DNA of 64,000 nt from Laburnicola sp. R22_1 (lineage: Eukaryota; Ascomycota; Dothideomycetes; Pleosporales; Didymosphaeriaceae). This document shows positions 1 through 64,000 of the stretch, piece after piece (positions within the stretch are counted from its first letter, which is position 1; every line of letters begins with the position of its first letter). The stretch is taken from assembly GCA_014281115.1 (NCBI GenBank), contig JACONQ010000001.1, positions 3,906,001 to 3,970,000 of the forward strand. The letters are read 5' to 3'. The notes under the pieces are model-generated. The model did no database searches and had not been told where the DNA came from. It saw nothing but the letters and a program-made list of their open reading frames with translations. Made by a program: the position numbers and the translations under genes.

Positions 1-285
1 TGCGGGTAGAGGAAGGTCAATTGCTTGCTGCAGAGGCCGAAAGGGTGCTCTAGCAGGTAGAGCAGGCGGGGCAGCCAAGTAGGCCTCGAGCACCGCCAAC
101 CTGCAGCAAGTGCCACGAACAAGGTCATACAAGGACTTAGTGTACTACTAGATAGCGCGCACTTAATAAATCTATTTACTACCTATTTTATTGCGTTGTT
201 GAAGAGCAATTGTAGGAAGACGCGTCGCGATTTTGGTGGGGTGCGCGGATGAGTGATCGAACACGTTACTGTCCTATACAATCAA
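1..285 (+). mobile_element. Degraded 3' end of a pogo/Fot1-like DNA transposon
   Basis: The + strand from base 3 reads as the C-terminus of a transposase, with one in-frame TAG, and ends in a zinc-knuckle-like pattern (CSKCHEQGHTRT, about 96-131) before a stop. About 70 bases later comes a stretch (around 224-250) resembling the inverted-repeat core of the complete pogo-like elements further along the window (TTTTGGTGGGGTG). The body of the element lies off the left edge. The right border is approximate, because I cannot see a clear TA duplication. The zinc knuckle is absent from the other pogo copies here, so this is a different subfamily. Confidence 0.55.
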
Positions 286-1248
286 TCAGCCTTGTCTACC
301 ACATTTCCAATGTGACTGGTGAACCAATTTCAGCGCTGTGCAGATATGCTAGGCTTGCAAACCTGCATCCAGTTCGAAACGGCATAGCTTCCAAGGTTTC
401 CTTGCCAATCGTGTTGATCTTCTTCACCATTGCGTTCTTAGCTGCCACGATTGTAAGCTGCTTTCAGACGCAGACGTAGGTCGGGTCTTGGAGGTCTTTT
501 ACTTTAGCTGCGTCTTTTAGTAGCTTAGGTGTCAATTTCAGGAATCGGTTTGGAGAACCGTGTTTGAAAAGCGAGATTGAAGAGGTTTCGACTGGGATCT
601 TAGTGCAAATAATAAATTTGGATGATATAGTGTAGTTTGTGTTAAGGGATACTACTTTGTATTTTTGTATTTTTGTTAGATATTTTCCCAAAGACTCCTT
701 TTGTTTGAACTGTAACAGGGCTCTAGATGTTTTTCTTCCTGTTTATGTGCTATATCATGCCCCCTAAACCCTCCATCGTCCTGCCAACATATAAAAAGAA
801 ATAAAACATGTCCGTTCAACTGACAGCTTGAAATCGCACGAAAAGAGAACTACTCTACTATTAGCTCAAAGCAGGCCTAAGCTTCGACTTTATTATTGAT
901 AGATAATCACATTCAATGTTCACATCCACATCCACACCTAGATCACAACATCATTACACGAAAAAGAATAAAGCACTTGTAATACATTATCTACAAAATC
1001 TCATCACACAATGTCTCGTCCTAAACACCCACCCTATAACACCCGCAAATAAACAAAGAAACAAAAATCCACCAGCACCCCAATCCATCCTCGCATATCC
1101 AAGCTTAGACAGATCTCCACCAGTGAAAGCCACTGTGCAGAAATCCACCAGCACCCTAATCCATCCTCGCATACCCACGCTTAGACAAATGTCCCCCCAA
1201 ATGAAAACCATTCCGCAAACCCCCTTCCCCCATCCACTCCACACCGCC
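286..1248. other. Intergenic, no gene recognised
   Basis: Short ORFs only, none with a recognisable domain. From about 1020 the + strand is C-rich and low in complexity. The proline-rich ORF over 916-1365 follows from that base bias. Confidence 0.5.
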
Positions 1249-2148
1249 TCACGCCCCACCCCTCCGCTCCCCATACCACCCCTCCCTCCTTCTCAACCGA
1301 CCACCAAACCCACTCCCCCCATCCTCCCCCGCCCTCCTCTCTCCACCCCCAATCTCCCGCTCTGAAAGCGGAGGCGGTGGCCCTTCCCCTCTAGGAATGA
1401 GATTCGGATTCGGATTCCCGCTTGTCTGGAACGAGCGAGATAGCGCATAGCTAGCCCTCAACCTCGACCCTGACGCAGTGTACTGCAGCTGCGGCTCCTC
1501 AAAGGCAACGCGTCGCTGCACCGCTGCACCCGTATCGCGGACGCGATTTGTATCGCCGCTTGGGAATGAGCGTGTCTGAGTCTGGGTTTGCGATCGAGAC
1601 TCATCGACTTCCACTTCCTCTTCCTCTTCCTCCTCCTCCTTCTCGAACAATTTAGCCGCGCAAAATGGACAGCAATTTGATAACTGCTGACCCTGCGTAT
1701 TGACCCAGTTGGCTAAGCAGTTGTTACACATAATGTGGCGACAAGCCGTTAGCTGGACGGGGGCGCGCTCCGTCATGATGTTGTTGTTCTCTGAGAAGGG
1801 GTGCTCGCAGAGGGGGCAGACGGGGGGGATAGTGGCGGAGGGGGCGCATGTTGTTGCGGAGGAAGAGGGCTTTGTTGGGGGCGGGGGTGGGCGGCATTGT
1901 TGGGAGGTGATAGCTGTTGAAAAGCTGATGGTAGTCGAGAAGCTGATGGTAGTCGAGAAGCTGATGGTAGTCGAAAACCTGATGGTAGTCGAAAACCTGA
2001 TAGCAGTTGAGGAGCTGATGGTACTTGAAGAGCTGATAATACTGTTGAAGATGATGATGAGGATGAAAAAAAAAACCCAAACAGCAACCCTCCCCCTTAT
2101 ATACCCTCCATCCCTCCCCTCCCCAGCACCTACCATTATGCCATTCAT
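1249..2148 (-). CDS. RING finger protein with N-terminal minisatellite
   Basis: The ORF encodes 299 residues. Its middle holds a good C3HC4 RING: CPLC, a spacer, then CRHIMCNNC and finally CPFC. RING domains usually make E3 ubiquitin ligases by recruiting an E2 enzyme; the substrate is unknown. The RING is followed by a run of glutamates and a Ser/Arg/Gln-rich tail ending in a Gly/Arg-rich stretch. The N-terminal third is a hydrophobic and Ser/Thr-rich repeat (units like FSTTIS) coded by an 18-bp tandem repeat that is open in all three minus-strand frames, so the true start and N-terminus are uncertain and an intron may lie there. The RING half is solid; the first ~90 residues are not. Confidence 0.55.
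   Translation of the reverse strand: MNGIMVGAGEGRDGGYIRGRVAVWVFFFILIIIFNSIISSSSTISSSTAIRFSTTIRFSTTISFSTTISFSTTISFSTAITSQQCRPPPPPTKPSSSATTCAPSATIPPVCPLCEHPFSENNNIMTERAPVQLTACRHIMCNNCLANWVNTQGQQLSNCCPFCAAKLFEKEEEEEEEEVEVDESRSQTQTQTRSFPSGDTNRVRDTGAAVQRRVAFEEPQLQYTASGSRLRASYALSRSFQTSGNPNPNLIPRGEGPPPPLSEREIGGGERRAGEDGGSGFGGRLRRREGWYGERRGGA
1916..2042. repeat. 18-bp tandem repeat (minisatellite)
   Basis: About six to seven imperfect copies of an 18-bp unit (GAAGCTGATGGTAGTCGA and variants). The unit is a multiple of three, so copy-number change keeps the reading frame of the overlapping RING-protein ORF. Confidence 0.85.
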
Positions 2149-2650
2149 CTATTGTCCCCATTGAGCACAGAATAGCAATAATCCTATTATCCCAAAGACT
2201 TACGCCTATATAGACTACTATTGTCTCGTAGGTTGCAAGGTGGCTACTGCCTAGTGGACGCAAGTGAGAGAAGAAGAACCCTCACTAAAAAATAAGACCT
2301 TACCTAGGCAACGACTTTGCAGAAGAGGACAAGCAACACAACACACAAGTAGATCGAGAAGTTTCTGGTCGCAGAATTTAAAAAAAAAACTTAACTGCAT
2401 TAAGAAAGGCAAAGACCCCCCAAAAGCCTAATTCTAATACAGGCGGGTATCACGAACAACTAAAACTCGACATTACAATTCCATACAAAAATCCTAGACG
2501 CAAAGAATCTCCAGACTGTCATCAAACCAGGCAGCAAACCAGGCAGCAAAAGCTAACAACACTCGCCAAATAAGGCGACGTTGAATCAGTCCAAGGTAAC
2601 AGTGAGTCACCCAACTCAATAGCGAGCGGTGTCGACGATACAGAACAATA
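2149..2650. other. Intergenic between RING gene and HDAC 3' end
   Basis: Holds the presumed promoter of the minus-strand RING gene and the 3' untranslated region of the minus-strand HDAC gene. A poly-A tract lies near 2381. No ORF of interest was seen. Confidence 0.4.
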
Positions 2651-5600
2651 TTACCTTGCCGGTGTATCAGGCACCTCCCATATATCCTCGGTCTCGCTCT
2701 TGGTATCTTTGGGCGCAGCCACAGCGCCATTCGGATTTGGCGCAAACGGGATGACTCCGTTGGCCGTGAACACAGGAAGATTATTTCGCTTGGACGCCGG
2801 AGACTGGGGTCGTTCTGAGGTTGTGGTAGGCGGAGGAACATCCGGGTTTGAAAGAATCCATTGCAGAGGTGCTTGGCTGTGGATCTCCGAGAGGGGTTGT
2901 GCCGTGCCAAAAGTCTGCATGTCATAATTCACGAACTGTGGGATGGACGCTGGCGGAGGCGGCGGAGGCGTGTCGGGACGAGGTGGTGAGGCTTTCACAT
3001 GAATGGGTTCCTTTTGTATATCGACGAAGGATGGCTTCGGTAGTTGATCGGGAGCTATCGTCATCTCGATGAGCTCCATAGGAGGCTCAATGATGCCAGT
3101 TGACTGTCGAGGACATGTAGTGGGGCTCGGAGAGCGAACATCGGTTCCATTGGGCTTCTCAATAATCGCTGGTGTCTCTGGCAGCACGGGCTGCGGCTGC
3201 TCCAGAGACGCCTTTGCTGCGACCGCTAGCTTGGGCGGTTCTGGCGAAGGAACAGACACAGGAACCTCGGGCTTGACTGGACAAGGAGGCTTCGACGCTT
3301 TCGCCGGGCGACCAGGTGCCCTCTTCGCAGCAGGCTTCGTCGTCCTAGGAGCGGGTACTTTTCGCGTCGTCTTCGCTTTCTTCTCGGCCTCCTTGGACTT
3401 TTCCCGCGCATCATGTTCCTCCTTCGAGGGCAAGTTCAGCTTAACCCGTTGTATACGGGAGGTAAGCTGGTCCATCTCATTCTCATTTTCTTTCTCAGCC
3501 GAGGCAGACGTTTTGCTCGAGTAGTTGGAAGGTACACGGGGTACAGAAGGCCGATTTTTGGGGTTCCGGGATGCTGCTGCTGCGGTTGGTGCTCTAGCCT
3601 TCTTGGCCTGTACTCCCGTTGTGCTCAGAGTGGGAGCAGCGCTCCGTCTTGTGGGGATAACACTTGAAGCACGGCTGGCACTGCGGCTTTCGGTCACTGA
3701 GCTCGCATTCGACGCAATGCTCATGCGACGGGTGGCGGTGCGCTTAGTTTCCGGCTCGACACTGGCAAGAGGAAGGTCTGCAATCGTTTGTCTGCGACTG
3801 GCTCTCGACGCCTCACGTACCGATTCGTCATCCGGGTCATTGGCGTACGAAGTGACAGGTTTCCTTCCGCGAAGCTGACGGCCAGACGAATCCACATGGA
3901 CAGAGGTCAACGCCGGCGCCGGTTTCTCTTTCTTGACCTTCGGCTCGGCTAGTTCTTCAGGCCTGTAGCTCTTCGTCTGTCTATCCTGCGGTATAAGTAA
4001 CTTGCTTAGAGCATGGGCTGCAGTAGCCCAGTCAACATCGGGCGGGGGAGGCGTTGGTGCTCGGGAAGGGCTGGCAGAATATCTTCCTGATATGCTACGA
4101 TGAAGTTTCGATGGATCAACGACCTTGGCGGCGAACGATTGGGTCGGGGACGAAAAGTGTGCAGCAGGGCCTGACCGCACCTTTTTCGGTACAATCGCCG
4201 GTGCTGGCGTAACGAGGTCCTCCAGCTCCGCAAGCTGCGACTCGTGCCACCATGATGGGTCATATGTGACTGGAGTCAGCCCCGGCTCCTTGGAGGACAT
4301 CAGGGTTTCCTCGTCTTGCACGCTCAGGCCGTCCATTCCCTGTTGCATATTGAGTTCAAGGCTCGAGATGGGAGCATCCGCCCAGACCTGGCCATCGCAG
4401 AGGCCACTAAGGTGACTGAGAACGCCGCTCGATAGCGCCCTGTCGCTGTACCCTCCCTCTAGTACTGAGATTACTCGGCCGTCTACACCAGTATCTACTT
4501 CCTCGGCAAGGCGGACAACGTCACGAGTGAAGCGAGCGTAGAACTCTGTCGGGACATTGACAGCGTGTCGCTGCATGCCGCCGGTCTCCCACTCGCTTGC
4601 ATCGAATCCAGCAGAAAGGAAGATGGCAGCTTTCGGGGCAGGATGGCTCGAGGACTTGCGCAGTCGGCTAGTATGATGCTGTAGATACTTGCGCGCTTTA
4701 TCGAGCAACATCAAGTACTTCTCCTCGTATATCCTCCAGAATTCCTCTTGGGTAGACCATGGCTCCAGGTGAATGTTCCATATAGACTGACCATGGGCGT
4801 TGTCGATGCATAGACTAGCCGCTTGCACTTTATCATCATCCCCATCTTCGCAGGGAAACGAATTGATGTCGTGCAGACTGAAGTAGCCGATCGAAGTCTT
4901 CTTCCAGTTGGGCGCATTCTTATGCATTCCTTGCACCTTCTTGTTCCGATCCCAGGTGATGTCCTGTGAGCCGTCTCCGTGATGCAGATCGAAGTCGATG
5001 ATTGCCGCATGTGTAAGGCCGTAGTTCATCATTGCGTGCTCGATCCCGACGTGCACATTGTTCAGCCAACAGAAGCCAGAAGGCCACTCTGCAGAACAGT
5101 GGTGGCCCGGCGGCCGCACGCAGACAAACGCGCGCGAGACGCCGTTCTCCGTGCTGGGTCCCTGGAACACTGCGTCCACAGCATCCAGTACACCGCCAAG
5201 GGCTCCTTGTAGGGCGTTGTGCGATTCTGCGGAGAGGTACAGATCCATAGGGTGAAATGCTTCCTTGGGTGGCTGTCCTGGCAGCGTCGGTGGATCCCGC
5301 GCAAGCTCCTTTCCTGTCGATGCAAGCTTCTGACCAGCGTTTTCGCATAAAGAATTCAGCTCCTTCATCCAGGATGTGCCGTGTACATTCGTCACCGCCT
5401 GTGAAGCCAAATCAACCATGCGCTCGGTCTTGCGAATCTTGAACGGTATGCGCTCGGGTGCGTTCTGGTTCGGGCGCGGGGGATTGCTGCCGTCGCAATG
5501 TCGCTCTCCTAGCCGGACATAGGCCGTCGAGATGCCACGGACGCTCGCCAGAAGGCGCTCCGGCCTCTCCATTATGGTGTTCAAGGTGGCTTTGTTGGTC

Positions 5601-6112
5601 TTCGGTCGTGCGAACCGGTGGCCGTAGCACTGATCGTGGATGATGACGATGGTCCCTGCACGGGCTGCACCCGCCATGCCTTCATGCAGCGCCAGCTCCT
5701 TCTTGAACCATTCCTCGGCGATGTCGCAGGCCCGGGGCGGGGGCTTCCTCTCCTCCTCCTCTGGCAGCGCGAGCGGCGACGAGGGCATGTTTGGAACGAA
5801 CGACGACCGGCGGGAGACGGGCTGGGTGGTGCCAGACGCGGCGTTGCGCAGGGAGCTGTTGGACGACCTCCTGGCCAGCGCAGGTGACTCTGGGCGGCGC
5901 AGACTCATTACGCTCGAGGGCCGGCGGGGCTCAGAGGGTCTTTTGGGTGAAGCAAAGCCGGGGCTCTGGGACAACGGCGCATTGGAGGCGGCCGAGTGCA
6001 GCGACATGCGCTTGAGCGAGTGCGAGAGGAGCGTCGCGTCATTGTTTGTTGTTTCACGCCCGGGTCGGAAGCGCGGCGAGCTGGCTGGGCTGGCCGCGCG
6101 ATAGCTGTCCAT
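2651..6112 (-). CDS. Hos3-type histone deacetylase
   Basis: A single-exon protein of 1153 residues if started at the methionine of MDSYRAASP. A start at 6238 would add 42 low-complexity residues. A Ser/Pro/Arg-rich N-terminus precedes a zinc-dependent HDAC domain at about residues 150-600. Catalytic motifs are visible: RPPGHHCSAEWPSGF with the paired histidines, the zinc-binding DFDLHHGDG, SAGFDASEWE, and LEGGYS near the end. The overall order and the insertions match the fungal Hos3/HosB class, which deacetylates histones and is NAD-independent. The ~550-residue C-terminal tail is basic and Ser/Pro/Lys-rich with no fold that I recognise. It is divergent from the bZIP gene, across a 1.4-kb intergenic region. 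The C-terminus (VPDTPAR) ends at a TAA that overlaps a possible donor, so a tiny extra exon cannot be excluded. Confidence 0.9.
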   Translation of the reverse strand: MDSYRAASPASSPRFRPGRETTNNDATLLSHSLKRMSLHSAASNAPLSQSPGFASPKRPSEPRRPSSVMSLRRPESPALARRSSNSSLRNAASGTTQPVSRRSSFVPNMPSSPLALPEEEERKPPPRACDIAEEWFKKELALHEGMAGAARAGTIVIIHDQCYGHRFARPKTNKATLNTIMERPERLLASVRGISTAYVRLGERHCDGSNPPRPNQNAPERIPFKIRKTERMVDLASQAVTNVHGTSWMKELNSLCENAGQKLASTGKELARDPPTLPGQPPKEAFHPMDLYLSAESHNALQGALGGVLDAVDAVFQGPSTENGVSRAFVCVRPPGHHCSAEWPSGFCWLNNVHVGIEHAMMNYGLTHAAIIDFDLHHGDGSQDITWDRNKKVQGMHKNAPNWKKTSIGYFSLHDINSFPCEDGDDDKVQAASLCIDNAHGQSIWNIHLEPWSTQEEFWRIYEEKYLMLLDKARKYLQHHTSRLRKSSSHPAPKAAIFLSAGFDASEWETGGMQRHAVNVPTEFYARFTRDVVRLAEEVDTGVDGRVISVLEGGYSDRALSSGVLSHLSGLCDGQVWADAPISSLELNMQQGMDGLSVQDEETLMSSKEPGLTPVTYDPSWWHESQLAELEDLVTPAPAIVPKKVRSGPAAHFSSPTQSFAAKVVDPSKLHRSISGRYSASPSRAPTPPPPDVDWATAAHALSKLLIPQDRQTKSYRPEELAEPKVKKEKPAPALTSVHVDSSGRQLRGRKPVTSYANDPDDESVREASRASRRQTIADLPLASVEPETKRTATRRMSIASNASSVTESRSASRASSVIPTRRSAAPTLSTTGVQAKKARAPTAAAASRNPKNRPSVPRVPSNYSSKTSASAEKENENEMDQLTSRIQRVKLNLPSKEEHDAREKSKEAEKKAKTTRKVPAPRTTKPAAKRAPGRPAKASKPPCPVKPEVPVSVPSPEPPKLAVAAKASLEQPQPVLPETPAIIEKPNGTDVRSPSPTTCPRQSTGIIEPPMELIEMTIAPDQLPKPSFVDIQKEPIHVKASPPRPDTPPPPPPASIPQFVNYDMQTFGTAQPLSEIHSQAPLQWILSNPDVPPPTTTSERPQSPASKRNNLPVFTANGVIPFAPNPNGAVAAPKDTKSETEDIWEVPDTPAR

Positions 6113-7477
6113 GGCGGCGGCGCTGCTGGTCGCGCGCGGGCGACGCGATATCTGCTTGCAGTGAGACAATTGTCTGCGGGTTCGTGGTGGTGAAAGAATG
6201 TTGAGCGATGACGGCGCTATGTTGCCCGCGCAACCCAAGCAGGCTCGGCGGAGGGCCGAGCCACTGAAATCAATACAAGCGAGGCGATGCAGGTCTTAAT
6301 AACCTTGCAACCGTCTCTCAAAATCGGTGGAGTTACAGTGGAGTCTGCCACTATTGTTGATGATGTTGATGATGCTCTACCTGGAGATGATGCAATGACA
6401 TGCAGACCCTGGCCGGTCAGCTATGGGGCGCGCTATCGCAATTGGGGTTCTTGATAATTGCCATGGGGACAAAGACGACGGCTTCAAAGTCCCTGCCGGA
6501 TTGAATATTCGATGGGTCCAGGGTGTGTAGCAGCCCCAATACGAGGCTGCTTGCCAATGGACATGCAGCCCTGCAAGCCATACCCTTGGGCGAAGTCCTT
6601 TGGGGTACCAGACTACGACGGACAAAAAGTCGGTGACGGATGCGATGCTTGCAGCTCTATACCCGGCTAGTGCCCATCATATCGCCATCCCCGCGAAGGC
6701 AAGATAACCTCAGGCAAGCGACCGAGTCTCCCGCGGTTCGGGAATGATTCCGGACGTGTTATTATTATACCATCAAGCGACAACACGACAGCCACAGCAG
6801 CCACATGTCGGCCACCAGCTTTGTTGGTCATGTCTGTTGCCTGGCTGTCTACTGCAAACTCCGATTCTGCGTCGAGTTGTTGACGACACGTTATGCCTAC
6901 TGCCGCACCTTTGATTGACCGACGTTCTGCACGCAGCTCGTGCGAGCCCGTTATGGGGGTCGACATTGACCAATGGTTTATCAAAGCCTCGAAGAGGTTT
7001 AGCCTGCGCCTTCCTGCAGCCCCCTTGCAACGTCTCCGCCCACTCCAAGTTAAGAATAACAATACCAAAAAAGCTTGCCTCCGGACTGGTGCGCTGTAAA
7101 AAGAGGTGGGATTCTACGCCATTATGCCGCTTTCGCAATTTCACCCTTGCGCGTCTTGAACAGGGTCCGCTGCCGTTCGCGCATCCCTGTCCTGCGGGTG
7201 CCCATGGGCCGCCTTCAGCAGCTCGACACCTTAATTCCGGGCGTCAGAATGCTACCCTTCTATAAGACCCTCAGCGTGCCCACGATGGTGTAAGCTCATC
7301 TTCACCACATAAGCATCTCCAATCCATTTTACGTCCGCAACCGCCATCTAGCATCTTCTACTCCCAGAACAACTACCTAGCTTAGCAACAGATAGCTTCA
7401 GCCTCGCTCAGCGCAATCACATTCCAGCGTCATCGCCACTTAGGAATCTTCTTGTCGTTAGCTCGCATATCACAGCC
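6113..7477. promoter_or_regulatory. Divergent promoter region (HDAC / bZIP)
   Basis: About 1.36 kb between the divergent starts of the HDAC (-) and the bZIP gene (+). ORFs on both strands are short and without domains. The last ~200 bases are C/T-rich, typical of a fungal 5' leader. No specific site could be assigned. Confidence 0.4.
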
Positions 7478-8254
7478 ATGGATCCTCAGTCTTATCCAGC
7501 TTTCTGGCAGCAGCACAACTATCTGCCTCATCAGACGACCGTCTTCGACTTCCCACCGGAACTGTCAAAAGTACCTAGCCTCAGTGCATCTCCTGTGAGT
7601 ATCCTGGTGACGACTGCTCAAGCCCCATTCTGATTGTCGCAAGGACTCCTCCACGTACGATCAGTTCCCCGGTGCTCTTCCGCAAGAGTACTACCCTCAG
7701 ATATCCGGCGAAGCAATGCATTACGGGAGCTATCCAGTTCCCATGACACCGCCCGAATTTGGGTCAGATCATGACAGCCCATACTGCAGCCCACGCCCGC
7801 TTCAACACGTCGAACCAGCCTACACGCATACGCAACTGAGTCAAACTCCCGCATCCACAGAACGAACCCACACCACGTCAGGGGTGAGCAACCCCACAGT
7901 CTCCTGTAATGAAAGTGGATGCTAACGCGTTTTCAGAGGAGGAGAGCACAAAACCGCGCTGCGCAACGCGCCTTCCGAGAACGTAAAGAAAAGCACGCGC
8001 GGGACCTCGAAGGCCAACTCGCCGTACTCTCGGAAAAGTACAATAAACTCGAATCATCCCACACGGAACTCAACGCCGCATATGAAAAGCTTCGGAAAAC
8101 AATCGGGCTCCTTACTGAAGACGATGTCGAAGGCGAAGACGCTGCAGGCAAGCAATCCAGGAGGCGGAGCAGTAATCCCGAGACACTGCGCAAGCTTTTG
8201 GAGATAATCCACGGCGATCTCAAGGGCATCGCGGTGAAGAACGAAAGCCAATAG
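7478..8254 (+). CDS. AP-1-like bZIP transcription factor
   Basis: Three exons: 7478-7594, 7644-7883 and 7937-8254. Both introns start GTGAG; the second has a clear GCTAAC branch site. The product is 224 residues. The first 119 are Pro/Gln/Tyr-rich. The bZIP starts at residue 120 with RRRAQNRAAQRAFRERKEKH and carries the Pap1/Yap1 DNA-contact pattern N-x2-AQ-x2-FR, followed by a leucine zipper (LEGQLAVLSEKYNKLES...). Yap/AP-1 factors regulate oxidative-stress and drug-resistance genes. Unlike true Yap1 it is short, has a single cysteine and lacks the C-terminal cysteine-rich redox domain, so redox control by nuclear export is unlikely. It is probably one of the small paralogous Yap-like factors. 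Confidence 0.85.
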
Positions 8255-11181
8255 GCGATTCATGGATGCCTGGGGTGACCTGCTTGCATTCGATTCTTGT
8301 CTATGATTTTGAGTTTTGTTCCACTTAGCCAGGCGCTCTGGGTGTTACCGAGTTTCAACCATTGTTATTTTGATTTTCTTGATTTTCATCTCGAGGCTTC
8401 TTCAGTAGAAGGGACTCTTGTGGGTAGCTGGACTTTGAGGCACACGTGCAGCTGTTCGACTTCGTTCGAAATCACGTTTCACGGCCCTGCCTAGATCGAT
8501 CTAGCTTACCATAGTCTCGAATATCACGCCAATCATGATGTGTAACTCTTTCCTTGGCCAAGAGAAATCTACGGTACCTGCCCATTGCGCTGCCCCTCAC
8601 CACGCACCGCACAGACTCGAGCCGACCCCAGCACGTCAAAGACAGCCCGCAACGCACCGCACCGCAGGCATTGGCCCCAGGTCCCCTCGGGGGCCGTGCA
8701 ACTCGTGTAGGTAGGTACAAGTTCCGGTCTGCATCAGCAACGGCGGCCGCGGGGATGTTGCCCGGTGCAGTGCAGTGATCCGGCTGGCTCTGGCTTTGGG
8801 GCTTGGCTGGCTGGCTGGCTGGCTTCTCACTGGTAGGCCTACGGTAGCTAGCTAGATAGGCCAGCGCGGCCCCCGTTGGGGTCGGGATGTGTGTGTGTGT
8901 GTGTGTGCGTGAGAGTGCATGTGAGTTCGCGGATAGCCAGCCCCCAAGGGGGATGTCACCGCTGCGGGTGTGGGATTGGGATTGTGATGTGTGGCTAGGT
9001 AGGTTTGTTCCTGCATGCACGTGGTGGTTGGGGGTGGGTTGTTTACTGGACTGCGACGGTATTACTTGCTGGTTTTGTGGTGGTTCAAGGGTGGTGGGTG
9101 GAGGACTAGGTTTTGCTGAGGTAAAACATGGGAAGGTATTGTTCTTAGTTGCTAATCATTTGGGTGCATAGTTTGAGGGGAGATTTGGATGGGGAGGCCG
9201 GGGGTAGGGGGCCACTGACACGGGCGGCTTGTAGTAGACGTAGTAGACATCTGAATGTGGCTCGAAAGCCGGTGTGGTCGGTTACACGACTTTGCCTACA
9301 CCGTTTGTCTTGTCCATGTACATGGTAGTCTTGACACGGACGCTGGACGCTGGGCTGGTCACCACGCGTGCCTGACACTGTGGTACACGAAACTCGACGT
9401 ACGTGCCCCTGGAGGAAAGCTGGGATCTGGAAACGCTCCGCTGCTATTCCCACGTACTAGACCGAAAGTACGGAAAAGTGTACGGAAAAGTGGACAAGTC
9501 GGAGTGGACTCGCCCACGCACGCGGGTTGGTGAGCAGCACGGTGCAGCCCGCGGTATACTGTCCGATAATTGCCAGGCATGCAAGATATGTTTAGATGGA
9601 GTGACGACTCTGACGACTAGGCTGGAATTTCCATCTAGCGAGACGCGAGGTGCTGTCTTGGAGAGGCGGCCGGATTGGGAAATGGTGCCGTGCGTGGGAG
9701 TGCGGTGAGTGGAGCGACGCACGGCGTGTCTCTCTCCGGGGCGGCGAGGGACTGGCGAGGCTGTGAAGTGAAGTGAAGGTCCTACCATACGCAGCGAAGG
9801 CGCGTGGAAGATGGAATGGAAGCCCGTTCCTTTCGGTTGACTTACCCATGGTCCCACACATACTGCCCCATCTCCGACTCATTACTTCTTCGTATTCGAT
9901 GCTCATCTGCACATCTCTCCCTCTACTGTTCCCGCTGTACAATAAATAGACCATCGACGACGTCAACGCGCCTCGGGTGGAAACACCCGCAGCCTTGCCC
10001 TGCGCTTCGCTACGCAAAAAGCAAAAAAGCACCGCGAAACGCGGTGCCTATTCTTACTCTCCCCGTCTCTACCTAGACTCCTAGCTATAGCCAGACAGGC
10101 AAAAAAAGGCGAGACGATGCTTCGCGAAGTTCGACGGGCCGTGTGTTGGTGGGGAGGAAAAGCTTAATTTCTGTCCTTTCGCTTCGCGGTTTGACAGCGG
10201 TGCGCACGGACCTGTTAGTGCGTCTAAAAATAAATCTGGCAGGAAGCGGGACATGACCATGTACAGCTGCGTCGATGCAGAAGAAACAATCCGATCTGCT
10301 GGGAATTGAGGGTGCGAAGTCGTTGTGCAAAGCCTCGTGGTGTGCAGCCGCTTCGTGCTGCCGACACACACATATTCATCTCATTATTGAGAAGTTGCAG
10401 TTGCAATGCATTCTGGAGGACTAAACTGCGACCGACTTCCAGTGTCCGTACCCCGCGTCCTCCCGGCAACCCCGTGGCTCGTATCCCACCTCAGAAGCTT
10501 AACGCAGAGCCGCAAGGCATGCAAAAATAGGTATTACAGCTGGCTGGCTGCACCGGGGATTGAGGAGGGGTGGAGGACCGACGGTGGTGGACGGGTGGTC
10601 GGTCGCTCGGTGTTGCGTCATAAGGCTAGGTAGGTAGCAGGTGTGAGTGTGAGACATCAAGGTCCGAGTGGGGGCTGATACGTCAGCCGGAGATTCCATG
10701 CGTGATGCGTCGTGTCCTGCAATTTTGGGTGGTGGGAAAGGGGAATTCATAAGGCTGGCGGGCGCCGTTTGGGTGGTGTTGTGAGCTACTATCGAGATAT
10801 TGGTGTACGGCGGTCCCATAGCGGCGACTGAGTGCTGCACGTTTGCGACTGCATTTAGACAATGGCAATAGTACGAAACGGTAGTGTGGTGGACAGGGAT
10901 ACCGACGCGAGGAGCGAGGTAAGTACCATGGCGAAGCTTGCAAAGAGTCGATATCAATATATTGAAGAATGCGTAGCTAATCGTTAATCTAGACATTACC
11001 TGCGGCGCGCCGCCATTCACGCATCATTTTCACGGTCCATTACCCCTCCGTCCCGACACCCTGCCACACGCGTCCTTCTCTCCCGAAGAACATCCGCCTC
11101 CGCAATGCCTGCCTGAGCCTCCCCAGCTTTTCGATATATACAGCCTGACGTGATCGCGTCCATCCGGGGACGTTCAAATTC
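8255..11181. other. 2.9-kb intergenic region with microsatellites
   Basis: No convincing gene on either strand. It contains a (GGCT)n run near 8801-8823, a (GT)n run at about 8887-8908, and a short tandem repeat of a GTACGGAAAAGT-like unit at 9468-9494. ORFs such as 8472-9020 (-) and 9592-10032 (-) have no domain and overlap each other in several frames. A non-coding RNA or a long untranslated region cannot be excluded. Confidence 0.4.
8887..8908. repeat. (GT)n microsatellite
   Basis: An uninterrupted run of GT dinucleotides of about 20 bases, followed by GTGCGTGAG. Confidence 0.85.
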
Positions 11182-11649
11182 TTAGCATTCGATATTTCGC
11201 GCATACGCTCCTACGCCCTGACCCTCGGGCGCAGCTTCGAAATCCGTTTCTACCAGTTTCCTGGTGTAGAAGACACATGCCGTCATCAGCTGTCCTCCAG
11301 GACTGCCATAATAGCCGGCTGGCACTTGGACGTTCTCGGCCCAAAAAGCGCTCTCACACTCGGTACTAGAGCCGTACCCGTAGCATTGCTGCAGGCATTG
11401 TTGCGCCATTTGCGTGGTGTTTGTGGTGAAGGACGGGTAGTAGGCGGAGTAGAGCTCGTCTGATTTGGTCGAAGGCGCGGGCAGGAAGGCAGAAGGCGCG
11501 GCTGCTGATTGTTCGTATGGGTTGCTGACCGTGCAGGTGTCGGGGATGGGTTTTATGGCGGGACCGCCGGCGCGCTGGTCGAGATTTGATGTGGGCAGGG
11601 CGGATGTGAGGGCCACGAAGGCAGTGAGGAGAATTGTCGACGCGAACAT
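11182..11649 (-). CDS. Small secreted cysteine-containing protein
   Basis: A single-exon ORF of 155 residues. It starts with a classical signal peptide (MFASTILLTAFVALTSALP). The mature part has six cysteines, arranged as one early C, a CLQQC pair, then three spaced ones, the last being the final residue. There is one N-glycosylation site (NTT). No enzyme motif is visible. The size and composition fit the broad group of fungal small secreted proteins, some of which act as effectors, but nothing here shows that role. It lies head-to-head with the alpha/beta-hydrolase gene across 1.1 kb. Confidence 0.75.
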   Translation of the reverse strand: MFASTILLTAFVALTSALPTSNLDQRAGGPAIKPIPDTCTVSNPYEQSAAAPSAFLPAPSTKSDELYSAYYPSFTTNTTQMAQQCLQQCYGYGSSTECESAFWAENVQVPAGYYGSPGGQLMTACVFYTRKLVETDFEAAPEGQGVGAYARNIEC

Positions 11650-12788
11650 GATGGACGATGTGGTGGTTGGAAGTGAAGTTCAACGTTCCGATGAAGGGCG
11701 ACGAGGTGTGATTTCTTATGTCGTGCAGAGGTCGGCTTACGCACGATATGTTTTCTTGGACAGTCCGTAAGTTTGTTGGTAAGATTAGGTTGGACTCGTT
11801 GGAGGAATGTTTCCTGCGAAGGACGCGTGTGTTAAATACGCAGTTGGTGGCCAGAGAGACAAATCGATAGAAGGCGATGCTACGTTAGGCATCCAGAAAG
11901 AACGTCAGCGCATCCTGTGCATATACATTTTACATGCGCACGATGTAATGCCATTGCAGGCACGCCTGCTACGACGGCTGCTGGTGCGACACGCAGGCAA
12001 AGGCGATTCGTTCCAACGGTGGTGCGGTGATGAAGGATGCAGGGCACCCTGAGAGGGCCGACGGCGATCATTGTTGGTCTTGGGGCTGGTGAACACGGCC
12101 GCGACGTCATTGGTGACATCGGCGTGGCAAAGTCGATGGTGAATGGCTGGGACGGTGGAGAGCTGAGGCCGTAATAGATTGATATCACGTGCTTGTTCGA
12201 CCGTACAACGTCAATCATGCAAGCTTGAGCCTTGAAGAGGCAGAGATGACCGCGGTCCTCATTCAATATTGCACAGCAGGTGATCATGTATGCTTTCTCT
12301 ATCGCGATTGCCGGCCCATTAAGGCTCACGCTGGGTTACCTTCTACTTTTCGACCCCAAGATTGCCTTTTGGTTGAAACCTTGGAAGTTGGCATGACGCT
12401 ACCACATAAAGTGTGCAAACACCAAGCATGGTATTCAGCACTGCATCTGCCACTACCCCCAGACGCTTCTAGCAAACGCAGCCACTGAAAGGCAAACAAA
12501 AAGAGGTTCTGCAGCAAGGCAAAAGCTCTTTAGATTACCTGTTCACCGACCTAGCGCTTACCTATTTATGTTCTGTCATCAAACACCTAAATGGGGGCCA
12601 AATCGGCTACCCGGACCACATAGAGCCCAATGTGACGGTGCAATCGTCGTCGTCGTTGTTTGTTTGGTGTGTCAGCGAATGGGAGGGCTGGAACTTGCCG
12701 AGGCGATGATACATGTACTGTGCCGCACTATGAACAGTGACCTTCGGGAGCGATGAGCGACAAATGGCCCCCTTGGTAGCATACCTCA
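11650..12788. promoter_or_regulatory. Divergent intergenic region
   Basis: Lies between the start of the small secreted protein gene (-) and the hydrolase gene (+). ORFs here (for example 11880-12329 on the minus strand) have no domain. No specific regulatory site could be assigned. Confidence 0.35.
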
Positions 12789-14155
12789 ATGTCGGCCGAT
12801 AAATTTGTCGTCACCGAGCATTGGTCGCCGTGCCAGCTCATCCGCGAATACCCGCACACCGTCAAGCGCGACGATGCTGAGCTCTTCCTCGCCGTCAAGG
12901 AGTACCGTCCGCGCGACGACGCAGAGCTTTCAGACGATGCAATCACCATCATTGCGAGCCATGGAAACGGCTTTCCAAAAGTACGCGACAACGTGGAAGC
13001 GCGATTGACGACGCTGATGCTGGCAGGAATGCTACGAGGCCTTGTGGGAGGAGATACTCCAGGCTGCGCAAGGGTTCCAAGTAAGATCGATATGGATGGC
13101 CGAGTATGCGCATCAGGGTGCGAGCTATGCGAGGAACAAGGAGGTGCTGGGTGATGATCCTTGCTGGATGGATCATTCGAGAGATCTGCTGCTTATGGTG
13201 AATCGATTTCGAGAGAGGATGAAGCCGCCATTCGTTGGTATCGCGCATAGCATGGGTTGTGCTAATATGTAAGCTCCTTCCCCTCTTTCAGAATCGCAGT
13301 TGAATGTTCGACGTTAACGATTTGTCCAGCGCTAATCTGGCGTTGATCCATCCGCGTCTCTTCCACTCCATCATCCTCATCGATCCCGTCATATTAAACT
13401 CTCACCCACCTGGGCCTAATGCCGCCCTGTTCTCATCCATGCGGCGCGAGACCTGGGACTCGCGTGAAAAAGCCGAAGCTTCGTTCAGAAAGCACCCGCT
13501 CTTTACGTCGTTCGATCCACGTGTTTTGGAAGCTTACCTCGTCTACGGACTCAAAGATACAGAGACTGGTAGCGTCGGTTTGACCACCCCAAAAGCTCAG
13601 GAAGCCTGGTCATACGTCCGCTCCAACTTTCACGCCCTTCCAGAAGACCCTTCATCGCGCGAGACCAGGGCCCGCGAGCGCCTAATCAATCCCGATCTTC
13701 TCCCTTTCGAAGAACCCGTGGGGTTGGGGTCATTCGGTCGAGGGGACAGTATGCACATATTCAACTCGCTTCCACTTCTTCGGCCACGAGTGCTATACTT
13801 GTTCGGAGAGAACTCGCATATTAATACAGCGGCACAACAGGAAAAGATGATGAACTTGACGGGTATGGGAAGAGGTGGTAACGGCGGAGCGAAGGAAGGC
13901 GCAACTGAGATGAAGGTTTTGAAGAAGACCTCGCATTTCCTTTGCTTTGAGGCTCCGGAGCGGGTCGGAAGAGAGGTATCGGAGTGGTTGGCGAAGGAAT
14001 CGACGAGGTGGAAGGAAGAGAAGGAGTTTTGGGCTGCTCTTGAAACGGGGAAGAGTAAGAACGACAGAACCGAGTTGTCCGAGAAGTGGATTGAGATGGT
14101 TAAAAGAGGTGCGTCTGTCCCAAGACCTAAAGGGAAAGACGCCGCAAAGTTGTAA
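12789..14155 (+). CDS. Peroxisomal-type alpha/beta hydrolase (Lpx1/AKT2-like)
   Basis: Exons 12789-12980, 13027-13268 and 13330-14155; the second intron has a GTTAACG branch site. The product is 419 residues. The fold is alpha/beta hydrolase: HGNGFPKE is the oxyanion-side motif, the nucleophile elbow AHSMG places the catalytic serine at about residue 139, and a C-terminal KTSHFLCFEAPE supplies the likely catalytic histidine. The last three residues are AKL, a peroxisomal targeting signal type 1. The family includes yeast Lpx1 and the peroxisomal hydrolases found in some Alternaria metabolite clusters. The substrate is unknown. It is followed in the same direction, 640 bp on, by the PAL-like gene. 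Confidence 0.85.
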
Positions 14156-14797
14156 AGAGCATGTGATGATCCTTGTCTAATTAGGACCGCACTAATCAAA
14201 ACTTGTTCGACCATATGTATTCGACCGCAAAATTCTCCGATGTGGATTTCAGTCTCCCCCTTGTACGCTACGGGTTTCCAGAATTGCACATTCAGCTGTG
14301 TCCCGAAAACACTTCGCCAGGCGCGCCATTTGCCTCTTCTGACGCAGTCATCATGGTCGCACCGGTCGGCGGTACACACTGCATGCAGTATCTGCTAGTT
14401 GAATCTAACTGTTTTCTAACTGTTTCTGGACGGTGCAAGACCGGTTAATATTCGTGCATGCTCCCATTGCATTTCTTAGCATGTTGATTGGCCTTTTCGC
14501 ATAACATTTGCAGGTTTTACCACGTGGAGACCGGTCACGCAGTCACGATGAACATCCCACTTTCTAGAGTGCGACGGCTCTTAGGGCCATCCTTGTCCTT
14601 ACCGGGGTGTGAAGTCTCGTGACTCCGCAACCGGACTTTGGGTCGCTGAGGTGAGCTCGACGCCGTCGAGCCTTTAGCTTTATTTTTAGGGTGCCTCCCT
14701 GAGGGGGCGCGCGTACGCGCCCAGTCACCAACATTCTGGGACGCGAAAGCGAGAACGAAAGTGCCGAAGCAACCTTGTGATACCATAGACATCACAG
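14156..14797. promoter_or_regulatory. Intergenic, promoter of the PAL-like gene
   Basis: Carries the 3' end of the hydrolase gene and the upstream region of the PAL-like gene, both on the plus strand. ORFs on the opposite strand have no domain. Confidence 0.4.
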
Positions 14798-17049
14798 ATG
14801 GCTGCGGGCGAATTCAGCCGCTTGCTTGTTTCGCACTGGCGTGAGCTGCACGAGAAGCTTCGGTCGCAGGACGAGGACATTGTCGTTGATGGGCGCAGCC
14901 TTAGTATCGCTGCTGTCGTCGCATGCGCCAGGTACGCAAACATGTGATTGATATTGCTGCAGTGCGCTGATACGACTGCATCTCCAGGTACGGACAAGAT
15001 GTAGCGATTAACGAGGATACGGCCGAGATGATACGGAGGGAGACGGAAAAGAAGTACGGCGAGCTGCGCGAAGGCGAAACCATGTCAGGTATTATATTTT
15101 CCTCGATGATCGTTTGTTCGTGAAACCGTGTCTGCAGTCGCTGACCGGAGAAAGGTTCCTATAGGCCGCTAAGCTGGGGCAGCTCTGCTCCTGCTATGCG
15201 AGTCTCCGCTATTGAACACTGGCAGCGAGATATGATGCGCGATTGTCATTTCGGCGTATTGTCTGGGGAAACAGACTTCGACATATCCCAAGCCACTCGC
15301 ACTTTCTCTTCGTCCATACCTCTTAACGACCTGGTGGAAGGAACCTCCATGCCGGAATCTTGGGTCCGAGCCCAATTACTGATTCGAGCAAACATGTTAG
15401 CCTATCCAACCGCTGGGATACGGCCTGTCCTACTGGAAAAGCTCGCTCAACTACTCAACTTTGATATTGTTCCACGAATGCCATTGCGGGCATCTATATC
15501 CGGCGTTGGTGACGCTGGCCCGCAATCGTATGTGGGAAGCGTGCTAGCTGGTAAACCGGGCGTCCAGGCCTGGATAGGTGATCGGATTCAAGGCGGTCGC
15601 AGACTAGTTCCCGCTGATGAAGCACTGAGCTTTGCTGAAATCGAACCGATGGAGGTGCGTGCAAAGGAGGGCTTGGCTCTATTTGTCGGGACACCAACAT
15701 CAGCAGGTATCGCCTCGCTAGCACTGCACGAGTCAATATGTCTTGCCGCGACTTCCCAGGTACTGACAGCCATGGCAGCGGAGGCACTATGCACTTCAGA
15801 CATGTGTTTTCATCCGTTGCTTTCAGAACTACGTCCGCACCCAGGGCAGATGGAGTGCGCGACGAACATGCGGTCTTTCGTGCAAGGCTCGAAACTGATT
15901 GTATGGAACGCAGCATCGGATGAATTCATGGCACGATCAGACAAATATGCTATCAGGACTGCACCACAATGGATCGGTCCTTGTCTTGAAGACCTCCAGC
16001 TTGCGTTTTCCCAAGTCTCGATCGAGATCAATTCCGCAACCGATACACCGCTGATAGATCCATCAGGCAAGATGCTCCATGGTGGGAACTTCCAGGGGAA
16101 GTCCCTCGCGTCAGCCATGGAGAAAACACGCCAAGCTTGTCAAAGTCTCGGACAGATTCTCTTCGCACAATGCACCGAGCTCATCAACCCAGGCACAAAC
16201 AAAGGTCTTGCACCCAACCTCGTCGTCGATGAACCCAGCCAATCTGGCCTTTTCAAAGGCATCGACATCCTCGTAGCCTCCCTCCAATCCGAGCTCGGCT
16301 TTCTAGCCAACCCAGTCAGCACACACGTGCAATTCGCAGAAATGGGCTACCAAGCCATCAACTCACTCTCCCTGATATCCGGCCGCTACACCCTCACAGC
16401 TATCGACGTCCTCACCCAACTAGCAGCCGCCCACCTAGTTGCTCTCTGCCAAGCGCTCGACCTCCGAGCCCTCCATATGCAATTCCTCTACGCGCTCGCT
16501 CCAAAATTCAAGTTCCTCACGCGCCGCTGCATGAGCGATTGCATGGAGCCGGCCACACCTTCCAGCGAAAATCCCAGCGCGGATATAGCCTACGATCTGT
16601 GGCTCACGCTCTCAGAGCGCATGAATACCACCACGCACCTTGACTCCCGCGCCCGCTTCTGCTCCGCCCTCGATTACTTACAAACTCTCTTCCTGCGCTC
16701 CCTCCCCACAAGCACGCACTCTCTCGAAGCCGTCCAGCAATGGAACGCAGACTGCGTCGAAGAAGCATGCGCCACATACGCCGCTGTGCGCACACGCTAC
16801 CTCGCTAACCCAGACGCGATGCCCATCTTGGGAAACGCCAGCAAGACGTGTTATCTCTTTCTGAGGCGGGAGTTGGAGATTCCGTTTGCGGGGCAGGAGT
16901 ATTTTAGGGCGGCGGAGCGGGATGATGGGACGAGGTTGGGGAGTCGGATCAAGTATCGGACGATGGGGAGTATGGTTAGTGCGGTGTATGAGAGTATGCG
17001 GAATGGGGCGTTGTATGCGGAGGTGGTGGAGTGTTTTGAGAAGGTTTGA
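14798..17049 (+). CDS. PAL-family protein lacking the MIO triad
   Basis: Exons 14798-14931, 14988-15088 and 15155-17049 give 709 residues, normal for fungal PAL. Family signatures are clear: RVSAIEHWQRDMM and HFGVLSGE, KYAIRTAPQWIGP, and EINSATDTPLID followed by HGGNFQG. PAL and histidine ammonia-lyase normally make the MIO electrophile from Ala-Ser-Gly inside ISASGDLSPLSY. Here the aligned stretch is ISGVGDAGPQSY, so the triad is Gly195-Val196-Gly197. The NGT asparagine is Val256 (LFVGTP), and the tyrosine-loop motif YGVTTGFGGSA is replaced, although a tyrosine (Tyr81) remains. Classic ammonia-lyase chemistry is therefore unlikely. The ORF is otherwise open, which argues for a kept, changed function. 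The exon 3 acceptor (GAAAG) is a weak site; the stronger CAG at 15137 would lead to a stop. Confidence 0.85.
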
Positions 17050-17327
17050 TGGGAGCTCTGCTTGTAATGGTGAGAGGATTTCGGGATTATATTTTGGCAT
17101 GATTGCGTGGATGCGTGTGGTGCGTGCATTAGACTTAGCAACTTTGATTAGTGAGGATATGTCTTGGACCTCTCAAAGTTTAGGATACGTGCTGAGTAGC
17201 TCAGCTGGATCATGTGCTCAAATACAACCATAGCAGTGCAGATATCCTTAGGATAGCCTATAATGTGGCCGAAGAAGCAATTTCAATTCATCTCATCACC
17301 GTATGCCATCTACTCCTCCTCTAGCAT
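17050..17327. other. Short intergenic spacer before Tc1 element
   Basis: The 3' region of the PAL-like gene up to the TA target site of the Tc1/mariner element. No other feature seen. Confidence 0.4.
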
Positions 17328-17329
17328 TA

Positions 17330-18646
17330 CAGTGCCAAGCCAAAAGTCTGTTCCCCCAACACGCGCGTACACCAACACCAACACCCTATTTTCAACACTA
17401 CATTACTCCACCAATATGAGCTCTTTTGGTGTAGAAATTTCAGGAAATCGTCGCCGCAATGCCGAATTATCTGTCCAGCAACGGTATTTAATTATCGCGA
17501 AGTGTGAGGCGGGCGCGTCATCGCGGGAGTTCGCTGAGGAGTTTAACTGTACGCGTCGCTGCATCAACAAAACACTTCAGAGATATGGAGAACAACACCA
17601 CAATCAATCGCGGCCTCGATCAGGGCGTCCCCAGGCGCTTAATACACATGACAAGCGTGTACTCTATCGAGAGGCACGAAAAAACCCGAGGATCGAATAC
17701 CCAGCCCTCCTCCGCGAGGCCTCCCTCCGCCGCATCTCTCGAACGACTGCATATCGCGCATTGAAGGCAGAGAGCCTGACCAACTTCCGGGCAGCGCGGA
17801 AGCCCAAGATCACTCGCGCGGTGGCCCAGGAGAGGCGTCAATTCGAACGGGAATATCGCAATTGGGATTGGCGCGGACAGCCCTTCCGGTTCTCAGATGA
17901 GTGCTCTATTCAAAGACGCTCCGGCGGCACATCTACATGGGTTTTTCGCCTCCCACACAAGAAATGGAGACATAAGATGATCGAGGAGACAGTTATATCA
18001 AGATCTCGCGCGGCAATGGTGTGGGCGAGTATCTGGCTTGATTGGAGAGGGCGGGTTTGGCGGAGTCCCTTAGTGATCATGCCCAGGGACCCAGCAGCTC
18101 GTCGCAAAGGATACAGCGCATGGAGTTATATTAAAGCTCTACGCGAAGGACTCCTCTGTAATTATCACGCAGGAGATATCTATATGCACGACAACGCGCC
18201 CATCCACAGGGCGCGACAGTCGCTCGATTTTTTGGCGGAACACGGCATACAACCGATCGAGTGGCCGCGTTATTCCCCCGACATCAACCCATCGAACATC
18301 TCTGGTGGTCCCTTAAGAGAGAACTCCATAAGCGTTACCCCAATATGGGCGACCTTGGCGACGGCGACGAGGACTTTGAGACCTTCTGCGCGGCGTTGAA
18401 AGATTGCTGGCGTAGGATCCCTGATTCGCTGATTCGCAAGCTTATACTTAGTATGCCGCGCCGCCTACTTGCTCTCCGGCGTGCGCGCGGGTATCAAACA
18501 AAATATTGATCAAATAATTATCTCTATATCAATTATCAACTCTCCGGGAGCGATATTGGGGGTGCCGGAGCGCTCTGCGCGACGGGGTGGTGATGATGGC
18601 GGACCTCGCTTACCCCTGCGGGGAACAGACTTTTGGCTTAGTACTG
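17330..18646 (+). mobile_element. Tc1/mariner element with TA target duplication
   Basis: A complete element of 1317 bp. Its ends form a terminal inverted repeat of about 27 bp (17330-17356 and 18620-18646) that differs at two positions, both transitions. It is flanked by TA on both sides (17328-17329 and 18647-18648), the hallmark duplication of Tc1/mariner integration. It contains one transposase gene on the plus strand, broken by a frameshift. Confidence 0.9.
17416..18509 (+). pseudogene. Tc1/mariner transposase, frameshifted
   Basis: The reading frame opens at MSSFGVEISGNRRR. An N-terminal helix-turn-helix (about residues 20-70) is followed by a second DNA-binding segment and a DDE_3 catalytic domain. 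The first aspartate is in FSDECS and the second in MHDNAPIHRA. The third acidic residue belongs to the PIEHLWW motif, but a one-base loss at about 18288-18292, straight after YSPDINP, moves that motif to another frame, which continues to 18509. All other coding sequence is open, so this copy looks recently inactivated. Confidence 0.88.
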
Positions 18647-18648
18647 TA

Positions 18649-19165
18649 TAAGGAATCTTTACCATGTAACTCAGTTTACAATGTCTTTCCACGGCGAAAG
18701 GGCATCATCCATGGTCAATTGGTTTGGTGTTGGCTGCTTCCAAGGTCTCACCCCAAGACTCACAACGCATTCAGACCAATCTCATAATTGAACCTAGCCC
18801 ATTTGCGCGCTTTGTTCGCTACAGTTTTTGACTGCATATAAGGTAACGAATTCTTCAAAATCAATCAAATACTCTGTCTTGAGCCAAATTTGGCTCCACA
18901 AATCGTTGCCATCGTACAACAACAATGTTGACAACCGGTCGGCGGGTTCTTCTATAAACATTGTGACTATATACATCTCTATACCCGCTTTCGAACTGCC
19001 TATTACCGAAGAAATCACGTTCCAATAGACCAGGGATTAATTTGCACGTAGACAACGCAGAATCGCAGATATTCTGGCACATATAATTTTACCTCCCCTT
19101 CGGAATTTTAACAAACACAACTCGAAAAAATCTCAACTCGTCTAGTCTGAACAACTACACAACCC
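18649..19165. promoter_or_regulatory. Intergenic upstream of half-RING gene
   Basis: AT-rich DNA between the Tc1 element and the next gene. Short ORFs on both strands have no domain. Confidence 0.35.
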
Positions 19166-20449
19166 ATGTCGAGCACTCCATTCCTTCCCCGTGACATGTC
19201 GCGTAGGCACATCGTCTCGGATGGAGGAGCTACGAGGCCATCCATGCGCCGGCGCGCCTACTCCGTCAGCGATGCGGGACTGACACCTACCACGGAACCC
19301 ATCGTGGTATCTTGTGTGGAAAAGTTGGTCAAAATCGCCAATTCGAGTGCCAACGTCTTCTTAGCCGGTAGCATAGTAGGCCTTGTCGTCTCGAAGATCG
19401 AACAATGTGTTCGTCACGCCATGGAATCTCTCGAGGAGGGCGTCGACATGGTCGGATCGTTCCACGTCAAGAGCCAGCTCAAGTCGTACTTGGACCGGCT
19501 ACCGGCAGCTGAGCAAGTTGTCGACGTGGACCAGCTGGTGGCTGCGCTGGGGAGACTAGTTCGTCTTCTGAAAGAGGTGTTCGCGAGGACGTTCAGCGCG
19601 GAAGACGAGGCTGATTGGCTTTTCGCGAGGTTAGTGTGCATGCATCGGTTTGTTGACAATGTGCGTAGGCTGGTCGACGTGGAAGGCTTCATTGCGTACC
19701 GCCGAACCGTGCACGAAAATAGATGCGACTGTTCTCTGTGCCAGGAGGGCAAGCCACGCTGGCCTGGAGTGCTGGTGCCATACCGGGCAGACAGTGAGTC
19801 TCATCTAGACGATGACACAGCCATGTGCTGGCCGGCTCGCGTTGTATTCACAGCTGGTATGCTTTCGACCTGGGCGGTATTCGGAAACCCTTCTGAAGGC
19901 GACATACTGAATGGTACCGTAGAAATTAGCGATGTCCCGGGAATGTTGACATTCAGGTCTATCCATGCCCACGATATCGGAATTCCGGTCCGGACCAAAG
20001 TGCCAGAGCCCTGCGACATCTGTAAGGATGTTCCGAAGAGCCCCAATTGCTTACTGCGCACACGGACTTGCGGTCACAAGGCGTGTGCTGCCTGCTTACA
20101 GACCTGGGCAGATCAGATCCCGGATGTCGAGAGTCATCACGAAGAGGATGATTCGGAGGATGCCGAGAGCCACCATGAGGAGGGTGATTCGGAGGAGACC
20201 AATCCGAGTACTGAGAGCCACGACCCGGAGGATGATTGGGAGGATGTCGATTCGGACGCCGAGAGGCGTAGTGAAGAGGATTCAGGTTATATACTCAACG
20301 AGGTCCCGGTGACTTGCCAGATCATTGATCGCGATGGAACAGTATTGACTTATGGCCCGGCGGCAGAAGGAGAAGACATCTCTGGCACCATTGTGAGGGT
20401 GGCAATCACGTATGAAGATGGGGGGCGTATAATCTTCACAGTCCCCTGA
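19166..20449 (+). CDS. Half-RING protein with acidic repeats
   Basis: A single-exon ORF of 427 residues. The N-terminus is Ser/Arg-rich and is followed by a helical region with an FLAGSIVGLVVSKI stretch. About residues 279-312 carry a RING-like pattern: CDIC, then CGHKACAAC ending CLQTWADQ. The final C-x2-C pair of a normal RING is missing: the sequence instead runs into an acidic tandem repeat (units like ESHHEEDDSEDA) of about 60 residues. One zinc site could form, but a full cross-brace RING could not. After the repeat comes a short beta-rich tail ending IIFTVP. I do not recognise the family. The gene may be a lineage-specific relative of RING proteins; no function is assigned. Confidence 0.7.
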   Translation: MSSTPFLPRDMSRRHIVSDGGATRPSMRRRAYSVSDAGLTPTTEPIVVSCVEKLVKIANSSANVFLAGSIVGLVVSKIEQCVRHAMESLEEGVDMVGSFHVKSQLKSYLDRLPAAEQVVDVDQLVAALGRLVRLLKEVFARTFSAEDEADWLFARLVCMHRFVDNVRRLVDVEGFIAYRRTVHENRCDCSLCQEGKPRWPGVLVPYRADSESHLDDDTAMCWPARVVFTAGMLSTWAVFGNPSEGDILNGTVEISDVPGMLTFRSIHAHDIGIPVRTKVPEPCDICKDVPKSPNCLLRTRTCGHKACAACLQTWADQIPDVESHHEEDDSEDAESHHEEGDSEETNPSTESHDPEDDWEDVDSDAERRSEEDSGYILNEVPVTCQIIDRDGTVLTYGPAAEGEDISGTIVRVAITYEDGGRIIFTVP

Positions 20450-21112
20450 TTCCTGTATACTTCCCTTTGCTAAGAATACATGTGATTACCTGTTCAGAAA
20501 CGCGTTGAGCTTGATTGTGAATGTCCTCCATGGCTACGATGGGTGCGTACGCCGACATTGGCTGGCGATTGCGATGATTGATTCGATGGACTTGGAGAAC
20601 TGTGGTCTGCTGTTCGCAGGGATGGGGCCCGTACCTGGATGCGTAACCACGAGGAGGACCTCGAGGGGAGACCCACTCTCGCGTGAGTGACACAACTCCG
20701 AAGGTCCCACGCGGAGGTAAGGAATGCCGAGACGCTAGGCCGCAAAGGGAAACTCACACGATGCGGGGAAAGCTGCGCTCCTTCGGAGCTATGGCCAACC
20801 AACACCACCCCCATCTTTCACTCTTTGCCCGCCAGTGACGCCATTGCTCACCGTCTCACAACCGTGCACAAGGCGCTTTTTCGTATTTCAGGCACCGTCA
20901 TTCACCCAGCAATGCCAAGTCAGCGGCCCCGCGTGCCAATGGCTCGTCCTCACAGCCAACTACGTGCGCCCCGTGACGATACCTGGTCCCGCCGCATTCC
21001 GTATCGGCGTATCCCGGTTTCCTTGCGCTGATGGCCCGTTTATAAGCGCAACGGCTCGCGTGGCCAGGGCCTACGCGCAGTACCCTCAACTCCTCTCCGG
21101 CTGAGCGTCGTC
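20450..21112. promoter_or_regulatory. Intergenic, promoter of trehalase gene
   Basis: About 660 bp with short ORFs in all frames and no recognisable domain. It includes the 3' region of the half-RING gene and the trehalase upstream region. Confidence 0.4.
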
Positions 21113-23240
21113 ATGAGAGTCTCCAGAGCTACCAATGCCGCGGCCTTGCTTGCCATTGCGCCGCTGGCAACTGCACTGTATGAGAATGGATCTGTAATTG
21201 CGCCCTGCGACTCGCCAATCTACTGCTACGGAGCCATCCTGCGCGAGATTGAGCTCGCGCGGCCGTTTGCCGACTCCAAGACCTTCGTGGACCTGTGAGT
21301 AGGCAAGCCATTGGAACGTACGGCAACCGCTTACCACAGCACGTGGAAACAGACCAACGATTCGACCCCTCAATGAAGTCATTGAGGCCTTCAACCAGCT
21401 CGAGAAGCCAATTCAGAACAACACCGCTCTGAATGCTTTCTTGACGACGTATTTTGGGGAGGCGGGTAGTGAGCTCGAAGAGGTCCCAAACGACCAATTG
21501 GAGACACAGCCAGACTTCTTGGGCAATGTCAACTGCTCTGCCATTGCCAACTTCACAAGTCAAGTCATTGACATCTGGCCTGACCTGACTAGGCGCTATG
21601 CCGGGCCCAGCAACTGCAGCGAATGCGTCAACTCGTTCATTCCCATCAACAGAACCTTTGTTGTTGCGGGAGGTCGCTTCCGCGAGCCATATTACTGGGA
21701 TTCGTTCTGGATTATCGAGGGCCTTTTGCGGACCAAGGGTTCGTTCACGCAAATCGCCCAGAACATCATCGAGAACTTTCTGGACCTGGTGGAGACGATT
21801 GGTTTCGTTCCGAACGGTGCTCGCCGCTACTATCTCAATCGATCACAGCCTCCTCTACTTACCCAGATGGTGCGCATTTACGTAGAATACACGCAGAATT
21901 ACACCATTCTAGAGCGTGCACTACCATTACTGGAGAAAGAGCACAACTTCTGGATCAACAACCGCACTGTGACTCTCGAGCGCGCTGGCAGGAACTACAG
22001 TCTTGTAAGTCGACGTCGTGGCCGACTAAGACACATTCACTAACGGTCACAGAACCACTACGCTGTTTCGAACACCCAGCCGCGACCGGAATCTTTCTAC
22101 GAAGACTATGTGACCGCAAACAATGCGTCTTATTACAACGAGGAAGGCGAGATCTTCAATGCTTCGAGGGCCCTGACCGAAGAACAAAAGGCTCAGCTAT
22201 ATGCCAACTTGGCCTCTGGTGCTGAGAGTGGATGGGACTACTCTGCACGCTGGATTGCCAACCCGTCTGATAGTGTCTCGGAGACCTTCTTCCCTCTGCG
22301 ATCCTTGAACACTGTCAACATTCTTCCCGTGGATCTCAATTCGATCTTGTATTCCAACGAGGTTGCCATCGCAGACTTCCATCGTCAGCAGGGCAACTAC
22401 ACGGCAGCTGCTGCATGGGCGAATCAAGCTGCAGAGCGCAGCGAGGCGATGACTGCGCTGCTCTGGGATGCGGAGCACTACAGTTACTTTGACTACAACA
22501 TGACATCTGGCGCGAAGAACGTCTACATCATCGCGGACAATACGACTGTCCGTGACGATAGTCCGGGTGCGCCAGCTGGCCAGCAAGTCTTTTTCCACTT
22601 GGCGCAATTCTACCCGTTCTGGACGGGAGCCGCACCCGAGTCGATCAAGAACGACCCGTCCGCCCTGCGTCGCGTCTACGCTCGCATCGAAGAGTTGCTC
22701 GACGACAGACCGGGAGCGATCGCCTCGTCGAACATCCAAACAGGCCAGCAGTGGGACGAGCCCAATGTTTGGCCGCCACTCATGCACATTCTCATGCAAG
22801 GCCTCCTCAACACGCCGCTCGACTCTGCCACGGAGAACAAGCAGACAACTGAGGACTATATATGGACGCAGGACCTCGCGCTTCGCCTTGCGCAGCGCTA
22901 CGTCGACTCTGCCTTCTGCACGTGGCGCGTCACTGGCGGTTCTACGCCCGACTACCCGCAACCCGAGGACGCGGAAGGGAACGGTACCATGTTCGAAAAA
23001 TACTCGGATGCCGCCATCAACGCGGCCGGTGGCGGTGGAGAGTACGAGGTGGTGGAGGGTTTTGGATGGTCGAACGGAGTGCTGATCTGGGCCGTGGACA
23101 AGTTCGCACAGCACTTGAAGACACCGGATTGCGGCAACATCACTGCGGCGGATATCTCGACGAAGCGGAAGCGGAGTGCTGTAGAGCTCGAGGCGCGTGA
23201 TGCGAGATGGGTGAAGAAGTTTAATAAGAGGTCCACTTGA
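21113..23240 (+). CDS. Secreted GH37 trehalase
   Basis: Exons 21113-21294, 21353-22004 and 22053-23240 give 673 residues. Trehalase hydrolyses alpha,alpha-trehalose to two glucoses. Both GH37 signatures are present: GGRFREPYYWDSF at about residue 167 and QQWDEPNVWPP at about residue 510. The glycine-rich GGGGEY and the EGFGWSNGV segment near the end are also typical. An N-terminal signal peptide (MRVSRATNAAALLAIAPLATALYE) and many N-x-S/T sites indicate an extracellular or wall enzyme. It lacks the N-terminal regulatory domain of cytosolic neutral trehalase. Intron positions are supported by FVDLPTIRPLNEV and YSLNHYAV reading across the joins. The basic C-terminal tail (KRKRS) is unusual for the family. 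Confidence 0.93.
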
Positions 23241-25521
<2,281 letters not shown>

Positions 25522-26078
25522 GCGGGGGAGTTGGGTATGATTTCATGATTGAATGGATATATAATGCAATGATCAATTTTTTTTAATGAGTTTTTAGAGA
25601 AGTGATGCTTGCGTTGTTGAGGGTGGTGGGGAGAGATAGATTGAGTTGACTATGAAATGATATGAAAGATCGAACGGATGAATGTTAGCTGTACCCAAAA
25701 GATCTTGTGGGGTTTGTTTTGGGGTAGAATTATCGTTCTTAAATGACAAAGGAGTACCCGTTTATGAGACAGCTTTATCTCTTGTATGTTAATTGTTCTA
25801 TTGGCTGTATCATGTTAAGTGGTGGTGATGGTGGTACTTGTGGTGAGCGATGACTTTACTCGTGAGAAAAGCACCAACGGTAAATAAAGGTCTAGCTGCA
25901 CAACCGCTGTATGACATTGTGTAAGGCTGATATCAGCTGATTCTAAAGAGGGGTTGAGCAACGTGCAACAGTGGTCGCTAAGCCTCGATAAGTGCAGCCC
26001 CCCGAAGCTGGGAAGCAAGTTTCCCTCCTAACAAACTTCTCTAGTCATTACCTTATCTCTCACTTCCTATTCCACCGA
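25522..26078. other. Intergenic, cutinase to LIM gene
   Basis: AT-rich 3' and upstream sequence with no recognised gene. Confidence 0.4.
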
Positions 26079-27689
26079 ATGGATCCGCTGAGTGTGGCAT
26101 CGTCGATCATTGCGATCTTGGGGATGACTGCCAAAATTGGGACTTGGTTGCATGGCACGATCTCTACAGTTAAAGATGCCCCGCAAGTTCTGACAGCGCT
26201 CCACTGCGAAGTTCGCGAGTTTCGCGCAGCCCTTGAGTTTCTTCAGAAACTGCTTGATAACCTCGCCTCTGCACCAGCGCACCGCACTGCGTTGATACAA
26301 GTGGACCACCTCATCGTCTCGCTGACAGAGTCGAAGTCGACTGTCTCTGAGCTGGAGACAGCGATTGCGCCGTTCACCACGCTTCAAGGCCAAAAACTTC
26401 CTTTCAAACTTCGACTGAAATGGGCCCGGGCAGAGGGAAACTGTGCCACGTTCGTGGAACGCCTACAGAGGCACAAAAGCACCATATCATTAATTCTCAA
26501 CATCGTACAGTGGTGAGTTGACTGCGCTGTGGTAATACAGTGAAACTGGGACCTTGGCTCACTAGACTACAGCTCCTCCGACCAAGACGCGAAGCATTAC
26601 CACATACACTTGAACAATAACATAGACCAAGTTGTAATGGGCGATCCGCAGATGTCTAACCTCCTTCGAAACTTCAAGGAAAGCTTCGACGTGCGAAGCA
26701 TCATGACGAGAAAATTCGAAGACCAAAGCTTCATCTCAGAAGCCGATGACGCGACGATCACGACAGCCCGCGCGCCAGAGAACAAAAGAGATTCGGTGAT
26801 GACCGCAGTACAAGTCCGATTCGCCTTTGACGAGGATCTTCAATCATCACGTGTATATCGCATGGCAACACGGGGCGATTGTGACCAGTCGTTGTTCAGC
26901 TCTGCCGTTCGGACACAGACGTGGTCCATATTTTCCGGTGTGTCTCTTGCCGACGTATCCGAAATCTCTGTAATCGCACTTCCATTGTACCCTGAGGATA
27001 TTGCGGCCCCTGGGCCCTACCGTTCTTTCGGCGAACCTAAAGAATCACTGAGGCGCAAGGTCACGGCAATATGGACACAAGCACAAAGAACCATCGGAGG
27101 AAGAGGCGCGCGACCAGCTCCAGTGATTGAACCCCGAAGGCAGGAATCAGATATGGCTGCAGATAACCCCGCCACGGAGATGATAAAGCTGCCGAAGTTC
27201 AAGTTGCACTTTGTACAGGCTATCGCCAGCGATATACAGAACGAGGGCCAGCAACTTGCTTCTCAGGAAAAGTTGCATGCTCACATGGGAGACACAGGGC
27301 CCTCGATATCGAATATAGCTCCGCTGAGTGCCCAAGTTGCCGTGGCTCGCGAGCTTGTTCATCGCACGGCTGCTCTTCTTGAGGGTGCAGATCCTTGTCC
27401 TGTCTCCACCGACATCAGCCAAGATATTGAAGCGGAAGTTATGCTGGAAATAGATGACCCTTGCAAATTTTGTGAAGATGTGGTAGAAGGCATGGCTGTG
27501 GAAATAGGTGAGTATCTTATGTACTTTGCCCAGCTAGGACCTGAAGCTAACAGTCCCCAAGCTGGGAACTTTTGGCACCTTGGTTGCTTTCGCTGTGTGG
27601 GATGTACATCTTTATTTGACTTCGATGCTAACTGGGTTCTTGTCGGGAATAGTTCACTTCTCTGCAAGAAATGCACGCCCAGGGTGTAA
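26079..27689 (+). CDS. STAND-type N-terminal domain plus LIM domain protein
   Basis: Exons 26079-26512, 26573-27507 and 27562-27689 give 498 residues. The N-terminus MDPLSVASSIIAILGMTAKI and the following helices match the fungal N-terminal domain that often starts STAND/NLR-like and heterokaryon-incompatibility proteins. No NACHT or repeat region follows; instead there is a ~230-residue region I do not recognise. The C-terminus is a complete LIM domain at residues 442-494: C-x2-C, 16 residues, H-x2-C-x2-C-x2-C, 19 residues, C-x2-C. LIM domains bind proteins through two zinc fingers. The 54-bp intron 27508-27561 lies inside the LIM, keeps frame and has no stop, so retention would add 18 residues and disturb the zinc spacing. 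Function unknown. Confidence 0.75.
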
Positions 27690-28163
27690 TGTCTCTAGAG
27701 AATTAGTGGAAGAGCTTGCTTTCCTTGCAGTTGACAAAAGAATTTGTGGCAGTTTTAGACGCATTGGCAGAGTGACATTAACTGACTGTTTCATGTTTTC
27801 GCGAGCTTGTTCGAGTAGCAAAAATCATGTAGGATGTCTTCAAAGTGAATTTCTTCCCCTACTAGTGCACAGCCTCGCGCACACACCTTCAAGCCTTAAG
27901 ACGTCAGTTTCGGCTTTCAGAAACAAACATCACTGCGATAGAGATGGTCAAACGATTGCTGGGATGGAAAACGGGAGATGTTGGTGGATCGACTCAAAAG
28001 AGTTATTTTGGGTTTGGCCCGAAGGCGCTCGGGCCACCGGCCCTTGGCCGCCCATCCCCGTCTGACTTTTCCAGCCTCTTTCATTCATCGAATTACATAT
28101 TGCTTTATTCTATCTCCCACCCTCTTTTTGTACATAGATCGATGACTGCATCAGTATTCGCTA
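27690..28163. other. Intergenic, LIM gene to LCCL gene
   Basis: The 3' tail of the LIM gene and the C/T-rich leader of the LCCL gene. No other gene recognised. Confidence 0.4.
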
Positions 28164-29996
28164 ATGGTTCTTGTTGCACGACATGCGGATCTGGCGGAGC
28201 AAGACGACGCGCTAGCCACGGGTGAACTGTACACCAACGAAGAGGCTCAGCTTTTACAGAGAGAAGAGTTCGATTTCGAAGACAATAGTGCAGCGCACGC
28301 TGGCTTTGCGCAACGACAGAAACCAGGCTTTTGGGGCCGGCTAAGCGGGCCCAGTCCGCCAAAGATTCAGACTATTCGACCGTTTTATCCTTCAGCTCAG
28401 CAGTCACTACCAGCTTTACTCAACCGTCGTGTCCGTGGACGCCATCGACAGAGGGCCCTCCTTGGTGGCATTTTAGCACTCTGGTTTATCGCTTTCATCA
28501 TCTCCTTAAGGTCTCAACTTCCTATCACGGACGGTACGGGCACAGCAGTGATTAATCTTGACTGCGTGGATACCCTTTGGAGACCGAAGAATGGCTGCGG
28601 TATTGATGGTGTCGACTGTCATCCATTCGACAATAGCTCCTTTGCTTTCCGGTGCCCAGCGAAATGCGGCAGCGTTCAGTTACTTAATCCGCATGCCGTT
28701 GGACCTTTGGACGTAAACTATCGTCCTTTGGTAGTTGGCCACGAAACATATCGTGGCGACAGCTTCTTATGCGGCTCTGCGCTCCACGCTGGTGTCATCG
28801 ACGACAGCAATGGCGGCTGTGGACGCATCACACTTTTGGGCCGCCATGACCATTTCTCCAGCCAGAATAGGCATGGCATTGATTCTATTCCGTTCGACTC
28901 TTATTTCCCTTTGGCTTTCGCAGTGTCGCCAGATCCGAGCTTTCGTTGTCCATCCGACCCTCGACAAACGTTACTTTATTTGAACGTATTCTTCACCGTC
29001 CTGCTTTCAGTCTTTGCGACTTCGCCCGCTGTCTTCTTTCCAATCTTCATCATTATATTTGCACATGTGGCCTTCGCCTCCGACCCCCCTTCGGCCTCCT
29101 ACCATAATATCACTGTCCTTCCAGACCATATATCGATGTTCGCCAAACGATTGCTTCCTGCGTTGTTCTGCGCCGTCATCATCTACCACACTACTGTCAA
29201 ACGCACTTTGTCGGGCTTGACAGCGCACGTGGAGAAGACTGTGTTCTGGCTGGGAGGCTTCTTCTTCGGTGCCTTGGCGAATTATACATTTGATTGGATC
29301 CCCCTTTCACGCCTTACCGCCCATGATCTTGAACAGCAGCCGGGTGCCAAACTCGCTCTGGCAGTGATCTTGATCATACTAGTTGTAATAATCGCCGGCC
29401 AGATCTATTATTTCTGGCTCGAGGGACGGCTTCCGCGGTACTTGGCCTTGTATGGGTTATTCATACTAGGCATACTGGTGTGCCTAATGGTCCCGGGGGT
29501 ATCGCTGCGCATTCACCATTACATTCTGGCTCTCCTGCTATTACCTGGTACGAGTCTACAGAATCGACCATCGTTGATTTATCAAGGCATATTGCTCGGT
29601 CTCTTCATCAACGGAATTGCACGCTGGGATTTTGACTCTATACTTCAGACGACGGATGCGCTTCGAGCAGATGGAAAGTTTGAGTCCGCGGTACCGCAAA
29701 CACTTGAACCAGTTATCTCTAGCACGGCTGGAAGTCTGACGGCCATCTTCTCGCTGGCGACGCCACCCCCAACTGTTGACGGATTCAGTGTACTGGTCAA
29801 CGATGTGGAGAGGGGTCGCGTATTCTTCAACGAGGGTGCCGAGGATGCCAAAACTTTTGAATGGAAGAGGGCGGTGGACCTGCAGCTGAATGAGTACATT
29901 CGGTTCGGTTTTGTTAAGAGTGGCCGAGCATTGGACTACACGGCGGCGGGAACGTTGTTTGGCAATGGGACATGGGCCGGGCCACGACACGAATAG
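28164..29996 (+). CDS. LCCL domain membrane protein
   Basis: A single-exon ORF of 610 residues. The N-terminal ~95 residues are cytosolic-like and polar. A first transmembrane helix (ALLGGILALWFIAFIISL) is followed by a luminal or extracellular LCCL domain at about residues 125-240, recognised by its paired cysteines and the conserved YRGDSFLCGSALHAG core. The C-terminal half has about seven more hydrophobic helices and a short lumenal-like tail. Proteins of this layout are common in filamentous ascomycetes; their role is not established. The start is the first methionine of the long frame; an upstream exon cannot be excluded. Confidence 0.85.
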   Translation: MVLVARHADLAEQDDALATGELYTNEEAQLLQREEFDFEDNSAAHAGFAQRQKPGFWGRLSGPSPPKIQTIRPFYPSAQQSLPALLNRRVRGRHRQRALLGGILALWFIAFIISLRSQLPITDGTGTAVINLDCVDTLWRPKNGCGIDGVDCHPFDNSSFAFRCPAKCGSVQLLNPHAVGPLDVNYRPLVVGHETYRGDSFLCGSALHAGVIDDSNGGCGRITLLGRHDHFSSQNRHGIDSIPFDSYFPLAFAVSPDPSFRCPSDPRQTLLYLNVFFTVLLSVFATSPAVFFPIFIIIFAHVAFASDPPSASYHNITVLPDHISMFAKRLLPALFCAVIIYHTTVKRTLSGLTAHVEKTVFWLGGFFFGALANYTFDWIPLSRLTAHDLEQQPGAKLALAVILIILVVIIAGQIYYFWLEGRLPRYLALYGLFILGILVCLMVPGVSLRIHHYILALLLLPGTSLQNRPSLIYQGILLGLFINGIARWDFDSILQTTDALRADGKFESAVPQTLEPVISSTAGSLTAIFSLATPPPTVDGFSVLVNDVERGRVFFNEGAEDAKTFEWKRAVDLQLNEYIRFGFVKSGRALDYTAAGTLFGNGTWAGPRHE

Positions 29997-31053
29997 CGAC
30001 CATGCATTTCAAGAGTTAGAGTACCATCGCCATACAACTGGCGAATATCACGGCAGTGTAATATTGTTGCGGCGTCGTTCGCTGGCGCCCGGTCAGCTAT
30101 TTCCTTTGGCTCCCGTGTTATTCGCAGTACTACACCCATCGTGGTCTTATATGTCGCTATCAATAGGGCCAACATTAACAAGACTGAGAGCCCTGTTTTT
30201 TCGTACGCATTTCGAAGCTCATGATATAATTCCAAGACGAGCTTCGCATGCTTCTTGGCGCACGGAATGACACTGCAAAACAGGTAAGACTACTAAAAAG
30301 ATGATCAAAGAAGAGGCGTACGAAGTGCGCGTTGGACACATTCTGCGTACGTACGCACACAAGAGCTGAAAATCTGACATGCAGGCCGTGTAGTGTAGGC
30401 GTTACAACCAACATGTTTTTGTCGGTGGAGGGGCCGCGATATGTGACTCACAAGGAGCCGAACCAAAGTTCAAGTACCACAACTATACTTCCATCACATG
30501 CGACTCTTATACTTTGCCGGTGAGGGGAGCCGTTAGCAATATTTAAAAGCTGCTTGCGCGCAGACCGCCGTTCGTCCTTCCGGGCTCCCGGCCTCTCAAA
30601 CGAAGGCGATGGACGAAAAAAACAGCCCACGACCGTCCGAGTGGGACGATGAGACCACTGAGTGGGGGGAGCTGGGTCCAGGCACGAAGTTTATGTTCAG
30701 CTCTGCCAGCCCTAGGTAGGCGAAAAAACTATATCGCCAATCGGATGGGACGGATCTACCTCGATCGCAAAAGACAACATTGAAAATGCGCTCTCACCAT
30801 AGCTCATTATTGCGACTCAAGCAGCCTCCGAATGAGACTTTGCATTCGGTTCGTTTTGGGTTCTGTTTCCGGGCACATGTCAGCGCGCCTGCTCGTCCGC
30901 TACCTGGCCGAATCGATGGACTAAAACATAGTGGCCTCTGTAGTATGACATGCATGACAGCATAATTGGTTTTGGTACATAACAAAACGCTATGTTCTCA
31001 AACTTGCGGCCAGGCACTTTCGCGTTGCTGCAACCATCTGCTCATTGTTCGCC
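29997..31053. other. 1-kb intergenic region
   Basis: Lies between the LCCL gene and the ABC transporter pseudogene, both on the plus strand. Only short ORFs were seen. Confidence 0.4.
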
Positions 31054-34000
31054 ATGGACAATTCACATCCGAACGAAGAGGGCATTGTCCGCACGGCCTC
31101 GGGACGCGAAACATACGCACCTGATGGTCATCTGTCCAACTACGAAAGAAACTACGAGCCTACGACGACAGGCGAGAAGCCGTCACTAGCATCGCCGAAG
31201 TCGAGCAGCGAATCTTCTGTTGACGATTTTGTGCCACTCAGGACACCAAGAAAGTACGATGGCCCTTCAAACGAGTCAGACCTCACGCCAACAACCCTGA
31301 AACGGCGGAAAACTCAAGGGACTATTGACGATGCGAACCGAAACGAGCTCGCGGAGCTTTATACGACCCTCTCGCGGCGGCAATCGACCATGGCTGCCCC
31401 TGGCGACCCTTCGGTCGATCCCGCGAGCGAATCCTTCCAGCTGCCAAAGTTTCTCAAAATGTTCAGGAACCAACTCGAGGAGGTTGGCTACTCTAGGATG
31501 CAGGTTGGGATTGTATACAAGGACCTGAACGTGCACGGCAAGGCTGAAGCACTACAACTACAGAAGACGGTCGGTAATAGCTTCCTGGTTCAAGACTGGT
31601 TGAGTAGTAGCAAGAAGCAGCACAAGCACATTCTACACAACTTCGATGGCATAGTGAAGAGCGGTGAATTGCTTATTGTGCTTGGCCGGCCCGGCTCAGG
31701 GTGCAGCACGCTTCTGAAGACCATGTGCGGTGAGCTGCACGGGCTTGAGATGGGCAAGGAGTCGGTTGTACACTACAACGGCATACCCCAAAAACAGATG
31801 ATGAAGGAGTTCAAAGGGGAGACTATTTATAATCAGGAGGTCGACAAACACTTTTCCCATCTCACAGTCGGCCAGACACTCGAATTCGCAGCCGCTACAC
31901 GCACACCAACAGTACGAGCGCAAGATATGTGAAGCTCGTTGCACGCGTGGTCATGGCAGTTGTTGGGCTGAGTCACACCTACAATACAAAAGTGGGTAAC
32001 GACTTTGTTCGCGGCGTCTCGGGAGGAGAACGCAAGCGAGTCAGTATAGCAGAGATGATGCTGGCTGGCTCGCCCTTTGCCGCTTGGGATAACAGCACAC
32101 GAGGTCTCGATTCTGGTATGTTCTCTCACGGGTCGTTACACTTTACTGACTCCCTCCAGCCACGGCATTCAAGTTCATCAACACCCTACGCCTCGCTTCG
32201 GATTTTGGTGATAACGCGGCTGCCGTCGCCATCTACCAGGCTAGTCAAAGTATTTATGACGTCTTCGACAAAGCAACTATACTTTATGAGGGCAGATAAA
32301 TATACTTTGGACCTGCTGATGCCGCCAAGTCGTTCTTCGAGCGGCAAGGCTGGTACTGCCCGCCGCGCCAGACCACAGGAGATTTCCTCACCAGCGTGAC
32401 GAACCCGCAGGAGCGCAAAGCACGAGACGGCATGGAGAACAAGGTCCCTAGGACGCCCGAGGACTTCGAACGCTTTTGGCGAGGGTCTCCCGAATATGAG
32501 CAACTTCAAGCAGAGATCGAAGAGCACGAGAGAGAGTATCCGATAGACGAAGAGGGCCAGAGCGTTGCGCAGCTCCGCCAGCAGAAGAACTTCAAGCAGG
32601 CGAAGCGCGTCCGACCCGCATCGCCCATCTTGATCAGCATCCCAATGCAGGTTAAGCAATGCACTGTCCGCGCCTACCAACGCATATGGGGCGACATCTC
32701 AGCGACGGCTACGCAGGCTGCTCTCAACGTTATCATGGCGTTGATTGTCGGCACCATCTTCTTTGGCACCCCAGATACGACAGTCAGCTTCTTTTCGAAA
32801 GGCTTCGTTCTATTCCTTGCGATCCTTTTTAATGCTCTTACAGCCATTGCTGAGATTAACAGTCTCTACGCACAACGACCCATTGTTGAAAACATGCTAG
32901 CTATGCATTCTATCACCCCTTCGCCGAAGCCATGGCTGGCATCGTAGCCGATATACCGGTCAAATGTGTACAGGCTGTCTTCTTCAACATCATCCTCTAT
33001 TTCATGTCTGGACTGCGACGCGAGGCAGCACAGTTTTTCCTCTACTTTCTCATCACTTACATCTCAACATTTGTCATGTCAGCAGTCTTTCGGACGCTCG
33101 CCGCTGTTACCAAAACCATTTCACAAGCAATGGCTCTTGCGGGAGTATTGGTTCCTGCACTTGTTGGCTATTAAGTGTGTAATAATCGCAATATCTTGAA
33201 TAGCTCACTGATTTGTAGCAGTACCGGATTTGTTATTCCTGTTCCGAGTATGCATCCCTGGTTTGGCTGGATTAGATGGATTAACCCGATCTTCTACGCA
33301 TTCGAGATATTGATTGCCAACGAGTTCCACGGTCGCCAATTTCCCTGCGCGGAGATCATCCCGGCGTACACACCTCTCCAAGGCAACTCCTGGGTCTGTA
33401 ATGCCATTGGAGCCATCGCCGGCCAGTCCACAGTGAGCGGAGACGCATTCATCGAGACCAATTACCAATATTCATACCCCCATGTGTGGCGGAACTTCGG
33501 TATTCTTCTCGGGTTCCTCTTCTTCTTCATGTTCATCTACTTCGCTGCAGTGGAACTGAACTCTTCCACCTCCAGTACTGCGGAAGTGCTAGTGTTTCAG
33601 CGAGGTCATGTTCCAGCTTACATGCAAGGTGGTGGTAAGGGATTACAAGCCGATGTAGAGAAAGGCGGCGCGGCGGATGCCAACACAGCTGCTGGTGAGT
33701 CGGATCTCAACGCTGTGGAGCCTCAAAAAGATATCTTCACATGGCGCGATGTAACATATCATATCCAAATCAAGGGTGGAGAACGCCGCTTGCTTGACAA
33801 CGTGTCGGGCTTCGTAAAGCCAGGTACCCTCACTGCGCTCATGGGTGTAAGTGGGGCTGGAAAGACAACTCTGTTGGATGTTCTCGCACGACGGACTACC
33901 ATAGGCGTGGTTACGGGGAACATGTTTGTCAACGGAAAGCCTCTAGACGCGAGTTTCCAGCGCTCAACCGGCTGTGTCCAACAGCAAGGTCAGTATTTCG

Positions 34001-35889
34001 AATACATTCCCTATGTCTTTAGTCTAACCGCGGACAGATCTTCACCTTGAAACTGCTACTGTTCGTGAAAGTCTTCGGTTTAGCGCCATGCTGCGCCAAC
34101 CAAAGACTGTTAGCAAGCAGGAGAAGTACGACTATGTGGAGGATGTTATCAAGATGCTCAATATGGAGGACTTTGCCAATGCAGTCGTTGGAGTACCCGG
34201 TGAGGGGCTTAATGTGGAGCAGCGCAAGCTGTTGACCATTGGCGTCGAGCTGGCAGCCAAGCCAAAACTTTTACTTTTCCTCGACGAACCAACCAGTGGT
34301 CTCGACAGTCAGGTAAGCTCATGCAATATATTTGGAGAAGTCATCTCACTAACTTCAACGCAGAGCTCTTGGGCCATCTGCGCTTTCCTCCGCAAGATTG
34401 CCAGCGCAGGCCAAGCTGTCTTGTGCACTATCCATCAGCCTTCGGCTATTCTGTTCCAGGAGTTCGATCGTTTACTTTTCTTAGCTCGAGGAGGCAGAAC
34501 TGTATACTTTGGCGAAGTCGGCCAGAATTCTCGCAAGCTTCTTGATTACTTCGAGGGCAGCGGTGCCCGCAAATGCGGAGATGAGGAAAATCCCGCCGAG
34601 TACATGCTCGAAATCGTCAACGCTGGGAAGAATGATCAAGGAGAAGGTTGGCACGACGTTTGGAAAAAGAGCGCCATGCGTACCATAGTCGAGGAGGATA
34701 TTGACCGCATCCACGAAGAGACGAAGCATGAGGAGGTTGCTGGCTCAGACGATCCCACTGCAAAGTCGGAATTTGCTATGCCCTTTGTACACCAACTGGT
34801 CGAAGTCACTTACCGCGTCTTCCAGCAGTATTGGCGCATGCCCAGTTACATCTTCGCCAAATTCGGTCTCGGAATCGCCGCGGGCTTGTTCATCGGGTTT
34901 AGCTTTTTCCAGCCTGATTCTTCTCAGGCTGGTATGCAAATGATTCTATTTTCTGCTTTCATGCTTACCACCATCTTCACTACCCTCGTGCAACAAGTAA
35001 ATTTCCGACCCCAGCCACACGGCAGCGCACGTACTAAAAATCACAGATCCAACCGCTCTTCATCACACGACGAGAGCTCTACGAAGTCCGCGAACGCTCA
35101 GGCAAAGCCTATTCCTGGAAAGCCTTCCTAATCGCCAACATCGTCGTCGAAATCCCATACCAAATCCTAACCGGCATCCTCATCTGGGCCTGCTTCTACT
35201 ACCCCGTACTCGGCACGACCCAAAGCCCCACCCGCCAAGCGCTCATCCTCCTCTTCACAACCCAGCTCCTCATCTACGCCAGCTCCTTCGCGCAAATGAC
35301 CATCGCCGCGCTCCCCGACGCTCAAACCGCCTCCGGCATCGTCACCCTCCTCACCCTCATGAGCATCCTCTTCAACGGCGTCCTCCAACCCCCCGATGCC
35401 CTCCCCCGATTCTGGATCTTCATGTACCGCGTTTCCCCCTTCACGTACTGGATCGGCGGCATGACGTCCACGCTCCTCCACGGCCGCCCCGTCTCGTGCA
35501 CGCCGACGGAAACGTCGCGCTTTGATCCGCCCGCCGGCCAAACGTGCGGGCAGTACCTCGCTGACTACCTGCAGACGGCGCCGGGGGTGCTGCAGAATCC
35601 GCAGGGTTCGACCGACTGTCGGTATTGTCCGCTTCGTAGCTCGGATCAGTTTTTAGCCGCTTCGAATATCTTTTATGGAGAGAGGTGGCGTAATTTTGGG
35701 ATTGTTTGGGCGTATGTTGCGGTTGATGTTGCGGTGGCTGTGGGGACGTATTGGGCTTTTCGGGTCGCTGCGTGGGGGAAGGAGAAGGGGGGCAGTGGGA
35801 AGACTAGGAAGGGGAAGGAGAAGGGGGAGAAGGTTACGGAGAAGACGGCGCAGGAGGGGGCGGCGCCGCCTGATAGGGAGGAGGCTTGA
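31054..35889 (+). pseudogene. PDR-type ABC multidrug transporter, broken
   Basis: The order is that of full-size fungal PDR exporters: NBD1, membrane half, NBD2, membrane half. NBD1 has Walker A GRPGSGCSTL, signature [10 protein letters not shown] and the degenerate Walker [14 protein letters not shown]2 has GVSGAGKTT and [11 protein letters not shown]. Normal introns are 32116-32159, 33989-34037, 34313-34363 and 34997-35046. Four lesions lie in the first half: a small deletion with frameshift and TGA at 31927-31932; an in-frame TAA at 32297-32299; loss of one base at about 32891; and a donor reading TTAAGT instead of GTAAGT at 33171, which leaves an unspliced stop. NBD2 and the last membrane half are open, so decay looks recent. 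Such pumps export drugs and toxins; this copy should give no full-length product. Confidence 0.85.
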
Positions 35890-36350
35890 TGGAGGGCGGT
35901 GTGGGTTGACTGGGTTTGGTTTTCTGTTTTTTTTTCCTCGTGTCACCTTTGATGGGATGGGTTTTTTCGCGTATGGTTCGAATGTTCTGTTCTCTATTCG
36001 CGGGTCTTTCTACGAGACCATTTTCTTTTACGGGCATGGATCCTTTACGGGCATGGATGAGTTGGGACTTTATGAAAGAGGACTCACCTTTTTACGCTCT
36101 TTTTGTTTACTAAGCAGGGGGCTCTGCCTTTTTTTGTTATGTTATTAGAGATGAAAGCCTTTGTCGTTCGACCCCTAGGTAGTTAATTTAACGCCACATA
36201 AAGGAAAGGCAGCTCTTTTACCGTTGGGAGCATCTTAGCATCAGACACGAATTATTTCATGGGGATGCCCCTAGGTAGATTTAATTTAACGCCACACATG
36301 AAAGATGATGGAGACATTTGCGGACTGGCTGGCTAGCTATCTCCGCCATC
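35890..36350. other. Intergenic with a ~27-bp direct repeat
   Basis: Between the 3' ends of the ABC pseudogene (+) and the secreted-protein gene (-). It holds two near-identical copies of a CCCCTAGGTAG..TTTAACGCCAC segment at about 36172-36200 and 36266-36296. Confidence 0.6.
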
Positions 36351-37100
36351 TCATCCGCGTCGCCAGTCCGCTTCGTTTTCTTTCTGACACACTTCACCCT
36401 GCCACACCTTCAGCGTAACCAGAACAGGATGATGGAAATGGTCCCCTTCTTTCCACACAACGCGCCATCCCCTCCCCTCAAGAGTCTTAACCGCATCCCA
36501 CTCCCCCGGCTTGCCCCTCGGGTTCAACACATCACCCTCACCCCCACCTCCAATGTCCCAGTCTCCCCACGAGCAAGTCACCTCCGGCGGACAGTCCGCT
36601 TGCCCCGGCGTCGTTTCAGACGGCGCATGTATCATCCCCATCGCGATGACGTCCTTGCCTTTTACCTCGTATTGCGAGATCCATGCGTCGTCGGGTTGGA
36701 CACGCAGAGCGTATGCGTTGCATGGCGTGTGGACGAGGGTGAAGAGCACGGGTTGGGTCGGAGGATGGATGGTGATGTTCTCGGTGCTGAGGGCGGCGGG
36801 GAGGGAGAGGGGGTGAGTGCCGTCGAGTGTGGCGGCTGGGAGTGGGACGATGGGCCGGTCGTGGAAGAGGCGGCCTTCTCTGTGGGCGCGGTTAGCTAGG
36901 CAGGAGCGAGTGAGATAGTGAGAGGAAGAGAGAGAGAGAAAGAGGCAAGGCGTGCGGCTGGCTTACTTTGAGGTCACGGTCAAGTAGTAGGTGGTTTGCT
37001 GGCGCGTGGTTTTTGGTAGAGCAAGGCCTTGAGCTGCCGGGGCTGCGAGCACTGTGGCGATGGCTGCGAGGCTGAATGATAGGATGTAAGTGATCCTCAT
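36351..37100 (-). CDS. Secreted protein, 220 residues
   Basis: Two exons, 37100-36967 and 36879-36351, joined across an 87-bp intron with GTAAGC and CACAG ends. The signal peptide is MRITYILSFSLAAIATVLAAPA. The mature part contains NITIHPP, HTPCNAYALRV and CPPEVTCSWGDWDIGG, with four cysteines in all. No catalytic motif or family is recognised, and it could be a fungal wall or apoplast protein. Its upstream region carries a tandem duplication (37247-37440), which may have doubled promoter elements. Confidence 0.75.
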
Positions 37101-38073
37101 GTTGGTCGAGTTGGTGTAGTCGAGTTGGTGTGCTCGAGGGTTGGTGGAAAGTGAAGCTCGGGGAGGATTAGGGTTACGCGTCGGTTGGATGCGGGTGGGA
37201 GTAAAGTAAGAGAGACAGGGACAGGGTCGCACACCGTGTGCGCGTTGAGAATCAGGCGAGAGTGAACACAGAGCTGGATAACGCGCTCGATTAGTATGTT
37301 TACGCCCTGTGCAAGCACGCGTCCGTTGCACTTATCTGAGCACCTATCGTGGTTGATAATCAGGCGAGAGTGAACATAGAGCTGGATAACACGCTCTGTG
37401 CAAGCACGCGTCCGTTGTACTTACCCGAGTACCTATCGTGTATAACCGTCCAGGATGTATTGCAAAGCCTCAGTGTATCTGCGATTTTTGGAGAAGGGCG
37501 AGGGGGATTTGAGGTGGCAGCTGACCAGGTGAGGCAGGTGCGGGCGTGAAGTTCAATACAACTGAAAAAGGTACGACCGAGATCAGAATGGACAAGAGCC
37601 GATAGGAACTGGGCAAGTAAGCACTCAGGCAGCAAACGGTATGACCAGTGTCAAGATAGCCATGAAGGGGTCGCCTAGTCCGATAAATCTAAGTGTGCGC
37701 CATGCCTTTCCTCATCCCTGTGGTCATGCTTCAATCGCGAATGCCACGTTTTGTGACGCATGTTTGGGACAGTCTTCTCACATAGTCCAAATCAGAATCT
37801 ACCTCATTAGTATGCTACAAGGCTGCTCGATGCATGCTCATTCCCAAATGCTACTCGTCCGTAATGCTCGCTCGCGAAGCCAAAATGAACCACCCATGCT
37901 CCTTCCACGCCCCAGGGTACCCAACGTAACCAAATGCCGAGGAAAAATCGGCTTCTCCGACGTGTCTTCAACTCGCTCCTCCCTTACGTCCTCGTTACCA
38001 AGCCAGAACGCCAAGACGTCGCCCTGGTCGACGCGCTGCATGTGTCTAGTTACACAACTCGCGCTAATCCCAA
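37101..38073. promoter_or_regulatory. Intergenic, promoter of secreted-protein gene
   Basis: Contains the tandem duplication at 37247-37440. The rest, up to the end of the CHORD-like gene, has only short ORFs without domains. Confidence 0.45.
37247..37440. repeat. Tandem duplication upstream of secreted-protein gene
   Basis: Two copies in direct order, 37247-37351 and 37355-37440, share long identical stretches (for example AATCAGGCGAGAGTGAACA, AGCTGGATAAC and CAAGCACGCGTCCGTTG). Copy one has about 18 extra bases. Most differences are C/T or G/A transitions. Confidence 0.85.
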
Positions 38074-39048
38074 CTACCCAAGTCTAGGCTTCTTTGAGAT
38101 GTACCTGTCGTCTCCAGGAGCGACGGCAATGTGCCTACCTGTTACACATCCTTCTGAAACCAGAGGTTTTTTGCAGCACTTGTAAACCGGGAGTCTTGTG
38201 TCAGGATCGATCATCTTGCGCATGGGGTGGTAACGGCACGGCGTTCCTCTGTCGAATCGTTGATGACAGTTCCGACAAATGGGCCTATCGAAATTCGGTT
38301 CTGATTTGACGCGGACAGGCTGCTTCGACTGTTTCGACTGTCCAAAGTTCGGTGGCGCGGGACTAAGCGTAGGGGTTCGGTTTGGAATCTTGAGGAGCGT
38401 ATTGGTACGATGAGGCGTCGAGGAAGGGCCGGCGAAGTTGGCACGCGAGTTGTTGGATGAGCGGACGGGTCGATCCCAAAGCAACTCTACATGGTCCGGG
38501 CTACTTGGGCTGTCTGATCCGGTTGAGAAGGTGTCTGCTTCGTTCTTGATCTCAAGCTTCAGGCGCGGAGTGGAGGACGGCATCCGATGGGTGCTCTCGA
38601 TTGACGGCCGCGACGAGCGCTCTGGATCCGTCTTGATGTGCGATAGTCCGGCTCTCTTTTGGTAGTCCTTGATGGTCGCCTTGGCCCAGGTGGAATGTGG
38701 AGCTAGGCCGCGCGCAACCGCCCCAGACAGCGCGGGAGAGGACTTGCAGAGGTCGAGTAGAAGTTCCGACACTTTCTTGGCATCGCAACTGTCGATGATA
38801 TGGCGGAGATGATCGGTGGGAATCGAAGGCGGGGGAGCGCCGGGGTCGGCAGGCTGCGGGCGCGAACTCATGCTGTGCGGTGTCGCTGTCTGCTTTTTCT
38901 CGAAGTGTGTAGGGAGTTTCGTCTGCTGCATTGGGCGACGGCGTGGTTGAGGTTGTGGTTCGGGGGAGGGGGAGGGGGAGAGAGTGAGGTCCACCGTCTC
39001 GATGTCCAGATCAGCTTGGGCGATGCCATGGCTGTGTGAACGCGACAT
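38074..39048 (-). CDS. Ser/Pro-rich protein with CHORD-like zinc domain
   Basis: A single exon of 324 residues if started at MSRSHSHGIAQ; the same frame has an earlier ATG at 39084. The first two thirds are disordered, Ser/Pro/Gln-rich, with PSPSPEPQPQP. The C-terminus has a cysteine/histidine block: CRNCHQRF, then CRYHP, KCC, and GCVTGRH. This spacing resembles one CHORD module (C-x2-C, CxYHP, CC, GC-x2-G-x-H), a zinc fold known from Rar1 and melusin. Typical CHORD proteins have two modules and a CS domain; here there is one module and no CS domain. The basic KKPRLG tail could be a nuclear signal. Function unknown. Confidence 0.7.
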   Translation of the reverse strand: MSRSHSHGIAQADLDIETVDLTLSPSPSPEPQPQPRRRPMQQTKLPTHFEKKQTATPHSMSSRPQPADPGAPPPSIPTDHLRHIIDSCDAKKVSELLLDLCKSSPALSGAVARGLAPHSTWAKATIKDYQKRAGLSHIKTDPERSSRPSIESTHRMPSSTPRLKLEIKNEADTFSTGSDSPSSPDHVELLWDRPVRSSNNSRANFAGPSSTPHRTNTLLKIPNRTPTLSPAPPNFGQSKQSKQPVRVKSEPNFDRPICRNCHQRFDRGTPCRYHPMRKMIDPDTRLPVYKCCKKPLVSEGCVTGRHIAVAPGDDRYISKKPRLG

Positions 39049-41011
39049 GGCGAGCGTGTGCGGTAGTGAAAGGTCCAAAAACAAAACAGGTGAAAGCGAT
39101 TTCGTGAATGCCTACTGGAGTCCTCCGACGTCAGGTGGGGTGGTGCCCACCAGGGCTGGACAGTGTAGGCACACAACAAGCGTGGAGAAGCCGACAAGCC
39201 GACGCGCCAAGGAACGGGTTAGCGCGTCGCGTCCCGCACAAGCGCAGACGCGTCGGAAACACGGTCACGTGCCACGTCCATGCCCCGGCCCCAGGTCCAG
39301 GGCTTTCAATAATTCGTGCGACCTAGACAGCTAACAATACAGTATACAACCCACATTTATAGTTTGGTTAATGTAGCTAGAGGTAACGCCTTATGTAAAG
39401 GAAGCTTAGCAAGAACCAAGACTTCCCGCACGCTGGGTACAAAGGAAGCTTATAGAGGCTCAGGCAGCTACGTTGCTTCCAAGGGCTCCAGGGCTCCCAG
39501 CACCGAGCAGGGACCAACGATCCTCCAGGTGGTTCAAAGCGCCGGACGCACTGACGGCATTATTGGAGCGCCCAGATGGCGCGTTCGAGCGGGCCGCTGT
39601 CACCACCCGAGAGCTTCCTCATGCGTTAGACGGCTTTTGTGGCGTCCATGGTGAATCTCAGGCAACCTGCCACCGCCGCCATTGCCTCGAGAGCCAACTC
39701 CTTTTCTTGCCTCTCAGTGCTCACACAGTGCTCGACGTGCTCACTGCTGCTCACTGCTGCTCACTGCTGCTCACTGCTGCTCATGCTGCTCATGCTGCTC
39801 ATGCTGCTCATGCTGCTCACTGCTGCTCATGCTGCTCACTGCGGCTCACTGCTGCGCACTGCGCACTACCTACTGCTAGCGGCATCTCCATCAACCCATG
39901 TACAGTATAGCGCGCGTACACCAACCCTTGCAGCTTGCGGGCGGTGGCGCCTGGTTTCTCGCACACGTCGCCTCAGGATACGAGCCACGCCCATCAAACC
40001 TTGCAAACTGCGTTGGCGACGCGCTTCATCCTGCTCTCCACAGGTGCCTGTCCGTGAGGACTGTGCGCGTCAGCAGCGTCCATGCCGCCACCCCAGGCCT
40101 CGAGGCTCGCAGGCCGCACGCATCACGTCCTTCGCACATCGTCCCCAGCATTGTGGCCTCGCACCCGACTGGAACGGAGACACTCTGGACCATCCTCGGT
40201 CGGCGGCTGAACGGCGCGATGCCGAGGCTCTCGGACGTCCCTTATGCTGGACTGTGCTCCGACGATGATCACATTTCGAGCACACGAGAACCACCGACAG
40301 CCTTCAGGGGCCAGGGTGGACATTCTGCCGCAAGTGCGCAGGTGCGCAGCTGTGATAGGTGCGTCGCCGTTCCACCCTCCCAGGCCCGGCGAGCAGTGCC
40401 CCGTGGCCGCCTCGAGCCCCATTTCCGCCTTCTTTTCACCTCTGCACTTGTCGCCAGCTCGCTCTCTGCTTGAAAGACGTGAGCGCAGTCACCTTGTCCA
40501 TTGTATCGAACGCGTCCGCGTACTCTAGCTTCGAGCGCCGCTGCGTGCCTGTCGCCAGACCCTGTGAGTATCAAACGCGCTAGGACTCGGCACGCTGTTA
40601 AAATCCTCAGCCTTGCCCCAGACTTGGGTTCAGACCAGGGTCCGGCCTTTTGATGCCGGGGCTCGAGCTGGCATGCGAACACCACGCAATTCAGCTTCTT
40701 CTACGGCCTTTCTAGAAGATTACCATCCCGCGCCCCCGCTGTGCCCTGATGATGTGATATAACAGCCTGGTCGCACCAACAGGAGCCTATAGCCTCTACC
40801 GGAAACCCGTTCATCCACTCCTTCACCCCTATTTCCTGTCACGGCGCGCGCATGCCACTTCAGCCTTTCTGTAGGCCTTGTTGTACTCTTTGATTCACTT
40901 TTTAGTAGCCCCGAGCCGGCTGGCCCATCCAGGCAACCTTTGCAAGGAATGTCAAGCTCCATCGCTCCCGTATACACCCATCGGTAGACCATCATCGTCG
41001 CGCTCGCCAAC
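39049..41011. other. 2-kb intergenic region with minisatellite
   Basis: Between the divergent CHORD-like (-) and C2H2 (+) genes. It carries a CTGCTCA-type repeat at about 39720-39870. ORFs reading through it (39639-40473) are repeat-driven and have no domain. Confidence 0.45.
39735..39868. repeat. CTGCTCA-type minisatellite
   Basis: Imperfect repeats of 9-10 bp units (CTGCTGCTCA / CTGCTCATG). The run is open in all plus frames, giving artificial Leu/Cys/His-rich ORFs. Confidence 0.85.
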
Positions 41012-42970
41012 ATGGATGACAACCTAGATATCCCCGAGGAGTCCATGCGACACATCGAGGCCCTGTTGGCGAGACATCGCCCCGACCTGATCCAGAGGAT
41101 GTTCCAACAGGCTATGGAGAGCCGTACGTCCAGCTTGTCGACCACGCGCGTGAAGTAGCTTACCATTGTAGGACGCAGCTCAGTCGCATCTTCGCACACG
41201 GCCTCCTCGATATCGACCAGCGCCTCGACAGGCTCATCATTTCGCTCATCCGCAGCAGCATCGTTTCGCACGTCTACAACTAGTTCATACCACTCGCGTA
41301 TGTCCATCGCATCCAACCACTCGACATCCACCCTATCCAGTGTAGCTCCTTCGGTGGCCTCATCGTCTTCATCCATATCCTCGCGCTCTCTAGCGACGTC
41401 CAGGCGGACCGAACCGCGTTCTTATCCAGCATCCTTAGACCCTACACGGCCTGCTCTAGATCCGACGCGGCCTCCTGTACCTTCAGTACTCACGCCAACA
41501 TCCGACATGGGCAGCCCAGTCGATACGAAGCAGGAATCGTTTACGCCCACAGACGAAGACATGAGCATCGCATCATTCCAGACGGACAGGGGAGCGAGTC
41601 TATCGGGTGATTCCTTCATGTTTTGCACGTATTGCGCCGAAGCCAAAACCTTGAAAACGTTCAAGGCTAAATCGGATTGGAAGAAACATGAAATGAGGAT
41701 GCATGAAACTGGAGAGGACTGGCCATGCCTAGTGAATGGCTGCAACCGGATTTTCGACCGCCAAAAGGACTTCGTGAAGCATCACCAACGTTATCATTCG
41801 GGGCGACCTTTACCGTCATTAACGGACATAGGTATCCAGTTATTGCCAAGGAGAGTGTTTGGCTGTGGGTTCGATAAATGCAAGGAAGTCAGCATTGGAT
41901 GGGACGACCGGTGCGATCATGTTGCCAAGCACATGAAGAACGGGTCGACTTTTGAGCAATGGAAATACTCGAACGTCATCCGTAACCTTATTCGCCAGGA
42001 GGCGCTTCACGATACATGGAAGGAAATAATCGCTTGTCTGAATGAGCGACTACGAGAAAGTCGTTCTCAGATCAGCTGGTGCCCGGACAACACTCGAATA
42101 TTACGGCAGAAGCTCCAGTGCTGTGACCTGAGGCCTAGTCGAGAGGAAGTTTTGATAACTGCATTAAGCTTACGGTCTGATATTTCTTGTGATCCGAGCG
42201 AGCAGCAACCACCACCAGGATTTGTCGTACCCAGCAGAGACTCAGTTCCCAATGTGGACAAGTTGTCCCGCGAACAACGCATGAATATTCTGATAGGCAA
42301 CCCGAACACTTCAATTTCGCGAAGTCGACTTGCTGCAGTCAATGCTGCGTTGCTTCAAGCAAGTCACGCCTCGCCCAATGCTGCTAATTTCGAGTGCGGC
42401 TCGTCACCCTTCGACGATAGTCCTGATCCCGATACGAGTTCGCGTCCAATAAGCTATATGGACATCGACACCGCAGACAACTATTTAGGCATGTCTCAGC
42501 AACCTTTACCGGATTTACAAATACCTAATCCTGGAGCGCAACCGCCACCTCAAGCTCAATCACAGCCTCCTCTGATTGATACCGAACAAGCGCAAACCCA
42601 TGGCTTTGTGGACGCCAAGTCAACGAATCCATTAGGCTGGTGCTATCCCAGCTACTTTGATGCGGCTCCGCAAATCGAAGAGTCTCCATACTACGAACGC
42701 CCCTCCCTTGGACAGATGATCTCCAAACCATTGCAGAGAATCGGTAGCCGCTTAAGCAGGCACGGGACCCCAGGTGCACGACCAACGTCGCAGCCAGACC
42801 AACAGATGATACCTGCCGGCATGACTCCTGAATTCCATATCCCAAGTCCGGTGCACATGAACAGGGGGTTTCCGCACCAGCAATCAAGTCTGCATACGCA
42901 ACAGTACCGCGGTGCAGACTCGCAACACCACCAACACGAACAACAACTTCTCTTTACGTCACACATTTAA
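41012..42970 (+). CDS. C2H2 zinc-finger protein, probable transcription factor
   Basis: Exons 41012-41123 and 41172-42970 give 636 residues. An N-terminal helix (MDDNLDIPEESMRHIEALLA) is followed by a long Ser/Thr-rich stretch. Three C2H2-like fingers lie at about residues 145-255: CTYCAEAK...HEMRMH, then CLVNGCNRIF...HHQRYH, then CGFDKC...HVAKHM. The rest is Pro/Gln-rich and ends with His/Gln repeats (HHQHEQQ), consistent with a disordered activation region. The finger arrangement is common among filamentous-fungus transcription factors of unknown target. The intron is short and phase-matched (ESRRSSVAS across the join). Confidence 0.8.
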
Positions 42971-45135
42971 TTTCTGTTTTGCACGCATTCCGCGTTGGTA
43001 TTCCAGCATGGCGGGTTCTGGGCATATAGACCTTTCCTTTGTCTTCGTTTCGATTTCTTTTCTTGATACCCGTGCTTTTCGCACACCCGTCTAGAGCATG
43101 TACGATATCGGCACGCCAGCATAGATACTCGCTTCAAACGCGAGAAAGCATATAGACACATCACGACTCTTACGGTGTGTGTCGTCTTCAACTCTGTCCC
43201 GCACTACTCCGTACGCCCTTTTGGCGCGTGCTACGTTTCCTCGTCAGAGTCATCATGAACTTTGAAGTGGCCTAATCACTTGTTGAGGACTAGACTGTAT
43301 CAAGGCAGGCAGCTAACGACGCGTGCGCTTATTGACACTCCGTCTTGATGCTCGTTCGCACTGACTCACCACCCCTACGCTGTTGCAGACTTTCCTAGTC
43401 GCGTACCTTTATCCGGCCCCGTTCGGGCGCCACTACTGTTTGTGACGACCGCTCGGGATCGTGTTCGCTTTTTAAGCCGTGTACGGCCAACTTTTGGCAG
43501 CACCCCCTTGACACTTATGTGTGGGAAGGATTCTTAGTTGTTGCAGCCGCATGGGAAAGACTTTTGCCGGTCCCAACGCACTGAACGGTGCCGCGATCGT
43601 TCCTGCAACTCGTGACGGAAACCGCTAGCAGTGGCTCGCTTATCTTACATCCACGCTATAATGAAATTAAATGAATGGTGAAGGGACGGGTACACCCCTG
43701 TCCACATACATACTGGCACATAGCAGTTTGCTGCACAAGGCCCAGGCATGACTTGCTTGCGCTATTTTTCCCTGGACGAGGAATCGCTTTGTGCATTGAT
43801 ATCGGGAAGGACTTGGTACAAAGTCCTCTTGTTATGATAAGCGGCGTGCTTACACTGCAGTTACTGGGAAGTACGGGTCTCTAGCGCTGCAGCTTGCATG
43901 GGTCGCACGCCATGGTGTGATCTTTGCAAGGGGTGGACCCCCTGCTAAGGGGTTGAGTATCAGACGGCTACATGCTTCCTGGTTGATTGTAGAAGATGGC
44001 GGTACGGTACGCCGCGTACTCGGGAGCACCGAAATGACCTCGCTTGCCCAAAACGCTCTTGAATACCCAATGACTCGGTTACTGATGTTCACGATTCCCG
44101 AACGTGGTGGTACGTACGTTCTCTCGTAGATGTCGATATCCGTGCATTCATTCTATTTTTTGCTCGACTTGCTACCTACCTACCTTGTAGGTTGCTGGGT
44201 GAGCCTGAAAAACGGCTTCTGTTGTCGGCAGCGTGCATGCGTCTTGGCGAGTGCGTTGAGAGCCGGATTTGGGTTGTGTGACGTCTCATTCTTTGCTGGT
44301 CTGGCTAGTGTGGGGAGTCGATGATCTTTGGGAGGTGTTTTGTAGGGAGGACGCGAGTTTTTCATCTTGATATTGGTGTATGGTATCTAGTGGGTTGTGA
44401 CGCCCGCGTGCTAGAAGCGCGTCCAATGGTTTTCGCTCCACTCTGGATGGAATGAGTATAGGCAGGCTGAGGTACCCTTTGTAGATCTTCGGCCAGGAAG
44501 TCCGGGTATTAGGAGGACTTATTCACGAAGATGAAGAGTAGTTGTAACCTGTCGGATGCGTGCCATGTTTTTGATACTTTTGGTTTATCCTTATCTTATG
44601 GGGTTGTCTTTTTTTCTTGCATGGATGGTATGCCTCGACTGTTACATGCGGAAGACTGAACCGTGGTTGGTGAAAATCAGGGGGGTCTGGTATATGCAGG
44701 TGTAGCGCTTATTACCTATGTAGAGATTAGTCTTACACACGTTTTCCTGTGATGCATTTCTATGGAGTTAAGTAAGGGTGCTGCTACTGTACGTAGGTAA
44801 GGATTACCTAGCTATGCATGGGGTGGAGGCATTGTATTTGATATCGCTTGGAGTACTTGAACTCGAACGCGATTGATAATCTTGGCTAGACAGATTTTAC
44901 ACAGTCCTTCTGACACTTATACACACTTGCTTTTGGGTCATTTCCCTCCCTCTACTATAGTTGCTTTGGATAAGTTGAAAGAGGCATTGGTAAGGTTCAC
45001 CAGCTTGGTTGGCGAAATGAAACTTCACGTATTCTCAAGCTAGACCATGTTCTTTGCTCAGAGATAGAGCTCTTAAGCTGAACCACACAAAAGCATAGCA
45101 ATTCTACAGTGAGGTCCCACGCAATTTCCACGCAC
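42971..45135. other. 2.2-kb intergenic region
   Basis: Between the convergent 3' ends of the C2H2 gene (+) and the MFS gene (-). Only short ORFs are present, none with a domain. I found no tRNA-like T-loop or repeat array. Confidence 0.45.
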
Positions 45136-47034
45136 TTAGACCTGCTCAACACGCTCATGACCCTTCTCATGAACCTGGTCGGCGTGTTTCACCGCCTCAA
45201 TCGCATCTTGCTCAAGCCCCATGCTCAGCCCAATCTCGCGCCGAGCCTCAGCGAGCATGATGGCGTCCTCAGCACCAGTTCGGCTCCCAAACACACGGTC
45301 CATTTCTTCCAGCGTTGCGCCCTTCGTCTCAGGAAGTGCGAAAATGACCCAGATAATACCAACGGCAAGGAACCCGGCGAAGAAGATATATGTGCCCCAC
45401 GCCCAATTCTCGAGCATCGGAGGAACGAAGAAAGCGACAGCGAAGTTATTGAGCTGTTCAATGTCAACATACATATGAGGTAAGTGGGAGTATGCGTGCT
45501 TACCCAATTGCTCGATGCGCCGATCGAAGCACCCTTGGCCCGTATAGACAGAGGGAAGATTTCTGACACAAGAGTCCATGACACAGGGCCCCAGGTCGCT
45601 CCGAAAGCGCCGACATAGATCCAGATGAAGGCAACGACAATCCAGCCCTCTGCAGAATGCGCGACCCAGTCGTGTCGGAACTTGGCAACCATCACGCCGG
45701 CGATGACCATGGAGATGAACATGACGATTGAGCCGACGACCAGCATGGGCTTGCGGCCCACCTTGTCGATGATAGCCATGGCCGGCAGCGTGCTGACGAA
45801 GAAGACTACGCCTGTGACGCCTGTTGCGAGGAGAGCTTGAGTGCCGCCAGTCAAGCCGAGAGACAAGAATACGTTACTCGCATAGTAGATGATGGCATCG
45901 ATACCTGTTGGTGATTAACTCATGTGTTTTCCAACCTTCAAGGCCTGATTCATAACATACCCGACCATTGTTGGAAGAACATGACAAGCCACGCGGTGCT
46001 CACTCTCTTGAAGTTATCACAAGTCCGCACAATCTGGTAGTACTGCGCGAACTCGCGAGCCCAGACACTACCAGCTTCCTTTGCCGCTAAATTCGGAAAG
46101 TGCCTCTCAAAATTGCGCTGCTCGAAGAGGGCTTCAGCCTTGATTTCCTTGTATTCCACTTGGATGAGCTCGTGCTCGATGGGGAGTTTACGGAGGTAAG
46201 CAAGCGTCGACAAAGCTTCCTCGTCACGGCCTTTCTTGACCAGCCAACGTGGAGAAAATGGGAGCCACCATATACCACAAGCAAGCATAGCGGCCGGGAT
46301 GCCTTGGATGATGGAAGGAAGTTGCCACGCAAGATTGAGTTGGCCCTCACCGATGCCGCCGATATAGTTCCTGTTGGCGGTGAGAAAATGCCATCTACGA
46401 GACAATAGCCAACTTACGAGCCATATCCAATCCAAAACGACAACATGATTCCCAGAATCGTCGCGAATTGGTAGAACGAGACAATTAAGCCTCGCAGCTC
46501 CGGCGCCGCGATCTCAGCATTATACAGGGGTCCGACACCAGAGAAAGTGCCCACGCCCAACCCTGTGAAAAACCTCCCGGCGTACAGTAGCGCAGGCTTG
46601 TTGTGGCCGGCACCGATATAGAGATACGACCCGAGGACTACCCAGATACAGGCGCTAAACATGGTGTATTTGCGCGAGAAAATCTCACCAAGCACACCAG
46701 CTGACAGCGAACCGAGGATACCTCCGAGTTGGAGGATGGAAGTCAACCATCCAGTTGCAGAGGAGGAGTTGACGACGGATGGGAAGTTATCGATAAAACG
46801 GGTCATGACGAGGGATTGGCCGAGAACACCTTGCTGGTAGCCATACTCAAAACCTCCAAAACTAAGCAAAGTTAGCTTGTATGGCGAGCGAGAGGCTGGG
46901 GCCCTTTACGAAGCGAAGAAGGCGATTGCGAGGAGCTTTGGGTTGTGAAGCAGAGTCCGCCATCTGTTTTTGTACGCGACTTCAGTGCGAATCTGCGCCG
47001 ACGTGACAGAAGCATTGCGCATAGTAGCTTCCAT
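45136..47034 (-). CDS. MFS sugar/quinate-type transporter
   Basis: Five exons: 47034-46910, 46861-46418, 46370-45961, 45904-45504 and 45453-45136, giving 565 residues with phase-matched joins. It belongs to the sugar-porter family of the major facilitator superfamily, with 12 predicted membrane helices. Signatures seen: GGFEYGYQQGVLG in helix 1; GRFFTGLGVGTFSGV with NAEIAAPELRG; PFSPRWLVKKGR after helix 6; FQQWSGIDAIIYYA in helix 7; DKVGRKPML; and PETKGATLEEMD after helix 12. The plasma membrane is the expected location. The GGFEYG start and long loop resemble quinate or hexose permeases; the substrate cannot be decided from sequence. Confidence 0.92.
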
Positions 47035-48833
47035 GTTGTTGGCTTTTCACTGCCCTTCCGAATGCCAACCGAATGTCGAACCTGGTACCCGACACCGTGG
47101 GAGGACACGCAGGGAGATGCAAGTGATAGAAGCAGCAAGCTTACCCTTATACGAATTTGCCCATCATATTGAATCTTTCGCCTCGGTTGAAGAGATTGGG
47201 GGATCCCGCATGCATCCCCAGACCGACGCATCTTCTCCATGTTACATACCCAGCGAGGTTGCAGCAATGTGGGTTCATGACCGTGCAGGTGGGAAGTTTT
47301 TCATACTGGGATGGATTAGCGCTGGTGGGTGCGGTTACCTTATCGGACCGAGAACGACTTGATGGTCACCTGAGGGTGGCAGAGATTGCCATGCCTGGAA
47401 TCCCTCCAGAACTTTCCCAGTATTATTCTTGAATGGAATTGGAAAATCGCAAAGAAGCCAAGCTAAGTTGCAATTATGAAAGAATTCTTAAAGGCAGAGG
47501 AACTGCCACCTTTAAAACAACCATAGAACCAAAGACCTTGCGGATGTAAATTCTGGAGAGACGCTTGTGATTCCTGTATTCGGTTATGCTGCGGTAAGCA
47601 TCGGGACCCAGAAACGACTCAGTCTTGAAGTCTATACATGCTCCCCACGACCGACGACGAGAACAAGCAGACCAAGATAAATCGTTGGTGTTTTTGAAGA
47701 GTAAGCCATAGCCTTTTGAAAGAAGAGTTAGTTGATTGGCTACTCTGCATCACAAAGGTACCCTAGGTACGTGATCTCCATTTAATCACATATGCTAATA
47801 TTTATAAAAGTATATTTAAAAGCAGGCTTGGAGTCCTGCAAAGAGGTTCTTTATGTACAATAGTGCTCGTTATCTGCCGTTTTAAATCAATGACAAGTGT
47901 GCCTAGCCGTATAAGAATAAGATAAATGCCACTCGCAGAATCGGCAGAGGTACCAGACAAGAAGTCCAGACAAGGTGTCAAGTGGCAAAAGAAGCCTACA
48001 TCACAGTGAAACTTCAGTCCTTTGCAACACACACTCGCCAGGATATACCTAGGCAACTGCCTGAGCGTCCTCATCAAACTTATTTATGCAGTTCAGTTCC
48101 CAGGAATTAAGAGAATTGCTAATGCAACCGCATGAGAACCATACAGATTTTGATTCATTGAAATAAGTCTAGATAGGAGGATGCATTTGCTCGACACTGA
48201 GTTGATCCTCTAGAAATAACAAAAGGATACTTTCCAAATCAACTTTTATCCAGAATACCAAAACGATTCGCCGCCCAATTTCTTCACCCCCCACAAACTC
48301 CACTCCTTGACAAAGAGCAACCATAACCCCACCCCACAAATCGATATCCCACCCATCCCCCAACTACCCTCCCCAACACCATCTCAAAATCTCATAGCCC
48401 AAGCACTCTCATCTTACCAACTCCAACTCGGACAACAAACAACTCCCCCTAACCTCAAGCCCCCCGCTTCCCCACCCTCGGACTCTCCACCTCATCCTCC
48501 CCTATAACAAACACATCGCCCCTCTCTGGATCCGGAAACGGATCCACAGGATCGCGAAACGGGTCCTCAGCCTGCTCCCTCCTCTCAACTTCCTCCCGCC
48601 ATCCCATGACTCCGATATCGCGTTCCTCCACTGCGGTGCGAGAATCACGCGGGAGGGGCGTATCGGCTCCGGCATGAAGCGCGTTTTCGTTATCTGAGTT
48701 ATGGACGTGAACATTCGTCGGGGAAGCGGGAAAGTCCTAAAGCGGGATCTGAACGACCACCGCTGGGGTGTTTCGAGCGCGTGGCCGGGGTCCCAAATGC
48801 GATGCTATACAGTGCGTGTTCCGACGCTGTTCT
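47035..48833. other. 1.8-kb intergenic region
   Basis: Upstream of the MFS gene and downstream of the small membrane-protein gene, both on the minus strand. ORFs such as 46872-47267 (-) overlap the MFS first exon in another frame and are shadows. No other feature seen. Confidence 0.4.
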
Positions 48834-49663
48834 TTACTCGCCTGATGGATACCGACGATAATGACGATGAGATAGAGTGACGCGCTGGTGAATCGTCAGC
48901 AACCAGTTTACTAGACGTGTGCTTCCCCTGTGAAAAGAAAACCAGACCAAGAAGAGCAGGAACGGATGGACTTACCCAACCAGCCCCGAAACAACAACCC
49001 ACGCCCTCACAGCCAAACACGCAGACCTCGTCGCTCTCTCCTCCCATATCGCACGCGCCCGACTTGCCTCAACGTAGCACACATACCACTCGTCTACCAC
49101 CGTCCAGCGATCAACGTACAAAGGCTCGTCAAAGAGAAAGTAGCACGCCCAATCTACGAGCATGCACACGCTGAAGACGAAAGCGAGACGCAGCGTGAGA
49201 CCCGAGCGGCGGAAGTGGTAGTACACGAGACAGGCACTAGTAAGCAGTGTTGAGGCGGGGAGGATGAAGGCGTATAGCATGATTTGGCTGTGTGCATATG
49301 TTAGCACGTAGCATTATACATCGCTTGTCATCAGTGGACGTTAAGACAGAAAAACAGTACAGCAGAGTAGGTAAGATCGACTTACAACCTCCCCTCTAGC
49401 GCTGCGAAACTCCACATCTCCTGACTACTTCCCCTTTCTCGCACCGTAAACGGCGGACTCTTCATCGTCCCGAACCCACAATTCTCAACCCATCGACCAT
49501 ACTGCTGTAAAGCCGTATACATGTATCCGCCGAGACACAGCTGCGTGATTGCAAGGCACATGTTCATCACCTGGATGCTGACAGCGGGGCCGGACCATTT
49601 CGTCGATTTCGAGGCGGCGTAATAGGTGCGGAGGCGCGATGAACGGAAGGGTGGTGGTGTCAT
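48834..49663 (-). CDS. Small multi-pass membrane protein (MARVEL-like, tentative)
   Basis: Exons 49663-49386, 49287-48976 and 48927-48834 give 227 residues. Hydrophobic helices are VSIQVMNMCLAITQLCLGGYMY, IMLYAFILPASTLLTSACLVYYHF, LTLRLAFVFSVCMLVDWACYFLF and ACLAVRAWVVVSGLVG. Four helices, with a charged loop between the third and fourth, fit fungal MARVEL-like membrane proteins, but no diagnostic motif is present. The last exon is the least certain: its frame follows the best GTAAGT/CACAG pair and gives a basic tail, whereas another frame in the same stretch gives a Ser-rich tail. The gene lies upstream of the MFS transporter on the same strand. Confidence 0.55.
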
Positions 49664-50088
49664 GGTGTGTGTGCGTGCGTGTGCGTGGTGGATGGATGCA
49701 GAGGATGTGGTATGCGTTTGCGTGGAAAGGAAAGTGGTGGTGCCGGCTTTTGGGGGTATGCGAAAGAAAACTGGTGGCCGACTATAGCATGTGGAAGCCG
49801 ATCCGGAACCATGGTTAAGAAGGCGCGCGGTGGACGTGAACGGTGGAGTGTGACTATTGTGTCTCGCTGGCCTTTGTGAGGCCGAGCCGAACGTAAGACC
49901 CGCATCGAATGAAATAACAAGTCAACGACAACTTCACGTCACATGCAGTACGAAAGATATGCTTACGACCAAGGAACGGTATTCAATAGCTACAGAGGAA
50001 CTGGTTACGTAAGATTCACTATACGGCTCGAAGGCACACAAGAAATAGACAGCGCGCTCAGATTCAAATTTCGCTTCTCTTCCATCAT
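49664..50088. other. Intergenic
   Basis: Promoter side of the small membrane-protein gene and 3' side of the charged-repeat gene. Includes a GTGTGTGCGTGCGTGTGCGTG run near 49664-49685. Confidence 0.4.
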
Positions 50089-51537
50089 TTACATTCGGCT
50101 CCGTGGCACATTGGGGAAGTATCGGTCGGGCAGCCTGTTGCCGTACTCGTCGTAGCGGTAGTCTTCTTTTTCCTCAACCCAGACCTAACGGACTTAGCAC
50201 GGCTCGCACATGTGACAGAGGGGCCCTCATACCTCGCGTTCATACTCAGGGTTCGGTGGAACTATTTGAATATCACGATTCAGCAACTCTTCGTCCCCAA
50301 ACCCAGGATCGCCCTCGAACTTACGTCGATAGTTCGCTGCTCCGCTGGGCTGGGGTGCCCCGTACTCAGCATAGTCGTTATATCTTCCGTACTGTCCAGG
50401 CGGAGGTCCCCTGTGCGCTTCGCTCTGCCTCCACGAGTCGCGGTCAGGCACGCGGTCTTCATAGGGCTCAGGGCGACGGCCAAGGGGCTCATTGAAGCGG
50501 CGCTCTTCGTAGCGCTTCTCTTCATAGCGATCAGGGCCGCGCTCGTAGTAACGAGCCTCGACGTCGCGAGGGTCGCGCTCGACGCGCAGGCCGCGCTCCT
50601 CGACATGGCGGTCTTCGTAGTAGCGGTCATCGTGGTGATGAGACTCGTGCTGAGACCCGCGACCGCCTTCTACGTAGACCACGCGCTCATCATAGCGCCG
50701 AGGGCCGCGCTCGTCTGCCCAGGTCTCGCGCTCCTCGCAGTGGCCAGGCCCGCGGTGGTCGCGTTCGATATAGTGCTCCTCGACTTTGCGAGGCGCACGA
50801 TGCTGGTAATCGTGCTCGACCCATGTCTCACGCTCCTCCACCACTCTCCTCGGGCCACGGTTGTCCCGCTCGACCCAGACCTCCCTCTCATGCCTCTCTG
50901 GTCCCTCGTGCCTGAGGTCGATATCGATGTCGACATGCTTGTCGACATGCTCAACGCGGCGGCTGTCGTGCTTCTCGTGTTTGTCATGCTTCTCGTCGTG
51001 TTTCTTCTCCACCGGCTCCAGTCCGGAAAGGTAGCCAATGACCTCGGTCAGACTAGCATGCGCAATTGACAGCTCCTTCTCCCTGTTCTCCAGCTTCTCT
51101 TTCTCGTTGAGCAGCCAGTATACACGGTGGCGCAATCCAACCCGGCGACCTTCCTCGATGTCACCGCCCACGCGCTCCGTGTGTGGCGTGATGTTCTCCA
51201 GGGCGCCGCGCACATCTCGCATACAGCCGTACACCCACTTGGCCTTCTCGGGGTTGGCTTCGAGCGCATCGTAGGCCTCCTTGACGGCGAGAAGGCGGCG
51301 GACTTCGTCGAGATCCTAGATTTGGCGGGTAATTAGCAAACGGTGTCGCTCGGGGTCGTGTCCGGGTGTGCTTACAGCTTGAACGCGACCGATCAGGCGA
51401 ACATAGACGGCGTTGGAAGGGCCAACGTCGCGCAAACGCTTTGCTTTGTACAGAAACTCGCCCAGCTTGTAGGCGCCGCCGATGGCTGCCACGGCACCGC
51501 TAGCAGACGCGAGCTTCCCAAGCTTGTCTCTAGCCAT
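50089..51537 (-). CDS. Arg/Glu/Tyr/His-rich repeat protein
   Basis: Exons 51537-51376, 51315-50233 and 50184-50089 give 446 residues. The N-terminus (MARDKLGKLASASGAVAAIGGAYKLGEF) has a small Ala/Gly helix and may touch a membrane. A helical region to about residue 150 contains DLDEVRRLLAVKEAYDALE and a leucine-containing coiled-coil stretch (NEKEKLENREKELSIAHASL). The rest is a long run of imperfect charged repeats (VERDNRGPRRVVEERETWVEHD-like) very rich in Arg, Glu, His and Tyr, ending in FPNVPRSRM. No known domain is recognised. The composition suggests an extended or condensate-forming region. The antisense strand is open over much of the gene as a by-product of codon bias. Confidence 0.8.
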
Positions 51538-51891
51538 GGGGACGAAGGGGGTGGTCGCAGACGACGAGCGCCGGTGACGGAGTGGAAGGTATGTCGATGT
51601 TCAATTAGAGGGAAAGGAGCTTATAAAGCTTCACGTGTCGTTTCGCAGCATCCCGCGCACGCTGTGGGACGCAGGCGGAGGTGTTATGGTGGTGGTGCAG
51701 CAGTTGTTGTCAGCTCCTAAATTGGAGGCTGGGGTGACAAGGAACGCTAGCCGGATGAGGAACTTCGTAAACTCGATTCGCCGAGCGGCAGATTTCATGC
51801 ATTGACAACACCACTACTGACAGAAACGTGAAGATAAAGGCCATGATATGTGCCGGCATTCAATTCTGTCATGTCCGTTGCTGAAGAGCAT
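51538..51891. other. Intergenic
   Basis: Promoter of the charged-repeat gene (-) and 3' end of the HAUS3-like gene (-). No feature recognised. Confidence 0.4.
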
Positions 51892-53589
51892 CTACTTCCC
51901 ATACTTCGCAATAAACGACCTCACCTTCGGGTCACTCAAGCTCAGTTGATTCGCCTCGGCGCTTAGCATCTGCTCGTTCGCAGCCTCTAGTTGCGCATCC
52001 AGCCTCTTGAGCTCATCCTCCAGCTTCGTGTTGGTCAAACTAACTTCCTGGAAGGGTGTGTGCATGTACAGTGGACCCAGGATCACTCGCAAATCGCTGT
52101 CCGCCTTGCTGAGGCTCTGCGCCAAAACACCTTGTGTCGACGTTGAAGCGGAATCGTAATGACCTCGCAGTTTCGTTTCACGCTCTAGTTGGACGTTGAT
52201 CAGCGATTCCCGGAGTTCTTCGACGCTTTCATGATTGAAAGAAACATTAGCGTGTCGAAGAGCATCCTGTAAAACTGGTGGAAGCTCAAGAGTTGTAGCT
52301 GGCTTCAGCTTCACCAAAGGAGAGAAAGCTGACTTAGGAGCGGATGTTGCACGTTTTGCTCCTGGCCTTGCCGACTCTACATTTGCATCCGGCAAGCGTT
52401 TCGCGGCTGCTTGGCTGACATGTGCGACTGCTTGCTGGAACCCATCGACACTTTTGGTGTAGTCGTTAACGGTATCGAGGCGCTTAGCCATATAGCCAAG
52501 AGTCGTAACAACCTTCACGGTCAGTCCAAGGTCCATCGAGCATAACAACAACTCACATAATTTAGCCAAGCACTGCGAGCTTGGACTGTTTCTCGCTCCT
52601 GGCGTTCCTTCATGTCCATCATCGGCTTCCTCAGCTCATGCTCCACCACCATTTCGGCTACAGATGCAACCTCGGAGTGCAAGTCTTCAAGCTCGGCCTG
52701 CAAAGCTGCTTTTCGCTCGCGAAGCTCTTCTTCGGACTCAACAAGAAGATCCTCCTGAGCGAAATTTGTCAGGCTATCGAGGTAAACAGTGTCGACTTTG
52801 GCTTTGATCTCTGTTGTTCGGTATGAGATAATGGCTTTACACCACTGTTCGATTGACCTTTCATCCTCGGTGACCTCGAGCTCTGCGACAATCTGTGATA
52901 CAATCCCGGGCAGACGGCTTAAAATTTGGTCGTCTGAAGCGAGTCTCTCGGTAAGGTAGCTCTTCAGAGTGCTTTTTTCGGCGTCTATGTCACGCTGAGT
53001 GTCAGCGAGCTGCTCATTAATCGTCGTAGACACATCATTGACCTATAAGTATTAGCATTCATCTTTCAGACAAATGTGATCACGTACAGCTACATCAAGT
53101 CTCGCCTTTTCTTGGTGCTCTTTGCGTCTTCTTTCGTTCCTGAGATGCTCCACGTCCAGATTTGGCTTATCAAGAGCCTTCAGCTGCATGAGCGCATCTT
53201 TCTGTGCTTCCAGTACTCTGCACTGCTCTTCGATGGCTGCAGTCGATGTTTGGAGTGAGTCAATTGCCGAGGCGATTTCGTGGTCCAGAAGGGGGCGAAT
53301 AGGTTCTTCCTCGGCCTCATATTGATGCAGAATGCCTTTCTTCTTGAGGGTCTGATACCTGCAACTTGTTAACAGATCGCTCAATGAACAATCGAGACAC
53401 TCACAGCTCCAATTCCTCTCTTGTCAAAAGCGTATCCTCGTGTAAATACTCGTGCACCCATGCTGCGGCCTCTCTCTTGATATCGTCGTCTTCGAACGCG
53501 GCGAGCACTTTGTCCAGGTCTAACCGAGCATCCAAACCTCGCTCCTCCAGCACATTCAGCAAATGATGTGCGGCCTGCTCTTCAGCCAT
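51892..53589 (-). CDS. Coiled-coil protein, HAUS3 (augmin) candidate
   Basis: Four exons: 53589-53405, 53358-53088, 53042-52557 and 52512-51892, giving 520 residues. The N-terminal ~85 residues form a helical domain (LLNVLEERGLDARLDLDKVLAAFED ... WVHEYLHEDTLLTREELELYQTLKKKG) whose layout resembles the N-terminal domain of HAUS augmin subunit 3. The remainder is long coiled coil (EEQCRVLEAQKDALMQL; LVESEEELRERKAALQAELEDL; TNTKLEDELKRLDAQLEAANEQM). Augmin recruits gamma-tubulin to spindle microtubules. The assignment is by fold impression only; other coiled-coil cytoskeletal proteins are possible. Its start codon is only 54 bp from a transposon end. Confidence 0.6.
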
Positions 53590-53643
53590 TGTCGTGGAAG
53601 TGTGTGTGGTGTTGATGTTTGGCGGTGAGCACCAAAGAAGCTA

Positions 53644-55445
53644 AGCTAGCGTATACAGATACGAGTCAATAGGGTTTCGAGTCACCCCACCAAAACGCGA
53701 CACCTGCACAAAACACGCAGTTTCTCTCTACAACGCCTTTATAATTGCCATTGAGTACACATAGATTCAAGCGTTGCAGCTGCTATAACTACTGCAGCCC
53801 TTTCTGAAGCGCTTGCTACAGTAGATCTACGTTGCTAAGCTGCTAAAGCCTCAGCTGCGCGCATAGCCTCTCTAATAGTCTCTGCTTCTGCAAAGCGTTA
53901 ATTTGGGTCTATCTGAATGCGCTTTCGACAACGCTGAGAGCTAGCAGTTTGTAGATAATGCTCAAGGCGTCTTTTCTCTAATTTAAGTCCTGCAGCTCTA
54001 GCATTTGCAGCTGCTAGCGCCTTACCTGCTTTCTGTAGGAGTAGCCGGGTCCTACGACCTAGATTCTCGACGCTCTGGACGTCGCGCTGCGCTATATAGA
54101 GATCGCGAGGGCCTTGAGGGGTTGAGAGGAAGCTCTGAGGCTGCTGCTGAGGCTGCTGCTGAGGCTGCTGCTGATGCGTAGGCGTAGTAGGCCTCTGGGA
54201 GACTTGCGACGAGCTGAGCACGTGATTGATGTTGAATGGGCAGATACCAGCAGCCTGCCAGCCAGCTCGAATCACACGCTCTGTGAAGCCTTCCTCCCTA
54301 GCTTAATAGTAGCAGGCAATAAAGCGCTCCTTCTTAACAGGTGCGGCGTTGTTGAGCGATGCGAGCTCCTGGATCTGGCGTCGGTAACTAGACTTGATTA
54401 CAGAGAATGGAGCGAGATCTAGAGGCTGTAGGACGTGCGACAAATGCGCAGGTAGATAGAGAAGCTCAATTCGATGCTGTTTGCAAAGCCATAGGAAGTC
54501 TATGTTAATATGGCTGCCGTGACCGTCGAGGATAAGGAGGCGGTACTGGCCATCACCTACAGCCGTCTCGGGGATAAAAATGCGCTGTAACCACTCAACA
54601 CCTATCGCGTTTAACGTCCATCCATTTTCTGAGGTTGTATACAGCCAGCTGGGTACGTAGGACGATAGGAACCAGGTAGTTTGTAGGCTCTGGCCTTTGA
54701 AGATGACCGCGCAGCGTAGTTTCCGCCCTGTTGCTGATACGCACTCAATTATAGAGACCCACTCGCGATTCTCTAGTGATCGAATATAAGCCTTTTTCTT
54801 TTGACTACTAGAGAGTACTCTGGTGTTTGTACATACTCCTAGAGCGACGCCAGTCTCATCTATATTGTATGTATTCTCCGCCTGTATATTGAACCGCTGT
54901 TAAGTCTGCTTGTAGCGCTCTAGGAACGCGCGTAACTGCTCTGGAGTTGCTGCATTAGCTCTCTAAGCCTCGAGTTTTCTACCAATAACTAAGGCGACGC
55001 GTGGCTGTCGCTTGATAAAGTGGGATAGCCAGAGCTTGCTAATAGGCTAATTATCGCCGTTTATACGTAGGATTCGATTGGCCATTTCTCGAGCGCGAGC
55101 GTGTGAGGGAGGGCAGGCGCGTGCGTCTTCTTCGAGGATCCAGTCTACTAGGAAGTCCTCCTGTAGAGGAGTCAATCGCTGTTGGTGTTGATGGCTGGTA
55201 CGGCTATCGGTTGCGCCTCGTATACGTGCAGAGAGAGTAGGTGCAGGAATGCCATACGCCTTAGCTGCAGCCCGCTGGCTATTATAAATGCCTGCATTGT
55301 AATTAGCAATAGCTGATTGTATAGCTACCTCACGGGCGTCCATATTGATGAGCGTTGTGGAGAGATATCGCGTGTTTTGTGCAGGTGTCGCGTTTTGGTG
55401 GGGTGACTCGAAACCCTATGTGACTCGTATCTGTATACGCTAGCT
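53644..55445 (-). mobile_element. pogo-like element, copy A (RIP-damaged)
   Basis: A complete element of 1802 bp bounded by TA duplications (53642-53643 and 55446-55447). The inverted repeats begin AGCTAGCGTATAC and extend for about 77 bp. The transposase is on the minus strand. It is nearly the same as copy B (59777-61567) but carries many G-to-A changes on the plus strand (C-to-T on the coding strand), several of them at CpA sites. Confidence 0.92.
53784..55343 (-). pseudogene. pogo-like transposase, copy A, many stops
   Basis: The N-terminal 98 residues are open (MDAREVAIQSAIANYNAG...), with a Psq-type helix-turn-helix and the start of a CENP-B/Tc5 DNA-binding domain. They end at a TAG that is CAG in copy B. 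Further in-frame stops lie downstream, and the last open block is 53898-54275. The Gln/Pro repeat near 54135-54175 has three QQQP units against two in copy B. The pattern fits RIP rather than random decay. Confidence 0.88.
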
Positions 55446-55585
55446 TAGCGTACCGAGCCCACTCAAGCAAGCGGCTGTTGCCAGTCGCGCAGTCGCGCTT
55501 TCCCAGGCCCTGACGCGTAGCGCGACCTAACACTGAGATTCTTTCAACTCTCCAGCTGCGACCACTCTGCTCCAATCCTCTCATC
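55446..55585 (+). promoter_or_regulatory. Remaining proximal promoter of thymidylate synthase
   Basis: Only about 138 bp separate the end of copy A from the thymidylate synthase start codon. On the far side of the element about 54 bp remain before the HAUS3-like start. Without the transposon the two divergent genes would share roughly 195 bp. Confidence 0.6.
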
Positions 55586-56632
55586 ATGTCTCCCTCCGCG
55601 CTCGAGCCTGTAATAGCCCCCTCTCTCACCCCAGAACCCACCTCAGAACCCACACCAAACGGCACCACACCCCCCGCGCCCACAATGTCCAACCCCGCCC
55701 ACGAAGAATACCAGTACCTCAACCTAATACGCGACATCCTCCGCGAAGGCGAACACCGACCCGACCGCACCGGCACAGGAACCTACTCAATCTTCGCCCC
55801 ACCCCAAATGAAATTCACCCTCTCGCGCCCCTCCCCCGACCCCTCGCAACCCCACACCCTCATCCTCCCCCTCCTCACCACAAAACGCGTCTTCCTCCGC
55901 GCCGTCGTCGGCGAACTCCTCTGGTTCATAGCCGGCAGCACAACCTCCACGCCCCTCTCCGAAGCCGGCATAAAGATCTGGGATGGCAACGGCTCGCGCG
56001 ACTTTTTGGACAGCGTGGGCTTGACGCACCACGAAGAGGGCGACTTGGGCCCCGTCTACGGCTTCCAATGGCGCCACTTTGGCGCCGAATATAAAGGCCA
56101 CACGGCAGATTATACAGGCCAGGGCGTCGATCAACTCGCCGAAGTCATCGACAACTTAAAGCATAAACCGTATGACCGCCGCATCATCCTCAGCGCGTGG
56201 AACCCCGCCGATTTGAAGAAAATGGCGCTCCCGCCTTGCCACATGTTCGCGCAGTTTTACGTGTCGTTTCCCCGGACGAAAGAAGGCGAGTCGAAGCCGC
56301 GGGGCGTGCTGCATAGTATATTGTACCAGCGGTCGTGCGACATGGGGCTCGGAGTGCCATTCAACATTGCGTCGTACGCGCTACTCACGCATATGCTGGC
56401 GCATGCATGCGATCTTACACCCGGGACGTTTACGCATACGATGGGCGATGCGCATGTCTACGTTGACCATGCCGACGCTTTGAAGGTGCAGTTGGAACGG
56501 GAGCCGAGGGAGTTTCCGACTTTGAAGATTAATAGGGAGATGGGGTGTGATATTGATGGGTGGAAGGCTGAGGATCTTGAGGTTTTGGGGTATAAGCCGC
56601 ATCCGACGATTGCGATGAAGATGAGTGTATGA
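55586..56632 (+). CDS. Thymidylate synthase
   Basis: A single-exon protein of 348 residues. It makes dTMP from dUMP using methylene-tetrahydrofolate, an essential step in DNA precursor synthesis. A Pro/Thr-rich N-terminal extension of about 38 residues precedes the conserved core. Signatures: RPDRTGTGT (phosphate and folate contacts), [22 protein letters not shown], the catalytic Cys218 in [33 protein letters not shown] (the arginine and nucleotide-binding residues), and GDAHVYVDH. All are intact. A methionine at residue 34 ([12 protein letters not shown]) is an alternative start close to the core. It converges with the AFG1-type gene. Confidence 0.96.
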
Positions 56633-56902
56633 TTATGTTCGCTTTTGTAATGATAGTACGTTGGATCAAGCGTTGGAGCACGCATGAACTGCACACAGTA
56701 GATGTAAGATCGTTGCGCCGCTTTGTATATATGTGTGAATGCTTCATATACCACGAGTACTGGGAGTATTGAATCAGTATGTACAGGAGAATTGCTTCTT
56801 CTACAGCCCGAACGTCCTCCGCATTCAACACGACCCGCAGGACGATGATACATCGCCAACATGACAAGACCTCCACCCAATCCCTTTCCACACCCCAACC
56901 CC

Positions 56903-58679
56903 CTACATACTATCCTCCCTCCACTTACTCTTAACCCTCTGCCACCCCTCCCGCTCGCCCCTGCCTCCCTTGCCCTCCATCCCCAACCCCCTCTCCACCC
57001 ACTCCACACTCCCCATCTCACTCAAACGACTCAACGCCCTCGCAAACGCAAACCTCTCCTCATCCCCCGTAAAAAGATTGCTATTCTTCAGCATGCTCAT
57101 ATTCATGCCCAGATCATCCATGAGATTGCGCATCACATCGGAGACATCAGCAGTGTCGTCGTCGTGTGGGGTGGAGGTAGAGGGAGAGGCGGATTTGGAG
57201 GACGTGGAGAGTGCGTCCTGGAGTTCGGAGGTGGAGAGGAAGAGCGAGGTTAGGGGGACGGCGGTGGTCATTACGAGTTTGGCCTAGGGGGGGAGGGGTG
57301 TTAGTGGGGGTTTCTACTGTCTGGGCTGGAAATGGGAAGGGGAGATGACTTACCCTACTCTCGTACAGGGCGTCGATGAAGGTGATAAATCGCCTTGCTA
57401 GATCTCTACTTCTGTAGTTCATCCCAGGGATATCGGTAATGATGAACGCATCGTAATTCCGCATCAGCTCTAGATAATCTGCTGCGCCTGTCGCGCGTCC
57501 AATGATCTCGTTGAAGCTGAACCACGCACAGCGGCCGCTTGCTTTTGGCACTTCAATCTCGCGGCCCCAGACATGGTGTATTGCGCGGTGCGGCGGGTCA
57601 TTATGGGGGTCGCCTAGAAACTTGAACCACCGCTCGGCATGAGTATGTGCAGCTTCGTCGAGGGGGTGGTGGTATACGCCCGAGGGCGGTCTGGGTATCT
57701 TGCGGTAATCCGTCTGCGAATCGAGATTTAGGACCTGGAGTTTAGTCTTAAGGAGGTTGATAGCCGGGACGAAAGACTCGCGCTGGATACCGTTCTTGTA
57801 GAGGTCGTCGGGGTGCCTGTTGGAGGTGGTTATGATGACAGTGCCGTGCGCCATGAGGCTTTCTATGAGGCGGCGCAGGATCATGGCGTCTGCGACGTCG
57901 GTGCATTGGAATTCGTCGAAGCAGAGGACGCTGCTTCGGGAGGCGATCCCAGCAGCTACATAGGGAATGGCGTCGACTTCGTTGCCGTGCTGCACCTTCA
58001 TTTTGTGCAGATCTTTGTGGACGCTCTGCATGAAAGCGTGAAAATGGATACGCGTCTTCTTGGTGATGTTTGGGGGTAGAGTGTCGTAGAACAGGTCCAT
58101 GAGCATGGTCTTGCCGGACCCAACGTCGCCATACATATACAAGCCCATTGGGAGAGAATCTGGGATCGGGGAGAGCGCCGGTTTCGAAGTTTGCGAGGAG
58201 GAGAAGAACGAGAAGAAGGATTTCTTCTTGGGTTGTAGGACCTCGAGTGAAGGAGGTTTGACGGGCGGCGGTTCATATCGCGATAGCATGACATGCATGT
58301 CTTCCAAGTACTGGATGATTCCCCTCTGATGCTCATCGTCTCTTAGTCGCCCACTCCTCACTCGCGCATCGTATTCCGCCATCGGCGTCTTCGCTGCTCC
58401 ATTCCTGTCCTCCTGTTCTCTTTCCAGCAGCGCAGCCTGCACTTCTTGCGCGTGTCCTCGGTATGCCCCAGCTCTCAGCCTAAGACTCTCGGGCAACGGC
58501 ACGCCGGCGGTCCTCGGTGCATACGCAGAGTTCCACCCGCGCCTCTGTTGCCGTAGTGTACGTAGACAGTCCGTACATATCGACCTCCGCGAACTGGCGC
58601 GTATCGGGAGAGTTACGCGTGGTGCGCGGCGGGGTGCGGTGTGCCGGAGGAGCCCTCTCAGGGCGTCGGATGATGTCAT
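56903..58679 (-). CDS. AFG1/LACE1-type mitochondrial ATPase
   Basis: Exons 58679-57354 and 57283-56903 give 568 residues. The start chosen is MTSSDALRGLLRHTAPRRAPRV, which gives an Arg-rich, acid-free mitochondrial presequence; an earlier in-frame ATG at 58748 adds a hydrophobic stretch. Walker A is GDVGSGKT at 184-191 and Walker B is VLCFDEFQCTD at 251-261, with TTSNRHPDDLYKNG as the sensor region. C-terminal landmarks ITDIPGMNYRSRDLARRFITFIDALYES and EERFAFARALSRLSEM identify the AFG1 family, ATPases of the inner mitochondrial membrane linked to protein quality control of respiratory complexes. Exon 2 holds the latter motif. Confidence 0.92.
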
Positions 58680-59776
58680 GGCGGCAGACGCGTGAATGCT
58701 ATATCCGCTCGAGTATGCATACAGAACAAATAGCAATAAAACGCTCAAAACATGGCGCTCGGGGTATCATATGTATATGCAATGCGGAAAGATTGTTCTA
58801 CAAAAATGCTCCAACCTCGGAACTAGCAACTGGCGGAGATTTCTCGGCGGTCACATGTGGTCAAACTGCCCGGGCCAGGTGCCCACTAAGCTAGCGGACC
58901 GGGTTTCGAGTCACCCGGGGTTTCAACTCACTCATCATAACCCAACACCCTCATCAAAACACGTGTTTTCTCGCCACCCACACTGCCAAAATGGACACCC
59001 GTGAAGAATCTATCCAAGCAGCTATCCGCGATCTTAATGCTAGTGTTTTCCAGAGTCAAAGAGCTGCTGCAAAGGCCTACAATATCCCTCAAGCTACGTT
59101 CTCTGCTCGTGTACGAGGCACACAGAACAGCCAAACCAGCCACGTATACCAGCAAAGATTGACTCCAGAGCAGGAGGACTTTCTCGTACAATGGATACTT
59201 GAAGAAGACGCGCAAGCTTTTCCTCCCTCACACGCACGCGCACGAGAAATGGCGAACCAAATCCTCCGGATAAATGGAGACCACAGACCCGTAGGCAAGC
59301 ATTGGATGGCTGCCTTCCTTAAGCGCAACGCACGCGTCGCATCTGTTGTAGGTCGAAAGATTGAAGCTGCTTGAGCTGAGGGAGCAACACCAGCACAGAT
59401 ACGCGCGTTTCTTGAGCTCTTTAAGAGGACTCGTACGAGGCTGGGTATAAGAGCTGAGGATACATAGAATATGGATGAGACTGGGAAGGCCTTAGGTGTA
59501 TGTGCCAACACCAGAGTACTCGCAGACAGTCAGAAAAAGAAGGCTTACTATTAGTCGCCAGAGAACCGCGAGTGGGCATTAATAATCGAGTGCGTGTTGG
59601 CTACAGGCAAGAAACTGCGCTGTTTAGTTATATTTAAAGGGAAGAACCTACAGAGTACCTGGTTTCCTGCGACAATTCCTAATTGGCTTTATACAACCTC
59701 TAAGAATGGCTAGACATTAAATGCGATAGGAGCTAAGTGGTTGCAGCGGGTATTTCTGCCTAAGACAGCTCTATTA

Positions 59777-61567
59777 AGCTAGCGTATACAGATACGAGTC
59801 ACATAGGGTTTCGAGTCACCCCACCAAAACGCGACACCTGCACAAAACACGCGGTTTCTCTCTACAACGCCTTTATAATTGCCATTGAGTACACATAGAT
59901 TCAAGCGTTGCAGCTGCTATAACTACTGCAGCCCTTTCTGAAGCGCTTGCTACAGTAGATCTACGTTGCTGAGCTGCTAAAGCCTCAGCTGCGCGCATAG
60001 CCTCTCTAATAGTCTCTACTTCTGCAAAGCGTTGATTTGGGTCTATCTGAATGCGCTTTCGACGACGCTGAGAGCTAGCAGTTTGTAGATGATGCTCAAG
60101 GCGTCTTTTCTCTGATTCAAGTCCTGCAGCTCTAGCATTTGCAGCTGCTAGCGCCTTACCTGCTTTCTGTAGGAGTAGCCGGGTCCTACGACCTAGATTC
60201 TCGACGCTCTGGACGTCGCGCTGCGCTATATAGAGATCGCGAGGGCCTTGAGGGGTCGAGAGGAAGCTCTGAGGCTGCTGCTGAGGCTGCTGCTGATGCG
60301 TAGGCGTAGTAGGCCTCTGGGAGACTTGCGACGAGCTGAGCACGTGATTGATGTTGAATGGGCAGATACCAGCAGCCTGCCAGCCAGCTCGAATCACACG
60401 CTCTGTGAAGCCTTCCTCCCTAGCTTGATAGTAGCAGGCAATAAAGCGCTCCTTCTTAACAGGTGTGGCGTCGTCGAGCGATGCGAGCTCCTGGATCTGG
60501 CGTCGGTAACTAGACTTGATTACAGAGAATGGAGCAAGATCTAGAGGCTGTAGGACGTGCGACGAATGCGCAGGTAGATAGAGAAGCTCAATTCGATGCT
60601 GTTTGCAAAGCCATAGGAAGTCTATGTCAATATGGCTGCCGTGACCGTCGAGGATAAGGAGGCGGTACTGGCCATCACCTACAGCCGTCTCGGGGATAAA
60701 AATGCGCTGTAACCACTCAACACCTATCGCGTTTGACGTCCATCCATTCTCTGAGGTTGTATACAGCCAGCTGGGTACGTAGGACGATGGGAACCAGGTA
60801 GTTTGTAGGCTCTGGCCTTTGAAGATGACCGCGCAGCGTAGTTTCCGCCCTGTTGCTGATACGCACTCAATTATAGAGACCCACTCGCGATTCTCTGGTG
60901 ATCGAATATAAGCCTTTTTCTTTCGACTACTAGAGAGTACTCTGGTGTTTGTACATACTCCTAGAGCGACGCCAGTCTCATCCATATTGTATGTATTCTC
61001 CGCCTGTATATTGAACCGCTGTCGAGTCTGCTCGTAGCGCTCTAGGAACGCGCGTAACTGCTCTGGAGTCGCTGCATTAGCTCTCTGAGCCTCGAGTTTT
61101 CTACCAATGACTGAGGCGACGCGTGGCTGTCGCTTGATAAAGTGGGATAGCCAGAGCTTGCTAATAGGCTGATTATCGCCGTTCATACGTAGGATTCAAT
61201 TGGCCATTTCTCGAGCGCGAGCGTGTGAGGGAGGGCAGGCGCGTGCGTCTTCTTCGAGGATCCAGTCTACTAGGAAGTCCTCCTGTAGAGGAGTCAATCG
61301 CTGTTGGTGTTGATGGCTGGTACGGCTATCGGTTGCGCCTCGTATACGTGCAGAGAGAGTAGGTGCAGGAATGCCATACGCCTTAGCTGCAGCCCGCTGG
61401 CTATTATAAATGCCTGCATTGTAATCAGCAATAGCTGATTGTATAGCTACCTCACGGGCGTCCATATTGATGAGCGTTGTGGAGAGATATCGCGTGTTTT
61501 GTGCAGGTGTCGCGTTTTGGTGGGGTGACTCGAAACCCTATGTGACTCGTATCTGTATACGCTAGCT
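59777..61567 (-). mobile_element. pogo-like element, copy B (nested)
   Basis: A complete element of 1791 bp with perfect 77-bp inverted repeats (59777-59853 and 61491-61567) and TA on both sides (59775-59776 and 61568-61569). It lies inside the transposase gene of the older element in the opposite direction. It is the best-preserved copy in the window. Confidence 0.95.
59873..61465 (-). pseudogene. pogo-like transposase, copy B, one nonsense codon
   Basis: About 530 residues, open except for a single TGA at 61196-61198 (CGA in copy A). The order is Psq HTH (residues ~8-45), Tc5/CENP-B domain across the stop (LTPLQEDFLVDWILEEDA ... FIKRQPRVASVIGRK), DDE_1 catalytic core with aspartates in NMDETG, LILDGHGSH and QPLDLAPF, then a Gln/Pro linker and a C-terminal coiled coil. 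The stop is one transition away from arginine. The copy could have been active until very recently, or could be mobilised by a relative's transposase. Confidence 0.9.
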
Positions 61568-62465
61568 TACACGATCGTTGGAGGATGCTAATTCTAGATA
61601 GCCACAGCAGCCATATTGGCCTAGAATTCCTATAGGCCTGCAAACAGAACAAAGTCTATCTTCTGTTTCTGCCTGCTCATTCTTCTTATATCCTACAGCC
61701 TCTAGATCTCTTAGTATTCTTAGTTGTGAAGAGATTCTACCGGCAGCAGATCCAGGCTCTCTCGTATCTTAATAACGCAGCGCCTATTAAAAAAGAGCGC
61801 TTTATTACAGCTTATTATCACGTAAGAGAGCGCGCAATCACTGAGAGAGTTATACAAGCAGGATGGGCTACTGCAGGTATCTGTCCATTTAATATTGACT
61901 GGGTAGTTAACTTATCTTAGGTATCTCAAAGACCTATCACGCCACCTTCCCAGAATCAACCTCAACCTACTCAGAACTATCTCTCTACTCCTTACGGACC
62001 TCGTGCGGTCTTTGTAGCTCAGAGACAGCTTCACAAGGTTGAGAGTGTTGGGCGCAAGACTCATCAGTTCTTTAAAAAAGTGGGCAAGGCACTTGCAGTA
62101 GTAAATACACGGGCAGCACAGTTTGAAACAGAGAATAAGAGACTTCATAGTCAACTTGAGGCTCTTAAGCCTCAACAACCACGAAAGAAAGTTCATGTAA
62201 ATCCAAATGAACGCTTTGCAGAGATAGATACAATTATAGTTGCCGTACAGGCCTCACGGCTTCTTGAGGCACAACGAGAGAGCAATGCTGAGGAACGGGC
62301 TGCAGAAAGAGTAGCAGCTGAAACAGCAGCTCAAACGCTTCAGTCTATGTGTACAGAGTGGCAATTATAACTCTGTTGAGAGAATAAACCCGATTTTCAT
62401 GTGGATGGCTGATTTCGGGTCAGTGAGTTGAAACCCCGGGTGACTCGAAACCCGGTCCGCTAGCT

Positions 62466-62623
62466 TAGTGAGCAAGTGGCGTGCGATTTCACGCAGAGAT
62501 AGAAGCATACTAAGACTCCAAATACTAAGCATTCCAACATGTCTGAGAGCAACTTCGTTACCGGTACAAGCTGTCATACCCAGCTATCGATAGCATATAT
62601 ACACATAAGCGTCTGATCATCGC
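62466..62623. other. Short spacer
   Basis: Between the outer transposon and the 3' end of the palmitoyltransferase gene. Nothing recognised. Confidence 0.4.
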
Positions 62624-64000
62624 CTAGACTCGCTCCTCTTCTGCGCTTACCGCCTCATACGTCCCTCCCCCACCTCCACCTCCACCACTTCGCGCATATC
62701 GCATCTTGGGTATCTCATAAAGTCTCGTGTAGTCTACCCTGTCGCCAGCCAGTCTCGCGTAACCACTCTCCTTCTGCTTGAACACTGGTGCTCCATCGCA
62801 CCAAAAATCTTTACAGTTGGTGATGATACCCTTGGACCACGGATTACCGCCTGTTCTTCTCCGTTGATCTGCCTGCGACCCGTGCATTGCGGTAGCCAAG
62901 AAAGTGTCGAGGCCGATAAGGCGTTTCCATTGATCCCAAATGGAATGCGGTTGATGCCGTCTAGCAGCTGGCGCGTCACCCGTGTCTTGTCCTGAGCCAA
63001 AGCCATTTGTAGGTGCGCTGCCGTCCGCCACGTCTTGTGAAGTGTCACCGGTGGTGACGAATGAGTTGAGTGCGTCTGCCGCGGTATGGCTGTGAAGGTG
63101 ACCACGCATACTTTCATAAGTGGTGAGATTGCGTGCAACTTGTATGAGCTGAACGCAGAGCAACATTGTGACCCAAGTCAGCTGAAGGGCAGCCCATGCC
63201 GTAAGAACGATGGTGAAGGGATCTTTGTGAAGAATCTTGCAGAGATCGTCGTCAAGAACGTTGCATGTGATGTCTTTGGGTGAGTCGAGCTGCTCATTTT
63301 CCAGATCTGATATACGGTTAGATACAGAGGTATACGCCATGAAGCATGGACTTACAGGCGAGAACCAAGCGGACCCACACTAGCACTCCAAGCTCCAAGC
63401 TCAGTACATAGAGCACGAAATGACGATGGTTGTTGTTCGCCACGCAATTATTGACCCAGGGACAGTGACTGCACAAGTTAGCCGGAATGCATACTTGCAG
63501 CTTTCCATCACTTACTGGTCGGTTTTCGCCACGCATCGCTCACATCGTTTGCAATGCTTGCTTCGCAGCGGCTTTCGCACCATACAAGCAAAGCAAAAGT
63601 GATTTTCATCAAACTTCCGTAGCTCCATGAGCTCCTCGATGACCGCCTTGGACGCGCTCCTGCTCGCAGACTTGGGCACAAACCCGGGATCCGAGGCCAT
63701 GGTGAAGAAGTAGAAATATGTCGTGAAACCGAAAAACGCTGCAAATAATACATTAAGGAAGAAGTTCGTCCGGATTGTCCCTATAGGAGTCAGCAGTGGG
63801 CTTTGTAGCCGGAATGAGCAATAACGTACATGGTAGAACGGTCGTTATCCAACGTAGCCCGACCCAGAACAATGTACCGGCAAAGATACCAGCTAAGAAA
63901 GGCTGTGCACCACTGTTAGGGAGAAATTCCGTATTTGGATCGATAGACTTACAGTATGCTGTATGTTCCGCATGTTTGCAGGAGCCCAGGCCAAGAGCTT
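62624..64000 (-). CDS. Akr1-type DHHC palmitoyltransferase, 3' part
   Basis: Partial: the 5' end, including the expected ankyrin repeats, lies beyond the right edge. Exons seen: 64000-63953, 63902-63830, 63780-63516, 63468-63356 and 63306-62624, all in phase. Membrane helices include [21 protein letters not shown] and [22 protein letters not shown]. The cysteine-rich domain [35 protein letters not shown] holds the DHHC active site, formed across an intron. It transfers palmitate to cysteines of membrane proteins, usually at the Golgi or endosomes. The C-terminal tail has [15 protein letters not shown], characteristic of fungal Akr1, and a poly-Gly run near the end. Confidence 0.9.

Follow-up and report, generated by a model that had tools for sequence, protein, structure and literature searches.

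The genome of one ascomycete, Laburnicola sp. R22_1 (63.9 Mb in 26 contigs), holds an intact, evolutionarily kept relative of phenylalanine ammonia-lyase (PAL) whose catalytic centre has been dismantled piece by piece, and with its catalytic centre in this state the protein very probably has a function other than splitting ammonia from amino acids. PALs, a textbook example, make their cofactor out of their own backbone. The gene lies in a 64-kb stretch of contig JACONQ010000001.1, here referred to as the window, and its protein has Gly-Val-Gly (GVG) where the MIO-forming Ala-Ser-Gly (ASG) triad is expected. A single well-supported tree leads from intact PALs (P0022-P0025) through proteins that have ASG without the lid and the NGT asparagine (P0014 and P0019) to GVG. 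With this natural series one can test directly in which sequence the parts of a complex active site are given up and what selection retains afterwards.

Gene model and active-site residues

The gene (14798-17049; all gene features are on the + strand) encodes 709 aa in three exons. Exon 1 (14798..14931, with the start codon at 14798), exon 2 (14988..15088) and exon 3 (15155..17049, ending with the stop codon) are separated by GT..AG introns of 56 bases (intron 1, 14932..14987) and 66 bases (intron 2, 15089..15154). The splice model was fitted to the orthologue proteins of Paraconiothyrium brasiliense (P0003, 708 aa), Bimuria novae-zelandiae (P0005, 709 aa) and Paraphaeosphaeria minitans (P0006, 708 aa), and the frame and both splice junctions match these predicted proteins. 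The introns and the closest named relatives are fungal. Exon 3 contains 0 stops in the coding frame versus 14 to 24 in the other five frames, consistent with the open coding sequence described in an earlier, sequence-only reading of the same DNA.

That reading had also held that the fold, length and signatures of PAL are kept, and the data bear this out: Pfam PF00221 matches most of exon 3 (E 2.8e-108; 363 bits, where the cut-off is 27.3), NSATDTPLID, HGGNFQG and KYAIRTAPQWIGP are present in the translation, and the 709-aa protein falls in a clade of full-length orthologues. A sequence search of the PDB with the exon-3 protein gave 39 matches, the first of them Rhodosporidium toruloides PAL (RtPAL), which is also the best PDB match of the structure predicted for the 80%-identical orthologue P0003 (pTM 0.87; Foldseek E 1.3e-42, TM 0.84 by query length), so that the PAL/HAL fold is predicted for this orthologue rather than for the window protein itself. 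By Pfam match and predicted fold, then, the gene product belongs to the aromatic amino acid lyase superfamily. Against TIGR01226, the NCBIfam PAL equivalog with a cut-off of 519.15 bits, the exon-3 part of the window protein scores 446.3 bits and full-length clade members score 441.0 (P0003), 512.2 (P0014), 474.8 (P0017), 478.9 (P0019) and 453.9 (P0021), versus 569.5 for the ASG sister P0024.

In the spliced protein, Gly195-Val196-Gly197 (15502..15510) stands at the place of the Ala-Ser-Gly triad and Val256 (15685..15687) replaces the NGT asparagine, both as first read. The lid, which is YGINTGFGGSANVRT in the ASG sisters, is SGSYRPLSWGSSAPAMR in the window protein (residues 78-94; 15085..15201, interrupted by intron 2), with Ser78 at the place of the catalytic tyrosine. 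The tyrosine loop had correctly been called rewritten, but the claim that a tyrosine stays in register was wrong because Tyr68 (15055..15057, in YGELREGE) belongs to a segment upstream of the lid: its counterpart in the ASG sisters is the tyrosine of VYGKIEEGQ, and the catalytic LYGINTGFGGSA of these proteins follows ten residues later.

Three further changes extend the list. Ser340 (15937..15939) replaces the glutamine of RQDRY, Thr376 (16045..16047) the asparagine of TDNP and Tyr477 (16348..16350) the asparagine of GNQ, at the positions of Q348, N384 and N487 of PcPAL. Tyr343 (15946..15948), Arg346 (15955..15957), Glu474 (16339..16341) and Gln478 (16351..16353), which correspond to Y351, R354, E484 and Q488 of PcPAL, are kept, as are Phe391 and Lys446; Arg346 is the carboxylate-binding arginine of PALs. 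Among canonical homologues in the alignment, all three triad residues and the NGT asparagine are present in 108/108, and so are Q348, Y351, R354, F400, K456, E484, N487 and Q488 (PcPAL numbers). The original observation is thus confirmed and is even stronger than first stated. Since the triad, the lid tyrosine, the NGT asparagine and the equivalog score all depart from PAL, the window protein would not, judged on its sequence, be a PAL in the strict sense. Many clade proteins carry the database label “phenylalanine ammonia-lyase,” and we caution that fold and length alone do not justify that name.

The clade and the order of loss

The window protein and 25 homologues form one clade in a tree of 59 rows (support 100/99), and the same clade returns with the same support in a tree built without the active-site columns. 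The adjacent sister group (P0022-P0025, from Lojkania, Aaosphaeria and two Phaeosphaeriaceae) is canonical, with ASG. Among the 26 clade rows the triad is GVG in 12, GSG in 2 and ASG in 3; GLG, GAG, AAG, GIG and GFG occur once each, and four rows have no letters there. The search for GVG homologues and the tree suggested by the sequence-only reading place GVG in seven named species of Pleosporales: P. brasiliense, B. novae-zelandiae, P. minitans, Byssothecium circinans, Massarina eburnea, Periconia digitata and P. macrospinosa. Although ASG is intact in the sister clade, this recurrence in seven named species excludes a sequencing or assembly error as the source of the triad.

The other site elements follow a consistent pattern across the clade. 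The GNQ asparagine is lost in 26/26 rows and the NGT asparagine in 22/23 rows with letters, whereas the carboxylate arginine and the phenylalanine are kept in 26/26, Gln488 in 25/26, and Glu484, Lys456 and Tyr351 in 24/26 each; the last glycine of the triad and the aspartate after it are kept in 22/22 rows with letters. The catalytic tyrosine is missing at its column in 13/14 MIO-less rows with letters, a column that aligns poorly in canonical rows, many of them unspliced (YGxxTG in 30/112). In the fourteenth row, P0021, a tyrosine stands at the lid column but the remainder of the loop is gone. The lid pattern TG[FYVL]G[GA] occurs in 0/25 MIO-less rows versus 69/112 canonical rows, with many rows unspliced or N-terminally short. 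P0008 and P0012 have a GSG triad that keeps the serine, and their NGT asparagine is lost (Ile and Thr). The ten-row subclade that includes the window protein has Val, Leu or Ile at the serine, Val, Ile or Met at the NGT asparagine and Tyr or Phe at the GNQ asparagine.

Outside the clade, ASG was found in every row with letters in the triad comparison, and one of the 112 canonical rows, P0137 (a protein from a Circinaria calcarea MAG), has ASE in an otherwise canonical PAL stretch, perhaps through an error, perhaps as a further case of an altered triad. P0137 came up in a profile search with 20 clade members, along with P0134 and P0136 (both ASG) and P0135 (which contains ASGDL); no further clade member appeared among the best 120 of 1385 matches. 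A tblastn search of the window protein against plasmids gave 851 records, all at <60% identity.

On the tree, the GNQ asparagine requires one change, and the triad and the NGT asparagine require two each. Forcing the non-ASG rows together was rejected (AU test, p-AU 1.95e-5), for a group that was defined after the first tree was known and that contains four rows without triad letters. ASG is still present in the proteins of Corynespora (P0014) and Massariosphaeria (P0019), although both have lost the lid and the NGT asparagine. P0020, a metagenome fragment that does not include the lid region, retains ASG and NGT, with Glu484 replaced by Ala and Asn487 by Thr. Because P0014 and P0019 retain the triad without these other elements and the site of P0020 is altered, the triad appears, from the aligned sequences, to have been abandoned in parallel and later than other parts of the site, which is what one would expect had MIO catalysis become unimportant before. 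The GNQ asparagine, and probably the lid too, would have been lost first, in a common ancestor, after which the freed triad would have changed at least twice.

Genomic setting, constraint and competing explanations

Three ASG-type PAL loci occur elsewhere in the same genome, all of which fall far from the window gene in the tree, a placement that rejects its origin as a recent duplicate of an active PAL. Two of them, L007 (C4:2632500-2639500) and L008 (C4:31500-38500), are near-identical twins, one near each end of contig C4 (~35-40 kb away); read from the DNA, L007 and the third locus, L009, retain the lid tyrosine across introns. In L008 a run of G at the lid is one base short, and this breaks the frame. 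Next to each twin are a long open stretch composed of 189-bp tandem repeats (at L007, 11 copies with 92% matches) and a transposase-like open frame. As no ASG copy of the subfamily was seen in the named clade species among the best 120 of 2911 and the best 120 of 6930 matches, the window gene may well be the subfamily's only copy.

The window contains 38 long open stretches, of which 20 were scanned with Pfam and 13 had a match. Matches include histone deacetylase, RING proteins, two transposases, trehalase, LCCL, a PDR-type ABC transporter, AFG1 ATPase and, just under the cut-off, LIM; no biosynthetic cluster was evident among the 20 scanned stretches of the 64-kb window. A Tc1/mariner-type transposase lies directly 3' of the gene (17257-18509, +), its frame broken and resumed in a different frame from ~18300, and a DDE_1 (pogo-type) transposase at 59876-61195 (-) is an open frame of 440 aa.

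With no serine to dehydrate, MIO presumably cannot form, and the electrophile for ammonia elimination would then be missing. PMC3903478 reports that the triad mutation S153A in the bacterial RxPAL abolished MIO and practically all activity, and PMC9002059 describes the lid tyrosine as indispensable, its mutants to Ala or Phe being inactive. Given this need for the triad serine and the lid tyrosine in relatives, the window protein is almost certainly no MIO enzyme. We consider it probable that it is a maintained pseudoenzyme, dead for MIO chemistry and with a putative role in binding or scaffolding. Mostly hydrophobic side chains would have refilled the cofactor site in the ten rows of the window's subclade, and from the residues found there the emptied positions look like a repacked core. 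Arg346, Tyr343, Glu474, Gln478 and Lys446 may still let the pocket hold a carboxylate, putatively that of an amino acid or of cinnamate, and a putative assembled PAL-like oligomer would bind a ligand or partner, most likely in a regulatory or scaffolding role.

Whether the gene is kept at all can be judged from 156 family-invariant columns (≥97% uniform in canonical homologues), of which 132 are mostly kept and 24 mostly changed in the MIO-less rows; P0020 counts in neither group, here or in the variability comparisons. Losses affect 10/18 listed catalytic columns versus 14/138 other invariant columns (p 2.3e-5), and 8/16 versus 11/133 when the lid is removed (p 1.1e-4). It is improbable that the gene is decaying under relaxed selection, merely still open after losing its job. 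The window's subclade has indeed evolved faster than its ASG sisters (distance from the common node 0.757 versus 0.447, ~1.7×), more of the kept invariant columns vary in its ten rows (26/132) than in the four ASG sister rows (3/132), and the triad differs from row to row and was lost in parallel, all of which would suit decay. Yet the clade proteins from ten named species are open and full-length (688-722 aa), exon 3 is free of stops, and losses cluster at catalytic columns rather than being spread. Changes also avoid canonical-invariant columns: the window protein and its nearest orthologue, P0001, differ at 2/132 kept invariant versus 73/462 variable columns, and within Massarina/Periconia the counts are 13/132 and 182/462. 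Per-column variability in the subclade correlates weakly with that in the canonical set (Spearman 0.24, 545 columns), and repeat-induced point mutation indices of 0.58 and 1.39 give no sign of that process in the gene. From the longer branch and the more variable kept columns, constraint on the clade is, on these alignments, real but looser than in the ASG sisters and PAL. The earlier preference for a kept, changed role over decay thus gains support from full-length orthologues whose triads are identical or alike, and from losses concentrated at active-site columns with looser, continuing constraint elsewhere.

A kept protein could instead be an enzyme that works without MIO, the fold having been retained for a different reaction (elimination, addition or isomerisation) in which no electrophilic cofactor is required. 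The kept fold and the Arg, Glu and Gln could equally serve such an enzyme, and there is precedent in ergothionase, a MIO-less, trimethylamine-releasing relative in the family, as well as in the wider aspartase/fumarase fold; still, we regard this as rather unlikely. Ergothionase retains the lid tyrosine (VYGLNRGVG) that the clade has lost, and its structure 6s7j ranks last among the 39 PDB sequence matches (E 1.1e-13). Moreover, none of the 13 newly conserved clade columns is at a listed catalytic position, the old site has gained no clade-wide polar residue while its emptied positions are mostly hydrophobic in the subclade, and the middle triad residue varies. We are correspondingly doubtful that the clade is a new MIO-free branch of the fungal PAL family in which the old pocket acquired a new, MIO-independent catalysis by steps that began from a working PAL, and hold it only tentatively conceivable that the Corynespora and Massariosphaeria proteins, with ASG and without the lid and NGT asparagine, are surviving intermediates of such a branch. 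Far less probable again, to the point of being hardly credible, is that Gly-Val-Gly cyclises by itself to a GFP-like imidazolone in place of MIO. The constant last glycine and following aspartate of the triad and the PAL-like predicted fold would fit such a ring, but the middle triad residue is not constant, and we know of no precedent for it in the PAL family. PMC9002059 further names the NGT asparagine among carboxyl-pocket residues said to promote MIO formation, and that asparagine is lost here.

Comparison with known systems

Literature searches, which covered few subscription journals, found no published MIO-less fungal PAL. Fungal PAL itself (RtPAL, PDB 1y2m and 1t6j; the ASG sisters P0022-P0025) is of the same Pfam family, length and predicted fold as the clade and has the carboxylate arginine, Glu484, Gln488 and Phe400 in common with it; the window protein differs in lacking ASG, the NGT asparagine, the lid tyrosine and the GNQ asparagine and in falling below the TIGR01226 cut-off. 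Enzymes of the fumarase/adenylosuccinate lyase fold share 8-11% identity with the P0003 model in structural alignments, and their catalytic loops differ. The phenylalanine and tyrosine aminomutases (PDB 4c6g and 2ohy) are MIO enzymes according to PMC3903478; the window protein lacks the triad.

A gene on the Rhizobium leguminosarum plasmid pRL31b5 (L011, 413-1918), annotated as histidine ammonia-lyase and situated beside hutC, has GSIGAADL where such MIO enzymes have ASGDL; its best PDB match is ergothionase 6s7j, and from its sequence it may be MIO-less too. In Botryotinia/Botrytis, P0121 and P0135 (~1,230 aa) join a PAL domain to a PF11951 transcription-factor domain, with PF00172 also present in P0121, by either fusion or gene-model error.

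Ergothionase is a family relative that is said, in PMC13405746, to lack MIO. The enzyme of Treponema denticola (PDB 6s7j), at about 500 aa, is the most distant of the PDB matches to the exon-3 protein and keeps the lid tyrosine where the window protein has Ser78. Like the window protein it is without ASG: it has IGEGD where PAL has ISASGD, in a triad loop one residue shorter, and its Gly-Glu-Gly, anchored on the following aspartate, stands where the window protein has Gly-Val-Gly.
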